A stretch of 64,000 nucleotides of DNA, taken from positions 186,001 through 250,000 of the forward strand of contig VCJN01002002.1 of assembly GCA_006384855.1 (NCBI GenBank), written 5' to 3'. Of this stretch, positions 1 through 64,000 are shown piece after piece. The DNA comes from Tetraselmis striata. Taxonomy: Eukaryota; Chlorophyta; Chlorodendrophyceae; Chlorodendrales; Chlorodendraceae. The notes under the pieces were generated by a model, which did no database searches, was not told the DNA's origin, and was given only the letters and a program-made list of their open reading frames with translations. Both the position numbers and the translations under genes were made by a program. Position 1 is the stretch's first letter; each line of letters starts with the position of its first letter.

Positions 1-376
1 TTTCAAAGTTGGCGTCGATGCACCACCCACAGCCGTCCGTCAGGAGGCACGCCCTCTCCCCTGCCGCGCTCTCGCCCTCACAGTCTGCTGCCACCTGCCA
101 GGACAGGACAGGACAGGACGGGACAGCGCCACATCGTCAGCCAGTGGGTGGGGAGGTGAGATGCGCCAGCATCCATCCTACCGTGGGTACGGGTAGCACT
201 GCCTTGGCGAGCGATGTCGCGACGGGGATGAAAGCGTACTCAAGCATTGCGCGCATGTAAGCACCTTCGGCCGGTATCGGTAGGCTATGTGCCCCTCAGC
301 AACTTGCCGGAGAAAGTTATACTACAGTTGACTCGACCAACCACCAATAGTGACCAGAGGCACGATCACTCGCACT

Positions 377-644
377 TCAGGCCGGACGTGTATTCGCGCG
401 GCCAACCTGATCTGAGGTGTCGCCGAGACTGTCTGCAATCAGCTTTCCTCCTGATGCCCCACCAGCACGAGACAGCGTGATCTGGGTGCACCTGTCGGCG
501 TCGGTGCCTGTGATTGTCTCCATGTCTTTGGACGCGAAGCCCTCCCACCCGTACGGTAGTACAGCCTCGTCTGCGAGTGGCAGGGCAAGGCAAGCATGCC
601 TTGAGCTCCCCTAACCGCACCGCACTCGCTATCCCCCCTCCCCC

Positions 645-675
<31 letters not shown>

Positions 676-3600
676 AAACACACACCCCGTGGCCATCATG
701 CAGGATCACCAACCTGAGGTGCACTGCTCCAACTCATAGTCAGGTGCAGATGTCTCGTTCCCCGAAGGCTTGATGAAGACTGCGCAGTCGCCTAGAACGT
801 ACCCGACGTAGCCGGTCTGCACGACGCACGTGCGGCCGGTGCCGAGGTCCAGGTCGCCGGCGGTGAAAACGGATGCCCCGATGAGCTCGAAGTTACTGGC
901 AGAGTCCCAGTACACCAGCTGGAGGGACAGCGTGCCGCTGTTGTACCTGGTTTTCGAGTCGTCACAGTTTGGTACAGGCAGCGGTCAGTCTTGTAGGACC
1001 GCGCATGGCTGCGCGGAACACTCGATCAGCAGTAACCTGATACGCGCTTCTTATGGCGGGGCACACGAGAAACATCGATATTAATTGCGCTAGACTGCAA
1101 TAAAGCAAATATACGATACGGACTTGTAGACCGTCGCAAGCAGGAAGGATTTACAATATGGTATCGGATGATTCATAATATGTAAGGATAATATTGAAAC
1201 AGAATTATAGGATGATAGTAACTGGTAGCGTCGAATTAATACCCCTGCGTACCTCGTGTCACAACGTAAAGCGACCAGTCACTACCTGGTACATAATTAT
1301 ATCGCGTATATTATGGCTGACTAGTCGCTACCAAGCACGGGTATACCTGGACACTGCCTGTACTATGTTTCTCGTCTGTGCGCATCATACAGGTTTTTAA
1401 GGCTTGACGGCGCGGGAGCGATAATGAATGCAGTAAAGCAAGATTATTGAGAAAAAGAAAAGGGGAGACGAAGATGTGTGTGTGTGTGTGTGCGTGTGCG
1501 TGTGCGTGTGCGTGTGTGTGTGTGTGTATTTGTTTTTTGGAGTGAGTCTTTCAGAGTGGCTTGTCGCAAGCTCAAGAGTGGCTGCTCGAGGCGAACGGGG
1601 TGTGACAGCACGCGGAAGGCGCTCGTACTGCTGGCACTCGGGTTTGACGCCGACCACTTCGATGGTGCCCGCCCAGGTCGTCCCCGGGATGCTGCCATCA
1701 TTTCCGCCGGTCACTGCCAGTAGCCGGTCCTCTTGCACGAACTCCTCCACGTCGCCGCCATTAGCGATCTGCCACAGATCCTCGGTGGCAAGCGCCTTGA
1801 CGGCGGGGGTGGTGCTCCCAGCAGGGAAAATTGCGATGCACCCATTCCACACGGGGAACTTTGCTGAGTACATCGTCTTAGGCTCGGAGCTCAGTTTGTA
1901 CAATTCGCTGCCTTGGAACTGCGACAAGGAATGAACAAGTCGGCCGGGGGTCAATTACAAGGGGCATGCCTGGGGACGTTCGACACCATCAGTATCATCG
2001 TTGCGTAATAGGTCACCGAGGGGGGCACTATACCTGGATACGTATCTCGCCAGCGATGGTTGCCTGTCAATATGCGTACCAAAGCAGCAAAGCACAGCCA
2101 TCTGAGTTTTCGAGTTGACATGCAGTGGCCAATGCTACTGTCCTCCCTCTGCTGCCGTACATGGAAGGCAGTTAGAGCAACTGAGAGGGGTGGTGTGTAG
2201 GGGGTACCTGCACGCCTGCGTTCATGCCGAGCATCAACCCTCCGTTGCAAGGAATGTCGGCAGACGAGCTGGACGCGCATCCAGGGTGAGCATGTCGTTA
2301 GCCAAATGGGCCACACTTTGCTCCGTTGCAGGGGGAGGGCTGCGGCAAGGGAGAGGGGGATCCCGCTGTGCAATCTTATTGCGGACCACTAGCTGATGGC
2401 CAGTGTACATATCGTCCCAATGCGCAATTTGAGTGCCGGCTCTGATAATCACTATGAATTATTGCTACTCCTTGCGAGATGGGGTTTCATATAGAACAAC
2501 GGCGGCAAGAATTGTTTTTCGCTTGATTCTGAGGCATTACATGTTGTTGGTAAAATAAGTTACTGTGTTCTGAGTTGGCAGCGGTGCCAGGGGAATGGGA
2601 GGGGGGGGGGGGGGGGGGGGGGCAACAGTGCTACAACGGGGATACCAAAAAGAACAGATTGCTGCTATGTATCAACCCGCACTTTTGCTTCGACTTTCAA
2701 ATTATAAATGCGAAGGAGTACATTTTCAACGAGAGGGCACCTTCTTAAGTGCCAGGGTTCATATTCCTGTTGTGTATCAAACACGTATGTCTATTTGGGG
2801 TGCTTGAAGGGTTTCCTACGTAATCTTCAGTTGAAGTGAGCTGAAAACGGGCGCTGCCCCGGGATTTCCAGGCGGTACTGCGTACCTTTATCCCGGGTGG
2901 CAAGAGAGGCCCGCTGGCGGGCACTGATGCCGGATACCTGGGCAGCGACTACCCGTACATAAGGATTATACTCGTACGACTACCACTACTTGCCGACTGA
3001 CAGCATATACACTTTACCAAGAAGTTTACAATATATTCTACGGGTACTGGTACGAATATAGACTCTGCTGGGTCTCTGCTGTACCATCGATGAACGTAGG
3101 AAGCTCCACCAGCAACCAAATTGATGCGCGATCACGCATACTGTGTTGGTGCAGTAGCACAACCGACTTACGGAGGGATACTTAGGAAAATTGTGCTCGC
3201 CGCTGAAATTCACTGCACTACAGTATGCGCCAGGACTATGGGGATTCAGCTTACCTGATGCCAGCGTAGTTGGCTTCCGCGCCAAACTCAATGAACGGCC
3301 TGAGGCCCACCTTGGGCCCCCCAATGTAGTCCAGCTGGACCAACACGTCTGCCAGGATGTAGACCTCAGCTGAGATAGAGGATTTTACATCGAGATCGAG
3401 CCCGTAGTCCCCTGATGAGTAAGCAGCAACAGCACGTCAGCCGTTGAAAGTTGTTCATGCATTCAAATCTGCTGGCATCAGCGCTGCTTCACCGGCAGGT
3501 AATAGAATAACTCTGGGCCACTGGGACTGGGAGACCTGCATGCTCATGCTTGATTTCGCGCTGGTAATTGTATGAGCAATGCGAGCATAATAGTCTGAGC

Positions 3601-6600
3601 ATGGCGACTTCAGCACGAGCAGCTGCTAATGTGTTAGTACTGTAGGACGAGTTTAGGAACCGCAGTACTTGCCAGCGGTGAGCGCAGCCACTGATAAATC
3701 CGCAGCTGATCGTTCGCCATTATGACTCATATCCCCTATGTATGTATTCGTACGTGCTTATATTGTGTTAAGTACCAATTGCGATCTCCACAATGTACCT
3801 ACCAGTATGTGTACGATGTGTACCTGAGGCTATACGACGAGTATAATATATATATAATGTAAGTATATATAATATGTATATATATGTATTCATGTATTGT
3901 ATAGATAGATAAATATTAAGATAGATAGAGAGATAGATAGATATGCGATATCATGCTGCCGTGTGGCAAGTCACCTTTGAGGCGAAAGTCGCCTCGATTG
4001 TGACACTGGTTTCGGAGCTTGTGTGCTCAGTTTAGGGACCTAGAGGTCACCGTTTTGATCCCTACTGAAACTGAGAATTGATGTCTCGCGCCAGGGGGTC
4101 GGGAGAACAGTGATGGTACGCTACGAGTACGTGTACGATATTTACCTGAGGTTATACGAGGAGTATATATATACGATATATAAAGCTGCCGTGTGGCGAG
4201 CGTTGTACCTTTGAGGCGGATGTCGCCTCGATTGTTTCATTGCAACTGCAACTTCACGACTTACCACTATCAGGATTTAATTTTGTTTACTATTCAATTT
4301 ATATTATTGCTGGGTTCAGAGCAGGCATCTAGTGGCACGAGTCCCGCTGCTAGGGCGGACATGCTTTAGACTATTCAGAATCTTTGCAAATGGCGAGGCC
4401 ACTGGCGGCAGTGGGCCTGTTTTACCTCCGGAGGTGAAGTCTTGCTCTGCAATGGTTGAGAGGCCGGTCCCCTTTTCGTAGTGCATCCCGTATCGCACCG
4501 ACCCTTTCCAGAAGGCTTCCACCTCTAGCTCAGCGCGAAGCTGCATCTCGTATCCCACCAACACGGGAATGTTGAAGTTGATGAGAACGGGGATCCCGCC
4601 TGCAGGGTGCGCGGCATCCCAGCAGTAAGGGAAATGACTCGGGCTGCCAGCGCGGGCCCGGCTTGTCGCCACCAGGGAGCAGTCTGTCACATACTGATGG
4701 CGACACCGCGTACATACGTCGGGATATATGGAGTCGGACAATCCATTAGCTAGAACGCCAAGAAGCATGGGCGTCAATATACTGTCAAATTGAGGGGCGA
4801 GGGGCCCGGGGGGAGGGGGGGTCTTTAACTATCACTATGATGAGAGCGGGCAGGTGTAAGAGCTCTACCGCGGTGCATCCCAAGGAGAAATAATTTTGTT
4901 AGCTCTCATTTCTCGCTCACTTATTTGCTGGGCAGAGTACTAACAACTCTACCCCAATCAGGGAAACCCATACCATGGCGCCGATAGTCTACCAACGTCG
5001 CTTTGAGGAATGAAACCCGCCCCTGTGCAGTATTCTCGTCAGACGTAGCACGCGGAATGCATGCAAGGTGTCTATTGAAGGAACACAGGATTTACTTTTC
5101 TATGAAGGGCGAGGAGGATAATTTACCGACTGCAAAAGTAAATGGACCGTGTGCAATGGTAGTCAGTTCCTTCTCCGCAGCGGCCTCCAACGATGCCCGT
5201 AGCACTGCATGTATGTGGAAGTCCGCGGTGCCTGTCACGTAAATAGACACGTCCTGTAACTCGTAGTTGGAGATGAGTAGGTTCAGTTCCACCCCGGTCT
5301 CGGCTTTTGCAAAGCAGTTCTTGCAGTGCATGTTGTCGGATATCGTGATGGTTGCATTCTTAGGCTTGCGCGTGTCGAAGTCCCAGTTCCAGCCCCAGTG
5401 TGGACCGGTGATATTTGCACTTTCCTGCAACGGGATGTAAAGCTTAGGGCCAAATGGACTGCTTGCCAACAAACGATTTGTTGGATGATATATATGTGAT
5501 ATTTGCAGTAGTAGAGGTTGTCAATATGTACAGGCTATCTCCTCTCTCCCTCTCTCCCTCTCTCCCTCTCTTCCTCTCTCTCATCTATCTATCTATATAT
5601 GCGTGTGTATATATACATATTTATATGCATAGACATATATGTATGTATATAAATGTGTATGTCTGTATGTATATATATACATTCATACATACATATGAGC
5701 TTGAAACCAGTGTTCTGGCAGCACGCTGCTGAATAAATGCCATGCTAGTAGAAAGGATAAGTGTGCAGGCAAGAGTGTGAGGCGACAGCGTCAACAAGGC
5801 GACGGAGTCGCGAAAGGTACACAATATATATTTGGGACCTCAAATAGTGATTATGAGGAACGTAAGAGGTATTAGTATACAAGCACCGCTCCATCAGCAA
5901 TGGCGGCATTGTAGTCGCGCATTTGTTTATCACAGGCTGCACATACCTCCAGGGCTCCCGTTGTCACCAAGTTGTACGCCTAGCACACACAGCAGTGGAG
6001 CAGTGCGATAGTGAGTTCAGTGTCTCATTCAACACGAAGCATGGTGTAATGGCCCTTGTGGACAAGCCGTGTTCTAGAGCACGCACAAAAAAGTTGGCTA
6101 GCAACCAGACGTGTACTACGCCCGCAAGCATAGGGCCTTCAGAGGACTACATGCCACAGGCAATGCCGACCCTATGGGGGTCGCCGACCCTATTCGGATT
6201 CATGTCAGTCAGGCCGTAAGACAGTTGGCCTGGTTCGCCCGGGAATAAAGCTGGAAGCGATTTCAAATTTCAACCAGCGACGGGGGCTGATGGCGCACCA
6301 TCACCGCGGCCCGCCCCAGGTTTTCAACAAGCGCAGGCAGCTCCTTTACAGCGCTCCACGTTTTCTTCAGGAGTCCACCAAAGAAGGATACTGCATGCGC
6401 GCAGCAAGATGCATTTGTGGAAGGTCAGTGAGTGACCATCTTTGGGCAGACAAGGTAGCATGAGCTTAACTGCCGGCGGGGCGCTGACGGTGGGGTTAGT
6501 TCTGATTGGGCCTCGTGGATCGAATAAACCAAGGTGACAGGACAGCAGGTACTGTATGGCGATGTGATTCATTAGCCGACAAACGCAGGTAGCACTTACA

Positions 6601-8793
6601 TGCACCCGCCTGGAGCCTGCGCCCGGGCTCAGTGCTGACGCTGTCCGTCGCAGAAGCTGCGGCAAATGCATCCTTTACCTCATTGGAGGGTTCGTGATGC
6701 GTGAAGTGGTCATCGGGAAACCTGTCTGTGTAGAATCGGAGCTGCACCAGAGGACAGTCCGGGAGACGCATTCGCTCAGTTGCGGTGCGATGCATCGGGT
6801 TCAATCGCTGTCTTCCCTACAATCAAATACAGGGGAACTGAAAAAATTGAATTGTTTTGCGGCTCCGCGTCAGGATGTTCGTTTTGTATTCGTGGATTAT
6901 CCTATATTATTTCACTGTTGTATTGGTTTTTCCCTCTTCGCCGGGGGCAGGGGGGGGGGGGGGGGGGGGAGACTCTAAAATGATATTTATCCGCAGACTG
7001 TTTGTGTTTGTACCGTAGTCTGTAGTACACGCTGCTGCAACAATCAGAGGCTTCCTGACGGGGCAACTATTCCTGCATCCATGTACGCTGTCTGCAAAGA
7101 TGACGCGGTGTGGACACACCTCAAGATTCTCGAAGAAGTCGGAATGGCTGGCTGCTTCTGTTGCCACCTGGACGGATCTTGAGTCTGTGGGTGAGACAGT
7201 GGCCTTGGCGGTGACACGATCAAGCACGGTCACCACAGCATGGCTTGCGTTTCCTGTCAGATCAGCGGCCGTCCTGACGCATCCCCAGTGATCACCGCCG
7301 GCAATGAGGCTACCGGCAATCAGTTTGTCTGCCAAGGCCAGCGCTTTCTCGGGGTCGGCGCAGATGAGCTCAATCATGTCATCATAGCAAGTAAGCCCGA
7401 CCACGGACGGCGCCAGGGGATGGTGCAAGGGGTCATCATGCGGAAGATCCAGGCGAAGGATAAAGGTGTCATCATCTCGGTGAGTGGCCTTGTACTTAAG
7501 GGTGGTGGTGCGGCCGTTATCATCTACGTGATGGAACGCAAAGGCGCGATGTCTACCAACGGTTTCCTCTGAAGAGTTCCTCCTGCTGAAAATCCATACG
7601 AAATGATGTGGCATCAGAACATTACGGTTATCACAAATGATGAGGGGTTTAGATGTCAGTGGCGGTATCTCGTGGCTATCATGCTACTGCATTGAAATGT
7701 AATGTGTACAGCACTGGCACGAATATTTTGAAACAGTACTATGTTCTATATTAAAGCAAGATTATATTGTATAATAACATCAAAATCGTCTATACGAGAC
7801 AGCAGTGATCGGCAATATGCTTTAAATGCATTGCTTATCCTGTTCACAACAGCAAGGACATGCATACCTGGCAAAACTCGGACTAAACCGGGAGCTGCTG
7901 CCGCCTTTCTTGGGAGATTAGAGTCTAGCATGTATGTGTGGGGTTTCAGTGTACTTGCAGCGGTCGGATCACAACATGTGCACTTTTTAACTGGGGACAC
8001 TATGATAGTGCTGGAAACAAGACAGCGAAGACTCCATAGAGTGTCACATATGATCGCGATACAGGGATGTTATGTGGGTGTGGGAAACCAATCTACGGCT
8101 GCTTGCGCCTAATAAGACGCCATACGCTGTGAACAATGAGGTACTAGAGAGAAGGATATGTATACCTTAACGTAACAGTCACAGCCTCATAGGTACTAGT
8201 ACGTGACGTCTCCAGGGCATTTAATGAATTGATAAATCCTGCCAGGGGGAGGCGAGTCCAACTTGCCTGGTATGTTGTGATGCTGGGCGTGTTGACGGCG
8301 GGACAGAATTCAGTGGCGATGCGTTCTGGGATTCATCACAGTAGTGCTCGTCTGAACGCTCTACTCCAGATCTTTTGCCCGTCTGCGGCCGAGTGTCTTT
8401 GAGGCCACTCGAATCGGTGGTTGATCCTGTTGGACCGTCGCTGTCACTGCTGCCATTGGACGTTGCATAGGCCTGTGCTGGAGGTCCGGAGAAGTCTGCA
8501 GGCTGATAAATGAGCTCATGGTGGCCGAAGAAGGGGCGTGGAACTGGGCGGTTACGCTTCACGGACAAAGCGTCGTCACTGTCGAAGCCATCGCCTACAA
8601 GATCATGTTGAATCATGTACTGTTGAAAGCCGGCATTGACTTCGTCCTCCTGGTCCATGCTGTGGGCCGGCTGTCGGAAACTGGTGCCATCATCCGCAAC
8701 GACAGCTTGTGTGCCATACGATGTGACAATAACAGCCAAGACGAAATGAAGCGATAGCACTACAGTAGCGTATTGCCGGGCATGCCGCTTCAT
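377..8793 (-). CDS. Large secreted protein of unknown function, 10 exons
   Basis: Hand-built exons, in transcript order: 8267-8793, 7087-7585, 6600-6807, 6299-6390, 5127-5424, 4426-4599, 3255-3369, 1629-1907, 714-946, 377-570. Phases agree at every junction and give about 872 residues. The start has a basic MKRHAR followed by a hydrophobic run (residues about 10-30), which reads as a secretory signal peptide. Residues 40-175 are acidic and low in complexity. The middle (about 440-640) is beta-rich, with a Cys pair in NMHCKNCFAKAE and the segments AHGPFTFAV, GIPVLINFNIPVLVGYE and LDYIGGPKVGLRPFIEFG. This layout recalls large extracellular beta-rich proteins of algae and protists, but I cannot name a family. 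The C-terminal third (GRTCVVQTGYVGYVLGDC) may form disulphides. Intron 1 uses a GC donor (AG/GCAAGT). The stop at 377 may be false if a possible donor at about 403 leads to exons outside the window. Confidence 0.72.
634..675. repeat. Poly(C) then poly(A) tract in the last intron
   Basis: About 30 C followed by about 13 A, in the intron between exons 9 and 10 of the secreted-protein gene. It is one of many long G/C homopolymers in the window. In the sense direction it reads T-run then G-run. Confidence 0.9.
1474..1528. repeat. GT microsatellite
   Basis: Interrupted (GT)n/(GTGC)n run in the intron downstream of the 1629-1907 exon of the secreted-protein gene. Confidence 0.9.
2601..2622. repeat. 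Poly(G) tract (22 G)
   Basis: Uninterrupted G run in the intron between the 3255-3369 and 1629-1907 exons; poly(C) in the sense direction. Confidence 0.9.
3805..4236. repeat. Imperfect direct duplication with TA/GATA microsatellites
   Basis: Two copies, about 3805-4010 and 4127-4236. Each holds a TACCTGAGG..ATACGA..GAGTAT block, a TA-rich spacer, and then a block with GCTGCCGTGTGGC, CCTTTGAGGCG and GTCGCCTCGATTG. The first spacer has expanded into (TA)n and (GATA)n runs (3839-3945). It lies inside one intron of the secreted-protein gene. Confidence 0.75.
5535..5695. repeat. CTCTCTCC and TATG/TACA microsatellites
   Basis: Polypyrimidine repeat (5535-5590) followed by an AT-rich TATG/ATAC region. 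Lies in the intron between the 6299-6390 and 5127-5424 exons of the secreted-protein gene. Confidence 0.85.
6848..7015. repeat. Dispersed intronic repeat B, copy 1, containing poly(G)
   Basis: Shares GTTTTGCGGCT..GGATGTTC, a G tract (6950-6969) and CCGCAGACTGTTTGTGT..GTACCGTAG with 27418-27612. Lies in intron 2 of the secreted-protein gene. The family type is unknown. Confidence 0.6.
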
Positions 8794-11700
8794 GACGTCG
8801 TAATCAGCTGAGATAATGAAGAAAAGCCAAGACGTTGATTATGGGCTAACAGCCCTGGACAAACCACCTGTAGAATCACAGACGGCAATTGTCAAGAATG
8901 TAGTCTTCAGTCCCATCGTGAAAACTTATGGTACTCGGTCTCCCAGCGTCAGCGGTGAGAGCTGTAGCAAGCGGTAAGTGGGTGGTCCCATTTCCCCACT
9001 GCGTCACACAGTGCAAGTGTCATAGCTGTCGTCAGTGAATAATTATGTCCGAAGTCGACAGTAAATTACACTAAAGACTAAAATATTTACAACGACTGCC
9101 GCCAGTAATGATTCCATCGGCGAATGCGCGGAGAAGTCGTCGTATTGATGCATCACGTCGCCGGCTGCTTCTCGCACAACGTGCCGACTCGGTCAGGAGT
9201 CAGCCACGGAAATACGCATCAGCATCGAAGTTCGTGTTAGAACCCATCCACGACGCAGTTGCGATGTCAGCTGAATTATGACTGGCAGTGACTGTAGTTG
9301 CTAAGACAAACTCTTCATCATCATCCTGATACGTGTGTGGTACTCAGCTCGAATGGAGATACGGATCATCTGCCGAGACGGCGGCCCAAAGGAAACATTG
9401 CACTAGCATCATTCACAGAGTCACGGGGGTAGGGGGGGGGGGGGGGGGGGGGGGGGGAGCTACACGAAGCTTCCACAAATACCGCGCCGCGAAATGTAGC
9501 GCGGAAAATAAGAGGCACACTACCTGCAAATGTCGTTTTGTTGCATATATGCAAATATATCGGCAAATGTATCGTTGCATATGCTATATATATCGTACTG
9601 CTGTAGCAGCACGGTATACCCCGGTGGGCGGTATACCCGCAGTTCGCTCTGTGAGGTGATATGTGCCGCACACTAAGCCTGTTTCGTTCATTTGCGGAGC
9701 CAGTAATCCGAAAGCGAAGTAGCAAAGTGCCGCGATGTCGGTAACTGGGTAGCTTGGTAACTAAAAGTGATTGCTAAGGAATCATTTCTTTCGCAGGGAC
9801 GCGTTATGTGCCGCCGATATGTGTCGCGCGATCACACGGGCGAGTACCCGTACAAAATAACTCGGCCTTGGGTCCGCTGACGAGTGGCACGCGCTGAAGA
9901 TCACGGTCCTGGACCCATCGTGATGCTCGCTGCTAAAGGAGCATCACGAGTAATAAGTGGGTTCGCGGGGCGCTAGTACTCGTACCCGTATAGCCTCGTG
10001 CTATTAATATATATATCACCCAAAACGTATACACATACACTGCGGCATCCGCGGCACACGTCACATGCCGAGAAATATATTCGCACGTATATACCTTTTG
10101 TGCGCAACACGTCAAAATATACCGGGTGCCTATCCCGACCGGGCCTGTGTGGGCATCGAGAGGCGTCGTGCGCAGCAGGGGTGGGATTGCAGCTTGCCAG
10201 TTGCCAAGGGTTTGGCAGTTGCGGGGGGGGGGGGGGGGGGGGGGCATCTACACCCCGTAGTATTGTGTATATATACCTGTGCGCTCGAGGTGAGAAAGAT
10301 GCCCGGTGTACTAGTGTAATATCCAGCAACCCAGGCGGCTACAATGCGGGTCTCGCGGCACGGAGCGACCGGCGACCCTCGCGGCGCGGAACGGAACGAT
10401 ACTACGACCGGGTACGTACACTGGGTAAGTAGCGATTCATTCAATCAACTGCGCGCCGCGCCGCGACAGATTATGAACGTGATCGATCCTATCGCCTATA
10501 CTACAGGCACCCGCCAGCAGGATACCATCGCGCCGCAGTGTCCCACTTCGGCGGGCAATTCGTGACTGATGTTTACCTCGTGGCAAGCGTATGGATTCGA
10601 CGGAAGAGGCTTCTTCTGATGTTAGATCCGGCTGTTCAGGTACCGGCAGCACTGCCGCAGCGATACGCTGTAAATGCAACTTATATTAGTATATAGTACC
10701 GGCTCGGATCGGAGTATGGTATATACGTATATACAGTACGTGCTTGTTCGCGGGGCCCGCCGCTAGCGGCGACGCGGCTCGGGCAGCAGCCGCCGCCGCT
10801 CACCCTGCTGCTGTGCAGCATGGTGGCCCGTCACGTGATGTACCCGTACCAGTGCGCACTACCACAGCCACTAACACAGCTGCCACTACCGCTATACCCT
10901 CCGCGCCGCGGGGCGCACACTTCTTCCCGATTTGCCGCTGTACATGGCGGCTGGGCGCGGCGTGTCGCGCGTTGAGAGATTTAGCATTTCCCTGTCCTGC
11001 TTTTAATGCTGGTCACTAGGTTTTTCATGTATAATTGGAACCACTACCACAACCCGGTACAACTACTGTCACAACCGGCACAATGGCACTGCCATAGCGA
11101 CATGCTGTAGATGAACGAAATTTGCGGGGTGGCGGGGTGGCGGCACCTCAAAAACCAGTGCGGAGCTGCTGCCCGTGCTGGTAGCGACTACAGGTATCCG
11201 TGACGGTAGAGCTGCTGGCTGGTAGCGACTATCTCATATGAACAGTACTACCGGCACGTGCTTGTTCGCGAGGCCCGGTGCAGGTATCGCAGCGGCGGCG
11301 CGTCCCGGCCCGGGCGACGCCGCCGATCACAACCCGCTGCGCAATAACAGCGGCATGGCCCGCCACGCGCTGTGAACGCGTACCCATGCGCTGTACCATT
11401 GCCCTACCTACCTGTACCTACCTGTACCATTGCCCTACCTACCAGTACAGTAGCACTTTAGGGTTTGTACATATATTACCTGTACTCAACCGGTGAATCG
11501 TGCGTTACTTCAGCGCTTTTGTAATTCACACCAGTGCCTGTATGCATGTGAATGTGAACAGTATCATCAGCGGTTCCGTCATTACACCTGTCCTATCAGG
11601 GACTGCACCCGGACGATGGGCCCTGTACAGTCACCCACGCATGGGATCTCAGGGAACGGTACAGCTAGTCCTATGATGATGCTGATCCATGACAATAAGC

Positions 11701-12466
11701 ATGCGCGGCCGCATCCATACGTGGTTCTTGCCATCGCTGGCTTTGAATACGGCGTTCCTGGGTGTGCGTGGGCATACTTGTGGGGACACGTGTGGCTGAT
11801 TCAATCAAGGCATGCCCTCATGAAACTGCTACGCCGCCTGTAGCAGTGGCGATCAGCGCTGCCCATAGTGTGTATTGCGGGTTTTTACAGGGTTACCAGG
11901 GTATTGCGGGTTTTAACAGGGGTAAAAAAACCAGGGTTAACTGGGAGCTTAGCAGGTGCTCTCCGTCCGTGCAGTTTGGAAAGGAGTACTCATAGTCGTC
12001 AATGCAGCCTGCGCCGGCGAGACGGCCTCATTTAGCGTACTTTACTCTTTACCTTTACTGCACCTTACTTTACCTTACTTTACTGTAGTTTATGAAACTG
12101 AATGGTACCATTCAGTTCGTTTCCACCAAGCCACTACGCAGGCATACATGAGGTACCGCATGACTCACGAAAGCATCTCGCCATTGCAACAGAGGCGCGC
12201 AATTGCGTGACCCAAAAACAGCGCCACGTTGCCGGTCGCTCACATCGCACTGGGGACACATTGGTCATGGCGCCAATGAAGGCAGAAAACAAATGATGGC
12301 GAGCGTCCCCCTGGGACTGGAGAAAGCGGGCAGGGGTTTCGCAGAGAAGCCTACACTAATGGTCAGCACAGTGCCCCAGCCGCCTGACGGGCGGTGATTT
12401 GCGTATTTCATGTCAGCTGTTACGACGTGTACAGCACCCTCACCGACTCGGCACTTGCACGCGGCC
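8794..12466. other. Intergenic region, no gene seen
   Basis: No open frame here shows protein-like composition or a splice pattern. Poly(G) tracts lie at 9432-9457 and 10223-10244. Short TACC/CCTACC repeats lie near 11397-11450 and TTTAC-rich repeats near 12040-12085. The stretch 8794-9100 is upstream of the secreted-protein start and presumably holds its promoter, but I recognise no core element. Confidence 0.6.
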
Positions 12467-15400
12467 TCAGAGGTCCACGTCGGGGATGTCCAGCTCAAAC
12501 TCGATCTTGTCCTCGTCCTGGTTGAGCTGCTGCATCAGCTCCTCGTTCGGCACCTTGCGCGCCGCCGCGTCGCGCTCCACGGCGTCGAAGTAGGCGCGCT
12601 CCGCGGTGATCCCCGGCGGCGGCGTGGACTCGCTCGACTGCAGGATGACCTGCCCGTTGTCCCTGAGGAGCGCCGGCGCGACAAAACCCACAGACCTCAG
12701 CCTCTTTATTCCAGTCAACTGCTGCCGCCTGCGGCTACACCGCCCGGCATTATGAACACTGCGAATAAGACCCCGCCCTGCGCCGGTCAAGAGGTCAAAT
12801 GCAGACGAAACTGTATAGCGGAATTACACCGAAATTTTATTCAAGGTTGCATGCAATAGAAGCCCAATTTGAGGCCTATGACAAGTGTTCCTGTGGGTGC
12901 GTGTTGACACCTGTAGAAAGATGTCATTCATGGCAGGGAGCGTGATGTTAACATGATTTGTAATCACCAAGTCCTACTGATTCTCGTCGATATTCAAGCT
13001 ATCGGAAGTTCCTTCTGGATTTCCTTCTGGATTTCTGTATGGATTTCTTGAATGTTGCATCCACCACATGTAACCAATTCAAGTTATCGGAGGATACACA
13101 CCTTCCATCTATGAATAGGAAAGGGGCACGGAAGGGCGCCAGAGCCCCAACATGAGATGAGGCAGGTACAGGGGCGCCGTAATCTCGCATTGGCGGGTAC
13201 TCCCCCGAGCCCTGCGCAGCCAATTTGATGTGCCTATTGCGATCCGGATTCTTTGACTCCTGCTACAACTACTGTGGACGGTCGAATGCTCGCCATGTAA
13301 AACGTTGCATTCACGGCGGTCAAGATGGAGGGGCTTTCACCCGTCGATGACCTAACCCCGTCCTGCTGCCAGGTACCAAGCTGAACACTCAGGCCACACC
13401 CAGCCCGGCCCTGAGCCCCAAACCCTAGGGCGAGCAGGGTGGGGGAGGGGGGGGGGGGGGGGGGGGGGGGGGGAAGAAGGGTGGAGGACGCGCACAGGAA
13501 GCGCAGGTACGCGTCCTCCGCGTCCCAGTCCTGCCCCTTCTCCACCGGCACCACCGACAGCATGCGCGCCTCGAAGTCGAAGTAGTACACCTGCGCACAG
13601 AGGCGGAGCAGCGGCGCAGGAGGGGGGGCACAGGGGATGTGAGAGTGGGAGGCGTGGCGAGGGAGCACGCAAGAAAGCAGGTGTGTGCGTGCAGAGGGGT
13701 GGCGGTGCACCTGCCGCCCCACCGGCACCACAGTGCATCCCGGCGCCACAGCCTCGCCATTCGATGCGCTGGGGCCGAGTTTCGAGCCTAAAGTGCCCTT
13801 GGCATGTTCCCAAAAGTCCATCCACAGACGTGACCCCCCCCCCCCCCCCCCCCCCCCGGGATAAAAAACAGCTCTAGGACTCTCTGTGGGATACGGGCCT
13901 CATAGGTCCATACAAGCAGTGGCAATGACCCCCCCCCCCCCCCCCAACCTCTCTTTGGCTGCTGCTGGCACCTCAGAGCGATGAGGCAATGCTGGGAAAG
14001 CCGGGGAGACGGGGGGGGGGGGGGGGGGGGGGGGTGGGAGAGGGGAGACTGCTCCCTGCCGCGCCCCGCTCGCACCTGGTTGCAGTCCATCTCCGGCTGG
14101 TCGCCCGACGTGAGCGCCTCCACGTAGTAGCACTTGAGGATCTGGCGGCGGCGGCGGCAGCGCGCCTCAGCCCCCCACCCCCCCCCCCTCTTCCACCATT
14201 CTCCCTCTTCTTCCATTTTCCCCTCCGCCCCGCCCCCCCCCCCCCCGCATGTGGCTGTTGGCGAGGGGGGGGGGGGGGGGGGTTGCGAGCCAGGCAGCTG
14301 GTGCCGGGCGACGAGTCCCGCCCTGAACCATGGTCAGCGTGTCACAGTACGGGTGTGCCGTCGCGGTATAATATAAGAGCAACGGCAGATAAGAGCCCCG
14401 CCCTGCGCCTGCCAGAGGTCAAATGCGGACGAACCCACAGCGGAACTAAAGCGAATAGGTTAGCATGCAAGCCCAATCAGAGGCTCATAATAGTAAAGGG
14501 CGCGTATGGGTGTCACGACAGCGTAAAGAGGCGGGGCTTGGAAACCAACGAGGCCGGCCGTAGCTTGACCAGTGACTACACCAGGTGAGGCTAAGAGAGG
14601 CTAAGAGATAGCCCATGAGCCCTCAGAACAACTCAGTCTGGGCAGCGGAGAGCGGCAGACTATCACGCGATTGTAACAAATTCCAATTCCGATTCCAATT
14701 CCAGTTTCGGGATTTACCGCCCCCGGCTACACCTGTTGTTACCACATGCACCGTTTACCGTCCCCAGTGCCTGCCGAGGCAACCACAACGCCGCTCCAAA
14801 AAAGAGGGATCCTAACTTTTTGCCGTTCGTGCAGTGAAAGAGGCGCTCCGATGCCGGAGGTCTTAGTGCGGGAGCAGGTTTAGGGTTTCCGGTTCGGTGG
14901 ATTGAGGCGTGCTTGAGACCCCTCTGCTCTGCAGATTTGTGGTGCAGGGGTGGGGCATGTCTTTGGAAGATGGACTCGGCAGATGCAGGATGGAGGTGGA
15001 TCGGGGGGCGCGTGCCTGGCAGGAGGGGCGGCGCAGGAAGATGGAGTCGCCGGTGTCGGGGTCCAGGAAGGGCACCTCGATGTATTTGCGGAACCCGGCG
15101 GGCAGCTGCCCGTGCACGTCGGGGCGCGAGGAGATGCCGCTGCCCTTGTCCACGATGTAGGTGTTGGCCAGGTTCATGCGCCCCTCGCCGTCCATCTCGA
15201 TCATGTACTCAAACTCTGCCTGCCCAGGGAGGGGGGGGGGGGGGGGGGGGGGGGTCGCCTTTGGTGAGCTGTGCGGGCCCGCTGACCGGGGGAGCCGGAT
15301 GGGGCAGCGGGTCTTGGCCCCCCCCCCCCCCCCCTGCCCCTCCTCCTGCCCCCACCTCCCCGCCGCTTCCTCCAGGAAAGCAACAAGTGAGAGGCGATCA

Positions 15401-16034
15401 ACGCAGCGGCCGTGTCGCCGGCGCACCGTGTCCACCGAGTAGTACTCCGCGGGCGGTGGCTTGTCGAGGTCCGTGTCCGCTGCAGGCAGCGCGGCCGGCG
15501 TGCAGGGGGAGGGGGAGGTTCAGCGCGCTACGCGGGCCAGCTGATGGGGACGGAGGCGCCGGGAGAAGGCACGCTGCGGACCTGGCTTGAGCCCGCCCCC
15601 TCCTCCCCTTCCCCTCACCCCCTCCCTGCAGTCCGGACCTCCACACCTATGTGCGCGGGGACCGCAGCGCGCTCCCTCCCCTGGGGACGCCCTCTCAAGG
15701 CGGCTTCCACGTGTGCAATGCACCCAGCCGGGGTACTCTGTTGCCCTATAGCTCTACTCCTGGTACCGCCGCCGCCGTGCATCGAACATTATCATGTGGC
15801 GCCGACTTGCTTCAAAACAGGAAATGAACACCTACCTGCATGCGAAGGCCGCTCTCTGCCCGCCTCTGCCCCCCCCCCCCCCCCCCCCCCCCTACAGCCC
15901 TGCACGAGTTCTATCTTGCGCCACCCAAATATGCCCCCCCCCCCCCCCCCTCCCTTTAAGGCGACAGCGGTGTTTAGGAAAGTGCCCTCGGGGTGGGGGA
16001 TGGGGATGGGGATGGGGATGGAAGCGCTCACGCA

Positions 16035-16071
<37 letters not shown>

Positions 16072-16406
16072 GCGCTCCCTCACTGAGATGAAAGCGGCAT
16101 TGGCAAAAGTCTTCCCTCGTGAGATATTGAGGGAGGAGGAAAGGAAGGATGGGGACAGGAGAGAGGGGGGTGATGGAGCGCCTTACGTCCGGGCACGATG
16201 TCCGTGCCGCCGTCGCCGTCCGCCGCGGCCGCCTGGCAGCGCCCCGCGTCCCGAGGACGCGCCCACGCGCTGTTCCGGCCCGCCCCGACCGCCGCGCGCG
16301 CCCTGGCGGGGGCCGCCGGGCGGCTAGCCGCTGTCGCCATCGTCACCCTCACCGGCGGCGCCGCGCGAGCCACGGCTGCCGCTGCTGCGGACGACGGCGG
16401 CGCCAT
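12467..16406 (-). CDS. Predicted plastid-targeted protein of unknown function, 6 exons
   Basis: Exons in transcript order: 16187-16406, 15427-15479, 15016-15219, 14076-14141, 13496-13590, 12467-12662; all phases agree and give about 277 residues. Residues 1-70 are rich in Ala, Ser, Arg and Pro with hardly any acidic residues, typical of a chloroplast transit peptide. The start is taken at MAPPSSAAAAAV; an in-frame ATG at 16496 would add 30 residues that include a 21-bp tandem repeat. The mature part is soluble and acidic, with AEFEYMIEMDGEGRMN, RKYIEVPFLDPDTGDSIF and VYYFDFEARMLSVVPVEKG. It ends in a very acidic tail (DEDKIEFELDIPDVDL). No membrane segment is seen. I do not recognise the family. 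Intron 3 would use a GC donor (CAG/GCACGC), the weakest junction in the model. Confidence 0.68.
12765..12905. repeat. Dispersed intronic repeat A, copy 1
   Basis: Starts near AAGACCCCGCCCTGCGCC, then AGGTCAAATGCAGACGAA, GGTTGCATGCAA and GAGGC. Related copies lie at 14388-14515 and 26055-26180, all three inside introns. The length of about 130 bp suggests a SINE or small MITE; no A-tail or target duplication could be fixed. Confidence 0.65.
13447..13473. repeat. Poly(G) tract (27 G) beside a splice donor
   Basis: Begins 23 nt inside intron 5 of the unknown plastid-protein gene; poly(C) in the sense direction. Confidence 0.9.
13834..14282. repeat. Cluster of five poly(C)/poly(G) tracts
   Basis: C runs near 13834-13857, 13930-13945 and 14233-14246 and G runs near 14011-14034 and 14266-14282 flank the short exon at 14076-14141. 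Both strands carry them, unlike most tracts next to splice sites in the window. Confidence 0.85.
14388..14515. repeat. Dispersed intronic repeat A, copy 2
   Basis: Matches 12765-12905 and 26055-26180 through CCCCGCCCTGCGCCTGCC, AGGTCAAATGCGGACGAA, GCATGCAAGCC and AGAGGCT. Lies in intron 3 of the unknown plastid-protein gene. Confidence 0.65.
14529..14705. repeat. Dispersed repeat C, copy 1
   Basis: Shares GGCTTGGAAAC, AGCTTGA, AGAACAAC..AGT and GGAGAGCGGCAGA with 19633-19770 and 60200-60360. It directly follows repeat A, so the two may be one composite element. Confidence 0.55.
15231..15334. repeat. Poly(G) and poly(C) tracts in intron 2
   Basis: A G run (15231-15254) lies 12 nt upstream of the exon 3 acceptor, so the transcript has a poly(C) tract where a polypyrimidine tract is expected. 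A C run lies at 15320-15334. Confidence 0.85.
15869..16075. repeat. Poly(C), GGGGAT, CT and CA simple repeats
   Basis: C tracts at about 15869-15892 and 15937-15950, (GGGGAT)n near 15996-16020, (CT)n and (CA)n at 16036-16070. All lie in intron 1 of the unknown plastid-protein gene. Confidence 0.85.
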
Positions 16407-16429
16407 CGCGGACAACGTCGGGGATGCGC

Positions 16430-16471
16430 AGGACGAGCGGGTACCTGCGCAGGACGAGCGGGTACCTGCGC
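16430..16471. repeat. 21-bp tandem repeat, two copies
   Basis: A unit containing CAGGACGAGCGGGTACCTG repeats exactly twice just upstream of the chosen start of the plastid-protein gene. If translation began at the upstream ATG (16496) it would encode a repeated seven-residue unit. Confidence 0.85.
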
Positions 16472-16499
16472 TGCTGCGAGGCTGCTGAATGCGCAAGGC

Positions 16500-17290
16500 G
16501 CGGTTTGTGTGGGAGGGTGGTCGGGTAGATGTGTTCGGGAGGGGGCCGGGGGGGAGTGGCCGGTCTGGCGGCGGTTGGCGGTGTCGGAGTTTTGATGTGC
16601 GCTCGGCCGGGGGTGACGGAACTCGCCATCAGGCGGGAGCGGCCGCGCGCGGCGCGCAGGGAGCCGGCCATCCAACAGAGATATATACAGTACAGGTACC
16701 TGTATATTAATTTGCCGCCCGTGAGTTGAGCAGTTCGACAGGGGCGGAAAAAAAATTCGGCAAAGGCGGCAGTGCGCCGCGCGCACACAGTGCGCGCGTT
16801 CACCCCTCATCAGTACGCGGGCGCGTGCAGTACGAACACGACGGCGGAGCGACGGCGGGCGTATATGTATAGTAACATATGGTAATATATGTATGTAACA
16901 TATATATATAGTCGCTACTATCGGTGGTACAAGTACTGCTGCGAATACCGTTAATGTAGTTTTAATTACATCAGGGCTTTCACAAAAGCGCACTACAAAG
17001 AGAACTAACAGCAACTATGAAAGGTTGCGAATACCGTTAATATATGCGCTTATGTAGCTCTCAAGATACCGTCGCCCCGCGAATCATTGGCACCCCATCC
17101 GTCAGTGGCAACTCCTTCTCCACTAGAACCGCCGCCAGGCGGTACTACAGCTCCGCCCTCGGGTACGGGTACGGGTGCTGCCTCCGATGATCAACCCACG
17201 ACGACAATGGTTGTCCAACGCCACCTCAGCTGTGCAATTCGCTTGCGTGACTTCGTGGCCCTCGCTCTTGGCTTCCCGCGTATGGGTACG
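16500..17290. other. Region with no recognised gene
   Basis: Holds the presumed upstream region of the plastid-protein gene (16500-16850, GC-rich), then an AT-rich TATG/ATAC stretch (16860-17060). No supported coding region. Confidence 0.5.
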
Positions 17291-17298
17291 CCGCGGCC

Positions 17299-18360
17299 TT
17301 GATACCTTACCTTGTGCTTGTACAACGCGTGCGGGCCGGGCTCCCTATCGCTTTTCCAGTCGGATCACGAGTCAGCCCGCAAGATTCCCCATGTTGCTTA
17401 TTCGGCCGCCGCTGCGCGGGTGCTGGGCCTTCGCCCGCGCAGGGGTTCCGCGCTTGTCACATGCCACATGCCATGGCCCCACGTGTGGTATTGACCCCTT
17501 ATGGCTTCGCTCTACGGATGCCTGGCTCGAACCGGAATGCCGCGGATTTCGTCGTGGATCATCTGCCCATCTGCCCCGTTGCGAACTACAAGCACCGCAT
17601 ACATACCGCTTTGAAAAATCTGTGGGCTTCTCTGGCCATTGAAGCGGGGCCGGTGCTCGACCGGGACCGCTCGGGAGTCGGCGGCTTGACCCTTGAGACG
17701 AGTGGGCTGCGCCCAGCGGACCGCTCGCGGCCGTCATATTTGACGATGGCGGGGTGGGGGGGCCCGGCGTGCGATTACATGATCGATTTCGCGTGCGTGT
17801 CCTCTGTCCTCCACGATCCCCACTTGGGGCAACGACCCCCCCTGGTGCACCCCAGGATCGCGGCGACCGAGGCAGAGCGCAACAAGCTAACGGTGGACCG
17901 GGGCGTCTTCCGCCCCGGTGCAGGGTGTTCACCGGTACTACCCTTTTGTGGTTGAGGACCGCGGCCGCGTCGGAAAATCCGCGTTAACGGTGGTCTACAT
18001 CTTCGCGGTGTTACTTGATGTGCGCAACTTCCTTGGTGCTCCTTCCGCTCCGACTTCATGCTTCCTTCGTGGTCAGTCTGTCCAGGCTCTTCGAAACTTT
18101 GTTGCCAGCCAGGAAGCTGAGTTCCGCCATCACCTGTCGCGCGCGCGGCGGGGGTTGTTGCGGCGAGTCTTTGCTTGGGTGCATGGTACCTTGGGCGGCA
18201 TTCTCTCTGCCGGAGTGCAGACGGCCAAGTCTGATGCGTTCGCCCGTGCTCATTCCGCATCCTGTTCCGGTGCCGCTTCCGCCGTGCAATTGCTGTAGGG
18301 GACGTTTTCTGTTGCTTTTTCGGGTGGTTTCTTGATCGCCTTTTGCAGCTAGCTCATGTA
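17299..18360 (+). pseudogene. Decayed retroelement: endonuclease-like C-terminal region
   Basis: Two frames, 17299-17955 and 17918-18298, join by a frameshift near 17930. The end of the first (GWGGPACDYMIDFACVSSV) and the start of the second (YYPFVVEDRGRVGKSALTVV) resemble the restriction-endonuclease-like or recombination domain at the C-terminus of some non-LTR retroelement polyproteins in algae: a DxxxxD/V core, then a PFVVED..G.LG motif. The 3' part recurs on the minus strand at 53020-53421 with most residues kept, including the closing CTAGCTCATGTAA. No reverse transcriptase is seen upstream, so the copy is truncated and broken. Confidence 0.5.
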
Positions 18361-18426
18361 ACAATTAATGTTTTCGGCCGTTTAGCCGACAACATGATTA
18401 TCGTATATTTCAGTCGCTACTTGGTA

Positions 18427-18828
18427 TGGGAAAATTTTCCAGTTATGGCGTCGGGCCCTCCCTCACATTGCCTATTTTGCACATATATCGCCCTCCCGAA
18501 TTGCTTTGCTCCGCGGGATGGGGCTTGCCCCAACTCGCATTACTCGAATGGGCCGCCGCCCAATCGGGAAGGGCGCTCCTCGTGGTCAGGAGTGCCGGGT
18601 ATTTTGATGGAAGTGTTTTAGACGGTGATCCAACAATGTTGGAAATTCCGTCACTTGCTCTAATTGTCTTGCAGAATGCTTAGGCAATTTGCGTGTAGAC
18701 TATAACGGAGCATCGCCTACCCAGGGCTTTTCGTAACTATATTGCTGCCCAAATGGCCGTCGTAGAGATCCTGCAATTGTTTCACTGTTGCCAGTCCTGT
18801 CCCGGGGGCGAAAAAAACGCGTTATAAT
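18427..18828 (+). mobile_element. 5'-truncated LINE 3' end with A-tail
   Basis: Matches, inverted, the 3' portion of the LINE fragment at 61326-61735: shared blocks encode YGVGPSLTLP and CSAGWGLPQLALLEWA, followed by a shared untranslated block with GACGGCCGT-like and CCTGTCCCGGGGGCG segments and then an A7 run. The orientation (plus, A-tail at 18826) and truncated 5' end are typical of LINE insertions. Confidence 0.65.
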
Positions 18829-18959
18829 CGCGTCGTCTTTAGGATCATCGCATCGCGTCGTTATGATCAATCTGCTTTTCAGCATTGTAATCGTCCGCCT
18901 GCTTGCAGCTGAAAAGGCCGACAACACGTCTTGACCGACGGTAGCGCTATTTGAAATTT

Positions 18960-19055
18960 GTAATTACAATTGAATCAGGCTCTTTCTCTTGAGTACAAAC
19001 CATCTATCTCTTTCTCTCTCGATGTGTACACACACACACACACACACACAAACAC
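18960..19055. repeat. CT-rich and CA microsatellite
   Basis: TCTTTCTCT-type repeats followed by (AC)n at 19026-19055. Confidence 0.85.
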
Positions 19056-19329
19056 ATCAGGGAAGGGCCTGCCGCTGACACCAACCCGCACATGGTCCGC
19101 TAATTCAAGCGCGTAGCAGGACGGGCGCTTTGTATGCCAACGTAGCTATGTTGCAGCACATGTGCTAACATTGCATCCCCGTTATCGGTACGCAACACCA
19201 TAGTCGTGCGGGGCAGTACGCGCGCATAGGGGCGCCAGTCTAATAGGCCGCATAGGCTGCCTGTAGGTTGTATAGGCTGCTTATACGCGGTAGACGGGCG
19301 AAGAAACACGTGATCACGTGACCGGCGTA

Positions 19330-20250
19330 TGTGCACCTAGAAGTCGCAGCCTGCTCCAGCATCGCACTCCACCGTCCACGGCGGAGCGGTTGTAGGCCGC
19401 ACGGCCGTCGCGCTGTCGAGATCAGCCCTCACCATGAGATGTTGTCAGCGGTGTCCCCGGACGCCTCGGGGTCGGAAGTGAAGGCGGCGAAAACACCCCC
19501 TGCACCGTTGGCCGTATGCTCGGTGATCATGTGCAGCGTACCCGTGCTGAATCAACCGACACGCGGTGACCACCCGCCCACGCTCCTAGCCGAGGTCACC
19601 GCCCGCGGGGCGGCTTCATGGGCTCCGCGGAAGGAGGATGGGCTTGAAAACGAAAGAGGCCAGCCGTAGCTTGAGCGGTGTGTTTCCCGTAGAGATTAGA
19701 GATTAAGAACAACATAGTATGAGCAGTGGAGAGCGGCAGATTCGCATATTGCAATCAATTTCAATTTTGATGGGCCCGGGCACGATTGCATTTATTATTA
19801 TACAACCGCCACCATGCAAGGCTTTGCCGAGTATCTCAACACCCGCCGTACTGGGCGGGTCGCACCGAAGCACGAAAATGCGATTAAATTCGCACAGCCC
19901 TCGCGAGTAGGCTGCCCCGCCGTCAAAATCGTACAGCCCCCTACCCACCCGTAAGCGGATCTCGGAGAGGCCGACGCGCAAGGCCAAGGTCGTACAAGAC
20001 GAACTATTTATAACAACATGCATGGATGCAGACCGGCGGCGCCATACCCGGACTCCGAGCATTATTTGATACAGTCACCCCCGTGGGGCGTTGGGCTCCC
20101 ATTCGTCTCACGATCCAAGGATCAGCGACAACCGGCCACCCCGCTCAGCCCCCTATACCGCACCACCGAGCCGGGCACGGGCCTTAGGGGTCACCACCGC
20201 CCATGCACCGCGTGGAGGTAGGGTTGCCCACCCGGCATATGCCGCACCCG
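19330..20250 (-). mobile_element. DIRS-like terminal repeat blocks, copy near 20 kb
   Basis: Read on the minus strand, 20250-19810 carries the two blocks found after the tyrosine-recombinase relic at 59110-59500: block A (GGGGGCTGAGCGGGGTG, then CCTTGGATCGTGAGACGA) and block B (GGCCTCTCCGAGATCCGCTT, then CCTACTCGCGAGGGCTGT). The stretch 19330-19690 matches 36430-36700 on the same strand, and 19633-19770 also carries dispersed repeat C. No coding capacity is left, so it is probably a solo terminal-repeat derivative. Confidence 0.6.
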
Positions 20251-20259
20251 TGATCAAAC

Positions 20260-22040
20260 GTCTTTGTTGGGCCACTGCTTGGCGGTTGGCGCCTCGGCGG
20301 TGCTATTGATGATATGAGTAGTTCGTGAGGATGATGACTCGTCAGAAATTCCGCCATGTTGCTATGAAATATTCACTCATTATTGGATCCAAAACCACGG
20401 ACCAAGACAACTCGTTCTCGTACCCAATCACGTCGCCGTAGCGTGATGCCGTAACGGCGGGCGCACGACGACGACCGAGACAGCCCAAGACCTACCTGAT
20501 CAGCTAGGTTTTCGTACCCTGGTGATACTTCAGATAGGGTACCTGATCGGCTAGGGCTTCATACCATATATTCATAGCGGCCTAGGCCACAAGGAGACAT
20601 ACAACCAAGCCCTTCCAGAACTTTGTGGCGAAGTGTAGAATTTCGTGGCGAAGTATGCAGCTGCTCTTCTTTGGGCGGCATCGTCTGGACTTCGTGGCGA
20701 GGTGTACAACTGTCTTCTTTGGCAGCTAAACTTAGCGGCGAGGTGTAGGGCTGCTTAGGTTGGCAGCTGGATTTTGTGGAGCAGTGTAGTTACACTAGCT
20801 AGATGTCGCACTGCTACAGGCGGGCGGCGGCGACACTGCCCCAAGCGAGGCGGCGCCAAATTGGTGTCGCAAGCATCCTCGGGCGGGACCCAGAGTGGTC
20901 AAAGTGGCACATCTAACACGTTCGCTTAAGAAGGACTACCTAGGCGGCGACATCAGCGTCGCAGCACCCTAACGCGGGACCCATTGTGGTGCTATTAGAT
21001 TGGACATGTATTTCACATGGACGCCTAAGGACGAGGACTGCCTACATAAGACGAAGTGCTGTGCTGCTGTTGTTACGGGCGCAAGTCTAGCATTGTAGCC
21101 GCAAGTAAGTGGCAGTATCATCTACCAACACCTTGTGCAAACAAATAAGGACATCACCCAACGCGGACGCGGCCCGGCACGCGGTGAGCACGGGTGTGCG
21201 CGTGCGAGTCATAATTTATCGCCAGCGCGCCCTCATCCAGCCATGGCGCCGATCGCGTGCTTCTAGACCCACTCCTTTTGGGCTGTCCGTTCCCCCCCTT
21301 GTCTTGCATGTAGTTAAACGCGTAGATGGACTGCGACTTATTACACGAGACGAGTGACGGTTTAAGAGACGGAGATCGGCGTGAGAGACGAGCAGGATTC
21401 CAACATGTGAACAATGTACCTTCCTTGCTTTAGTGGCGGGAGCACGTGTGATTGTTCACCCGTGCGTGTGGGTGACGTAGTAACTATTGTAGTAACATAC
21501 GTAGTAAACGATTGACGGCCGCGGTCAGTATTGCGGAAAAGCACTGCGCCGCGCGGCGGCGGTCCGCGAGTGGAGGATCCCACCAACGACCAGTAATCAC
21601 CCCATGGAGTGCGGACAAGACCGGCAGAGTTGGCTTGAGCGAAGTAAGCTATTTAGGTGTCCAAGAGGTACCTCTATAGGGATAGGTTCGCGTTCATACA
21701 AGGTGGAAGAGCTCTCTTGGGTGTGAGTGACTGCTATTAGAGGTGGTGGGGGCTCGAGGGGCCAAAGGGCACCTGGAGACAAGCTCCTAGGGATATACTG
21801 CACCTAAGACTCTATGAGGGGACGATAAACCCCACTAGAGGCTGGGGAAAGAAGGCCCTCGGACTAGAGGTGACGAGGTGTCGACTCTTGCAAGTTCGTT
21901 TTTTGGGCTAGGCGAGTGCGAGAGGCGTAGGGCTTGCCCTACAAGTAACTGAACGGGTATTGCGTATTGCCATATATATACCTATTCGTCATGCCATATA
22001 CGACGTGGCATTCGAGCGAGCTTTAATGAATGACGTTGAG
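20260..22040. other. Region with no recognised gene
   Basis: Contains an imperfect local repeat at about 20615-20790 (TTTCGTGGCGAAGTGTA-type units alternating with CTGCTCTTCTTTGG). The rest is unremarkable and holds no supported gene. Confidence 0.5.
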
Positions 22041-22173
22041 CTGACTATTGTATTTTCGAGGGGCCTTTATGTCCGGTGCGGTCTCTGAGAGGGGGCCGTG
22101 CCGTGCCGGCGCTCATTCACCCTCCCACCGGGGGTGGGAGAGCGTCGTGTTCTTCTTGGGTCCCGATTGCTTT

Positions 22174-22269
22174 GCTCCATATGTATCAGCGTCCTGCTCC
22201 ATATCAACGGCTTGCTCCAGTTCAACGTCCTTCTCCATATCAGCGGCCTCCTCTAGTTCAACGGTTCAA
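22174..22269 (+). repeat. Minisatellite of about 15-18-bp units
   Basis: Units of the form GCTCCATATCAACG / TCCAGTTCAACG repeat about six times; in one frame they read as alternating APYQR and APVQR units. It sits next to the 589-bp tandem duplication. No gene could be supported around it. Confidence 0.7.
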
Positions 22270-22645
22270 CGACGATATGGGTTGGAGGGAGGTAGGGCGC
22301 GAGCCCGGGATGATTGAGGGCGCGCCGGCTTCACGGTCGCGCGTCGGCGCCGGAATGCGTCGGGAGGGAGTTGCGTTGCCGCCTGAGGGCCGCGGCGCCG
22401 AGGGCAACAGCTGATGGCTGCAAGGCTCCGCGTAGTGCCAACATCTGTCGTGATGGCGTGGATCCAGATGTCGTTGACATTGAGGTGTACCGGCGGTGGG
22501 AGATATACGCATACCGCCGCGAGGCGGACGAGGGACACGTGGTGTACTGTACGTAGTTGGGTTTGGCCGATGGCCACACATCCGAGGGCACTTTGTGTCC
22601 GACAACGAGCGTGGGGTGCAAGACGTGTCGCCCCACATCGCAACA

Positions 22646-23823
22646 CGACATCCGTTGTTGATGTGATTTGAGGCGGCCGGAGGTGCCAACGCGGTGGAGA
22701 GGTGGCGTGAGAGTGACGGAGCATTTGGAGCCGCGGTGCGGTGTTCTAAGCGGCACGTCGTCGACGAGTCGACGAAGCGACACACCGGCAGGCGAGCATT
22801 CGCACCCATCGCTATGCCACCGGTGAGGGGGAATAGCGGGCCCGCCTCAGATTTCTGAGCTCGAGGGCCGAGGCGAGGGCGACAGCCAAGACACGCGCTG
22901 GACCGCGCGGAGGGCGGGATTGACTTGGGCGACATGTGGGCAGCCCTAGACGAGCTCGAGGAGGATCAGTTGATCGAGGCGGTCGTGGAGGAGCTTATGG
23001 AGCTGAACGTCGGAATAAGTGGCGACCTCATTGCATGGCACCGCGGGAGAACGGGAGCCACGACGACACGGATTCGCGCTCTTACACAACAGAGACACGA
23101 TGGGGAGTTGAGACGAGGAGTGCCACTTTTCCCCGATGCTACCACGAATCCTATGCGATACCCCTTGAACGGCCCTTCCGCGGCGGGGCAAGGGCCTCAG
23201 CGGGGAGACTCTGGGCGGGCCACGAGAAGGCCACCGACATCCGTTGTTGATGTGATTTGAGGCGGCCGGAGGTGCAAACGCGGTGGAGAGGTGGCGTGAG
23301 AGTGACGGAGCATTTGGAGCCGCGGTGCGGTGTTCTAAGCGGCACGTCGTCGACGAGTCGACGAAGCGACACACCGGCAGGCGAGCATTCGCACCCATCG
23401 CTATGCCACCGGTGAGGGGGAATAGCGGGCCCGCCTCAGATTTCTGAGCTCGAGGGCCGAGGCGAGGGCGACAGCCAAGACACGCGCTGGACCGCGCGGA
23501 GGGCGGGATTGACTTGGGCGACATGTGGGCAGCCCTAGACGAGCTCGAGGAGGATCAGTTGATCGAGGCGGTCGTGGAGGAGCTTATGGAGCTGAACGTC
23601 GGAATAAGTGGCGACCTCATTGCATGGCACCGCGGGAGAACGGGAGCCACGACGACACGGATTCGCGCTCTTACACAACAGAGACACGATGGGGAGTTGA
23701 GACGAGGAGTGCCACTTTTCCCCGATGCTACCACGAATCCTATGCGATACCCCTTGAACGGCCCTTCCGCGGCGGGGCAAGGGCCTCAGCGGGGAGACTC
23801 TGGGCGGGCCACGAGAAGGCCAC
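22646..23823. repeat. 589-bp tandem duplication, two near-identical copies
   Basis: Copy 1 is 22646-23234 and copy 2 is 23235-23823, head to tail with no spacer. Only a handful of differences are visible (for example GTGCCAAC versus GTGCAAAC near the start), so the duplication is recent. Both copies keep one plus-strand open frame (22925-23260 and 23514-23927) starting MGDMWAALDELEEDQL, an acidic helical segment. I do not recognise it and cannot say that it is expressed. Confidence 0.92.
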
Positions 23824-23829
23824 CGCGGA

Positions 23830-24940
23830 TAAATTTGAAATTTGTTACAACTGAATCAAGTTTTCGTCTCGAGAAGCTGTCTTTCCCCAACATTAAAGAA
23901 TGGCCCGCCCCTGACCAACCCGTATAGGGTTCGCTAATTAAGGCGCGTATGGCGGGTCTATGTTGTTGTACGGGTACTAGTTTTGCATCCGTGGTACAGT
24001 ACACTAAACACGGTCGTGGAGGTGGGGGTGGTGTTGCATGGCCTGCCGCGCCTAGGATTTGCATGTGTCAAGTATGAGTGGTCGGTGTGCGAGCACACGA
24101 CCCATGACACTGGCACGTCATCGGGTCTTGGATATTGAGACGCACGTGCCGCAAAGTTTCACGTGGTCACATGTTGCAATGAACGTTACGTTTCGACCTA
24201 TTTTTACGTTTGTAGCCCGAAACGTGCCCAGACGCATGCAAATGGTACATGTAGAATAGGCTACGTCACGTGTACAAGTTAATGAGTTATATTTAAGAAT
24301 GTTGTGTTGAGCAATCCCTGCAACACTATGAATATCCGCGTGCCTTGTTAGGGTGCTCGACGAAGGCCACACAGCTGTTGCTATGGTATCAGTACACACC
24401 GTGCAGTGGCCCGCGCTCATGTGCCCCCACCACGCACAACAACAACAACGTGCTGGGCCCTTTGCTGACATGTTTTCTCAACCATCCATGGCCATCACAC
24501 CACCGTGCCATGTTCTATGCACGCGCGGTGGCGCATGTGGGGCACCAACCCCAGTGTTGCGGGGGTACTTGAAACGCCCCACGTGGCGCCATGACCACTC
24601 GTGTGACGCAGCTTTTAGGGTCATAGGGTTTCATTAAACTCCAGGATGATAAATACTGATCAAAAGCTGCAGTATTCCAGGGTTTCAGGTCGTAACCCTA
24701 TATTCAGCTGCCCATCTTTGTAAACTCAGATTTGGCGAAAAGGGCTCTGGGACTTATGTGGAGGGGTGTAGTTTGACCCTCTGGCGACTACAGTACCACT
24801 ATACGCCGGAGCGTCGTCGTCATCATCATCGGCGTGGGCGGTGATGAATGCCATCGCTCGGCAGGGGAGCGCACCCCGCGTGTTTTATAGGTGAAGCACG
24901 CCACTGAGCTGGCGGAGGAGTCCCCCCCATCTACACGCCC
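23830..24940. other. Region downstream of the double-LysR gene, no gene seen
   Basis: No supported coding region. It must hold the 3' untranslated region and polyadenylation signal of the minus-strand gene ending at 24944; I see no clear signal motif. Confidence 0.45.
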
Positions 24941-24943
24941 CAG

Positions 24944-27900
24944 CTATTCCTGCCCATCATTCTTCGGAGCCGCGTCACGTCTGCTGTGCTTCGGATGCTC
25001 CTGGTCGAGGTGCGCGCGTGCCGCCGGGCGCGAGGCCATCTCCCACGGCCGCGGCGACTGCAGGTGGCTCGGCAGCCGCACCTCCCCGCCCACGACCCCG
25101 CTGGGCCGGGCCGCGGGGTGCATCTGCAGGATGTTCACCATGAACTCCCGGGCCGCGGGGGAGACATAGCTCCGCGGGTTGCTCACCAGGAAGAGCGCTG
25201 CGCGGCACAGCACCCGCAGCAGCGGTCAACCCACCCGCACGCAGGCGACACCGGCCATAAACGACGCAGCGCCCCGCACCACACCGCCGCGCGTGGTTCG
25301 ATGACAAGCCGCATCGGCACACGGGGACTTGATACCCGTGATCGCATGGCATAACCGCGCCGGAATTTCGCTCTTAGGACCGATGTACTATCCCACGTGA
25401 CATTCGATAGTAGGAACTCAATTTCATCAATCGGCCGACAACTGTTTTCGCAGAGGTGTAGTACTCCCATGGCACCCGGTGGCAGAGGGGGGGGGGGGGG
25501 GGGGGGGGGGGCGGGCGCACTGCGCAGCATCCGCAGGCCGCGGATGGACACGCGCGCGACCAGGCCGAGCTCCACCTCCTTGTCAATGGAGGACGTGCTC
25601 ACAAACGCGACGCCGAGGTTGCACCTCACCGCGCTCTTGATGGCCTCCACCGAATTGAACTCCTGCGAGCGGCCCAGCCGGCGGGTCGGGGCGTCAATGG
25701 CCGCCCTGCACCGTACCCCCGGCGGCGGGCGTCGCCCGCACGTACCGATTTCGAGGGGGTTCAGAGCGTAGAGAGTGCTTTGGACAGTCAAAACGACGCT
25801 GAAGGCGTATGGCGCGTTGTAGAGCCACATCGTTGTATGCGCTTAATTGTCAAGCACTGTCCCGGAGGCTCACGGTACCGTACTGCATCTCCAGGTGGGG
25901 GTGAGACTGTCAGCACATCCCTACGTCGCGATATATCACGGCTGCGGAACCGAAATTCTTGGCACAGTGTAGATGCGCCACGATTGTCTTGCCCCGCCCG
26001 GTCGTGTACATATGTTTCGATGTATCGCGACCCAGGACACTGCGAATACTGCGACGAATCCGCCCTGCCTGCCATAGGTCAAAAGCAGACGAAACTATAG
26101 CGCAACTATAGCGGATGTTCTTATAGGTTGCATGCAACAAGCCACATGTGAGGCTTGTAATCAATAAGGGCTCTCACAGGTGCGTCGGCCCCCGCGCTTG
26201 CCAAAGCGCAACCACAACCCTCTTTGCAAGAGCGCACGTCCCCGCTGCATGCGTGCCCCCCCCCCCCCCCCCCCCCGCCTGGCACGCCGGCGCACCATTG
26301 CAATGTTGAGCTGGCTCCACTTGATCCCGTGCTGCTCCAGCGTAGAGGCCTGGACGGCCTGGTGGGGGCGGGTGCCGCGCGGGCAGGCGCGGTCAGGGCG
26401 CGAGTCGCCGTCACCCTCCGACCCCCTCAAAGCAGCCCGCGATTGGGCGGAACCTCTGCTCGGCCGCGGGGTGGATCGCTCAGCTGTGGCCCTTTGCGGG
26501 GTCGGGTTACCATACAAAGGCCGGTGCCAACTTGGCCTTCAGAGGGCGGCACGCTACGCGCTATAGTTAGCGCACCCTATGCGGGTTTGTGCACCCGGGC
26601 CGTAAGACAGGTGGCCCGTGTAGCATCAAAGACTGAGCGGGAAGAAAGTTGTACAAAACTTCAAAATTTACGTTGCCGATGGTGCGGACGTAAAGAGGAG
26701 GGAAGGGGTGGACTCGGGGAGGGTGAGCTAGGGGGGAATGAGGGATATCGGTTCTACGGAGCACCCCAAAACGCAGGCAGAAGCGCAGACAGAAGCGAAA
26801 GGTTGCCGTTGTTGGAGCGGCGAGGACCTGTGTCCCAATGCCTGGCTGCAGGCAGAGACAGAGACAGAGAGAGAGAGGGAGAGAGGGAGAGAGGGAGAGA
26901 GATGTGGAGGGAGAGAGGTGTGGAGGGCATCCATCATGGATGTGGTCTCCCTTCCAGGGGGGGGAGCATGCCGCCCGCAGTCTGACCGAATGGTGGCGGG
27001 TGGAAGGAGACCGGAAGGAAGGGGGTAGCAACGGGAGGGGGGGGGGGGGGGGGGATGGACCTGCACGGAGGAGTCCTGATTGACGGTGACAAAGCTGAGC
27101 TGGAAGAGGTCCTCTTTGTCGATCATCTTGACGGAAGCCAGCGGGTGCTGCAACGGCGCGCCCGCAGTCAGATGACATCGCGGGGTAGAGGGGGCAGCAC
27201 ATGTGCGTCACAGGGAAGGCTGAAGAGAGAGAGAGAGGGAGGGAGAGGGAAGGAGGGGGGGAGTGGTCTTGCATGGCGCCGTCGGGGGTTTGCGGGCATC
27301 ACCCGCACCCCAAACACAGGTGAACGGCTAAGCCCTCCAGAGGTTCGGCCAATATGTATCTTTCGTGTTTTGAACACTGAAAGATTAAATATTGTCCGCA
27401 GGGCCAGCAAAATATAACGAACTGTTTTCTTTACTCCTTCGCGTCGGAATGTTCTGGCTGTATTCATGGTATATTCGCAAGTAAATCATATCAAAATATA
27501 CCGGTTTTTGCCGCTCCCTGTTTGTGTTGAGGTAGGGGAGGGGGGGGGGGGGGGGGGGCTGGGCTCAAACACGTCCTTTCTCTGCGGACCGTTTGTGTGT
27601 GTACGGAAGACGTATCGTCGCTTCATGTCAGGTTCCCCGTACGGCAAACCCGGCATGTTGAGGCGCGATGTTCTTCCAATGTGGCGCCACAAACGCGATT
27701 TTGGTGTGCTTTGTGAACGAAGCAACAAATGGCCGGTGGTTGCCCGGCCATTGACCGGTTTTTTGTGCGGGCGGTGCACGGTGTCGCTCAGGGAGAGGGG
27801 TCGGCGTGCATCAAGGGCAGGCCGGGGGCGGTCATGGCCGCCCGCTCACCTGGCTGGGCACGATGAGCACCAGCTCGTCCATGGCATACGGAGTGGCGAC

Positions 27901-30900
27901 CAGCTGGGTCTGCATGGACTTGGGGACCTCGCCACCCACGATGGCGACGTCCACCTCCCCCGCCTCCACGGCCGCGCATATCTGCCGGCTGGACCCCACC
28001 TGCATCGGGGCGGAAAGGCACGGTCAGTGGCCGCGAGGATAAGTGGCAACACGAGGCAAGAGGAGATGGCCGGGCGTGCCGGGGAAGGGGGGGGGGGGGG
28101 GGGAAGGGGGGGTGGTCGTCACCTGCAGCTGCACGTTGACCTCCGGGTTCCGATCCCGAAACATCCCTGAGGGCGGCACAGCGACACTTGAGATGTGCGC
28201 CCCGCGCGGCCTTGAGGCTCTTAATGCTTCTCCGAGCTGCGAACCCCCACCCCCCCCCCCTTCCTATTTCCTTTCACATGCAAAAAGTCCCGCTCTGTCA
28301 TGCACATGCCTAAAATGCGTCCGGTTTCACATTCGCAATTCACGAGGCGCTCGTAGCGATGAAAATTCGCGTTCTGGGTGGAGGGGCGAGATACGGAAAG
28401 TGGGAGGTGGATAGGTGGACCTCTCGCCGCATACTAGCACAGGAGAAAGGAAAGTTGAGAGGCGTGCAGCACTGAACGAGGAGGCGGTGCCTGGCAGTGC
28501 CCTGACTGTGCGTTGATCGGCACAGTGAAGCCGGGTACGGGTGCGGGCGCAGCATTGAGGACGTGCTTTCAGAGAACACACCCTAATGCCATTTTGCTAT
28601 TAGAATTATACGAGCCGATGACAAGCACGTCAAATAATACGCAAATTAGGAACCACATTCGCTGGCGCCCTACCGATGAATATCCCGCTCCACAAAACAC
28701 AAGCCCATGTGGAAGGAACAGCAGCGCAGAACAGCAGTCGCGTCGTCATCTAGGGTTTCTTGTGTTTAGGCTTTAATTCCTAAACATAATACCCTGAACC
28801 TAAATTCCTACATGACTGACAGGGGCGCACCGATGAGGCGCGGCATGAGGTAGGTGCCCGTCGTCTGGCTGGCGCCCAGGGACACCGTCCCGGTCTTGAC
28901 ATCCCGCACGTCCTCCATCGCCTGCCGTATTCAGTTGCAGCGCCCCATCCCCGCCTCAGCCCTCAGCGGCCCAGCACACCCATCCGCCGGGCGACCATCA
29001 TGAGAGCAGCCCAGGCGACCTCACAGGCAGCCAGCGGACTTGGGGGCGCCCGCCCCCGCGCACCTTGAGCGCCTCCCTGGCAAAGCGCATGATTCGCTTG
29101 GCGTAGTAATGCAGCAGGTGCCCCGAGTCCGTGAAGACCACGTCCTGCGCAGTCATAGCCAGGTCAGTCCATCGCAACCGCATTGCCGAGACCGACTACG
29201 GTGGCTACAGCAGGGTGGCCACGCAGTTAGGTGCCTCCCTCCCGGGTACCACGGGTAGGCGCAACAGCGGGAGTGCTGCCCCCCTGGCGGAACAGCAAAA
29301 ATACGAGGCGAGCTCTTTGACTTGCACGACAGGAAATGCACTAATAAAGTCTGATGAATAGCGCTACAGTACGGGCGCCGACCCGACTCCCTGGGTAGAA
29401 GAACCCGCGCAGTTTTGGCTCTCATCAGAAAAGGGGTGCTTGCGAATGCTATGAATTATCGGAATGATTTCGTGATGTATTCGTCTGAATTTGGACCAAC
29501 AAGGACATCGCGCGTTCTTGTTTCTTTTGTTCTTATAATCAGGTCGGCACCCGTAATAAAACTGATGAAATAGCGGGATGAGTCGTACGACTTCCTGCCC
29601 GCCCTGCTACTGCCTGAAGCACAGCAGATAGTCTGTACTGAGGCCCAATGTAGTAATTTGAATTGCTCCAGTCATTGCAGGGGTGGTACCACCGATCGTC
29701 GCGGAGGAATGATCTGTGATCACTTAGTTGTCCAACTGCGGCATGTGTGGAGAAGTGTACCGCGGGCAGCGGAATGACATTGCATGAAGGGCCCAGCATC
29801 GCTGGATACCAAGATGCAATCCCTTTTTCTGCACAGGCACGGCAACAGGCACTGCGGCTACGGCCCTGGAACTGTCGTGAGGTCACGTGGTTGACGTGGG
29901 TGGGTGCAGCGGGGTGCGGTTTCGGACCTGCCGACCCGAGCCCTCGTGCTCCTTCACCGTGAGCTCCGTGTCGAAGGCCTTGCTCAAGCGCGTAATGCAA
30001 ATCGAAAACTGGGAGCGCACCAACAACACAAGGGCGGGGATCAGCACCCGGAGGGCAGAGGGGGCGCGGGGATTGTGCGGGCCTGTTTGTTCAGGCGGCC
30101 AGGGGCTCGAGCCGCTGGATGCTGATGGCCCGGCAGCGCGTCGCCCGGCTGCGCTTGCCAGAACGAGGCGAGCGCGGGAGCTGAACCCTCCCAGGGCGGC
30201 GCGCTGCGGCTGATGTGGCACTGCTGTGTGGCCGGCAAAGCGTGGGACTTGGGGGCTGCCGGCGTATCGAAGCGGTGCGGGGGCGCGCACATCACACCCA
30301 TGACAGCAACTCGAACCAAACACATCGGTAAGACAGCAACTGCACAGCTAGGGCTGCAGTCAGGCATGAGCCCAATAGGGCCCGGGTGACGCCCTTTTAG
30401 CTGCCTCCAGGCATGATGCGGACTGGGCGCAATAACCAATACCACACCGTATATGAATAGTTTAGATACCCCCCCCCCCCCCCCCACCCACCCCCAAGGG
30501 GGAATGCATGACTTAGCCCACAATCACAACGTCGGTTTCCATCAATGGATGGTTCATGCGTACGAGTCGCTACACAGATACACTCCGGCAAGGCTGAGCC
30601 GGCACAGGGATTCTCCCTCCGACGTTGACACCGATACGTGGAATGGGGCGTCTGGGCGCCTACAGCAGAGCCAGTCATCTTGAACGCCGCTGCGGTCTCG
30701 ATGAGCGTCTTGGACTCTCTCACGGCCTGCGCGGGGCGGCACGCCGGGGTGCGCATGTCAGTGGGTGCTGGGAGGCGGCGCTGTGGAAGGCATGCGGGGC
30801 GCCGAGTCCTACGCGCCGGATCAACTGATCGCGGTTATTAAGGATCGCTTCAGTGTTTTGAGGGATGAACATCACTCCAACGTGTTGCGACACGACCCAA

Positions 30901-30973
30901 AAGTGTTCCTTTATATATAATATATGCGTACATATATTTGTAAATATGTGTATATATACATTTATATACATAT

Positions 30974-31013
<40 letters not shown>

Positions 31014-33619
31014 AGGGAGGCGGGGATGGGGTGGGGGGGATGGAGATGGAGGAGAAAGAGGGGGAGAGAGGGCAAGGTTACACGGATATGTGGGCTGAGC
31101 AAGGGCGCCGCTCAATTCCTGTTATTTGGTGCACAGCCAGGCAGGCCATCACCGCTTTCAACACGGTGGACGCATGTTGCTCCATTTCAATGCAACAATG
31201 CACAACGGGGCGAGCGGCTGGAGATCGGGACGGCCACAACGGGGCGGGCGGCTGGAGATCGGGACGGCCTTAGGAGCACCTCAAACAGTTCCAGGTCCTT
31301 CAGCGTGAACGGCAGCGGCCTGACAACGTCCGGGCTGGGCTGCGCGATGGGCAGCGCCATGCGGCGCGCCCAGTGGCTGCGGTCCGTCAGCGGGCGCTGC
31401 ATCCCGCAGCTCTCCAGCATCGCGTCCGTGACGGGCTCCCACTCGAGGCGCGCCCGCCGCGGCCGCCCCACTCTGGGCGCCGCCGGCTTGTCGTCCCCGT
31501 CCGGCCCTGGCGCGCCCTCGCTCCCGGCGAGCTGCAGCTCACAGCCGTGCTGCGCCAGCGGCAGCAGGTTCAGCAGTCGCTCGTCCTGCGAGGACGGTGG
31601 AGGGACAGACTCAGCGAGCCGGCGATGGACCTCAGACTCACGCCAGCGAGAGGATGCGCGCAATGGTGCGCCACTTTCAAGCATTTAATATCTTCCAAGA
31701 CACAACACGGACGCTTCACAGTGGCACGGCCATTTACATAGCTGCCACACAGCTATGTTAACGGCCGTCAGTCAGGCACCGCCACTTGCAATGAGAAAGC
31801 AGACCACAGGTGAAGTGAACGGGAGCAGCGCGGCGCCGCCCCCTCTGCCGTGAGAGGATATATGTACCCGGAAGGCAAACAGCGCAAGATGCCACCAATC
31901 AGCCGTTCACTGACATATTTTACAAACGAATTTCTGCTAATCGATAGGTAAAGCCCAAGGAGAGAGAGTCTGTGGGTGTGTTTGGGCGGGGGGGGGGGGG
32001 GGGGGGGGGGGGTTCGGACCTGCAGCGAGAGCTCCCCCTCCAAGCGACATACAATGCGCGCATCAAACGCCTCCAGCAGCAGCAGGCGCTGCGCCTGGGA
32101 ACAGTAGCGGCCCGGGTTGGTCACGACGGAGATGCCTGCGTGCGGGCCCAGGAGGACAGCGGAGGGAGCCACAGTCAGTCTGCGGGGCTGCACGCTCAAG
32201 CCTGAGGGCAGCCAGCCATGGGACCCGGCTCCTGGCCGGGAAGGTGCTCAGTCGCCCTGGGACGCACAGTCTCGGCGATGACTAGCGAACCGCAACCCCA
32301 CAGACGCCAATGCACAGCCATGTTCCATCCTGCATTTGGGGCGGTGCTCACTTGCGACGGGCTCCACATGCTCCACTGGCAGGTGCACCAGGCGGCCGGC
32401 GTCAATGCCATCCCGCACCGCCGACGCCGGCAGGAATGCGCCGCCCACGCCTGCGGCCACCAGGCTGCGCACTGCCTCCAGGCTTCCCACGAGGCGGCGC
32501 ATCTTCAGGCGCGACATCGACACGCCCGCTGCCTGCAGGTTGGGGGCGTACGCGGCGCCCTCGCCGAGGTTCGCCGCAAAGGCGCACAGGTCCAGGCGGT
32601 ACAGCTCCTCCAGCGTGATGAAACGCCGGCTGGCCTGCGGGTGCGATGGCGACAGCACCAGCAGCAGCGGCTCCTGCGCGACCTGGGCGCTCTGCAAGGA
32701 GAGGGGGGGGGGGGGGGGGGAGGGGGCATTTAGGCCGAGGGCGAGGCTGCTGGAAATATCACGCGCATCGGCATACGTATTGGTACACGCCTTGTTATGG
32801 CCACGAGCAGTAGCAGCAGCGATGGCACCAGCATTGGCATCGTCATGGGCGGTAGCGATGGCACGAGCAACAGTATCGGCAATAACATTGGTGCAAGCAC
32901 CAGACCGGGTGCCGGTGCGGCAATACATAAGAGCACCGAATATTCCTACTCGTTGCATGCGGATTATTTTCGAGGTCTGATGGCTGCCGCGGCGTCCATG
33001 GTGTCAGCGGCATTGGCATTGACATTGGCATTGGCATTGGCATGATCGATGCTGTTGCTATGCCAGGTGCTGACAAGGTGAACGCGGTGATGGTCCGAGG
33101 CTCGATCCCGGCGGACAGCAGGCCGCCGCCTCCCACCTCAGCCCAGGCAACGCCCTCACGCTCCCACATTTGGTTGTACAACCCTGCAGGCAGCCAGCCG
33201 TCCCGCCCTGCTTTGCCCTTTTTGGTCAGAGACCTGCTGTTTGCGGTGGACAGCGCCTCACCTGCAGGCTGTCTGCCACCTCGGGCGGCAGCTCCTGCGC
33301 AATCAGACCGCAGTCCAGGTGGCCGGCCGCAATGGCAGCGCACACCACCTGCGCGTCCGCATGCTTGAACTCCAGGTCCAGCGTGGGGTGCTTGGCGAGA
33401 AAGCGCGCAGCCAGCTGCGGCGCAAGGGCGGCGCTCGCGGTGGGGCACGCGCCCAGGCGCAGCGTGCCGATGCGCACCTGGTTGAGGTCCGCCAGCGCCT
33501 GGCCACCAGCACCCAGGGATGCATTCGGCAGCTGCAGCTCAGTGCCCGCCGCGCATGCTGCCCTCGGATGTTCAGCTCACAAGCATGGGAGGCATACCCC
33601 CTGGCGCAGTGCGAGTGTG

Positions 33620-33667
<48 letters not shown>

Positions 33668-34625
33668 CGTGTGTGAGCGGGGAAGCAGGGGGGGGGTTGA
33701 GTACGTACCACCTGCGCCTCATGTGCCAGCAGCAGGATCTGCTCACTGTAGTGCAGCATCAGCTGGCCCGCATCAGAGAGGTGCCCAGCATAGCGAGCGC
33801 TGTCGCTGGGGTTGCTGCGGCGGGGCCGTGTCAACGGGGGTGTTCAGGTGGTCATTCGGCGGAGGGGGCAGGCTGTTTGAGCGAGAGGCTGCTCGGGGTG
33901 AAGGTTTGGGCAGGTGATGAGGTTAGGCGGGGCTCACCCTTTGAAGAGCAGCACCCCCAGCGTCTGTTCGAGCCGCCGTACTAGGACCTCCGCCCAGTAG
34001 GGTCTCCGCTTCGCGGCTGCAGCGCCGCGCTCGCGGCTGCGGTAGTGTGTGATGGCCCACAGCACCTTGTCGCCCGGAGGAGTCGTGCGGGCAAAGAAAT
34101 GGTGGTGAGTCGGACGGCGGGAGCTGTCACATATGGAAAGGGGCGCAGACATAGGACGAAAGACAAGGGCATAGGCGGGGAGGGGATACCTGCAGCTGCG
34201 ATAGCTTAATCGGATTAGGCAGGTGCACGTCCTCCGCCTCAGGCGCCGCCGTCACAGAAGCCGCCGCCCCCTGCCGCCGCCCCCCGCTCCCATGCGGCGT
34301 GGACTCCCCCGATGGCGGCACCGACCGCCCGGCGGCAGCAGTGACAGGCAGCAGCCTGGGCTGCGACGTGCCGCCACGCACCTGCGCAAAGCATCACACG
34401 CGGTGAGTGCGCAGCGGCGAGACGGCCAGCGGTGTGAGGCGCTGCTCTCGAAGTGTCGGGCGCCGCAGCCGAGCCACGCCGCGGAACCCTCACCACCTTG
34501 CGGGCGGCACGCACCTGCTCTCGGCGCCCAACGCAGTGAGACCGCGGGCTATTCCCGCACTCGCTGCGTCGCGGTTTTGCCCAGCGCTCCCCCAGGGCGA
34601 TGGCAGCGGCCAGTCTCAGCGCCAT
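24944..34625 (-). CDS. Tandem double LysR-type transcription regulator, RbcR-like, 18 exons
   Basis: Exons: 34515-34625, 34190-34381, 33938-34065, 33709-33814, 33262-33498, 32352-32691, 32020-32135, 31280-31585, 30664-30726, 29928-30008, 29064-29144, 28831-28921, 28123-28166, 27850-27999, 27061-27147, 26296-26358, 25521-25662, 24944-25197. Every exon ends in the phase the next one needs, giving about 863 residues. Residues 1-80 are basic and Ala/Ser-rich, a likely plastid transit peptide. Two LysR modules follow (detailed in their own entries) with a linker at about 411-500. LysR proteins are DNA-binding regulators with an N-terminal winged helix and a ligand-sensing domain; RbcR/Ycf30 controls Rubisco and photosynthesis genes in cyanobacteria and many plastids. 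A nuclear, two-in-one form is unusual. The exon 7 to exon 8 splice (phase 0, CAG/GTCCGA to TCGCAG/GAC) joins the modules. The alternative is two adjacent genes, but module 2 has no start with its own transit peptide. Confidence 0.82.
25488..25511. repeat. Poly(G) tract next to exon 17 donor
   Basis: Sense-strand poly(C) starting 9 nt into the last intron of the double-LysR gene. Confidence 0.9.
26055..26180. repeat. Dispersed intronic repeat A, copy 3
   Basis: Shares CCGCCCTGCCTGCC, AGGTCAAAAGCAGACGAA, GGTTGCATGCAACAAGCC and GAGGCTTG with the copies at 12765 and 14388. Lies between exons 16 and 17 of the double-LysR gene. Confidence 0.65.
26852..26912. repeat. GA microsatellite
   Basis: (GA)n/(GGGAGA)n run in the intron between exons 15 and 16 of the double-LysR gene. 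Confidence 0.85.
27037..27054. repeat. Poly(G) tract next to exon 15 donor
   Basis: Sense-strand poly(C) starting 6 nt after the exon 15 donor. Confidence 0.9.
27418..27612. repeat. Dispersed intronic repeat B, copy 2
   Basis: Same order of blocks as 6848-7015, including the G tract (27540-27558) and GCGGACCGTTTGTGTG. Lies in the intron between exons 14 and 15. Confidence 0.6.
30965..31080. repeat. GA-rich microsatellite
   Basis: (GA)n at 30976-31008 followed by G-rich purine sequence, in the intron between exons 8 and 9. On the sense strand it is a long polypyrimidine run. Confidence 0.85.
31204..31269. repeat. 33-bp tandem duplication just after the exon 8 donor
   Basis: A unit holding CAACGGGGCG, CGGCTGGAGATCGGGACGG repeats twice. 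The donor of exon 8 is at 31280, so the duplication is intronic and starts about 10 nt downstream of it. Confidence 0.85.
31988..32012. repeat. Poly(G) tract next to exon 7 donor
   Basis: Sense-strand poly(C) starting 8 nt after the donor that links module 1 to the linker exon. Confidence 0.9.
31990..34224 (-). other. LysR module 1 (residues ~95-410): divergent regulator half
   Basis: The DNA-binding part begins [15 protein letters not shown] across an intron and runs through [20 protein letters not shown] to TLGVLLFKG, which aligns with the classic LysR helix-turn-helix and wing (..LE..LGV.LF.R). It is followed by [19 protein letters not shown], the linker-helix start. The effector domain has [18 protein letters not shown], then [28 protein letters not shown] and [15 protein letters not shown]; these match RbcR positions one by one, but the sensing residues have changed (the usual GASQTTGTY is absent). 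It may bind a different signal or none. Confidence 0.8.
33622..33670. repeat. GT microsatellite in intron 4
   Basis: (GT)n run of about 45 bp downstream of the exon 4 donor of the double-LysR gene; (CA)n in the sense direction. Confidence 0.9.
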
Positions 34626-36414
34626 CGCGGACGAGTTGGGGCGGAGGTGGGGTGTGTGGGGGTGAGCGCTGCCGTCATCCGCGCCGAGCCGCGCCGGTCA
34701 TACCGTCACTGGCACCGATGTCGCGCTGACAATCAGTACTGGCACGGTCCGGGGCTTGGGCGAGCGCAGGCCTGGGAGCCCAGTAGCGCATATATGTCCG
34801 GAGCGTGGAGACAGCTGACAGCAGCAGCGGGGTGACCGCGAATTGCGCCTGCGTCGGTGGGCTTGAGAGAAGGGGGAAGGGGGGGGGGGGGGGGGGGCTT
34901 TGGGCTCGACCCTGTGGCGCGCCATCATCACATCGTCAGGCGGACGGCGAGACATGATGCTGAGCAGACGACGCCGACGGCAAGCCTCGCGCGGCCTCTC
35001 TACGGGTACGGTGTGCTGGCCGTCGGCCAACGTGCCCATGGCGGCCGGCTACTAATCCTTACTGCTGAAAGCGAATAACTACATGCTGAACGCGCGCGTG
35101 CGGGGTGGGCCGCCTGCTGCGACACGGGGTTGACAAGGTCAGGTAATGGATATATACACGTTACATTCCATGATACGGACATGAAGCCACCAAGCTATCT
35201 CAGCATCCGCTGGAATAGTCGCGATAGTATAGTGGTCAGTATCCCTGCCTGTCACGCAGGAGACCGGGGTTCAATTCCCCGTCGCGGCGCGACTCGATCT
35301 CCGAGATCTGCACCAGAACAGGCACCCACGAAACAGTGGGCAATTCTTTTCGTTTTTCCGGCTATCCTCCTTAATCCTCCTGCTCACACGCACGGACCTG
35401 TGGCGGGTAAAGGAAAAGGCTTCGGAAGTGATCCCAGCCTCCTGAAACATCCTCGTCCTCGGCTGAATTCCACCAGTACATTGATGCAATATTGCACTGC
35501 TGGGCTGCTGGCAATGTACTCGTAATTCGTACTCGTACCAGTACCAAGGATTTTAGTCCGAACCAGCACTACCGGCACTACGGGGCGGCAACAGTTATTT
35601 GCCAGTCTCGACTCCTCATTGACTCTTACCTCCTCGGTCTTCACCAAGTAATACGTGTCCGATGGGTACCGGTTCCACAGATCCACGTGCTCCCCCCGCC
35701 CCCTACTCTCTCCCTCCCTCTCCCCGTCTCTCTCCTCTCCCTCTCCCTCTCCCTCCCTCCCTTGTCTTACTATCTCATCTCTCATCTCTCTCCCTCTCTC
35801 TCCCCCCCCCCCCCCTCTCTCTACCATCATCTCTTTCTCCGTCTCCCTCCCTCTACTCTCATCTCGTCTCCCTTCCCCCAACTCTCACTCACTCTCTCTC
35901 TCTCTCTCTCTCCCTCTCCCTTTCTCTCTCAATACGTGTTTACCAGTTCCACACTACTTCGTTCAACTTGAGGAAATGGCCATAACTCCAGAGAAGTGGA
36001 TTGAATCATGCCTCAAACTTAAATTGCGGGACATCAACAGGCTAGAGCTTATGACTCATCAGATATCACACATACAACCATTGGCTCTACATGCCCTTTC
36101 CGACTACAACGCATGCCGTCATGTAGCGGCCCACAATCTAGGAGCGGATGATCATGAGTGCGGCATGCCGGGCGGCGGCTTCACCCCCAACCTCCATCCA
36201 CGTGGTGGGTGCTTTTGCGCGCTAGTAACGCCTAGATACGACCTGTAGTGCGGCCGTGCCCGGTTGGGTGCGGGAGGGTTCTGAGTGGGGTTCCCGGATG
36301 TCGTTGATCCTCGGATCGTGCGACGACCGGGAAGCCAAGAAGCCCTAACTACGGGCGGGGTGTGTTTGAGTTTTGACAATAATACGCGGAGTCCCGGGGC
36401 GCCCGCAACCAGGC
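34621..36414 (+). repeat. Left arm of large inverted repeat (~1.79 kb)
   Basis: Reverse-complement copy of 46003-47790. The arm begins at 34621, within the ATG-GC of the double-LysR start codon, and covers that gene's upstream region, a 19-G tract (34879-34897), a tRNA-Asp gene, a long CT-rich microsatellite (35690-35935) and, at its inner end (36150-36414), a DIRS-like block A. Visible differences from the other arm are a few single bases and simple-repeat lengths, so the duplication is recent. Confidence 0.95.
35218..35289 (+). tRNA. trnD-GUC: tRNA-Asp (GUC)
   Basis: A full cloverleaf can be drawn. The 7-bp acceptor stem GTCGCGA pairs with TCGCGGC (one T-G pair). The anticodon stem CCTGC/GCAGG carries loop CTGTCAC with anticodon GTC, and the T arm is CGGGG/CCCCG with loop TTCAATT. 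The internal promoter boxes look intact (A-box-like AGTATAGTGGTC, B-box GGTTCAATTCC). There is no intron and no encoded CCA, as expected for a nuclear gene. It points away from the double-LysR gene, about 590 bp upstream of that gene's start. Confidence 0.95.
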
Positions 36415-36683
36415 AGCGGCCTACCATGAGCGGCCTACTCCAGCGTTTGCGCTCCACCGCCCACGGCCGATCGACTAGACCGCTCGGCCGTGGCGCTGTT
36501 GGGATCAGCCTCCATCTTGTATTGTTGCCAACGGTGTCTCCGGACCTCGTCCCTGGAGCTCAAAGGCAAAGGCGGGGGAAATATCCCGTGCACCGCTGGC
36601 CGTATCCTCATTGATCTCGTGCAGCACAACAGTGCCGGATCGCTCGACGCGGGGCAGCCACCTGGCCACGCTCTTGGGCTCTT

Positions 36684-38636
36684 GGCCGAGGTCACCGCCC
36701 GAGGGCGACTTTATGGGCCCCGTGCAAGGTTGGATTTATTACAGTCGCAACCGTTTTAAGTCTGGTCGGGGATTGTAACGCCCCCCGCATCGCTTGGGCG
36801 GGTCGCACCGTAGTACGAGAACACGATTTTATTTTTCAACAGCCCTCGCGAGTAGCTAGGTTGCTCCCGTCCGAGTCCACACCCCCCTTTCCAGTCCCCG
36901 CCCATAGGCGGATCTCGGAGAGGCCGACGCAATGCCGAGGTCGTGCGTGAATTCTTTCTAGCATGATGACTAGCAGCCCTCATACAAGGCTGCATCCCGG
37001 CGGCGGCAGTAGGCGAGACTAGGACCAGTACAGTGACATCACCCCCAGAGTGAACACGAACTTAGTGAATACCCCTTGCTACGAGAGCGAGTTCGTCCTA
37101 TATAGTGTACGGTATCGTACAGTACGTCTGCACATGTCTTTCTAGCGCCGGAGGGTGCGTGCGGGACGTCCGGCACCGGGCATTGCGTCCGCGCATCAGC
37201 AAAAATAGCGCGGATCTTGCACAATGTGCAGTAAACCAATTGGCGCGGCCACCGCCGCCCGCCGCCACCCGCAACTCTATCTCGCTCACTATGGCTCGTT
37301 TGGCGCGCACTGTCGAGCGCCATACGGGCCTTCTTCAACGCATCCCGTGTTAAAGGCGTGTACCACGCTAGATGATTGCGAGCATGTGTTGCACCACATG
37401 TGCCAGACTGAGTTTGAGGCGGGAAACCTTGGCTTGGCGCCCGACGAGCTTACCCGCCGCTGCCTCAAGTGCCACCTTTCAAAGACACTTGGGGGGAGAG
37501 GCCAACCCCAAACATCCCAAGGTTGTTCCAGTTTCGCCCCCCGCTCCGCCCAGCACGGAGTAAGAGTGGCGGCAAGGTAGTTAGCTCGCGCCCGGCTGTG
37601 TGAGCGCTCAAGAGCCCGCCAGCGGCCGGTCCTGGCAGCCTATTTGGGAGCATTAGCCACCAAGCGACTTCAAGCGCGCCACGGCAGTCGGCGTTGCGCA
37701 GACCCCCTCGCCTTTCTAGATCCAACCGCCGTGCCAACACCAATACCAACAGGGCGTCATGCACTGCCTTGTCATTTTCCGATGATAAAGAAGATCATCG
37801 CGACGAGCCAGCCAAGGAGCAAGTCGGAGACGTGCCTGTGATGACCAATAAGCGCGGCCGCAAATCTGGCGTGAAGAGAGTCAATCATGGGCGAGAAGCG
37901 CACTTACTTGGCTTGGGGGCAGCAAGTGGAGATCATCAATTACGCAGCGAGCTTTGGGCATGCCGACCACTCCACTATGGGGCAACTTGCTAGCTTGGCG
38001 AAGGAGAAGTTCCGGCTCCCCACCCCGCCTAGCGTTGGTTTCATGAGCAAAAGGATGACGAACAAAGTGGCAATTCTGCGTAAGTTGTCCTGCTAATGTA
38101 TTTTGCTTTCATATATGGTATGCGAATAACAGAGCTTTCTCATGCTTTAACTAGAATTTGCTTTTGTTATCTAACTTCCAATTTTCAATGCATAATAGCA
38201 CTTTCTTATGCTTTCATTAAATCTGCCCTTCCCCCCTTCTCTGCAAGGGTGTATTCACCAAGTTCGTGTTCACTCTATCTGGGGTGATGTCACTGTAATG
38301 GTCCTAATCTCGCCTGCTGTCGCCGCCGGGATGCAGCCTTGTATGAGGGCTGCTACTCATGCTAGAACGAATTCACGCACGACCTCGGCCTTGCGTCGGC
38401 CTCTCCGAGATCCGCCTATGGGCGGGGACTGGGAAGGGGGGTGTGGACTCGGACGAGAGCAACCTACTCGCGAGGGCTGTTGAAAAATAAAATCGTGTTC
38501 TCGTACTACGGTGCGACCCGCCCAAGCGATGCGGGGGGCGTTACAATCCTCGACTAGACTTAAAACGGTTGCGACTGTAATAAATCCAACCTTGCACGGG
38601 GCCCATAAAGTCGCCCTCGGGCGATGCCCTCGGCTG
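36684..38636. mobile_element. DIRS-like derivative with ~395-bp inverted terminal blocks
   Basis: Block B is present inverted at 36684-37079 and forward at 38242-38636, and the two match closely through GGCCTCTCCGAGATCCGCCT, CTACTCGCGAGGGCTGTTG and GGTTGCGACTGTAATAAATC. About 1.16 kb lies between them. The same block follows the tyrosine-recombinase relic near 59 kb, so I assign it to that family. Inverted terminal repeats are known in DIRS elements. The interior has no recombinase or reverse transcriptase; its best open frame is at 37887-38096. Confidence 0.65.
37887..38096 (+). CDS. Small helix-turn-helix-like protein inside the inverted-repeat element
   Basis: 69 residues starting MGEKRTYLAWGQQVEIINYA. 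The pattern (QQVEIINYA, then MGQLASLAKEKFRLPTPPSV, then MSKRM) resembles the N-terminal CENP-B/pogo-type DNA-binding helices of Tc1/mariner-related transposases, in which ..WA...F.L..PPS..T.SR.L is common. A possible donor follows near 38087 (GTAAGT), so this may be a first exon whose partners are lost. Expression is not shown. Confidence 0.35.
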   Translation: MGEKRTYLAWGQQVEIINYAASFGHADHSTMGQLASLAKEKFRLPTPPSVGFMSKRMTNKVAILRKLSC

Positions 38637-38639
38637 TTA

Positions 38640-39420
38640 GGCTCTAGCTTAAGCTTGTTCTTTAGGCCCTTTAGGATGCAGCGGAAGGATCTAGAAAGTA
38701 TGGCCAATCTGCTCTGATTACAGGGGTTCCTGGGTTATAGTCTGTCTGAATTCTGCCTAGTGCACTTGTCCGAGGCGGTAATTATATCCGCCGAGGTTAT
38801 AGTCATACCTGTGCTATGTTAGCCGGGTACCGTGGGGTACCGGTGCTACCACTAGCCTCCCAGACTGTCCCGGAATTATACTGTAATGGCCTGTAATCGC
38901 GATTTTCCCACGGAATGGGCTTGTAATCGCTGTATATACCGTGTAAGGCCTGGAAGATTTTATTCGTTGTCTTTGGTGGCCCCCCCCCTTTTTTTGGGGC
39001 CCCCCCTTTGGAAATACTTCCTTCCTCTGCAGTACTGCTAAAGTACTGCCATGAAACAAATAACAAAGAAACATCATGTTTGTGCCTTGTAAGCATGCAG
39101 GAACAGCCAGGGCAACTAAAAACATGTTATAGATGAACTTCTATGGGTATTGGGCACCCCCACCTTCAGGTGAAAAAAAGGGGGGACTGTGACAGTACTT
39201 TGTGCAGTACTGTAGACAACGCTGGGCAGCAGATAGGCCGTTAATATAGATGCAGGAGGATACATAGAAGACCACGCACGGCACATAGATGAATATGGCA
39301 CATAGATGAATGTAATAAATGACAATGTAGTTTTGTCAACCCCATACCCGCCCGACTGTATGAGACATCTATCATAGACGGGGGTGTCCAACAGTCGGGG
39401 GCTAAGCGAGCGCATGGTTG
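38640..39420. other. Region with no recognised gene
   Basis: Nothing supportable seen. Near 38985-39012 a C/T/G homopolymer run occurs, and a similar C-run/T-run motif recurs at 40745-40795 (FTTCC..CCCCCTTTTTTTC type), together with shared ATAAAATCTTCCAGGCCT-like sequence. Confidence 0.4.
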
Positions 39421-39429
39421 GGAAATCGC

Positions 39430-40600
39430 GGTTCACTTGGTGGCCAGCGCTTTCAGCGCCTCGATGGTCTCCACATGCGACGCCGTCCCGGCCGACCGTA
39501 CCGGCTCCTCCATCAGTTTTGACTTAAATAAGGTCATAGTCGCGCTGCTTGCCGAGCCGCTCCTCATACCGAAATAGCGAGAGCTCCAGGGCTTTTAGCA
39601 ACGCGATGATGCTCGGCATGTTGCCCTTCTGGACCCCATTTCCGTTGCGGACAGCGCGGTACTGAGGTACTCCAACGAGCTTCGGAACGTTCGGCCGATC
39701 TGCCTTCTGTCCGAGTTTCTTCTTCCCAAAGAACTGCGCCAAGCGTTTGTCCGGCGGGGTTGGCCCTTTGCAGAGCTACTTTCATCATACCCCAGATACA
39801 ACGCCAGTCTTGGAACGAGAGCTGAGAGGGAACAAGGCGCGATGGAAGGCGAAGACGAAGTCGAAGCCGACCGATTTAGCCATGTCCGCCGACCAACCGA
39901 CGCCCTCTAACTCTTGCCAGTCTATCAGGGAGTTGTATTGCTGTTTTTTGGCAGACAGCGGGGCGCCGCTAGGCACTTTGTGAGTAGGGAGGCGGTGATG
40001 ACTCTCAGGGCTCGCGCGGCGCTGAATCAGTCTCGTCTCGTTCTCGTCTCAAGGAACGCCAGGGTGTCTGTGCCTGCCTCTAGCAGGAACGCTGTGCAGT
40101 CTCGCAAAAGCCCACGGTCGTGCCGGGTGCCGGCCATGCACACCATCTTGATATCGGTGTCAGCAAGCATGGGGTGGTAGTCGGGGGCGTGGGCCTCGAT
40201 TGCCTCATTTAGCTGGCCCGTAGAGTTCTTGTCGCCCCATCATCCACTCCTGAGCGCCTAGCTTTATCCATACGTTCCGCACTGCGGTCCTGCCGTCAAC
40301 GGAAATGCTTACGCACGCCGCCAGTGACGCCAGGAGGTACATAGTGGTGCTACCTGGTGTGGGCGGCGGGTGCTGCTGGTGGTGGGATAGGCTGGAGGGA
40401 TATCGGATAATGGAAGGCAATGAATGGGCGGATGAAATGATGGTGGCTGTCCTATTAAGTAGCTCCCCGGCCAGGCCCGGCGCAACGCTCGCGGGCGATA
40501 AGGCAGCCCGGATGGTACCGGTAAAACCCGTTTGAAACCCGAAACATATTGCACGGGTCGCACCAGGACAGTTGACTAGTTCTTGAAACCCCATAAACAG
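39430..40600 (-). pseudogene. Decayed coding-like stretch, probably mobile-element derived
   Basis: Minus-strand frames with protein-like composition follow each other with shifts: 40205-40350 (LLASLAACVSISVDGRTAV), 39785-39976 (NSLIDWQELEGVGWSADMAK) and 39524-39742 (KADRPNVPKLVGVPQYRAV). No family is recognised. Stops and frame changes between them suggest a degraded gene. Confidence 0.3.
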
Positions 40601-41580
40601 AGCTTAGAGGATGCATTGCGGCGGTTTGTCTCCCCATCAGCCGCTACTGTACTGTGCCGGTGTCGAGTCAGCTGCGCCGGGGCTGTCGCCTACGACATCG
40701 GGGGCATCGACGAGTACTGTTCAAAGTACTATTAGACTATAAGTTTTTTTTTCCGGAAAAGGAAGATTTCCCCCCCCCCCCCCTTTTTTTCCGAGCAAAA
40801 TCGCCACCAAAGACAACGGATAAAATCTTCCAGGCCTAATCGCCACTTTTCTGCTAGCTCGATGAAGTCCCCGGCGGGCCCGCCTTCCGTAATTTATACC
40901 AGTACCATGTCGTGCCGTCCCCGTAGTACATTGGGCCTGCATCGCGCCTCGCGTGGTTAGCCGTTATCTTTGGGACTCCCGCCACGCTGTACTTTAACGC
41001 CTCACAATACAAGCTCCGTGACGACTCGCAACGGACACTTTACTACCATGCATCTCAACAGCGTCGGAGCGCCAGTGACTAGCCCCTACCGACCCCCGCC
41101 GCTGCGAGCCGCCGGCGCAGAGTAGTGGTGTGCCATCGGGCATCGCAAATCCAAGCGCCGTATTCCTGAGGGCAAGGAGGGCTAGACGCCTTCCGAGGGG
41201 ACTTGGGTAGAGGTGACCAAGAAAATGCGCTGTTGCGCGTGTGGCTTCACGAAGACTCGGTTCTACGACACACACAGATGGGCATGCGCCCAGTCGCCCC
41301 CGTCCACACCCGCGCCTGTCGCAGCCGGTGATGATGGCGCCCTGCGGTAGCTGCTGCACTGTACGGCCATCACCCCTCTGCTCCGTCCGGACCCGGTCAG
41401 ACCGAAATGCGGGGCGAGCCGCCGGGTGCATCGATACCGTCGCCGCCGCCATCGCCCCCGCCGCCTCTCCGCCGCTCTCGTCTCCCCGAAACGAATCTGC
41501 GAGCCCCGCACCCGGCGGAGGGGAGGGGCGTTCGGTGTCATCTGATGGTGGCCTGGCAGCAAGCACGGCAGCGCATGAGA

Positions 41581-41895
41581 TGAATGCCGAACTTCACGTG
41601 GGCATTATAACCAAGACGTTCGGGACGCGGGGGACCTTTCTCGGCCAGGTAGTCTCCTCCCCCCCCCCCTGTTCCACCTGCCATATATATAGCCCCACCG
41701 CCGACATGTGACAGCCACCCGTGTGTATCATCCAACACCCAGGTCGTCGGCTAGAGATGAGATAACGAGGACGCAGACCCGGCTGATAGGGAGCTGGTGA
41801 TGAAGGTGATTTACGACGATGGCGACTCGGAAGAGCTAACTGAGTCGAAGATACAACCGCTATACCCGACGACAGAGCAGATGAGCGATTTCAGT
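41581..41895 (+). pseudogene. Broken Tudor-like domain, likely from a transposon protein
   Basis: The first part reads ITKTFGTRGTFLGQVVS and the second ELVMKVIYDDGDSEELTESK. Together they match the short Tudor-like pattern (K.FG..GTF.G.V ... V.YDDGDSEEL) found in chromatin-reader and transposon proteins of algae and oomycetes. The two halves are separated by about 110 bp that could be an intron (donor CAG/GTAGTC near 41649), but the second half is preceded by in-frame stops. It is therefore probably decayed. Confidence 0.5.
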
Positions 41896-42413
41896 CACAG
41901 GTTGCCTCAAGGCGCCATTGGCGCCCTTCCGGCGTGCGCCCCTTGCGCACCCACAGACGGTGCCTTCGGGGGGGTCCTTAGATATTCGCTAAGGGGTGAG
42001 GGTATCGCACTGGCCACGTGTAAACGATGCTTTGCTGTGCTTCATCCTTACTACACGCGCATTCGTTTAGATGCTTGCGCGCATAGGTGCACATGACATG
42101 AGCTACGCTCGCTAGCTTCTCGACGCCGATAGCGACGCCGAAGGCATTGTCGCGGGGGTTGTGGAAGGCAACCCCTCTGACGACAGCCGCAACGACAGCG
42201 ACGGCGAGAGACGTTGTTGCGAGGTATGACTTCAGTACCGGGACGTCAGCCGCCGTGAAGCAAGGCGCCTCAGCCGCCCCCGTCAACTGAGCGGCCTGCG
42301 CAGAGGCGCTGGATAAGTACTGTCAAGGAACTGGCACACTGGAGCTTGAGCCGGCATGGAAGCGCGCATATGAAATGGAGCTCGACCCCCATAACATCAA
42401 GTGACACCCCTTC

Positions 42414-42660
42414 CCCCCCCCCCCCCCCCCCCACCGGACCCATGCCCCCTCTCTACCCCCATTTAATCATAACCTGAACTCAGGTCATAGGTCAGAATCT
42501 TAACGCAGCATGTTCCGGGTATATACGCAACTTTCTGCTATCATATGTGAACCGCCTACTGCGTTCCCTGTTGCGCGTTGCTACCCTGCTGCGCGTTGGC
42601 GCCCCGCTGCCCCGGCCGCGGCGCGTTGGCGCCCCGCTGCCCCGGCCGCGCTAGCAATGG
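42414..42660. repeat. Poly(C) tract and 32-bp tandem repeat
   Basis: C run at about 42413-42432. At 42590-42655 a unit with GCGCGTTGGCGCCCCGCTGC, CCCGGCCGCG repeats twice, with a partial third copy upstream. Confidence 0.8.
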
Positions 42661-42907
42661 AAACGCGGTTTGTGAAATCGACGGACATGAGTCGATTAAA
42701 CTCTTATCTGCCGTCGAAATTGATATGTTATGATCGTTGATTATGATTAATGAGGTTGTTGGCTGCACTACCCCGCAGGTACAACATGTATCACCAGTGC
42801 AAGATAGGAGCGCATCTTCTGGATAAAGGCACCCCCCCCCCCCCCCCCCAGCCTGACTCCAAACTGCCTACATAGTGTCGCCTTGCTGAGTTCTGGTATA
42901 CATATAC

Positions 42908-43394
42908 ATGCAGGTTGTGCATAAGAAGCCCGAGACATGCCTGTGGTGTGCAGACACAATACATGAGACGAGCAGTGGGTGCCAACTTATGAATACGGCA
43001 AGCATGCCGTACTGCGAGACAGGCGTGCCAAGGTGGAGCAGCATGACAACCATGTATGTTGGGAGATTGCAGTACTTCCTGGAGGTGACCCCCACCAGCC
43101 CTTCGCTGCCGGACCTCATCCTCGCTGTGTGCCGACTGCATGCAGTTGAGCGCATGGCAAAAGGGTCCCCCCTTGGCACTGGTGATTGGCAGAGCAACGC
43201 GCCCTTTGGCCAAACATTTGCAGAGGCATCACGCCTTCCCTGTCTCGCTGAAGCACATCGGGGAGAAATTGTGCTGCTTCTATGCTGATCCGGACATAGT
43301 GACAGGCCAGCACTTATTCAAGTTTGGCATGTCCTCACAGGATGTGGGGCAGTATGTGTGGTGCACATATAACACAATGACCCTGAACTGCTAG
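42908..43394 (+). pseudogene. Unrecognised coding-like fragment with frameshift
   Basis: The frame at 42908-43220 has protein-like composition (MYVGRLQYFLEVTPTSPSL, then GDWQSNAPFG) and continues in another frame near 43230 (FPVSLKHIGEKLCCFYADPD, then MSSQDVGQYVW). A single-base shift joins them. The family is not recognised; given the neighbours, a transposon-derived gene is likely. Confidence 0.35.
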
Positions 43395-43689
43395 CTGAAT
43401 TTCCGTATAGCTTGTAAACGTAATCGATCAAACTTATGCTGCCCAGCAATGCCGCGCAGCGCCCCGGCTCCGCTGATGCCCTGCGCACCCACCGCCCAAG
43501 TAAACCTAGCCCCCTTTGCAATCTGAATCCACGGCGGTTTTTAAACAGCCCCTGCTGGCACTCTGCTGGGTACGAGGGACTGCAAAGAGAGGTGATACAG
43601 TTGGGACAGTCACAGGGGTAAGGCTTGCCGGACTGTTACAAAATCCTAAAATTACAGCACTTCTGCGTGCTGCTACTCGCTACTTACCT

Positions 43690-44185
43690 TGTACTTTCCC
43701 CGCTATGGATAACTAGTAGCTCCCACCTTGGCAAGGGGGGGAGGGGGTCGGGCAAGGCAGCAGGAGGCGTCACAAGATCGCCTCGTTTGAACTTAGGCAC
43801 GTATGGTCGCCTACTCCTTGTGTCCTCTTGAACCCGCCGAAGTTTTTCGAAGCTTGTGTGCTCGATCTTGGAGGGGCAGCCAAGCCTTGCTTGGACCACG
43901 CGCGCGCGGCTCACAGTCCTTCGAGGGAGCCATTCCTCTAGGGCGCCAAATACTACCGCCGGGCAGTTAATAGCGGCCTTTTCCTGATTGAATGTTCGCC
44001 CACACGTCCTCAGGTAGATCGTCCCACGGGCAATGCAGCACCTCGCCGGGTACGGGCGCGGGGGCTGACGTTTCCTCCACCGACTCGTCGGGTTCGGGTC
44101 CGGGGGCTGCCCCTTTCGCCACGGGCTGTGGCTTCACTTCCGGGGCTGCATCCATCGCGCGCAGTTGGGCAATACGACACATGTT
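43690..44185 (-). pseudogene. Unrecognised coding-like fragment
   Basis: Minus-strand frames 43967-44182 (DDLPEDVWANIQSGKGRY and a Pro/Glu-rich stretch before it) and 43684-43914 (KLRRVQEDTRSRRPYVPKF) look protein-like but sit in different frames. Probably a degraded mobile-element protein. Confidence 0.25.
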
Positions 44186-44754
44186 GTTATGACCTACTAC
44201 CCCACCGTCGGCAGCCCTGACGTATAGTCAACCGTTTGTCTGACTGTTTGGGCTTGTGCAGTAGACACGTGCAGTCGATTTAGAAGCGGAGTACGTCAGA
44301 TTACGCGACCATTCCCCGTTAAGGGTTAGCTACGGCCGATTTGCGGTTCTGTCGCAATTGTGCGTCAAATGTGTCCTCATGTAAACGCAAAATACGGGAT
44401 ATATACGGGACATTAGGCGATGATTACACAGCAAGCCGGAGTGCGCCAACAGCGGAGCGCGATGAGGTCTTCTAGGCGCGCGGCGCCGGACTTGGTGTTT
44501 TTTTAATAAAGCAGCAGCGCTGCGCCCGCCTTATGCACACTCGCACCCGCAGACCGCACTCGCATACCGCACTCGCAGAGCGCGGTTAAGAACGCCTCCG
44601 CCGACGGTCCATCCCATACTCTCACTACGAGCCGGAGGCTCCAGTCCACCCTGAAAGGTACACGGAGTCGGCGAGTGGCTGACATGACTGCGTGGAGGAT
44701 TTGAATTTCACAGGCGTTGACCGCCCCGTGCCGCGTTTTGCTGTTTGCTCCTGC

Positions 44755-45846
44755 AGCCAAGGACAAGGCGGTGCTGTCGGCTGTCTTTGACGAATGCTGG
44801 CCGCGCGACAATCAGACAGGGATCCCTTACCCTCTGAAGAAGACGCACAAGTTTCCCATCGTCGCGCCCCCGTACACCGAGCGGATCTGCTACACTACCT
44901 TCAACTACCGTGCTGGCTACACAGCCGACAACGTCGTCTACGCCAAGGAGGCCGTCATTGCCGCGTTCCGAGAGTACACCCCCTCCCCCTTCCTCCCAAC
45001 CCCACTGCGACCATCCTTGTGGGTGCTGACGGTGCACCTCGTGATGTACATGAAGCAGGGGAACGTGAGGAACTACCTCGCTCGGTACTACTTCAAAGGA
45101 TGAGGGCAAGGACGGCCAAGGAGGTAGGAAGAAGGGACCATTGCCGAGCGCGGACGGACTCGCGAAGGCCCTCGATCTTGCAGAGGCATGGCACCAGAGC
45201 GAGCTGGGGAGGTACTACCAAGCCGGCAAGTGCCCCAATGCTAACGTGATGTCCAAGGGCGAGGAGGAGGTCTGCGAGGTGACGCCACATTGGGAAGCCG
45301 CAGGTGAGTCGCGTTTGTTTCCGCACTTGTTCGATTACACAGCCACCGCCGCCACGACAAGCAATCAACACGCATACTGACTTTCGCAGTTGCTGTGTCA
45401 GACCCCCGTCCAGCCCCTACGTTCGGCGGTAATAAGCCGATCGTATCGAGTGTTCAGCGCAACAGATCGTGTCGCTGCCGCTGGCGGGCACCGCTGCGTC
45501 GCCAAAGCTCCACGGCTTGGTGGGCGTGCTGGCGCAGCAGCAGAAGAGGGCGGGCGGCATCATCAAGCACAACACCAACGCGGTCAAGAACCTAGCCGCC
45601 ACGCAAGCCGTCCCCGGCGACAACGTCGACGAGGGCAGTAGCCCGGAGCCCCCGGCCAAGAAGGCCAAGCAGCCCGCCAAGCCGGCGGCTGGAGGGCTGG
45701 CCCAGGGCCACGGTGGTGCCGGGGCGGTGCCGGGGCTAGGGCGGGCGGTGGGGCGCTCGGGTCGCGGGCCGGCCGCCGTAGCCGCTGCCGCCACCCGCGA
45801 GCAGCAAGCCGGCCGCCGAGGCGGTCCCAGTCAAAACTGGATGTAA
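44755..45846 (+). pseudogene. Unrecognised gene fragment with intron and frameshift
   Basis: A likely acceptor (GCTCCTGCAG) opens a protein-like frame: DKAVLSAVFDECWPRDNQTG, then TTFNYRAGYTADNVVYAKEA. It ends at a stop at 45101-45103, but a one-base shift continues it as DEGKDGQGGRKKGPLPSADG to HQSELGRYYQAGK. A clear donor (GCAG/GTGAGT at 45303) and acceptor (TTTCGCAG at 45389) follow. The C-terminal frame 45466-45846 (LHGLVGVLAQQQKR, basic PAKKAKQPAKPAAGG) is in a third phase. The family is unknown. The breaks suggest decay, though base errors could also explain them. Confidence 0.4.
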
Positions 45847-46002
45847 ATAATTTATTCCGCCCGCCCACTGCCGCGCGCCCGCCCACTAGCGCTGCCGCGC
45901 GCACGCTGTCGCGGATAAGGCCAGAGCGCATCGAGATTGTCGGGCTTCAAGGGGCACAGATGTAAAAATAGTCCGCGTTGGATGCAGCGTCGCGAGGACT
46001 CC

Positions 46003-47790
46003 GCCTGGTTGCGGGCGCCCCGGGACTCCGCGTATTATTGTCAAAACTCAAACACACCCCGCCCGTAGTTAGGGCTTCTTGGCTTCCCGGTCGTCGCACG
46101 ATCCGAGGATCAACGACATCCGGGAACCCCACTCAGAACCCTCCCGCACCCAACCGGGCACGGCCGCACTACAGGTCGTATCTAGGCGTTACTAGCGCGC
46201 AAAAGCACCCACCACGTGGATGGAGGTTGGGGGTGAAGCCGCCGCCCGGCATGCCGCACTCATGATCATCCGCTCCTAGATTGTGGGCCCGCTACATGAC
46301 GGCATGCGTTGTAGTCGGAAAGGGCATGTAGAGCCAATGGTTGTATGTGTGATATCTAATGAGTCATAAGCTCTAGCCTGTTGATGTCCCGCAATTTAAG
46401 TTTGAGGCATGATTCAATCCACTTCTCTGGAGTTATGGCCATTTCCTCAAGTTGAACGAAGTAGTGTGGAACTGGTAAACACGTATTGAGAGAGAGAGGG
46501 AGAGGGAGAGAGAGAGAGAGTGAGTGAGTGAGAGTTGGGGGAAGGGAGACGAGATGAGAGTAGAGGGAGGGAGACGGAGAAAGATGATGGTAGAGAGAGG
46601 GGGGGGGGGAGAGAGAGGGAGAGAGATGAGAGATGAGATAGTAAGACAAGGGAGGGAGGGAGAGGGAGAGGGAGATGAGAGGAGAGAGACGGGGAGAGGG
46701 AGGGAGAGAGTAGGGGGCGGGGGGAGCACGTGGATCTATGGAACCGGTACCCATCGGACACGTATTACTTGGTGAAGACCGAGGAGGTAAGAGTCAATGA
46801 GGAGTCGAGACTAGCAAATACCTGTTGCCGCCCCGTACGTAGTGCCGGTAGTGCTGGTTCGGACTAAAATCCTTGGTACTGGTACGAGTACGAATTACGA
46901 GTACATTGCCAGCAGCCCAGCAGTGCAATATTGCATCAATGTACTGGTGGAATTCAGCCGAGGACGAGGATGTTTCAGGAGGCTGGACTCACTTCCGAAG
47001 CCTTTTCCTTTACCCGCCACAGGTCCGTGCGTGTGAGCAGGAGGATTAAGGAGGATAGCCGGAAAAACGAAAAGAATTGCCCACTGTTTCATGGGTGCCT
47101 GTTCTGGTGCAGATCTCGGAGATCGAGTCGCGCCGCGACGGGGAATTGAACCCCGGTCTCCTGCGTGACAGGCAGGGATACTGACCACTATACTATCGCG
47201 ACTATTCCAGCGGATGCTGAGATAGCTTGGTGGCTTCATGTCCGTATCATGGAATGTAACGTGTATATATCCATTACCTGACCTTGTCAACCCCGTGTCG
47301 CAGCAGGCGGCCCACCCCGCACGCGCGCGTTCAGCATGTAGTTATTCGCTTTCAGCAGTAAGGATTAGTAGCCGGCCGCCATGGGCACGTTGGCCGACGG
47401 CCAGCACACCGTACCCGTAGAGAGGCCGCGCGAGGCTTGCCGTCGGTGTCGTCTGCTCAGCATCATGTCTCGCCGTCCGCCTGACGATGTGATGATGGCG
47501 CGCCACAGGGTCGAGCCCAAAGCCCCCCCCCCTTCCCCCTTCTCTCAAGCCCACCGACGCAGGCGCAATTCGCGGTCACCCCGCTGCTGCTGTCAGCAGT
47601 CTCCACGCTCCGGACATATATGCGCTACTGGGCTCCCAGGCCTGCGCTCGCCCAAGCCCCGGACCGTGCCAGTACTGATTGTCAGCGCGACATCGGTGCC
47701 AGTGGCGGTATGACCGGCGCGGCTCGGCGCGGATGACGGCAGCGCTCACCCCCACACACCCCACCTCCGCCCCAACTCGTCCGCGATGGC
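46003..47790 (-). repeat. Right arm of large inverted repeat (~1.79 kb)
   Basis: Inverted copy of 34621-36414. It keeps the tRNA-Asp gene, the purine-rich microsatellite (46483-46730) and the upstream region of the double-LysR gene, ending in the ATG-GC of that gene's start codon. Beyond 47790 the sequence is unrelated: the copied ATG (47784-47786, plus strand) is followed after four codons by a stop. The G/C homopolymer here is 10 bases (47523-47532) against 19 in the left arm. Confidence 0.95.
47131..47202 (-). tRNA. trnD-GUC: tRNA-Asp (GUC), second copy
   Basis: Identical over the mature tRNA to the gene at 35218-35289, in the opposite orientation, as part of the inverted repeat. Acceptor, anticodon and T stems are all preserved, so both copies look functional. 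Confidence 0.95.
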
Positions 47791-49002
47791 AGGCAGATCT
47801 TGAAGTCAGGTCGGACACATACGGTGCTATGAGCGAGTCATTGGGTGTAGCGCACATCGACGGACGCGCCGCTGGCTAGCCATGCACTGCGCTGTCAGGC
47901 ACTCGGTGGCGTTTGTATGCCCTCTACCAGCGTGAGCGGCGTGTCTTTGAAGCCTGCTGCGCACCTGTCGCGCACACCAGGTTGATCCTCGCCCGGTCAA
48001 CGAGCGAATGGTCGCAGTGTACACAGCTTTTTTCTTATGGCTAGCTTTATTTTTATCATCTAATGGGACTGCACTAGAAAGACAGTGTCACATAAACTGC
48101 TCTCAGAGCTTTGCACACCCATGATATACGTTCATTGATGCGACATGTCTGGCATGTGGATAGTCTGTGCATTGCATCCCTTAGCTGGTCTGAATGACAT
48201 TTCATGAGATGTTCCCTGACTGTACAGTATTTGTCTGAAAATTCAAACCATCTGCGATGCCTTGCATGCCGGCGCCACTGTCTTGTATGGCAGCACGTAG
48301 CAAGCAGTTTAGTCACTTTCTGGGTTGCTATAGTCGCCATACTTTCACCGGGTATCTCTCCTGGGCATGTATACATGTCTATATTGGGTATCTTCGCCAC
48401 CCCCTCCAGGCGGCCAACCACTGCTTGACAAGCTGCACTCCACCCCTGCCACATCAGGCCCGGTCTAGCTGCGCGACTCAGTATCTTTCTCATGTGATGT
48501 GCACACTCGCACCAATTTCTCGCCCATCCAGTACACAGCAACCCCACGCATGTCTGCTGGGCTCCTGCTGGCTTGACAGGCTCTCTGCCTTGTCGGAAGA
48601 GAGAAGCCCCCCCACCACCCTCAACCCAACGCAGCACCGTTGTGGCTGGAGCATCATGGGAAGTTGGGCACCAGCAGCACGCTTTAGTTTGGTGTGAATC
48701 GACCTTGCTACAGTGGGCCACGGAGGTGTATGGCGCAGGACATTGCCGCATGGCACTGCTGGCTGCCTCGGCAGCGCTTGCCTGAGGGCGAGGTCGTTGC
48801 TCCCTGCTGCATTCCCGCGATCAATCGCTCTAAGCTATGCCGATTGGGATAATCGAGTCACGCAAGACAGGGCCCAAATTGCTACTCCTGAAACTGCAGG
48901 CGCTGCACCCTAGCGAGACCAGCAGGCCTGCAAACCTTCGAACTTGCGGATAGCCCAGGAGCACCAGGTCTGTCGAGCTACATGCAGCCACAGCGCCGCT
49001 CC
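47791..49002. other. Region between the inverted repeat and the FLU gene
   Basis: The longest frame is on the minus strand (48074-48751, 225 codons, Cys- and His-rich, with EHLMKCHSDQLRDAMHRL). I do not recognise it, and its composition is not clearly coding; it could be a relic of a mobile-element gene. The 3' end of the FLU gene is expected in 48700-49002. Confidence 0.35.
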
Positions 49003-51885
49003 CTACTTGGACCGCGCTGGCGCCGCTGTGACGCTCTTGCGCATCTCCGAGATGTACAGATCGTAGTACTTGGCCGCCTCGTCGTAGTCCCCAAGGTCGG
49101 TGTGCAGGTCCGCGATGGAGCCGTACGCGTCCGCGTCGCCCACGTGGTTGTCAATCTCTGCGGGTGCGGCAGGCAATCAGGCGCGGTACGCGGACGGCAA
49201 GCGGGCGGAAGGGCCAGCACGGGGCGGATGGGAGGCAGGGGGAGGACGGTTTTCTCTTGTTGACTATATGTTTTCTAGTTTCATGCCGTTTAACACAACA
49301 TATGAATCCGGACCCGAGCCTCTGTCCGTGTGCGCGTATCTGTTCGCGTGCATTTGTTCGGATTTGGATGGCTTCTATCCCCGCTCCGTGTGCAGGCTCA
49401 GCCTGGAATGGACCTGGCTTCATCCATACTATCATGAGAGTAGCGACCGTATTCTAGTTTTACTCCATGCTATTCGAAAAGTTGGCACTCTCACTTGCGC
49501 ATGCGCCTGCCCTGGGTAGCCCAAAGAGCGGGGATAAAGGCAGCCAGCCTGGTTACCTGCAACCCCTTCTTTGGCCACCTCGCTCCCAACAGAAGCAATA
49601 CTATCAGCGTGACGTATTTCGCAGGGCCAAAGGGCGCTGAGTGACCCGGCGCGGCTCACCGTTTGAGAGCTTGAGCACCACCAGCAGGTGCTTGATGGCC
49701 GCCTTGGACTGGCCCTGCAGGCGCTCCGCGGCCGCGAGCCCGCGGTACGCGCGCCGCTGCGCCAGCTTGTCGCCGTTCGCCTTGGACAGCATGAGCGCCT
49801 TCTCAAAGCGCACCATCGCCGCGGCGCCGCTCTTCTCCTTCAGCAAGCGCTTGCCCTCCCGCAGCGTACTGTCATGGAGAGGCAGCAGCCGCGCACAATC
49901 AGCCCTCACAGTGACCGCCGCGCGCCCCTCTGGCCTGGCATCACCCAAAATGCAGAGCATATCATGCTGCACTTGGCGTTCCAGCATGAAAGTGTCCTTC
50001 TCACAGCATCCCCCGACGGATTCTCATCCGAGATGCTTTGTCATGATTTTTGCTGAAGGAAATCGGGGGTGTCGTTCGAGTACAAAATGCTGTCCATCCA
50101 AACACTACAAAACACCCGAGAGTAAACGATATAAAACCTGTTCCTGTAGGTTGTGGAAACAGATAAAACCAAATAACGGGGTGTGTGTGTACTCCTGCGA
50201 ATGCGCCGAAAGGATGCTATACCTGCAGGTGTTGATTCTAGGCATGTTGGCCAGGCCACCCGTTAAGGGTTTACCCTGTACCCAGCACTTCGCCCAGTCA
50301 GTCAGTCCGCTGGCCCATCCGATGGTCGTACACCCCGCGGGGTCCCCCCCACCCCCATTCCTCGTCTCTGCATACCGCACACAGACATCGCCCCGCCCTC
50401 GCCGCCTTAGCCCGGGACCACCCTACACCTACACACTGTGCATCCGCCAAGCCGCCACACTTCTGTTCTATGACTCAGCACTTGCATTGGAGGGGCGATG
50501 CGGCACCTGACGCAGTCCCCTCGGAGGGTGGTTTGCGAGATGGGGAGCAGTGTGGACGAGTGCCCAGGTACACATTCCATTTGCCATCTGGTAAAGACAG
50601 TCCAGCCCCCACCCGCCCGCCCGCCTTGCTGCCGGTGAGGCTAGCCAGCATAGTTCTGCAGAGTCATCACTGGTAAGGGTGATTGCCGCATCTGGTTGGG
50701 GGGCGCACCGGGACACCATCTCCGCCTCCTTGCTCACCGGCTGCTCTGTGTCCGGCACGCTGCTGATGCCGGTTGCGATCTCCTTCTGCAGACGCGCCTC
50801 CGGGTCGCGCGCCGCGGGCGGCGGCGGGGCCATCGGCGGGGCGCCCAGGGAGACGGAAGCGGGCGCGTAGGTGAGGCCAGGCGCGTAGGCGGTGCCGGCG
50901 CGCGCCTGCTGGCGGAGCTGGTTGTTGATGGCGCGCAGCTGGTTGTTCAGGCGCTCTACCTCGCCCTGCGTGCAGCCATCCCCTCTCAGCCACCCAGCCT
51001 CGCGCCCCAAGGCTGGCTCTCCTATCCATTACATCTATATCCCTATCCCCTCACCTGTTAGAAATAACAATAAAAAGCGAGCTGCGGGTGGTAGGGGGGA
51101 CACCAGGGAGGCTCCTGAGCAACGCAGGCGATGTGCCACGCACCTTGCGCTGCCTGGAGGTGATGCCGCCAGTGATGGCACCCAGCAGCGCAATGAACTC
51201 GGTGATGCCCACGACGTCCACCCCAAACGGAGTCGAGCACAGCACATTGCCCTTCCCGCCGCGCTCTCGAGCTTCCATCTGCACGCACGGCAACAGGTCC
51301 ACACCGCTCAAACACCGCCGGGATCGCGGCAGCTGGGGCTGAATTAGGGGCGGGAAGGGGCAGGGGTGACTGGTGTCGGGGCTCACCTCCAGCTCGGCGC
51401 GCACCCGTTCCAGCTCCTCCTCCGCCAGGCGCTCCTTGGCCAGGCGCAGCTCCAGCAGCTCCGCCTCCTCCTCTGCCAGCGGGCCACCGATGCCTGCGAG
51501 CCGCCCACCCGCAAGTGGACCCGCCCGTCAGCGCCGTCTGCCAGATCCGAGGTGGGAATAGATTGAGGGCGCGGGACGGGGGGTAGGGGTGGAGGGGCGC
51601 ACCGGATCGCTGCAGGAAAGGCTGGATCACGCGGTCGCCCACCCTCGCCTGCGCGGGCCGAGCCGCACCCACCAGCCCCGCCGCAGCCATGGACAGCAGC
51701 GCACGTCGCGACGCCGCCGCCGACGCGACTGCCGTCTCCAGCGGAGGACCGTCGTGGGGGGCCGCCGACGCGCGGGCACCGCTGCGGTGGGGCGCCGTGG
51801 GCCGTCCGCCGAAACGCGCTGCGAACGCAACGGGCGACGGCGCCGACGCGAGATGTGCCATTGCTGTGTCGTGCGCGAAGAACAA
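49003..51885 (-). CDS. FLU: FLU homologue, regulator of tetrapyrrole (chlorophyll) synthesis, 6 exons
   Basis: Exons: 51603-51885, 51387-51493, 51144-51278, 50709-50965, 49660-49868, 49003-49157; phases agree throughout and give 381 residues (373 if the second ATG is used). Plant FLU is about 316 residues. It sits on thylakoids and its C-terminal TPR domain binds glutamyl-tRNA reductase, shutting off 5-aminolevulinate synthesis in the dark. Here residues 1-80 look like a plastid transit peptide plus a twin-arginine-like thylakoid signal (SRRALLSMAAAGLVGAA, then AQA). A coiled coil follows (95-140), then a membrane-like segment (GITEFIALLGAITGGITS) ending in the FLU signature RQRK, the coiled coil GEVERLNNQLRAINNQLRQ, YAPGLTYAPA, and TPR units (GKRLLKEKSGAAAMVRFEKA; QRRAYRGLAAAERLQGQSKA; DADAYGSIADLHTDLGDYDE). 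Order and spacing match FLU closely. Confidence 0.9.
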
Positions 51886-52497
51886 CTCGCGCAGGAAAAA
51901 AAAAGTTGCCAGCAGCTCAAGTCGGGTTTACGTCGACAGTGCCAGGCGCTGGAGGCGTGGTAGGTGCACTGCGGGTTGTGCTTCAGCTCTGTCGCGGAGT
52001 TGCGTTTGGGGACTACGATGCTCTGCCGTCTCGGAACAACCACGGTACCACTTTGCATGCCGATGCGATCCCGCGCCGCGATCATCGACGCGTCATCACC
52101 AGGGCGCGCCGCCAGCAGGCAGGTCGTCGCCTGCGCAGATTGGATTGGATATGCGCGACGCCGGCGCATAGCGATAGGTTACTGTAGCTAATGCCCGTCG
52201 TAGTTCAGGCTGTACAGGCTGTGTATAAGTCTTGTAGGGATTTGCACGAAGTAATCCTTAATTCTGAAATAGTGCTAATCCTTCTCCGGTATCTTCAGAG
52301 AACATGTCGCAGTACCGGTAGGTTTATGTATTAGTAGCGACCTGTGATAGAAATACCATAGGGATCAATCAAAGTAGTATAGCGCTAAATAATCGTATGA
52401 AGTAACTTGACAGTTGAATCAGCGATGCGTCGATTTTTCAGAAAATTGTAAAAGAACGGGTTCTATATCACTGGCCTACAGTTCCATGAATTGCCTT

Positions 52498-52600
52498 TTT
52501 TTTTTTCGCCCCCGGGACAGGACTGGCACCAGTGAAACCCTTGCAGCGTCTCTACGACGGCCGTTTAGGCAGCAATCCAGTTACGGAAAGCCCTGGGTCC
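52498..52600 (-). mobile_element. Very short LINE 3' end with A-tail
   Basis: Matches the last 100 bp of the LINE at 61326 (CCCCCGGGACAGGACTGGCA, then TCTCTACGACGGCCGTTTAG), with a T-run at 52498-52507 that is the A-tail on the minus strand. It is severely 5'-truncated. Confidence 0.7.
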
Positions 52601-53019
52601 ATGAATTGCCTTGCCAGCGCTTTGAAGTACCAGCAGCGAGCGTTTGCATTGCCAGCGCTTTGAAGTACCAGAGTTTTCGCAGCTAGACAGCGTAGATTTT
52701 GCATCAAAATGTACGGGGTCGGCTGGGACCGAAAGATCCACGACTGGTACGGGGCCGCCAGACCGGATGGTGTCCGGAAAGGCGCCGCGCGTCCCGAGCC
52801 CCCGCCGGTGTTGTAAATTACATGCCACTAGCGATCACGTGGCTCATCAGGACAGTACATTCCGCTTTGCTGCTCCCGCCCTCTCATCACAGCCAAGACG
52901 CCGGAAGAGCTTGATTAATTGCTGCCGCACCTGGGCTTATCGGACACGCTACACCCCTGTGGGATTTAATTACATGAGCTAGCAGCAGAAGGCGATATCG
53001 GAAATCACCAAAAAAAAAG

Positions 53020-53425
53020 GGCAATCAGAAAGGTCCTCTACAGCGACTGCGGGTTGGAAGCAGTAACATGAGAAGACGTGGAGTGGGCACGAGCACACGC
53101 ATCAGACTTGGCCATCTGCACACCGGCAGAGAGAATGCCGCCCAGGGTACCATGCACGCAAGCCGAGACCCGCTGCAACAGCCCCCGCCGTGTGCGCGAC
53201 AGGTGACGGCGGAACTCAACAGGTTGGCAGGCGACAAAATTCCGAAGTGCCTGAACGGATTGACCACGAAGAAAGCAAGAGGTCGGGGCGGAAGGACCGC
53301 CAGGGAAGTTGCGCACAGCCAACAGCACCGCGAAGATGTAGACCACCGTCAAAGCGGACTTCCCGAGACGGCCGCGGTCCTCAACCCCTATGGGATGGCG
53401 TATATCAATACTGATATTCACTTCC
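53020..53425 (-). pseudogene. Decayed retroelement C-terminal fragment, second copy
   Basis: The minus-strand frame 53038-53421 matches the plus-strand frame at 17940-18298 (GKSALTVVYIFAVLL, SFLRGQSVQALRNFV-like, HGTLGGILSAGVQ). The shared 3' tail ends in CTAGCTCATGTAA near 52970. Only the last ~130 codons are left. Confidence 0.6.
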
Positions 53426-53692
53426 CACTTCAGGCGCTTTCACAACTAACCAGAGTATCCCTAATCTAAATCGAGCAGCATCCGGAAACGTACCACAAAA
53501 GCGAATACTTGTCTCCAACAATTGAAGGCGCTCCCGATCCGCGGCCGCCCTTTATACTCGGATACAGGGCGCCGCTGGACTGGCGCCGGCCGGTCCAGGC
53601 GGACCGGGCCGGCAGGGTCGTCACATAACCCTGACGTATGGCGCTGCGAAAGCCAAGGTTTCCTAGGTCGTTCCTCCCAAGGAAACCCTACA

Positions 53693-53865
53693 GTTTTTTT
53701 TCCATTACCAGCAGCGAGTAGCGAGTACCAATACCAATACCATCAATACCAGCAGTACCAGCAGTACCCGCAGCGAGTACCAATACCAGCAGCGAGCGTT
53801 CGCATTGCCAGCGCTTTGAAGTACCAAATTTTTTTTTCCATTACCCGCAGCGAGTAGCGAGTACC
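53693..53865. repeat. TACCAG-type minisatellite and flanking repeat
   Basis: Repeats of ACCAGCAGT/GAGTACCAATACC between two copies of a block with TTTTTTTCCATTACC and GCAGCGAGTAGCGAGTACCA (53693-53730 and 53826-53865). A related CCAGCGCTTTGAAGTACCAG unit occurs twice at 52612-52672. Confidence 0.7.
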
Positions 53866-54180
53866 AGTACTCATAGCCTCCCAACCGTGAGATCGTAATC
53901 GGACGGCAGTGTAATTAAGGACCGTGGGTGGGCGGGTGGGCGGGTGGGCGGGTGGGTGGATTATCCAGCGAAGCGTCGATTTTTCGGCGGTGAGCTTTAT
54001 TGCCGTACGGGTACCCGTTTAGTGCAGCGGATCGGCCCTATAGGTGCATGACTAAAGCGCTTATCTACTGTCATGTCCTATTGAGTACTATAATCCACCC
54101 ACCCACCCACCCGCCCGCCCACGGTCCTTAATTACACAGCCGTCCGATTACGATCTCACGGCTGGGAGGTACTGGTACTC
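53859..54180. repeat. Snap-back inverted repeat with G-rich arm
   Basis: Arms of about 90-100 bp: 53859-53965 and 54090-54180 are inverted copies (GAGATCGTAATCGGACGGC, AATTAAGGACCGTGGG). Next to the loop, the left arm holds (GGGTGGGC)n and the right arm (CCCACCCA)n. The loop is about 125 bp. It resembles a foldback or MITE-like element; no coding sequence. Confidence 0.85.
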
Positions 54181-54184
54181 ACTC

Positions 54185-57020
54185 GTCGAAACGGGGTCCG
54201 CTTAACCGCGCTTAACGACTACCAGGCGCGAGTAGTCGCCTGTCTATATCGCGTCTAACGTTAGGCGTCACAGCACTTTAAACCTGGCGGTAAGGATGAG
54301 TACGGCAGCGGAGCCCTGCATCAAAGTACTATAGCGAGTAGCGGGTACTCGGTAGTCACGAGTGCACAAAGTACGACACGCGTACACGAGTCACTGTACT
54401 TTACGGGAATCGCCGCCCTTCATATCTGCTATTAGGCGTGCGCCTCCTCACGAGTACGCGCGGAAGATACCCGCGTGATGACGAGTGATGACGACGAGCA
54501 GGCGGGGCAGTACGGTACTGGTCGATACACAACAAAGGCTGCAAAAATGCATTACACGGTAGTCACGGTTGGTTTTGTGATTTAATAAAGGTGAGGTGCC
54601 CGGCTGGATCAGCGGCCAATGAGCGTCGAGCTTCGGGATGTGGTTAAGCGGACATGGGCGCGCCTACTCCTAGCTTGCAAATTTAACGTCAAGGCACCGG
54701 ACATTTTCGGATTTATGGCGGAGGGGTCGGCAACTGCATAAAGTATTAGGGAAATACTAGAAATTTAATTACAATGGGTCTAGTACTACCGCCCCCGGCC
54801 CGTGCCCGCCCCCCCCTGGCCTGCGGCCGGCTGGCTCCGCTGCCGCCGGCCTCTTCCTGGCGCCGGCATGTGGTGTTATGCCCGCTGTCGGCTCGGGTGC
54901 TGACTGCCCCTTGTTGCCCGCAGATACTTCTGCGGGCATGCTATTCATGGCAGCTGTTGCCATCTGCTGCGCCCCGCGGCTAAGGAGCTTGTTTGACGGG
55001 GCTGGCATGATGCCGCCGCGCGCTCCCGTTGCGCTTGCTTCCTCTCGCGTCCAGCCTGCATCCTCGCAACGTCCTGAAGCGCCGGGGATCTAGCCGCACG
55101 GGGAACATGAGCTCGTCGAGCGAGCGGGGGAGGGGGGGCTGTAGCCGGTAGACAGGTCTTGCACCGGAGCGCCGTTATGGTCGATTCCGGACTGCGGTAG
55201 TGATGAAAGAAAAAACACTAAGTCGCCGACACTCGGGCAGCGACAACATCAGCAGCTACACGATGAGCAAGTAAACCGGCCGGCAAGCGCACCTTTGCAC
55301 TGGGGATGCAAAGAACCCTTGCTGCATGCGTCGGCTTCATCGAGTTAAGCAAGGCAGCTTGCTCCTCCTCCACGGTCAATTAGGTTGTGCAGACGGGCCG
55401 TTCAGCTTGACCAGTCAAAAGCGCACGACGTGTCATCGGCGCTGACTGTCGGGAGGTAGCAGCGCAGGGGCGGGCCGCGCGGGACAGGCGGGGGCTCGCG
55501 TGCTCCTCTCGGCAGCATGATATCTTCCCACGACGCGTCATCCGTCCCGGCAGCGGCATGGAAGGTGCTGACGGAGGCCATGGTGGCACGGGGGGCGAGC
55601 AGGGCGATCTGCTCTTCACGCGAGGCGGTCAGCATAAATAGGCGAAGCAGCGAGCGAGGAAGTGCCGAAGTGTGAAAGTGCGCGCGCGGTGGTGGCAAAT
55701 CACGTATTTTATATCATTGCATCAGTCTCGAGTAGTAATGGTACCTCGGTACCCGGGGCGTCACAATAACAATATCAATGACACTACGATAGATGCATCT
55801 GCTGTTGTATGTAATGCACAACGCGTTTCACATTAATCTTATTGCTGAACAGATTACATGCATATCAACATACATACCACAAATGACATGAAATTCACAA
55901 AAGTACAGATGTGTATAACGGCGAAGACAAATGCAAACTTTTGTGTCAACATCGGTTGACAATACCTGATCGCGACGATACTGCAGTACATCGCGGCATC
56001 CATGCGTAACATTGACCCATGTTGTCAGTATCAGAAAAGTTATGTTGTGAGTGTGTCAGGAAAATTAGTGAAGCATGCATGTGCAAGCATAATGCAGATT
56101 GGCCATGTTTCGTAAGATAGTATTGCTTAACATTACATTTGGAAACCCCAGACCCAACCGACGCCTATATGTATCATGCGCCTGCCATACTACGCAACTG
56201 CTCCCGCAACATATGGATATGCTCAATTCACACACGCCACGGTTGCTGCGTATATGCTACTACTGCATGGCATCAACACCGCCATCATCCTCATCGAGGG
56301 CGGCGATGTCGTAGGCATGGGAGTGCTTCAAGTAGGAGCACCACCCGTGCCGGGCTGCACTATCAGCATCAGCGCAAAGTGCAGGAAAGCAACAACAACA
56401 TGTAAGATGCTGCCGCGACGCGCTGCCCGGAACTAGAGCCATGTACTCCGTCTCCATCAACAATAACACGGTCACGAGCTGCCAATTGAGCTAACGATGT
56501 TACAAGCTCGCGCAGCAATATGTAGACTGGGCCTTCATGTCTGCTTGTAGCGATTCGAGCTCGGCTCGACAACATGTTCTTCTCCATGTGACATGATGAC
56601 GCACGGACGTACGGATGAGAATTACGCGCGGGTGTTGGTGAGCCGGTTGTGGTCTTGAACAACTTGGGGTGACCTTGGTCGCAACAAGTTGCGAGACAAT
56701 TAATCGCCGCGTGTAACGCAGCGAAACTGGAAGATGGCATGCTTAGTTCGCTGTTATGGCTGCCTTTATGTCTACTCGTGCTGCACCCAAAAAGGGCGCA
56801 ACGACATCTGCCTAGTAACCCGTACCACTTAGCGGCATGGTAGCCGGAAAAGCGGTTAGGGAAAGGAGGATATCCCATAAACAAGTTTAGAACATGGTCG
56901 ACCTTCCTCACCCTCTACCTCACCTCGGGGCATCAACGACATGACGGCCGGAACATTGCCAATTTGTGGTAGGGGGCTCACAATAGTTAGACAAGTATAA
57001 AGACTGGGTCCCTGAGGTGA
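54185..57020. other. Region with no recognised gene
   Basis: Scattered short frames, none with convincing protein composition or splice structure. A frame at 54774-55093 (plus) is Ala/Pro/Leu-rich but unsupported. The minus frame 55402-55698 has a short Ser/Ala-rich start and is equally unsupported. No structured RNA seen. Confidence 0.4.
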
Positions 57021-57029
57021 GAGTGCCCT

Positions 57030-59110
57030 TATGCCGGTGGCTGCCGCCGGCGAAGAGTCGCCATTCCGGGCGGGAACGGGTCCCACGCCGGTGGTAAGGA
57101 CCATGACGTCCGTGCGACCTTCGCTCCCTCGAGCGAGCCCCACTACCTTGATTGGAAAACCGCGGTCGCTTCCTCTATGCCCAGTTTCGATAACGGGATG
57201 CCTCCCGACACCCTACGACGTTCAAGGCTCTTTCCCGTCGCGGCGCGCCCTCGACCGAGTGCTCGAGTACTTGCTTGATAACCCTCGTCTTCATTGGGCA
57301 GCGGACGAGTATTACCACGCCGCGTGCTACGGGCCTTCGTCACCGGCCTAGCCTTCGAGCTGCGTAAGCTGCTAGCTGCGGCGTGCATCACCGATGGGAT
57401 AACGCCAGCGGTCGGGCATCGGTTCGAGGCCGTCGTCCACAGCATGGAGGCCGTCGACGACGGGCATCGGTTCCGTTTGGCCTACTTTCGCAAGCACGAA
57501 GACACGCAGATGCACAACGGCGACACCTTCGCCTTCGACGTCGCGCGCGAGCACTACCTCCGTCCCGGCACCGAGAACTTTGGGCGGCCCGAGTTCACCG
57601 ACCTGTTGGAGCTCTACAAGGACCGCGCCTACGACGCGAATATCGCGGGCACCGCGAAGACGCCGGCCCGCCATCGCTTCGGCAGTGGCAATCGGCCAAC
57701 GACCGACCACGACAACAACCGCGACCGCGGCGGGAGTGGCAGCAACATCGACAACTTCAGCGACCACGCGACCGGCGCGCGAGGCGGCGGCGGCGCCACG
57801 AACCACCTTTGCCAAAGATACCGCCAAGGACTTTGGTAAGCATGGCAAGATGCCGACCGAGTCCTCGACGACCGACCCCATGCAACGGCGTTTCGAGGAC
57901 ACGCCTCCGGGCGTGCCTTCCAAGCGACAATGCACTGGAGTCGTCGGCATGAGTGGGAATTGACTATATACCCGCCTACCCGGGTCATCGTCCTCTCTCT
58001 ACCCTTGCCTGTGTCAAACCCCGCCGGCTTCTACCTGTCCTTATACATCAAGAGTCTACACCGACTCCCCCTTTCTTGTGCGCCCATCTCGGTCTGCCGC
58101 GCTTACACTCTTTGCCCGCCGCTCGCACAGCGCCCTCTCGCGCGAGGCCCGTTGAGCTAAGTATTCGCGCGACGCCCACTACGAGGTCAACGGCCAAATC
58201 ACCCTACCTTCCTAGCAGCGCCTTTGTGCTACACATGTCCCCGTCGTCCCCACCCGGCCAACACCATCAGCAAACCCCGCGGCAACATACGGCGCGTTTA
58301 GGCGCATCTTCGCTCCACGAAATCACCTCCGTAGTTCATCGCTGACACTGAGGCGAAGGCCCCTATAGCAAGCTCGAGCGAGGCCGGCACGGCACTGTAC
58401 GGCACGGACGACTGGGGTGCCGAATTGCTCGACCTCCTGGATACATCGCTCATGGCCAGCACACTATACTCCACTTTGATGACAAGATTCGCCTCTTCGC
58501 CGAGGTCTGCATCGACGAATAAGGTATATCACCTCTGGACTGCGCCGAGGCAATGTGCGTCCGCTACCTCGCATGGATTGCGGAGCGCGGCACTATCGGT
58601 GCCAGCTCCATGCAACCCTAGCTCTCGCCATCAACACCTTATAGAGTCACACCGATCGGCCGGTCGACCGTGATGGCGCCCCGGCCACCGGTCCGGCCAT
58701 CGTCGATATGAAGCGCGCGCTTCAACTCCGCAAGCACACAACCAATGAATAGTTTTGCCGCGCGCCCCCTGCCGCGCGACGTCATCCCCGCCGAGCTCCT
58801 CGACGACCTTGCTGCCCTTCCTACAACTACCACCGACTACGGCAACATCCTTCGCGCCGGCGCGGCCGTGTTTCGGCGTCCATGTTGTACTCCCGTGGTG
58901 AGTCACTCCAGCGTCTCCTGCCAGGTTCACGACATGGCCGTCTACGCTCACAACGTCACACTCTTCGTCAACCGAGGAAAGGCGGGTAATCTCAAGCGTC
59001 GAGACGGGTTCAAGCCCCTACTTCGAATCCTTGCTACCGTCGTTCCCGCTTGGGCAACCCCCCTATGCCACGGCGGCGGAGAGACTCCCCGGTTCGGCCG
59101 GCCCGGCGGC
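57030..59110 (+). pseudogene. DIRS-like element: Gag-like region and broken tyrosine recombinase
   Basis: The frame at 57294-57839 (RFRLAYFRKHEDTQMHNGDT, then EFTDLLELYKDRAYDANIAG) is a possible Gag. Downstream, 58460-58620 reads FDDKIRLFAEVCIDE/GISPLD and VRYLAWIAERGTIGASSMQP, the N-terminal pattern of DIRS-type tyrosine recombinases. 58930-59070 reads DMAVYAHNVTLFVNRGKAG, NLKRRDGFKPLLRI, ATVVPAWA, matching the recombinase core before the catalytic C-terminus. Stops and frameshifts break it in several places, and the final catalytic His/Arg/Tyr part is missing. No reverse transcriptase is visible, so the element is deleted internally. Confidence 0.6.
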
Positions 59111-59505
59111 ACCAACCCCGCCTCCACGTGATGGTGGGCGTTGGCAACCCCTGAGACCCGTGCTCGACTGGGTGCGGCACTCAGGGGGCTGAGCGGGGTG
59201 ACCGGTTATTGTGGCGGGTCCTTGGATCATGCGACGACCGAGGAGCCCTATGGGAGGCTTTTCAAATAATACTCGCAGTCCCGGCTGCGCCTGCTGGCGC
59301 CGCCGGGCAGCAGTCATGTACGGAGGGCTGCTAAAAAATCAGTGATGTACGACCTCGGCCGTTATTCGGCCTCTCCGAGATCCGCTTACGGGTGGGGAGG
59401 GGTGTGTGTTCGACTCGGACGGGGGCAGCCTACTCGCGAGGGATTTTCGAAATAAAATCGTGTTCTCGTACCTCGGTACGGCCCGCGACCGATCAGCACA
59501 TGCGT
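59110..59505 (+). mobile_element. DIRS-like terminal blocks A and B, reference copy
   Basis: Directly follows the recombinase relic. Block A has CAGGGGGCTGAGCGGGGTG and CCTTGGATCATGCGACGACC; block B has GGCCTCTCCGAGATCCGCTT and CAGCCTACTCGCGAGGGAT. Both blocks recur at 19810-20250, 36240-37079, 38242-38636 and (block A only) 46003-46260, which defines the family. Confidence 0.7.
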
Positions 59506-60199
59506 ATCCACCCCCCCCCCCTCCCCCAAACCCGTACGCGTCCCACCTGTGAATCACTCAAATCCCGGCGTAGTATAGCGGAGTGTTCGGCGACGCCCTG
59601 CGGCCGACATGTTCGGAACACCCGGGAAATCCTCAGCCGTCCCGTGAGATTGGGCGAGGGTGGCGAGCGCCAGGAGACGGGAGCCCGGCACTTGAAGGCG
59701 GGGCGGGCGTTCGGGGGCGGAGAGGCAGCAGGGCGTGGCAGCGACTCAGGGGCCATGAGACATGAGCCGGAGTGCCCTGAGGGAGTCGCAGCCATTTAGC
59801 GGGAGGAGTCCGCTGGCGGCCAACTCACTCTGACCCTTGATGGGCCGCTACCCCTTTGGAGATCCTACCGCAAGAGCACATGCGAGCGAGATGGAGGCAG
59901 CATCGGCGGGCCGCAGCCGAGGCCGACGGACCGCCACATACGGCGCGGTGAAGCGATTAGCGCCGCGGCTTGCCGGATATATCTTTAGCGATGACGGCAG
60001 GTGGAGCCAAGACGCGGCATGACGACCGAAAATTGCGCGGTGCCGGTGCATTACCGATGTACATGAAAACATGTGCGAGGGCGGGGCAAGTACGATACTG
60101 CATACGTAATCCCCGTACTATCTATTAGCGGTAGTCGCTCGTACTGGCGAGTATCCGAAGTTATCCGGAAAAGAACAAAGCTAATGATCACCCATGATG

Positions 60200-60360
60200 G
60201 AAGGAGGCAGGGCTTTGGAAACGAAAGAGAAAGGCCGGAAGCTTGAGTTGTAATTACACTATATATGTTCCCTACTACGGTTAGAGATGGGAAGCCCTAA
60301 GAACAACCCAGTCTGAGCGGAGGAGAGCAGCATGCTAGCGATCAATTTCAATTTAATATT
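60200..60360. repeat. Dispersed repeat C, copy 3
   Basis: Shares GGCTTTGGAAACGAAAGAG, AGCTTGAG, AAGAACAACCCAGTCTGAG and ATCAATTTCAATTT with 14529-14705 and 19633-19770. Confidence 0.55.
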
Positions 60361-60904
60361 AAATTCCGGTGCCACTTCGTCATCTATTATTATGACGCCG
60401 CGTTCCGGGCTTTTCCCTCCTCCAAGCAACCCGACCGATTCTAGGCGCTTCCCGGCGACGGTGAGACCCCACCCCTCACGTGGTACGCCGCTACCCTCGG
60501 CGACTGGCTCAAGCGGCCCGTCGGCCGCAAAAATCGACCCCCCCCCCCCCCCCCCGCCCCACCTAGCCACCTCCCGAAGATTTCGTGTGGACCTCGCACT
60601 CCTATCGGAAGGGCGCGGCGGCGGGCGCAAACGGAGTTGGCGTGTCCCTAGACAAAATCCGCCACTGAGGCGGTTGGCGGGCCCGCATCTTTGCAGTAAT
60701 CAACGACTACATCGACCCGACTACGCTTTCTCCCCGCGCCGCCGCGCTCTTGTTCGGCTGGCTTTCTCCCACGGTGGTCCTCCGCAGCCTTCTCGGCGGC
60801 CCCTCCGCTCCCCCGCGCACCGCCCTGCCCCCTCATCCGCAATTCTGAAGACCGAGGTGGCTAATCTCCTTTGCCTACTTCCCTTTGAAATGTTTAGAGC
60901 TGTA

Positions 60905-61280
60905 TTCTTGATGCTTACTTTCCCTTCCCCAACCTAGGGTATGCGAATGTCGACACCGGCAGCCCGTGTCCTCTGCGCCACGCCAATTTGACGTGGCGGC
61001 CACAGAGCGATGCACGCATGCGCACATGCAGTTATGGTGCTTTGGCACTAGTGCCGCAGTACGACACTGCGCGTGTTGCACTCGGCACAAAACATCGGTA
61101 ACCCCAGTCCCCGTCAAATCTTATGAAATCATCATCGTCCGCTTGATGGGACCACTCTTTTAGTTTTGTGCTGGCGTCTTGCATGCAAAACCTATCCTCC
61201 CTGCCTTTTGTGGCTCTTTTGCCGGAAGACCCCCGTCGTTTCCGTGTAACTGAGCCCGCGCACTTTCTGGCAAATCTCCC
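60905..61280. repeat. Direct repeat D, copy 1
   Basis: Matches 62868-63180 in the same orientation (TCGACACCGGC, CATCATCGTCCGCT, GGGACCACTCT, TTAGTTTTGT, TTTGTGGCT). The two copies flank the LINE fragment. They could be terminal repeats of an element, or an older duplicated block. Confidence 0.6.
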
Positions 61281-61325
61281 ATTTTCCCTTGCCTAGTACC
61301 TCCCTTTGAAATACTGGTATCTAGT

Positions 61326-62390
61326 TTTTTTTTCCCGCCCCCGGGACAGGACTGGCACCAGTGAAACCCTTTCAGCGTCTCTACGACGGCCGTTTAGGTA
61401 GCACTCCAGTTACGGAAAGCCCTGGGTAGGCGACGCTCCGTTATAGTCATCAAGCAAATTGCCGAAGCATTCTGCAAGACTAATTGGAGGCCAGTGACGG
61501 AATTTCCAACACTGTTGGATCACCGTCTAAAACACTGCCATCAAAATACCCGGCACTGACCACGAAAGGTCCGCCCTACCCGTTTGGGCGTCGGCCCATT
61601 CGAGTAATGCGAGTTGGGGCAAGCCCCAACCCGCGGAGCAAAGCATTTCGGGAGTGCGATACATGTGCAACCAAAAAGGCAATGTGAGGGAGGGCCCGAC
61701 GCCATAGCTGGAAATTTTTCCCATTCCCAGTAAAATCCAGGGCGCCGTGAAGGGAGGGGGGGACCCCGCCCAAAATAAAGGCAGTTAAGTCCTCAGGTGT
61801 TGATGCAATAACCTGACTACTAATAAAATCCCTGAACTCCGGAACTAACAACCCAAAATTATGACGGTGATACCCCCACCGCGGGCACTCCACCAACATA
61901 TGTTCGATAGTCCCAGATTCACCTCCGCCACATGCAGGGCAGTGTTCAAGGAACCGCTCAGGCATGGCATGAATCCGGGTTTTATCTAGTATTGGTTGCA
62001 AAGGCCGGATTTCAGTTTGAGTCATAACGCAGTCATAAATCTGCATACGGGTACTGGTACTGATTTTCTCTTACGAGCCGCAGATTCGGGCGGTTTAGGG
62101 TTGCGGCCGACCACAAGAAAAGTGACATCCCGCTTTCGGGGTAACCGCAAACTCTAGTCTCCGCATGCACATTGTCCATATCCCAGCCCCCTCGCCACCC
62201 GTTAGCCACATAGCGAGAATAGAACGAACGTCGATCCGCCATGGTACTCTATAGTGTGCGGGACGGCGGTGGGTGTGGGGAGCGGCCCATTGTCGGCCCG
62301 AAGGACTGGCCAGGCGCAGTGCATCACGCAGCGTGTGGCGCCATCGGCCGAACCATGGGCACCCGCCCACCGCACTATTACCGACAAATA
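61326..62390 (-). mobile_element. LINE (non-LTR retrotransposon) 3' fragment with zf-RVT region
   Basis: The minus frame 61576-62046 reads ERFLEHCPACGGGESGTIEH followed by MLVECPRWGYHRHNFG, the CCHC zinc-binding signature that follows the reverse transcriptase in many non-LTR ORF2 proteins (zf-RVT). A shifted frame upstream (62047-62242, ATLNRPNLRL) is probably more of the same ORF. A 3' untranslated region ends in an A9 run (plus-strand T run, 61326-61334). Copies of the 3' end are at 18427-18828 and 52498-52600. The reverse transcriptase is absent, so it is a 5'-truncated dead copy. Confidence 0.75.
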
Positions 62391-62867
62391 AATCCTCTCA
62401 CACCACTACCGACCGCCCTCGACTAGTGTCAGACTCCCGTGTCGAGCCATCGCGAGTTTGTAGCGCGCTACGGTGGGTCGGGGTGGGCTCGCGACCGCCG
62501 CGCATCGCGTCGGGTGCCCGCGCGGCGCTTTCGGAGACTGGGCTCGGCGGCCTCGGCCTGCTGACCACCTACTACGCTATGTTCGTCTAGTTTCCGGATA
62601 TCCTCATATTTGCGGCCGGCATGTACATTGCGCATAACATGTATGTATTGCGCAATGCATTAATTTGATTTGTGGCTCAGTGCACCCGATTTAGGTCGGC
62701 AAATACCGCGATATTAAAGACTAGCGAGGTCAATCGCAAATCCTCAAGGCGCAAATCGGGGTGTTTTGCGGCTACGACTCTATCACGCAAATCGGTGTTT
62801 AGCGAAAATTTAGAGTTGTGTTCTTGGGGTTTCTTTTTCCCCTTCCTTCAGCACCATAGGGTATGCG

Positions 62868-63180
62868 CGTTTCGACACCGGCTGCTCGCGGCCTCTGCAC
62901 CACGCCAATATTCGACCATGGGCAACCCTAGCGCTTATTCAACACTGAGACGCCGATGCTTGTGCAACGTCTTGCGCGCCGCCGGCGGCGAAACATCGAT
63001 CGCCCCAGTACCCATCCAATCTTCTAAGACCATCATCGTCCGCTAGACGGGACCACTCTCTTAGTTTTGTTCTAGCCTCCTGCCCGGCCAACCCGCCGTC
63101 CCTCCGCCCTTTTTGTGGCTATTTGCCGCAAGTACCCCGCCCTCTTCGTGTAAATAAGCGTGCGCACTTAATGCCCCCTG
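62868..63180. repeat. Direct repeat D, copy 2
   Basis: See the copy at 60905-61280; roughly three-quarters of the bases match by eye. Confidence 0.6.
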
Positions 63181-63189
63181 CCAACCTCC

Positions 63190-64000
63190 CTTTGAGGCGA
63201 CTACTCGCGAGCCGCGGCCGTAAATTCGTACCGGGTACCCGTACGAGCATTTGCGGTTACGACTCAAACTGAAACTATGTGGGAAATTGCCACGCCCCCA
63301 CAGCGGCCCCTAGCCTCGCATATCACATATCATTAACAACGTGATATTCCTAAAAACTCTTAGCGATATCCCGTGATGTTTCCTAGACGTTTCCCGTACA
63401 TTAACGCCGACATTTCCCGAATTCCTCAAACGACCGAGTTTATTTTCCTGATGTGTATACCTTAACAGAGCACGAAATCTGTCCCATTTTCGTCAAAGAT
63501 ATCATCCAGAACGGTTCAAAAATGATTAAGTCACGGGCTGAAAATTGAAAGTCGCCTTATAAGCCTCCTAGCCTCCCAGCATCGTATGATGGACGAAACT
63601 ACTATCCGTATTCTTTTTATTTAAAGATCAATCATTAGTCGCTACCGGATATGATCAAAGCTAGTTTATGGGGTTTCCTCCTTTCCAATCCGCTTTTCCG
63701 GCTACCGTTGCTGCTAAATAAGTGGTACGAAATACTAGATCATCCGTCGTTGCGCCTGTATGATTGCAACACGAGTAGACGTAAAAGCAGCCGTAGCGGT
63801 TGAGTATGCCATCTTCAAGTTTTGCATTGTCACACACAGCGATTAACTGCCTCGTAAAATGTTGGCAAGGTCACATGCTATGTCAAGACCACATACACCT
63901 GGCTCACCATCCGCATGTGTAATTCCCATCCGTACGTCACCATGCCACATGGAGAAGAACCCGTCGCCGAGCCGACGCTCGAATCGCTGCAAGCAAACAT
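63190..64000. other. Right edge of the window, no gene seen
   Basis: AT-rich compared with most of the window. No supported gene, RNA or repeat. Confidence 0.4.

What the first reader, a model, noticed from the sequence alone, without database searches (positions are those of the whole stretch)
24944..34625. One gene appears to encode two complete LysR regulators in tandem
Seen: 18 exons join in phase without exception into one frame of about 863 codons, with a transit-like N-terminus, a full LysR module, a linker and a second full LysR module. The joining splice (exon 7 to exon 8) is phase 0 with canonical signals, and exon 8 itself carries both the linker and the start of the second helix-turn-helix. 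Known: LysR proteins are single-module, about 300 residues, and act as dimers of dimers; RbcR/Ycf30 is a plastid or cyanobacterial gene. Inference: this is a nucleus-encoded, plastid-targeted covalent heterodimer. I know of no described regulator with this layout.
Basis: partly seen in the sequence, partly recalled or inferred. Interest (0 to 1): 0.93.

Follow-up and report, generated by a model that had tools for sequence, protein, structure and literature searches.

The report
Fused twin RbcR-like algal nuclear gene
A green alga appears to carry, in its nuclear genome, one gene in which two copies of a cyanobacterial Rubisco-gene regulator are joined end to end, and both copies seem to have lost the usual DNA-reading surface while one keeps its metabolite-sensing half.

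Summary
The 18-exon model holds: minus strand 34625-24944, 862 aa, one copy found, in a green alga. Both modules group with RbcR, the cyanobacterial Rubisco-gene regulator, and share two intron sites (chance about 0.001), so a duplication inside the nucleus is likely. One gene is better supported than two: coding composition starts at the exon 8 acceptor, the stretch before it looks non-coding, and the 434-nt interval offers no convincing separate first exon. Against that, the interval holds two TGTAA poly(A)-like motifs and a weak possible terminal exon; no transcript could be checked. 'Two complete regulators' is not supported: of 22 strongly conserved recognition-helix columns module 1 keeps 2 and module 2 keeps 5, while eight other cyanobacterial LysR proteins keep 8 to 13. 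Module 2 keeps 82 of 145 sensor-domain columns, module 1 43. My reading: a plastid-targeted single-chain RbcR pseudo-dimer, with one sensor kept and DNA contact changed or lost.

The parts
34515..34625 (-). Exon 1: start codon and first part of the transit-like N-terminus
   Evidence: composition
34190..34381 (-). Exon 2: rest of the N-terminal extension and start of module 1 HTH (IKLSQLQ)
33938..34065 (-). Exon 3: module 1 HTH with eroded recognition helix ([19 protein letters not shown])
   Evidence: keeps 2 of 22 recognition columns
33712..33814 (-). Exon 4: wing and linker helix of module 1
   Evidence: 11 of 18 linker columns kept
33262..33498 (-). Exon 5: module 1 effector domain, first part; its 5' intron site equals that of exon 12
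32352..32691 (-). Exon 6: module 1 effector domain
32020..32135 (-). Exon 7: end of module 1 effector domain; its 5' intron site (phase 1) equals that of exon 18; donor CAG|GTCCGA
31586..32019 (-). Intron 7, the contested joint: C25 tract 7 nt after the donor, two TGTAA motifs (offsets 95 and 281), non-coding composition where tested
31586..31684 (-). In-frame ATG extension into exon 8, the only ATG of the interval that stays open into exon 8; GC3 0.58, log-odds -16.4, reads as non-coding
31761..31844 (-). Possible alternative terminal exon of a short module-1-only transcript (28 codons, weak acceptor 3.7, stop 22 nt before a TGTAA)
31280..31585 (-). Exon 8: linker of about 90 residues plus start of module 2 HTH; coding composition in its first 55 codons
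30664..30726 (-). Exon 9: module 2 HTH
29928..30008 (-). Exon 10: module 2 HTH, eroded recognition helix ([14 protein letters not shown])
   Evidence: keeps 5 of 22
29064..29144 (-). Exon 11: module 2 linker helix
28831..28921 (-). Exon 12: module 2 effector domain with [13 protein letters not shown], the motif found in 120 cyanobacterial contigs
27850..28166 (-). Exons 13 and 14 (28166-28123 and 27999-27850): module 2 effector domain
26296..27147 (-). Exons 15 and 16 (27147-27061 and 26358-26296): module 2 effector domain
24944..25662 (-). Exons 17 and 18 (25662-25521 and 25197-24944): end of module 2, C-terminal tail and TAG stop

Best explanation
This is one nuclear gene of a green alga that encodes a transit-peptide-bearing, single-chain pair of RbcR-derived LysR modules. 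Inferred history: an RbcR gene moved from the plastid to the nucleus, gained introns, and duplicated in tandem; the two copies were then joined by splicing exon 7 to exon 8. Inferred working: the protein is imported into the plastid. The two kept linker helices pair within the chain as LysR linker helices do between chains. Module 2's RbcR-type effector domain senses a carbon-fixation metabolite, and module 1 serves as a diverged structural or regulatory partner. Because both HTHs have lost most conserved recognition-helix residues, the protein either reads a changed DNA site or no longer binds DNA by itself and acts through another protein. Shown: exon structure, RbcR kinship of both modules, shared intron sites, unequal conservation, coding composition from the exon 8 acceptor. 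Inferred: the mature fused transcript, plastid import, pairing, ligand, and loss of DNA binding.
For: Exons and frame. RbcR kinship: in the rows printed, module 1 scores 125 to 143 bits with RbcR and at most 53 with the seven other cyanobacterial LysR rows it matches; module 2 scores 221 to 250 against at most 89 with eight others. Both fall with RbcR at 98/98 support. 116 of 116 cyanobacterial genomes match module 1, 113 of them with one hit of 94.8 bits or more, and every other listed hit is at most 73.3 bits. 13 of the 20 loci fetched for the best hits carry the signature [13 protein letters not shown]. Two of five module 1 introns sit at exactly a module 2 site and phase (random placement: about 0.001). 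Fusion: the first 165 nt of exon 8 score +34 bits as coding in frame, reached by 0 of 1172 open (overlapping) intron pieces; the 99 nt upstream score -16.4, with GC3 0.58 against 0.82 to 0.97 in the first 33 codons of 13 (closely related) LHC genes. With each intron scored by a model that leaves it out, the exon 8 acceptor ranks 5th and the exon 7 donor 6th of 17; 46 of 3536 other AG sites of that strand of the window reach the acceptor's score. A C or G tract starts within 20 nt of the donor in 6 of 17 introns, intron 7 included. HTH erosion and sensor retention.
Against: Intron 7 holds two TGTAA motifs. TGTAA lies within 150 nt of the stop in 8 of 12 distinct LHC 3' ends that I could read, so it looks like this alga's poly(A) signal. 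By the window's TGTAA rate 0.30 would be expected in the interval; my Poisson estimate for two or more is about 0.04. A possible terminal exon with a stop 22 nt before a TGTAA exists. This gene's own 3' flank has no TGTAA in 944 nt. Two weak phase-0 donors after an ATG in the interval (4.0 and 2.4) score above the gene's weakest accepted donor (2.3, intron 9). The sister relation of the modules is unresolved in the tree (53/66), with long branches. No transcript, no related algal genome and no structure model were available.
Confidence: 0.6

Rival explanations
1. Two separate tandem-duplicate genes: gene 1 ends inside intron 7 with a short terminal exon and a TGTAA signal, and gene 2 starts at ATG 31684 or at ATG 31420 in exon 8.
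For: Tandem duplicates usually stay separate genes (general knowledge). Two TGTAA motifs lie in the interval; an alternative terminal exon 31844-31761 has its stop 22 nt before a TGTAA; an in-frame ATG at 31684 opens into exon 8.
Against: The ATG 31684 stretch and the read-through of exon 7 look non-coding (-16.4 and -38.3 bits). Coding composition is already strong in the 55 codons before ATG 31420 and begins at a good acceptor (9.9), so exon 8 should be spliced to something upstream. Of the four ATGs in the interval, the candidate phase-0 donors score at most 4.0, and that one would leave a 45-nt intron where the shortest of this gene is 123 nt. Gene 2 alone would lack a clearly transit-like start (net charge -4 from ATG 31684, +2 from ATG 31420). 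Its promoter would have to lie in about 50 bases after the second TGTAA or about 240 after the first.
Confidence: 0.17
2. One gene with two products: a long fused protein and, by polyadenylation in intron 7, a short module-1-only protein.
For: Same TGTAA motifs and terminal-exon candidate together with the evidence for the exon 7 to 8 splice.
Against: The candidate acceptor scores 3.7 against 9.9 for exon 8; 666 of 3536 other AG sites score as well. Its codons show no third-position bias (0.64).
Confidence: 0.13
3. A decaying pseudogene of a nuclear RbcR duplication.
For: Both HTHs are eroded and module 1 is highly diverged.
Against: 18 exons stay open, with coding composition in frame in 17 of 18 (exon 1 neutral; the model was trained on these exons except exon 8). 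The two modules align over 297 columns with a single one-residue gap, and linker helices and module 2's sensor are kept.
Confidence: 0.05

Closest known systems
RbcR of cyanobacteria / Ycf30 (rbcR) of plastids
   Same: Both modules fall in the RbcR clade; module 2 is 38 to 44% identical to the RbcR rows printed and has the same [13 protein letters not shown] loop
   Different: Those are single-module proteins; of 120 cyanobacterial RbcR frames the longest open frame is 462 aa. Here the gene is nuclear, has 17 introns, two modules and eroded HTHs. No plastid-encoded rbcR sequence was available for comparison
NdhR/CcmR and CmpR, cyanobacterial LysR carbon regulators with structures (5y2v, 5z49)
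   Same: Same fold and carbon-metabolite theme; module 2 keeps two Thr and a Tyr aligned to NdhR Thr101, Thr102 and Tyr105 (residue roles from passages of PMC13249358; numbering matched by an offset of 8 that I inferred)
   Different: Sequence places both modules with RbcR; NdhR His130 and Thr201 are not kept in module 2
Nuclear LysR gene reported in Nannochloropsis gaditana (PMC4827209, passages read)
   Same: A cyanobacterial-type LysR gene counted among nuclear genes of an alga
   Different: A single count in a TF survey of another lineage; no tandem layout in the passages read; the same table gives none for Chlamydomonas reinhardtii

Membership tests
LysR-type transcriptional regulators | LysR substrate-binding (effector) domain | tested here: met
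   PF03466 at 117 and 155 bits, cut-off 28
LysR-type transcriptional regulators | N-terminal winged HTH of the HTH_1 family | tested here: inconclusive
   15.1 and 24.4 bits, both below the cut-off 26.6; the 21 HTH_1 hits on other contigs of the assembly score 61.5 to 84.8
LysR-type transcriptional regulators | Single module of about 300 residues | tested here: not met
   Two modules in one frame, if the exon 7-8 splice is used
RbcR/Ycf30 | Closest to cyanobacterial RbcR among LysR proteins | tested here: met
RbcR/Ycf30 | Conserved recognition helix with Gln-Pro | tested here: not met
   2 of 22 and 5 of 22 columns kept, Gln-Pro absent in both; two distant RbcR rows, L129 and L135, keep 17 and 19
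RbcR/Ycf30 | Conserved effector pocket loop [13 protein letters not shown] | tested here: inconclusive
   Identical in module 2, [13 protein letters not shown] in module 1
RbcR/Ycf30 | Binds ATTA(G/A)-N5-(C/T)TAAT near rbcL | tested here: inconclusive
   6 boxes in the 49.7-kb plastid contig against 2.3 expected, none in the stretch upstream of rbcL; protein binding not testable
Plastid-targeted proteins | N-terminal transit peptide | tested here: inconclusive
   Composition fits (13 R/K, 4 D/E, 23 A/S/T in 78 residues); no predictor or localisation available

The most novel reading that the evidence does not exclude
A green alga has turned the cyanobacterial Rubisco regulator into a nucleus-encoded, plastid-imported single-chain sensor that no longer reads DNA by itself: two RbcR modules fused, both DNA-reading helices dismantled, one carbon-metabolite pocket kept.
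Probability: 0.3. Interest if true: 0.8.

Novelty: new variant of a known kind. Interest (0 to 1): 0.6.

Why it matters
In the passages that I read, rbcR is a plastid gene in Cyanophora, red algae, red-derived plastids and Chlorokybus (PMC1781420) and in three Prasinococcales (PMC4194372), and had not been found in other green plastids studied by then. A nuclear, fused and partly dismantled RbcR would show where that gene went in one green lineage. It would offer a testable link between Calvin-cycle metabolites and plastid gene control, and a natural single-chain LysR pair for asking what each module contributes.

Tried and rejected
Relatives in other algae: a genome-contig scan with module 2 and a viral-contig scan with the joined protein found none; no eukaryote collection was open to me. 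A search for a second copy in the own genome gave only this locus plus hits on other contigs in long unbroken frames, bacterial by look. The idea that the modules come from two different LysR families was rejected. The idea that gene 1 simply reads through its last donor was rejected on composition. A homology of the linker with the N-terminal extension gave only E about 1. Eight long open frames of the window gave one sub-threshold Pfam match and five of them no PHROGs match. Literature: among the papers listed I saw, by title and abstract start, none on a tandem LysR protein or a nuclear RbcR in a green alga. Each list is a capped part of its hits (for, 30 of 56), and only the held library was searched.

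Limits of the counts: 12 distinct LHC 3' ends (ending in PGN or GNTGL) of 30 loci were read as true ends; minus-strand loci were not turned and four duplicates were dropped. In one search, 13 distinct of 30 LHC loci were used; four had no start in range, the rest were duplicates or lacked the expected end, and the 13 are mostly near-copies. In one search, 18 of 120 RbcR rows were used. One search used 111 RbcR rows of at least 290 aa (109 distinct), another the same set. One search counts 15 HTH columns for module 2 where one search counts 16. Of one search's 30 fetched loci, 22 were taken into: 15 matched (6 RbcR, 9 other), 6 did not match, L215 gave no frame. Of the nine others, L205 (HTH unreadable: 9 of 49, 2 of 22) is left out of the ranges quoted.

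Mended while checking: I had first read intron 8's acceptor score (16.5) as exon 8's. Exon 8's acceptor scores 9.9: 10th of 17's table, 5th of 17 when each is left out of its own model.
Full report
What is there. Pfam finds the LysR effector domain in each half (117 and 155 bits, cut-off 28), but the LysR HTH only weakly (15.1 and 24.4 bits, cut-off 26.6). Searches with the protein found the gene once in the 224-Mb assembly. The 21 HTH_1 hits lie on other contigs in long unbroken frames and look bacterial (inference). A 49.7-kb AT-rich contig with rbcL and other plastid genes recognised by eye carries a Rubisco large subunit closest among solved structures to 1gk8 (that this entry is from Chlamydomonas is recalled), so the host is a green alga. 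No plastid copy of RbcR turned up, though the plastid contig is partial.

Where the modules come from. In the rows printed, module 2 is 38 to 44% identical to RbcR at 221 to 250 bits, against at most 89 bits for eight other cyanobacterial LysR proteins. Module 1 scores 125 to 143 with RbcR against at most 53 with seven others. In 116 cyanobacterial genomes all have a match to module 1. 113 have one hit of 94.8 bits or more, each in a different genome. Three genomes (G092, G099, G116) have only weaker ones, and every other listed hit is at most 73.3 bits. Of the 20 loci fetched for the best hits, 13 carry the exact [13 protein letters not shown] signature. In a 29-row tree both modules join RbcR with 98/98 support; their own pairing is unresolved (53/66) and both branches are long. 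The two modules align over 297 columns with one single-residue gap at 26% identity. No plastid-encoded rbcR was at hand.

Duplication inside the nucleus. Two of module 1's five internal introns lie at exactly the same residue and phase as module 2 introns. One is before ALADL and AMEDV (phase 0). The other is in the codon before [10 protein letters not shown] and [10 protein letters not shown] (phase 1). Random placement gives two or more such matches with probability about 0.001. A third pair is three codons apart. The simplest reading is that an intron-bearing nuclear RbcR gene was duplicated.

One gene or two. That exons 7 and 8 share phase 0 is weak evidence, because one join in three would fit by chance. 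The stronger evidence is composition. A position-specific model trained without exon 8 scores its first 165 nt at +34.0 bits in frame (-6.6 and -23.7 in the other frames); 0 of 1172 stop-free, overlapping intron pieces reach that value. The 99 nt before it, which begin with an in-frame ATG at 31684, score -16.4, a value that 1214 of 2375 stop-free intron pieces reach. Third-position GC is 0.58 there, against 0.82 to 0.97 in the first 33 codons of 13 mostly near-identical LHC genes and 0.76 in this gene's own exon 1. So coding composition in exon 8 begins at its acceptor, and the exon needs an upstream partner. The acceptor is a good one: 9.9, 5th of 17 when each is left out of its own model, a score reached by 46 of 3536 other AG sites of that strand; the exon 7 donor is 6th of 17. 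The interval has four ATGs. The phase-0 donors after them score 4.0, 2.4, 0.5 and -1.4, and the best would leave a 45-nt intron. Exon 7 ends in a donor followed by a C25 tract. Such tracts (at least 9 C or G) start within 20 nt of the donor in 6 of 17 introns of this gene, against 2.2% of random positions. Exon 7 is therefore the natural partner.

Results against the fusion. TGTAA lies within 150 nt after the stop in 8 of the 12 distinct LHC 3' ends that I could read, so it is probably a poly(A) signal here, and intron 7 contains two of them. At the window rate (47 plus 42 on the two strands) about 0.30 would be expected, and two or more has a chance of about 0.04 by my Poisson estimate. A weak acceptor at 31845 would open a 28-codon terminal exon whose stop lies 22 nt before a TGTAA. 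The gene's weakest accepted donor (2.3, intron 9) is no better than two of the poor donors just rejected. An alternative short transcript, or two genes, is not excluded. Oddly, the gene's own 3' flank has no TGTAA in 944 nt.

The HTHs are not complete. Against cyanobacterial RbcR rows (109 distinct), module 1 keeps 14 of 49 and module 2 keeps 16 of 49 strongly conserved HTH columns, and 2 and 5 of 22 in the helix-turn-recognition stretch. Eight other readable cyanobacterial LysR proteins keep 19 to 24 of 49 and 8 to 13 of 22; a ninth, L205, was unreadable in this stretch (9 and 2) and left out. The RbcR rows are mostly Prochlorococcus and Synechococcus, but two distant ones, L129 and L135, still keep 17 and 19 of 22. 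The Gln-Pro pair at the start of the recognition helix, shown by the RbcR rows printed and 7 of the 8 others, is absent from both modules. By contrast the linker helix keeps 11 of 18 columns in both, against at most 9 in the others. Module 2 keeps 82 of 145 effector-domain columns against at most 49 in the others; module 1 keeps 43. Module 2's [13 protein letters not shown] loop aligns with the stretch that in NdhR supplies Thr101, Thr102 and Tyr105; NdhR His130 and Thr201 are not kept (alignment, numbering offset inferred; residue roles from passages of PMC13249358).

How it most likely works. The N-terminal 78 residues have 13 basic and 4 acidic residues; the 90-residue linker has 12 and 13. 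One transit peptide serving both modules fits this, but no predictor was run. LysR proteins pair through linker helices (NdhR passage). Both are kept here, so I propose an intramolecular pair. Module 2 is the likely sensor of a carbon-fixation metabolite. The review passages name RuBP, 3-PGA and NADPH for the Cyanidioschyzon protein and say that cyanobacterial RbcR effectors are not yet identified (PMC13249358). Whether the chain still binds DNA is open. The plastid contig has 6 RbcR-type boxes against 2.3 expected, none upstream of rbcL, which tells little.

What is known. The passages that I read place rbcR in the plastids of Chlorokybus, Cyanophora, red algae and red-derived plastids (PMC1781420) and of three Prasinococcales (PMC4194372), and describe Ycf30 as plastome-encoded in organisms with form ID Rubisco (PMC9833100). 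One TF survey counts a LysR gene in Nannochloropsis gaditana and none in Chlamydomonas (PMC4827209). The searches named in Tried and rejected listed no tandem LysR protein that I could recognise. I rate it a new variant of a known kind.

Noticed in passing
window 33711-25198, introns 4, 7, 13, 15, 16, 17: C or G tracts of at least 9 begin within 20 nt of the 5' splice site in 6 of 17 introns (about 1e-6 by a binomial estimate); they may be a mark of how introns arose or spread in this genome.
   Followed up: partly
window 24943-24000: No TGTAA in 944 nt after the stop, although 8 of 12 readable LHC 3' ends of this alga have one within 150 nt.
   Followed up: no
window 35218-35290 and 47130-47202: Two tRNA-Asp (GTC) genes on opposite strands about 12 kb apart, the first about 600 bases upstream of this gene's start codon.
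   Followed up: no
own genome, LHC loci L032-L042 (for example contig C1767): Many nearly identical LHC genes, several on one contig, and pairs of contigs with matching hits such as C476 and C1576 that suggest uncollapsed haplotypes.
   Followed up: no
   Followed up: no
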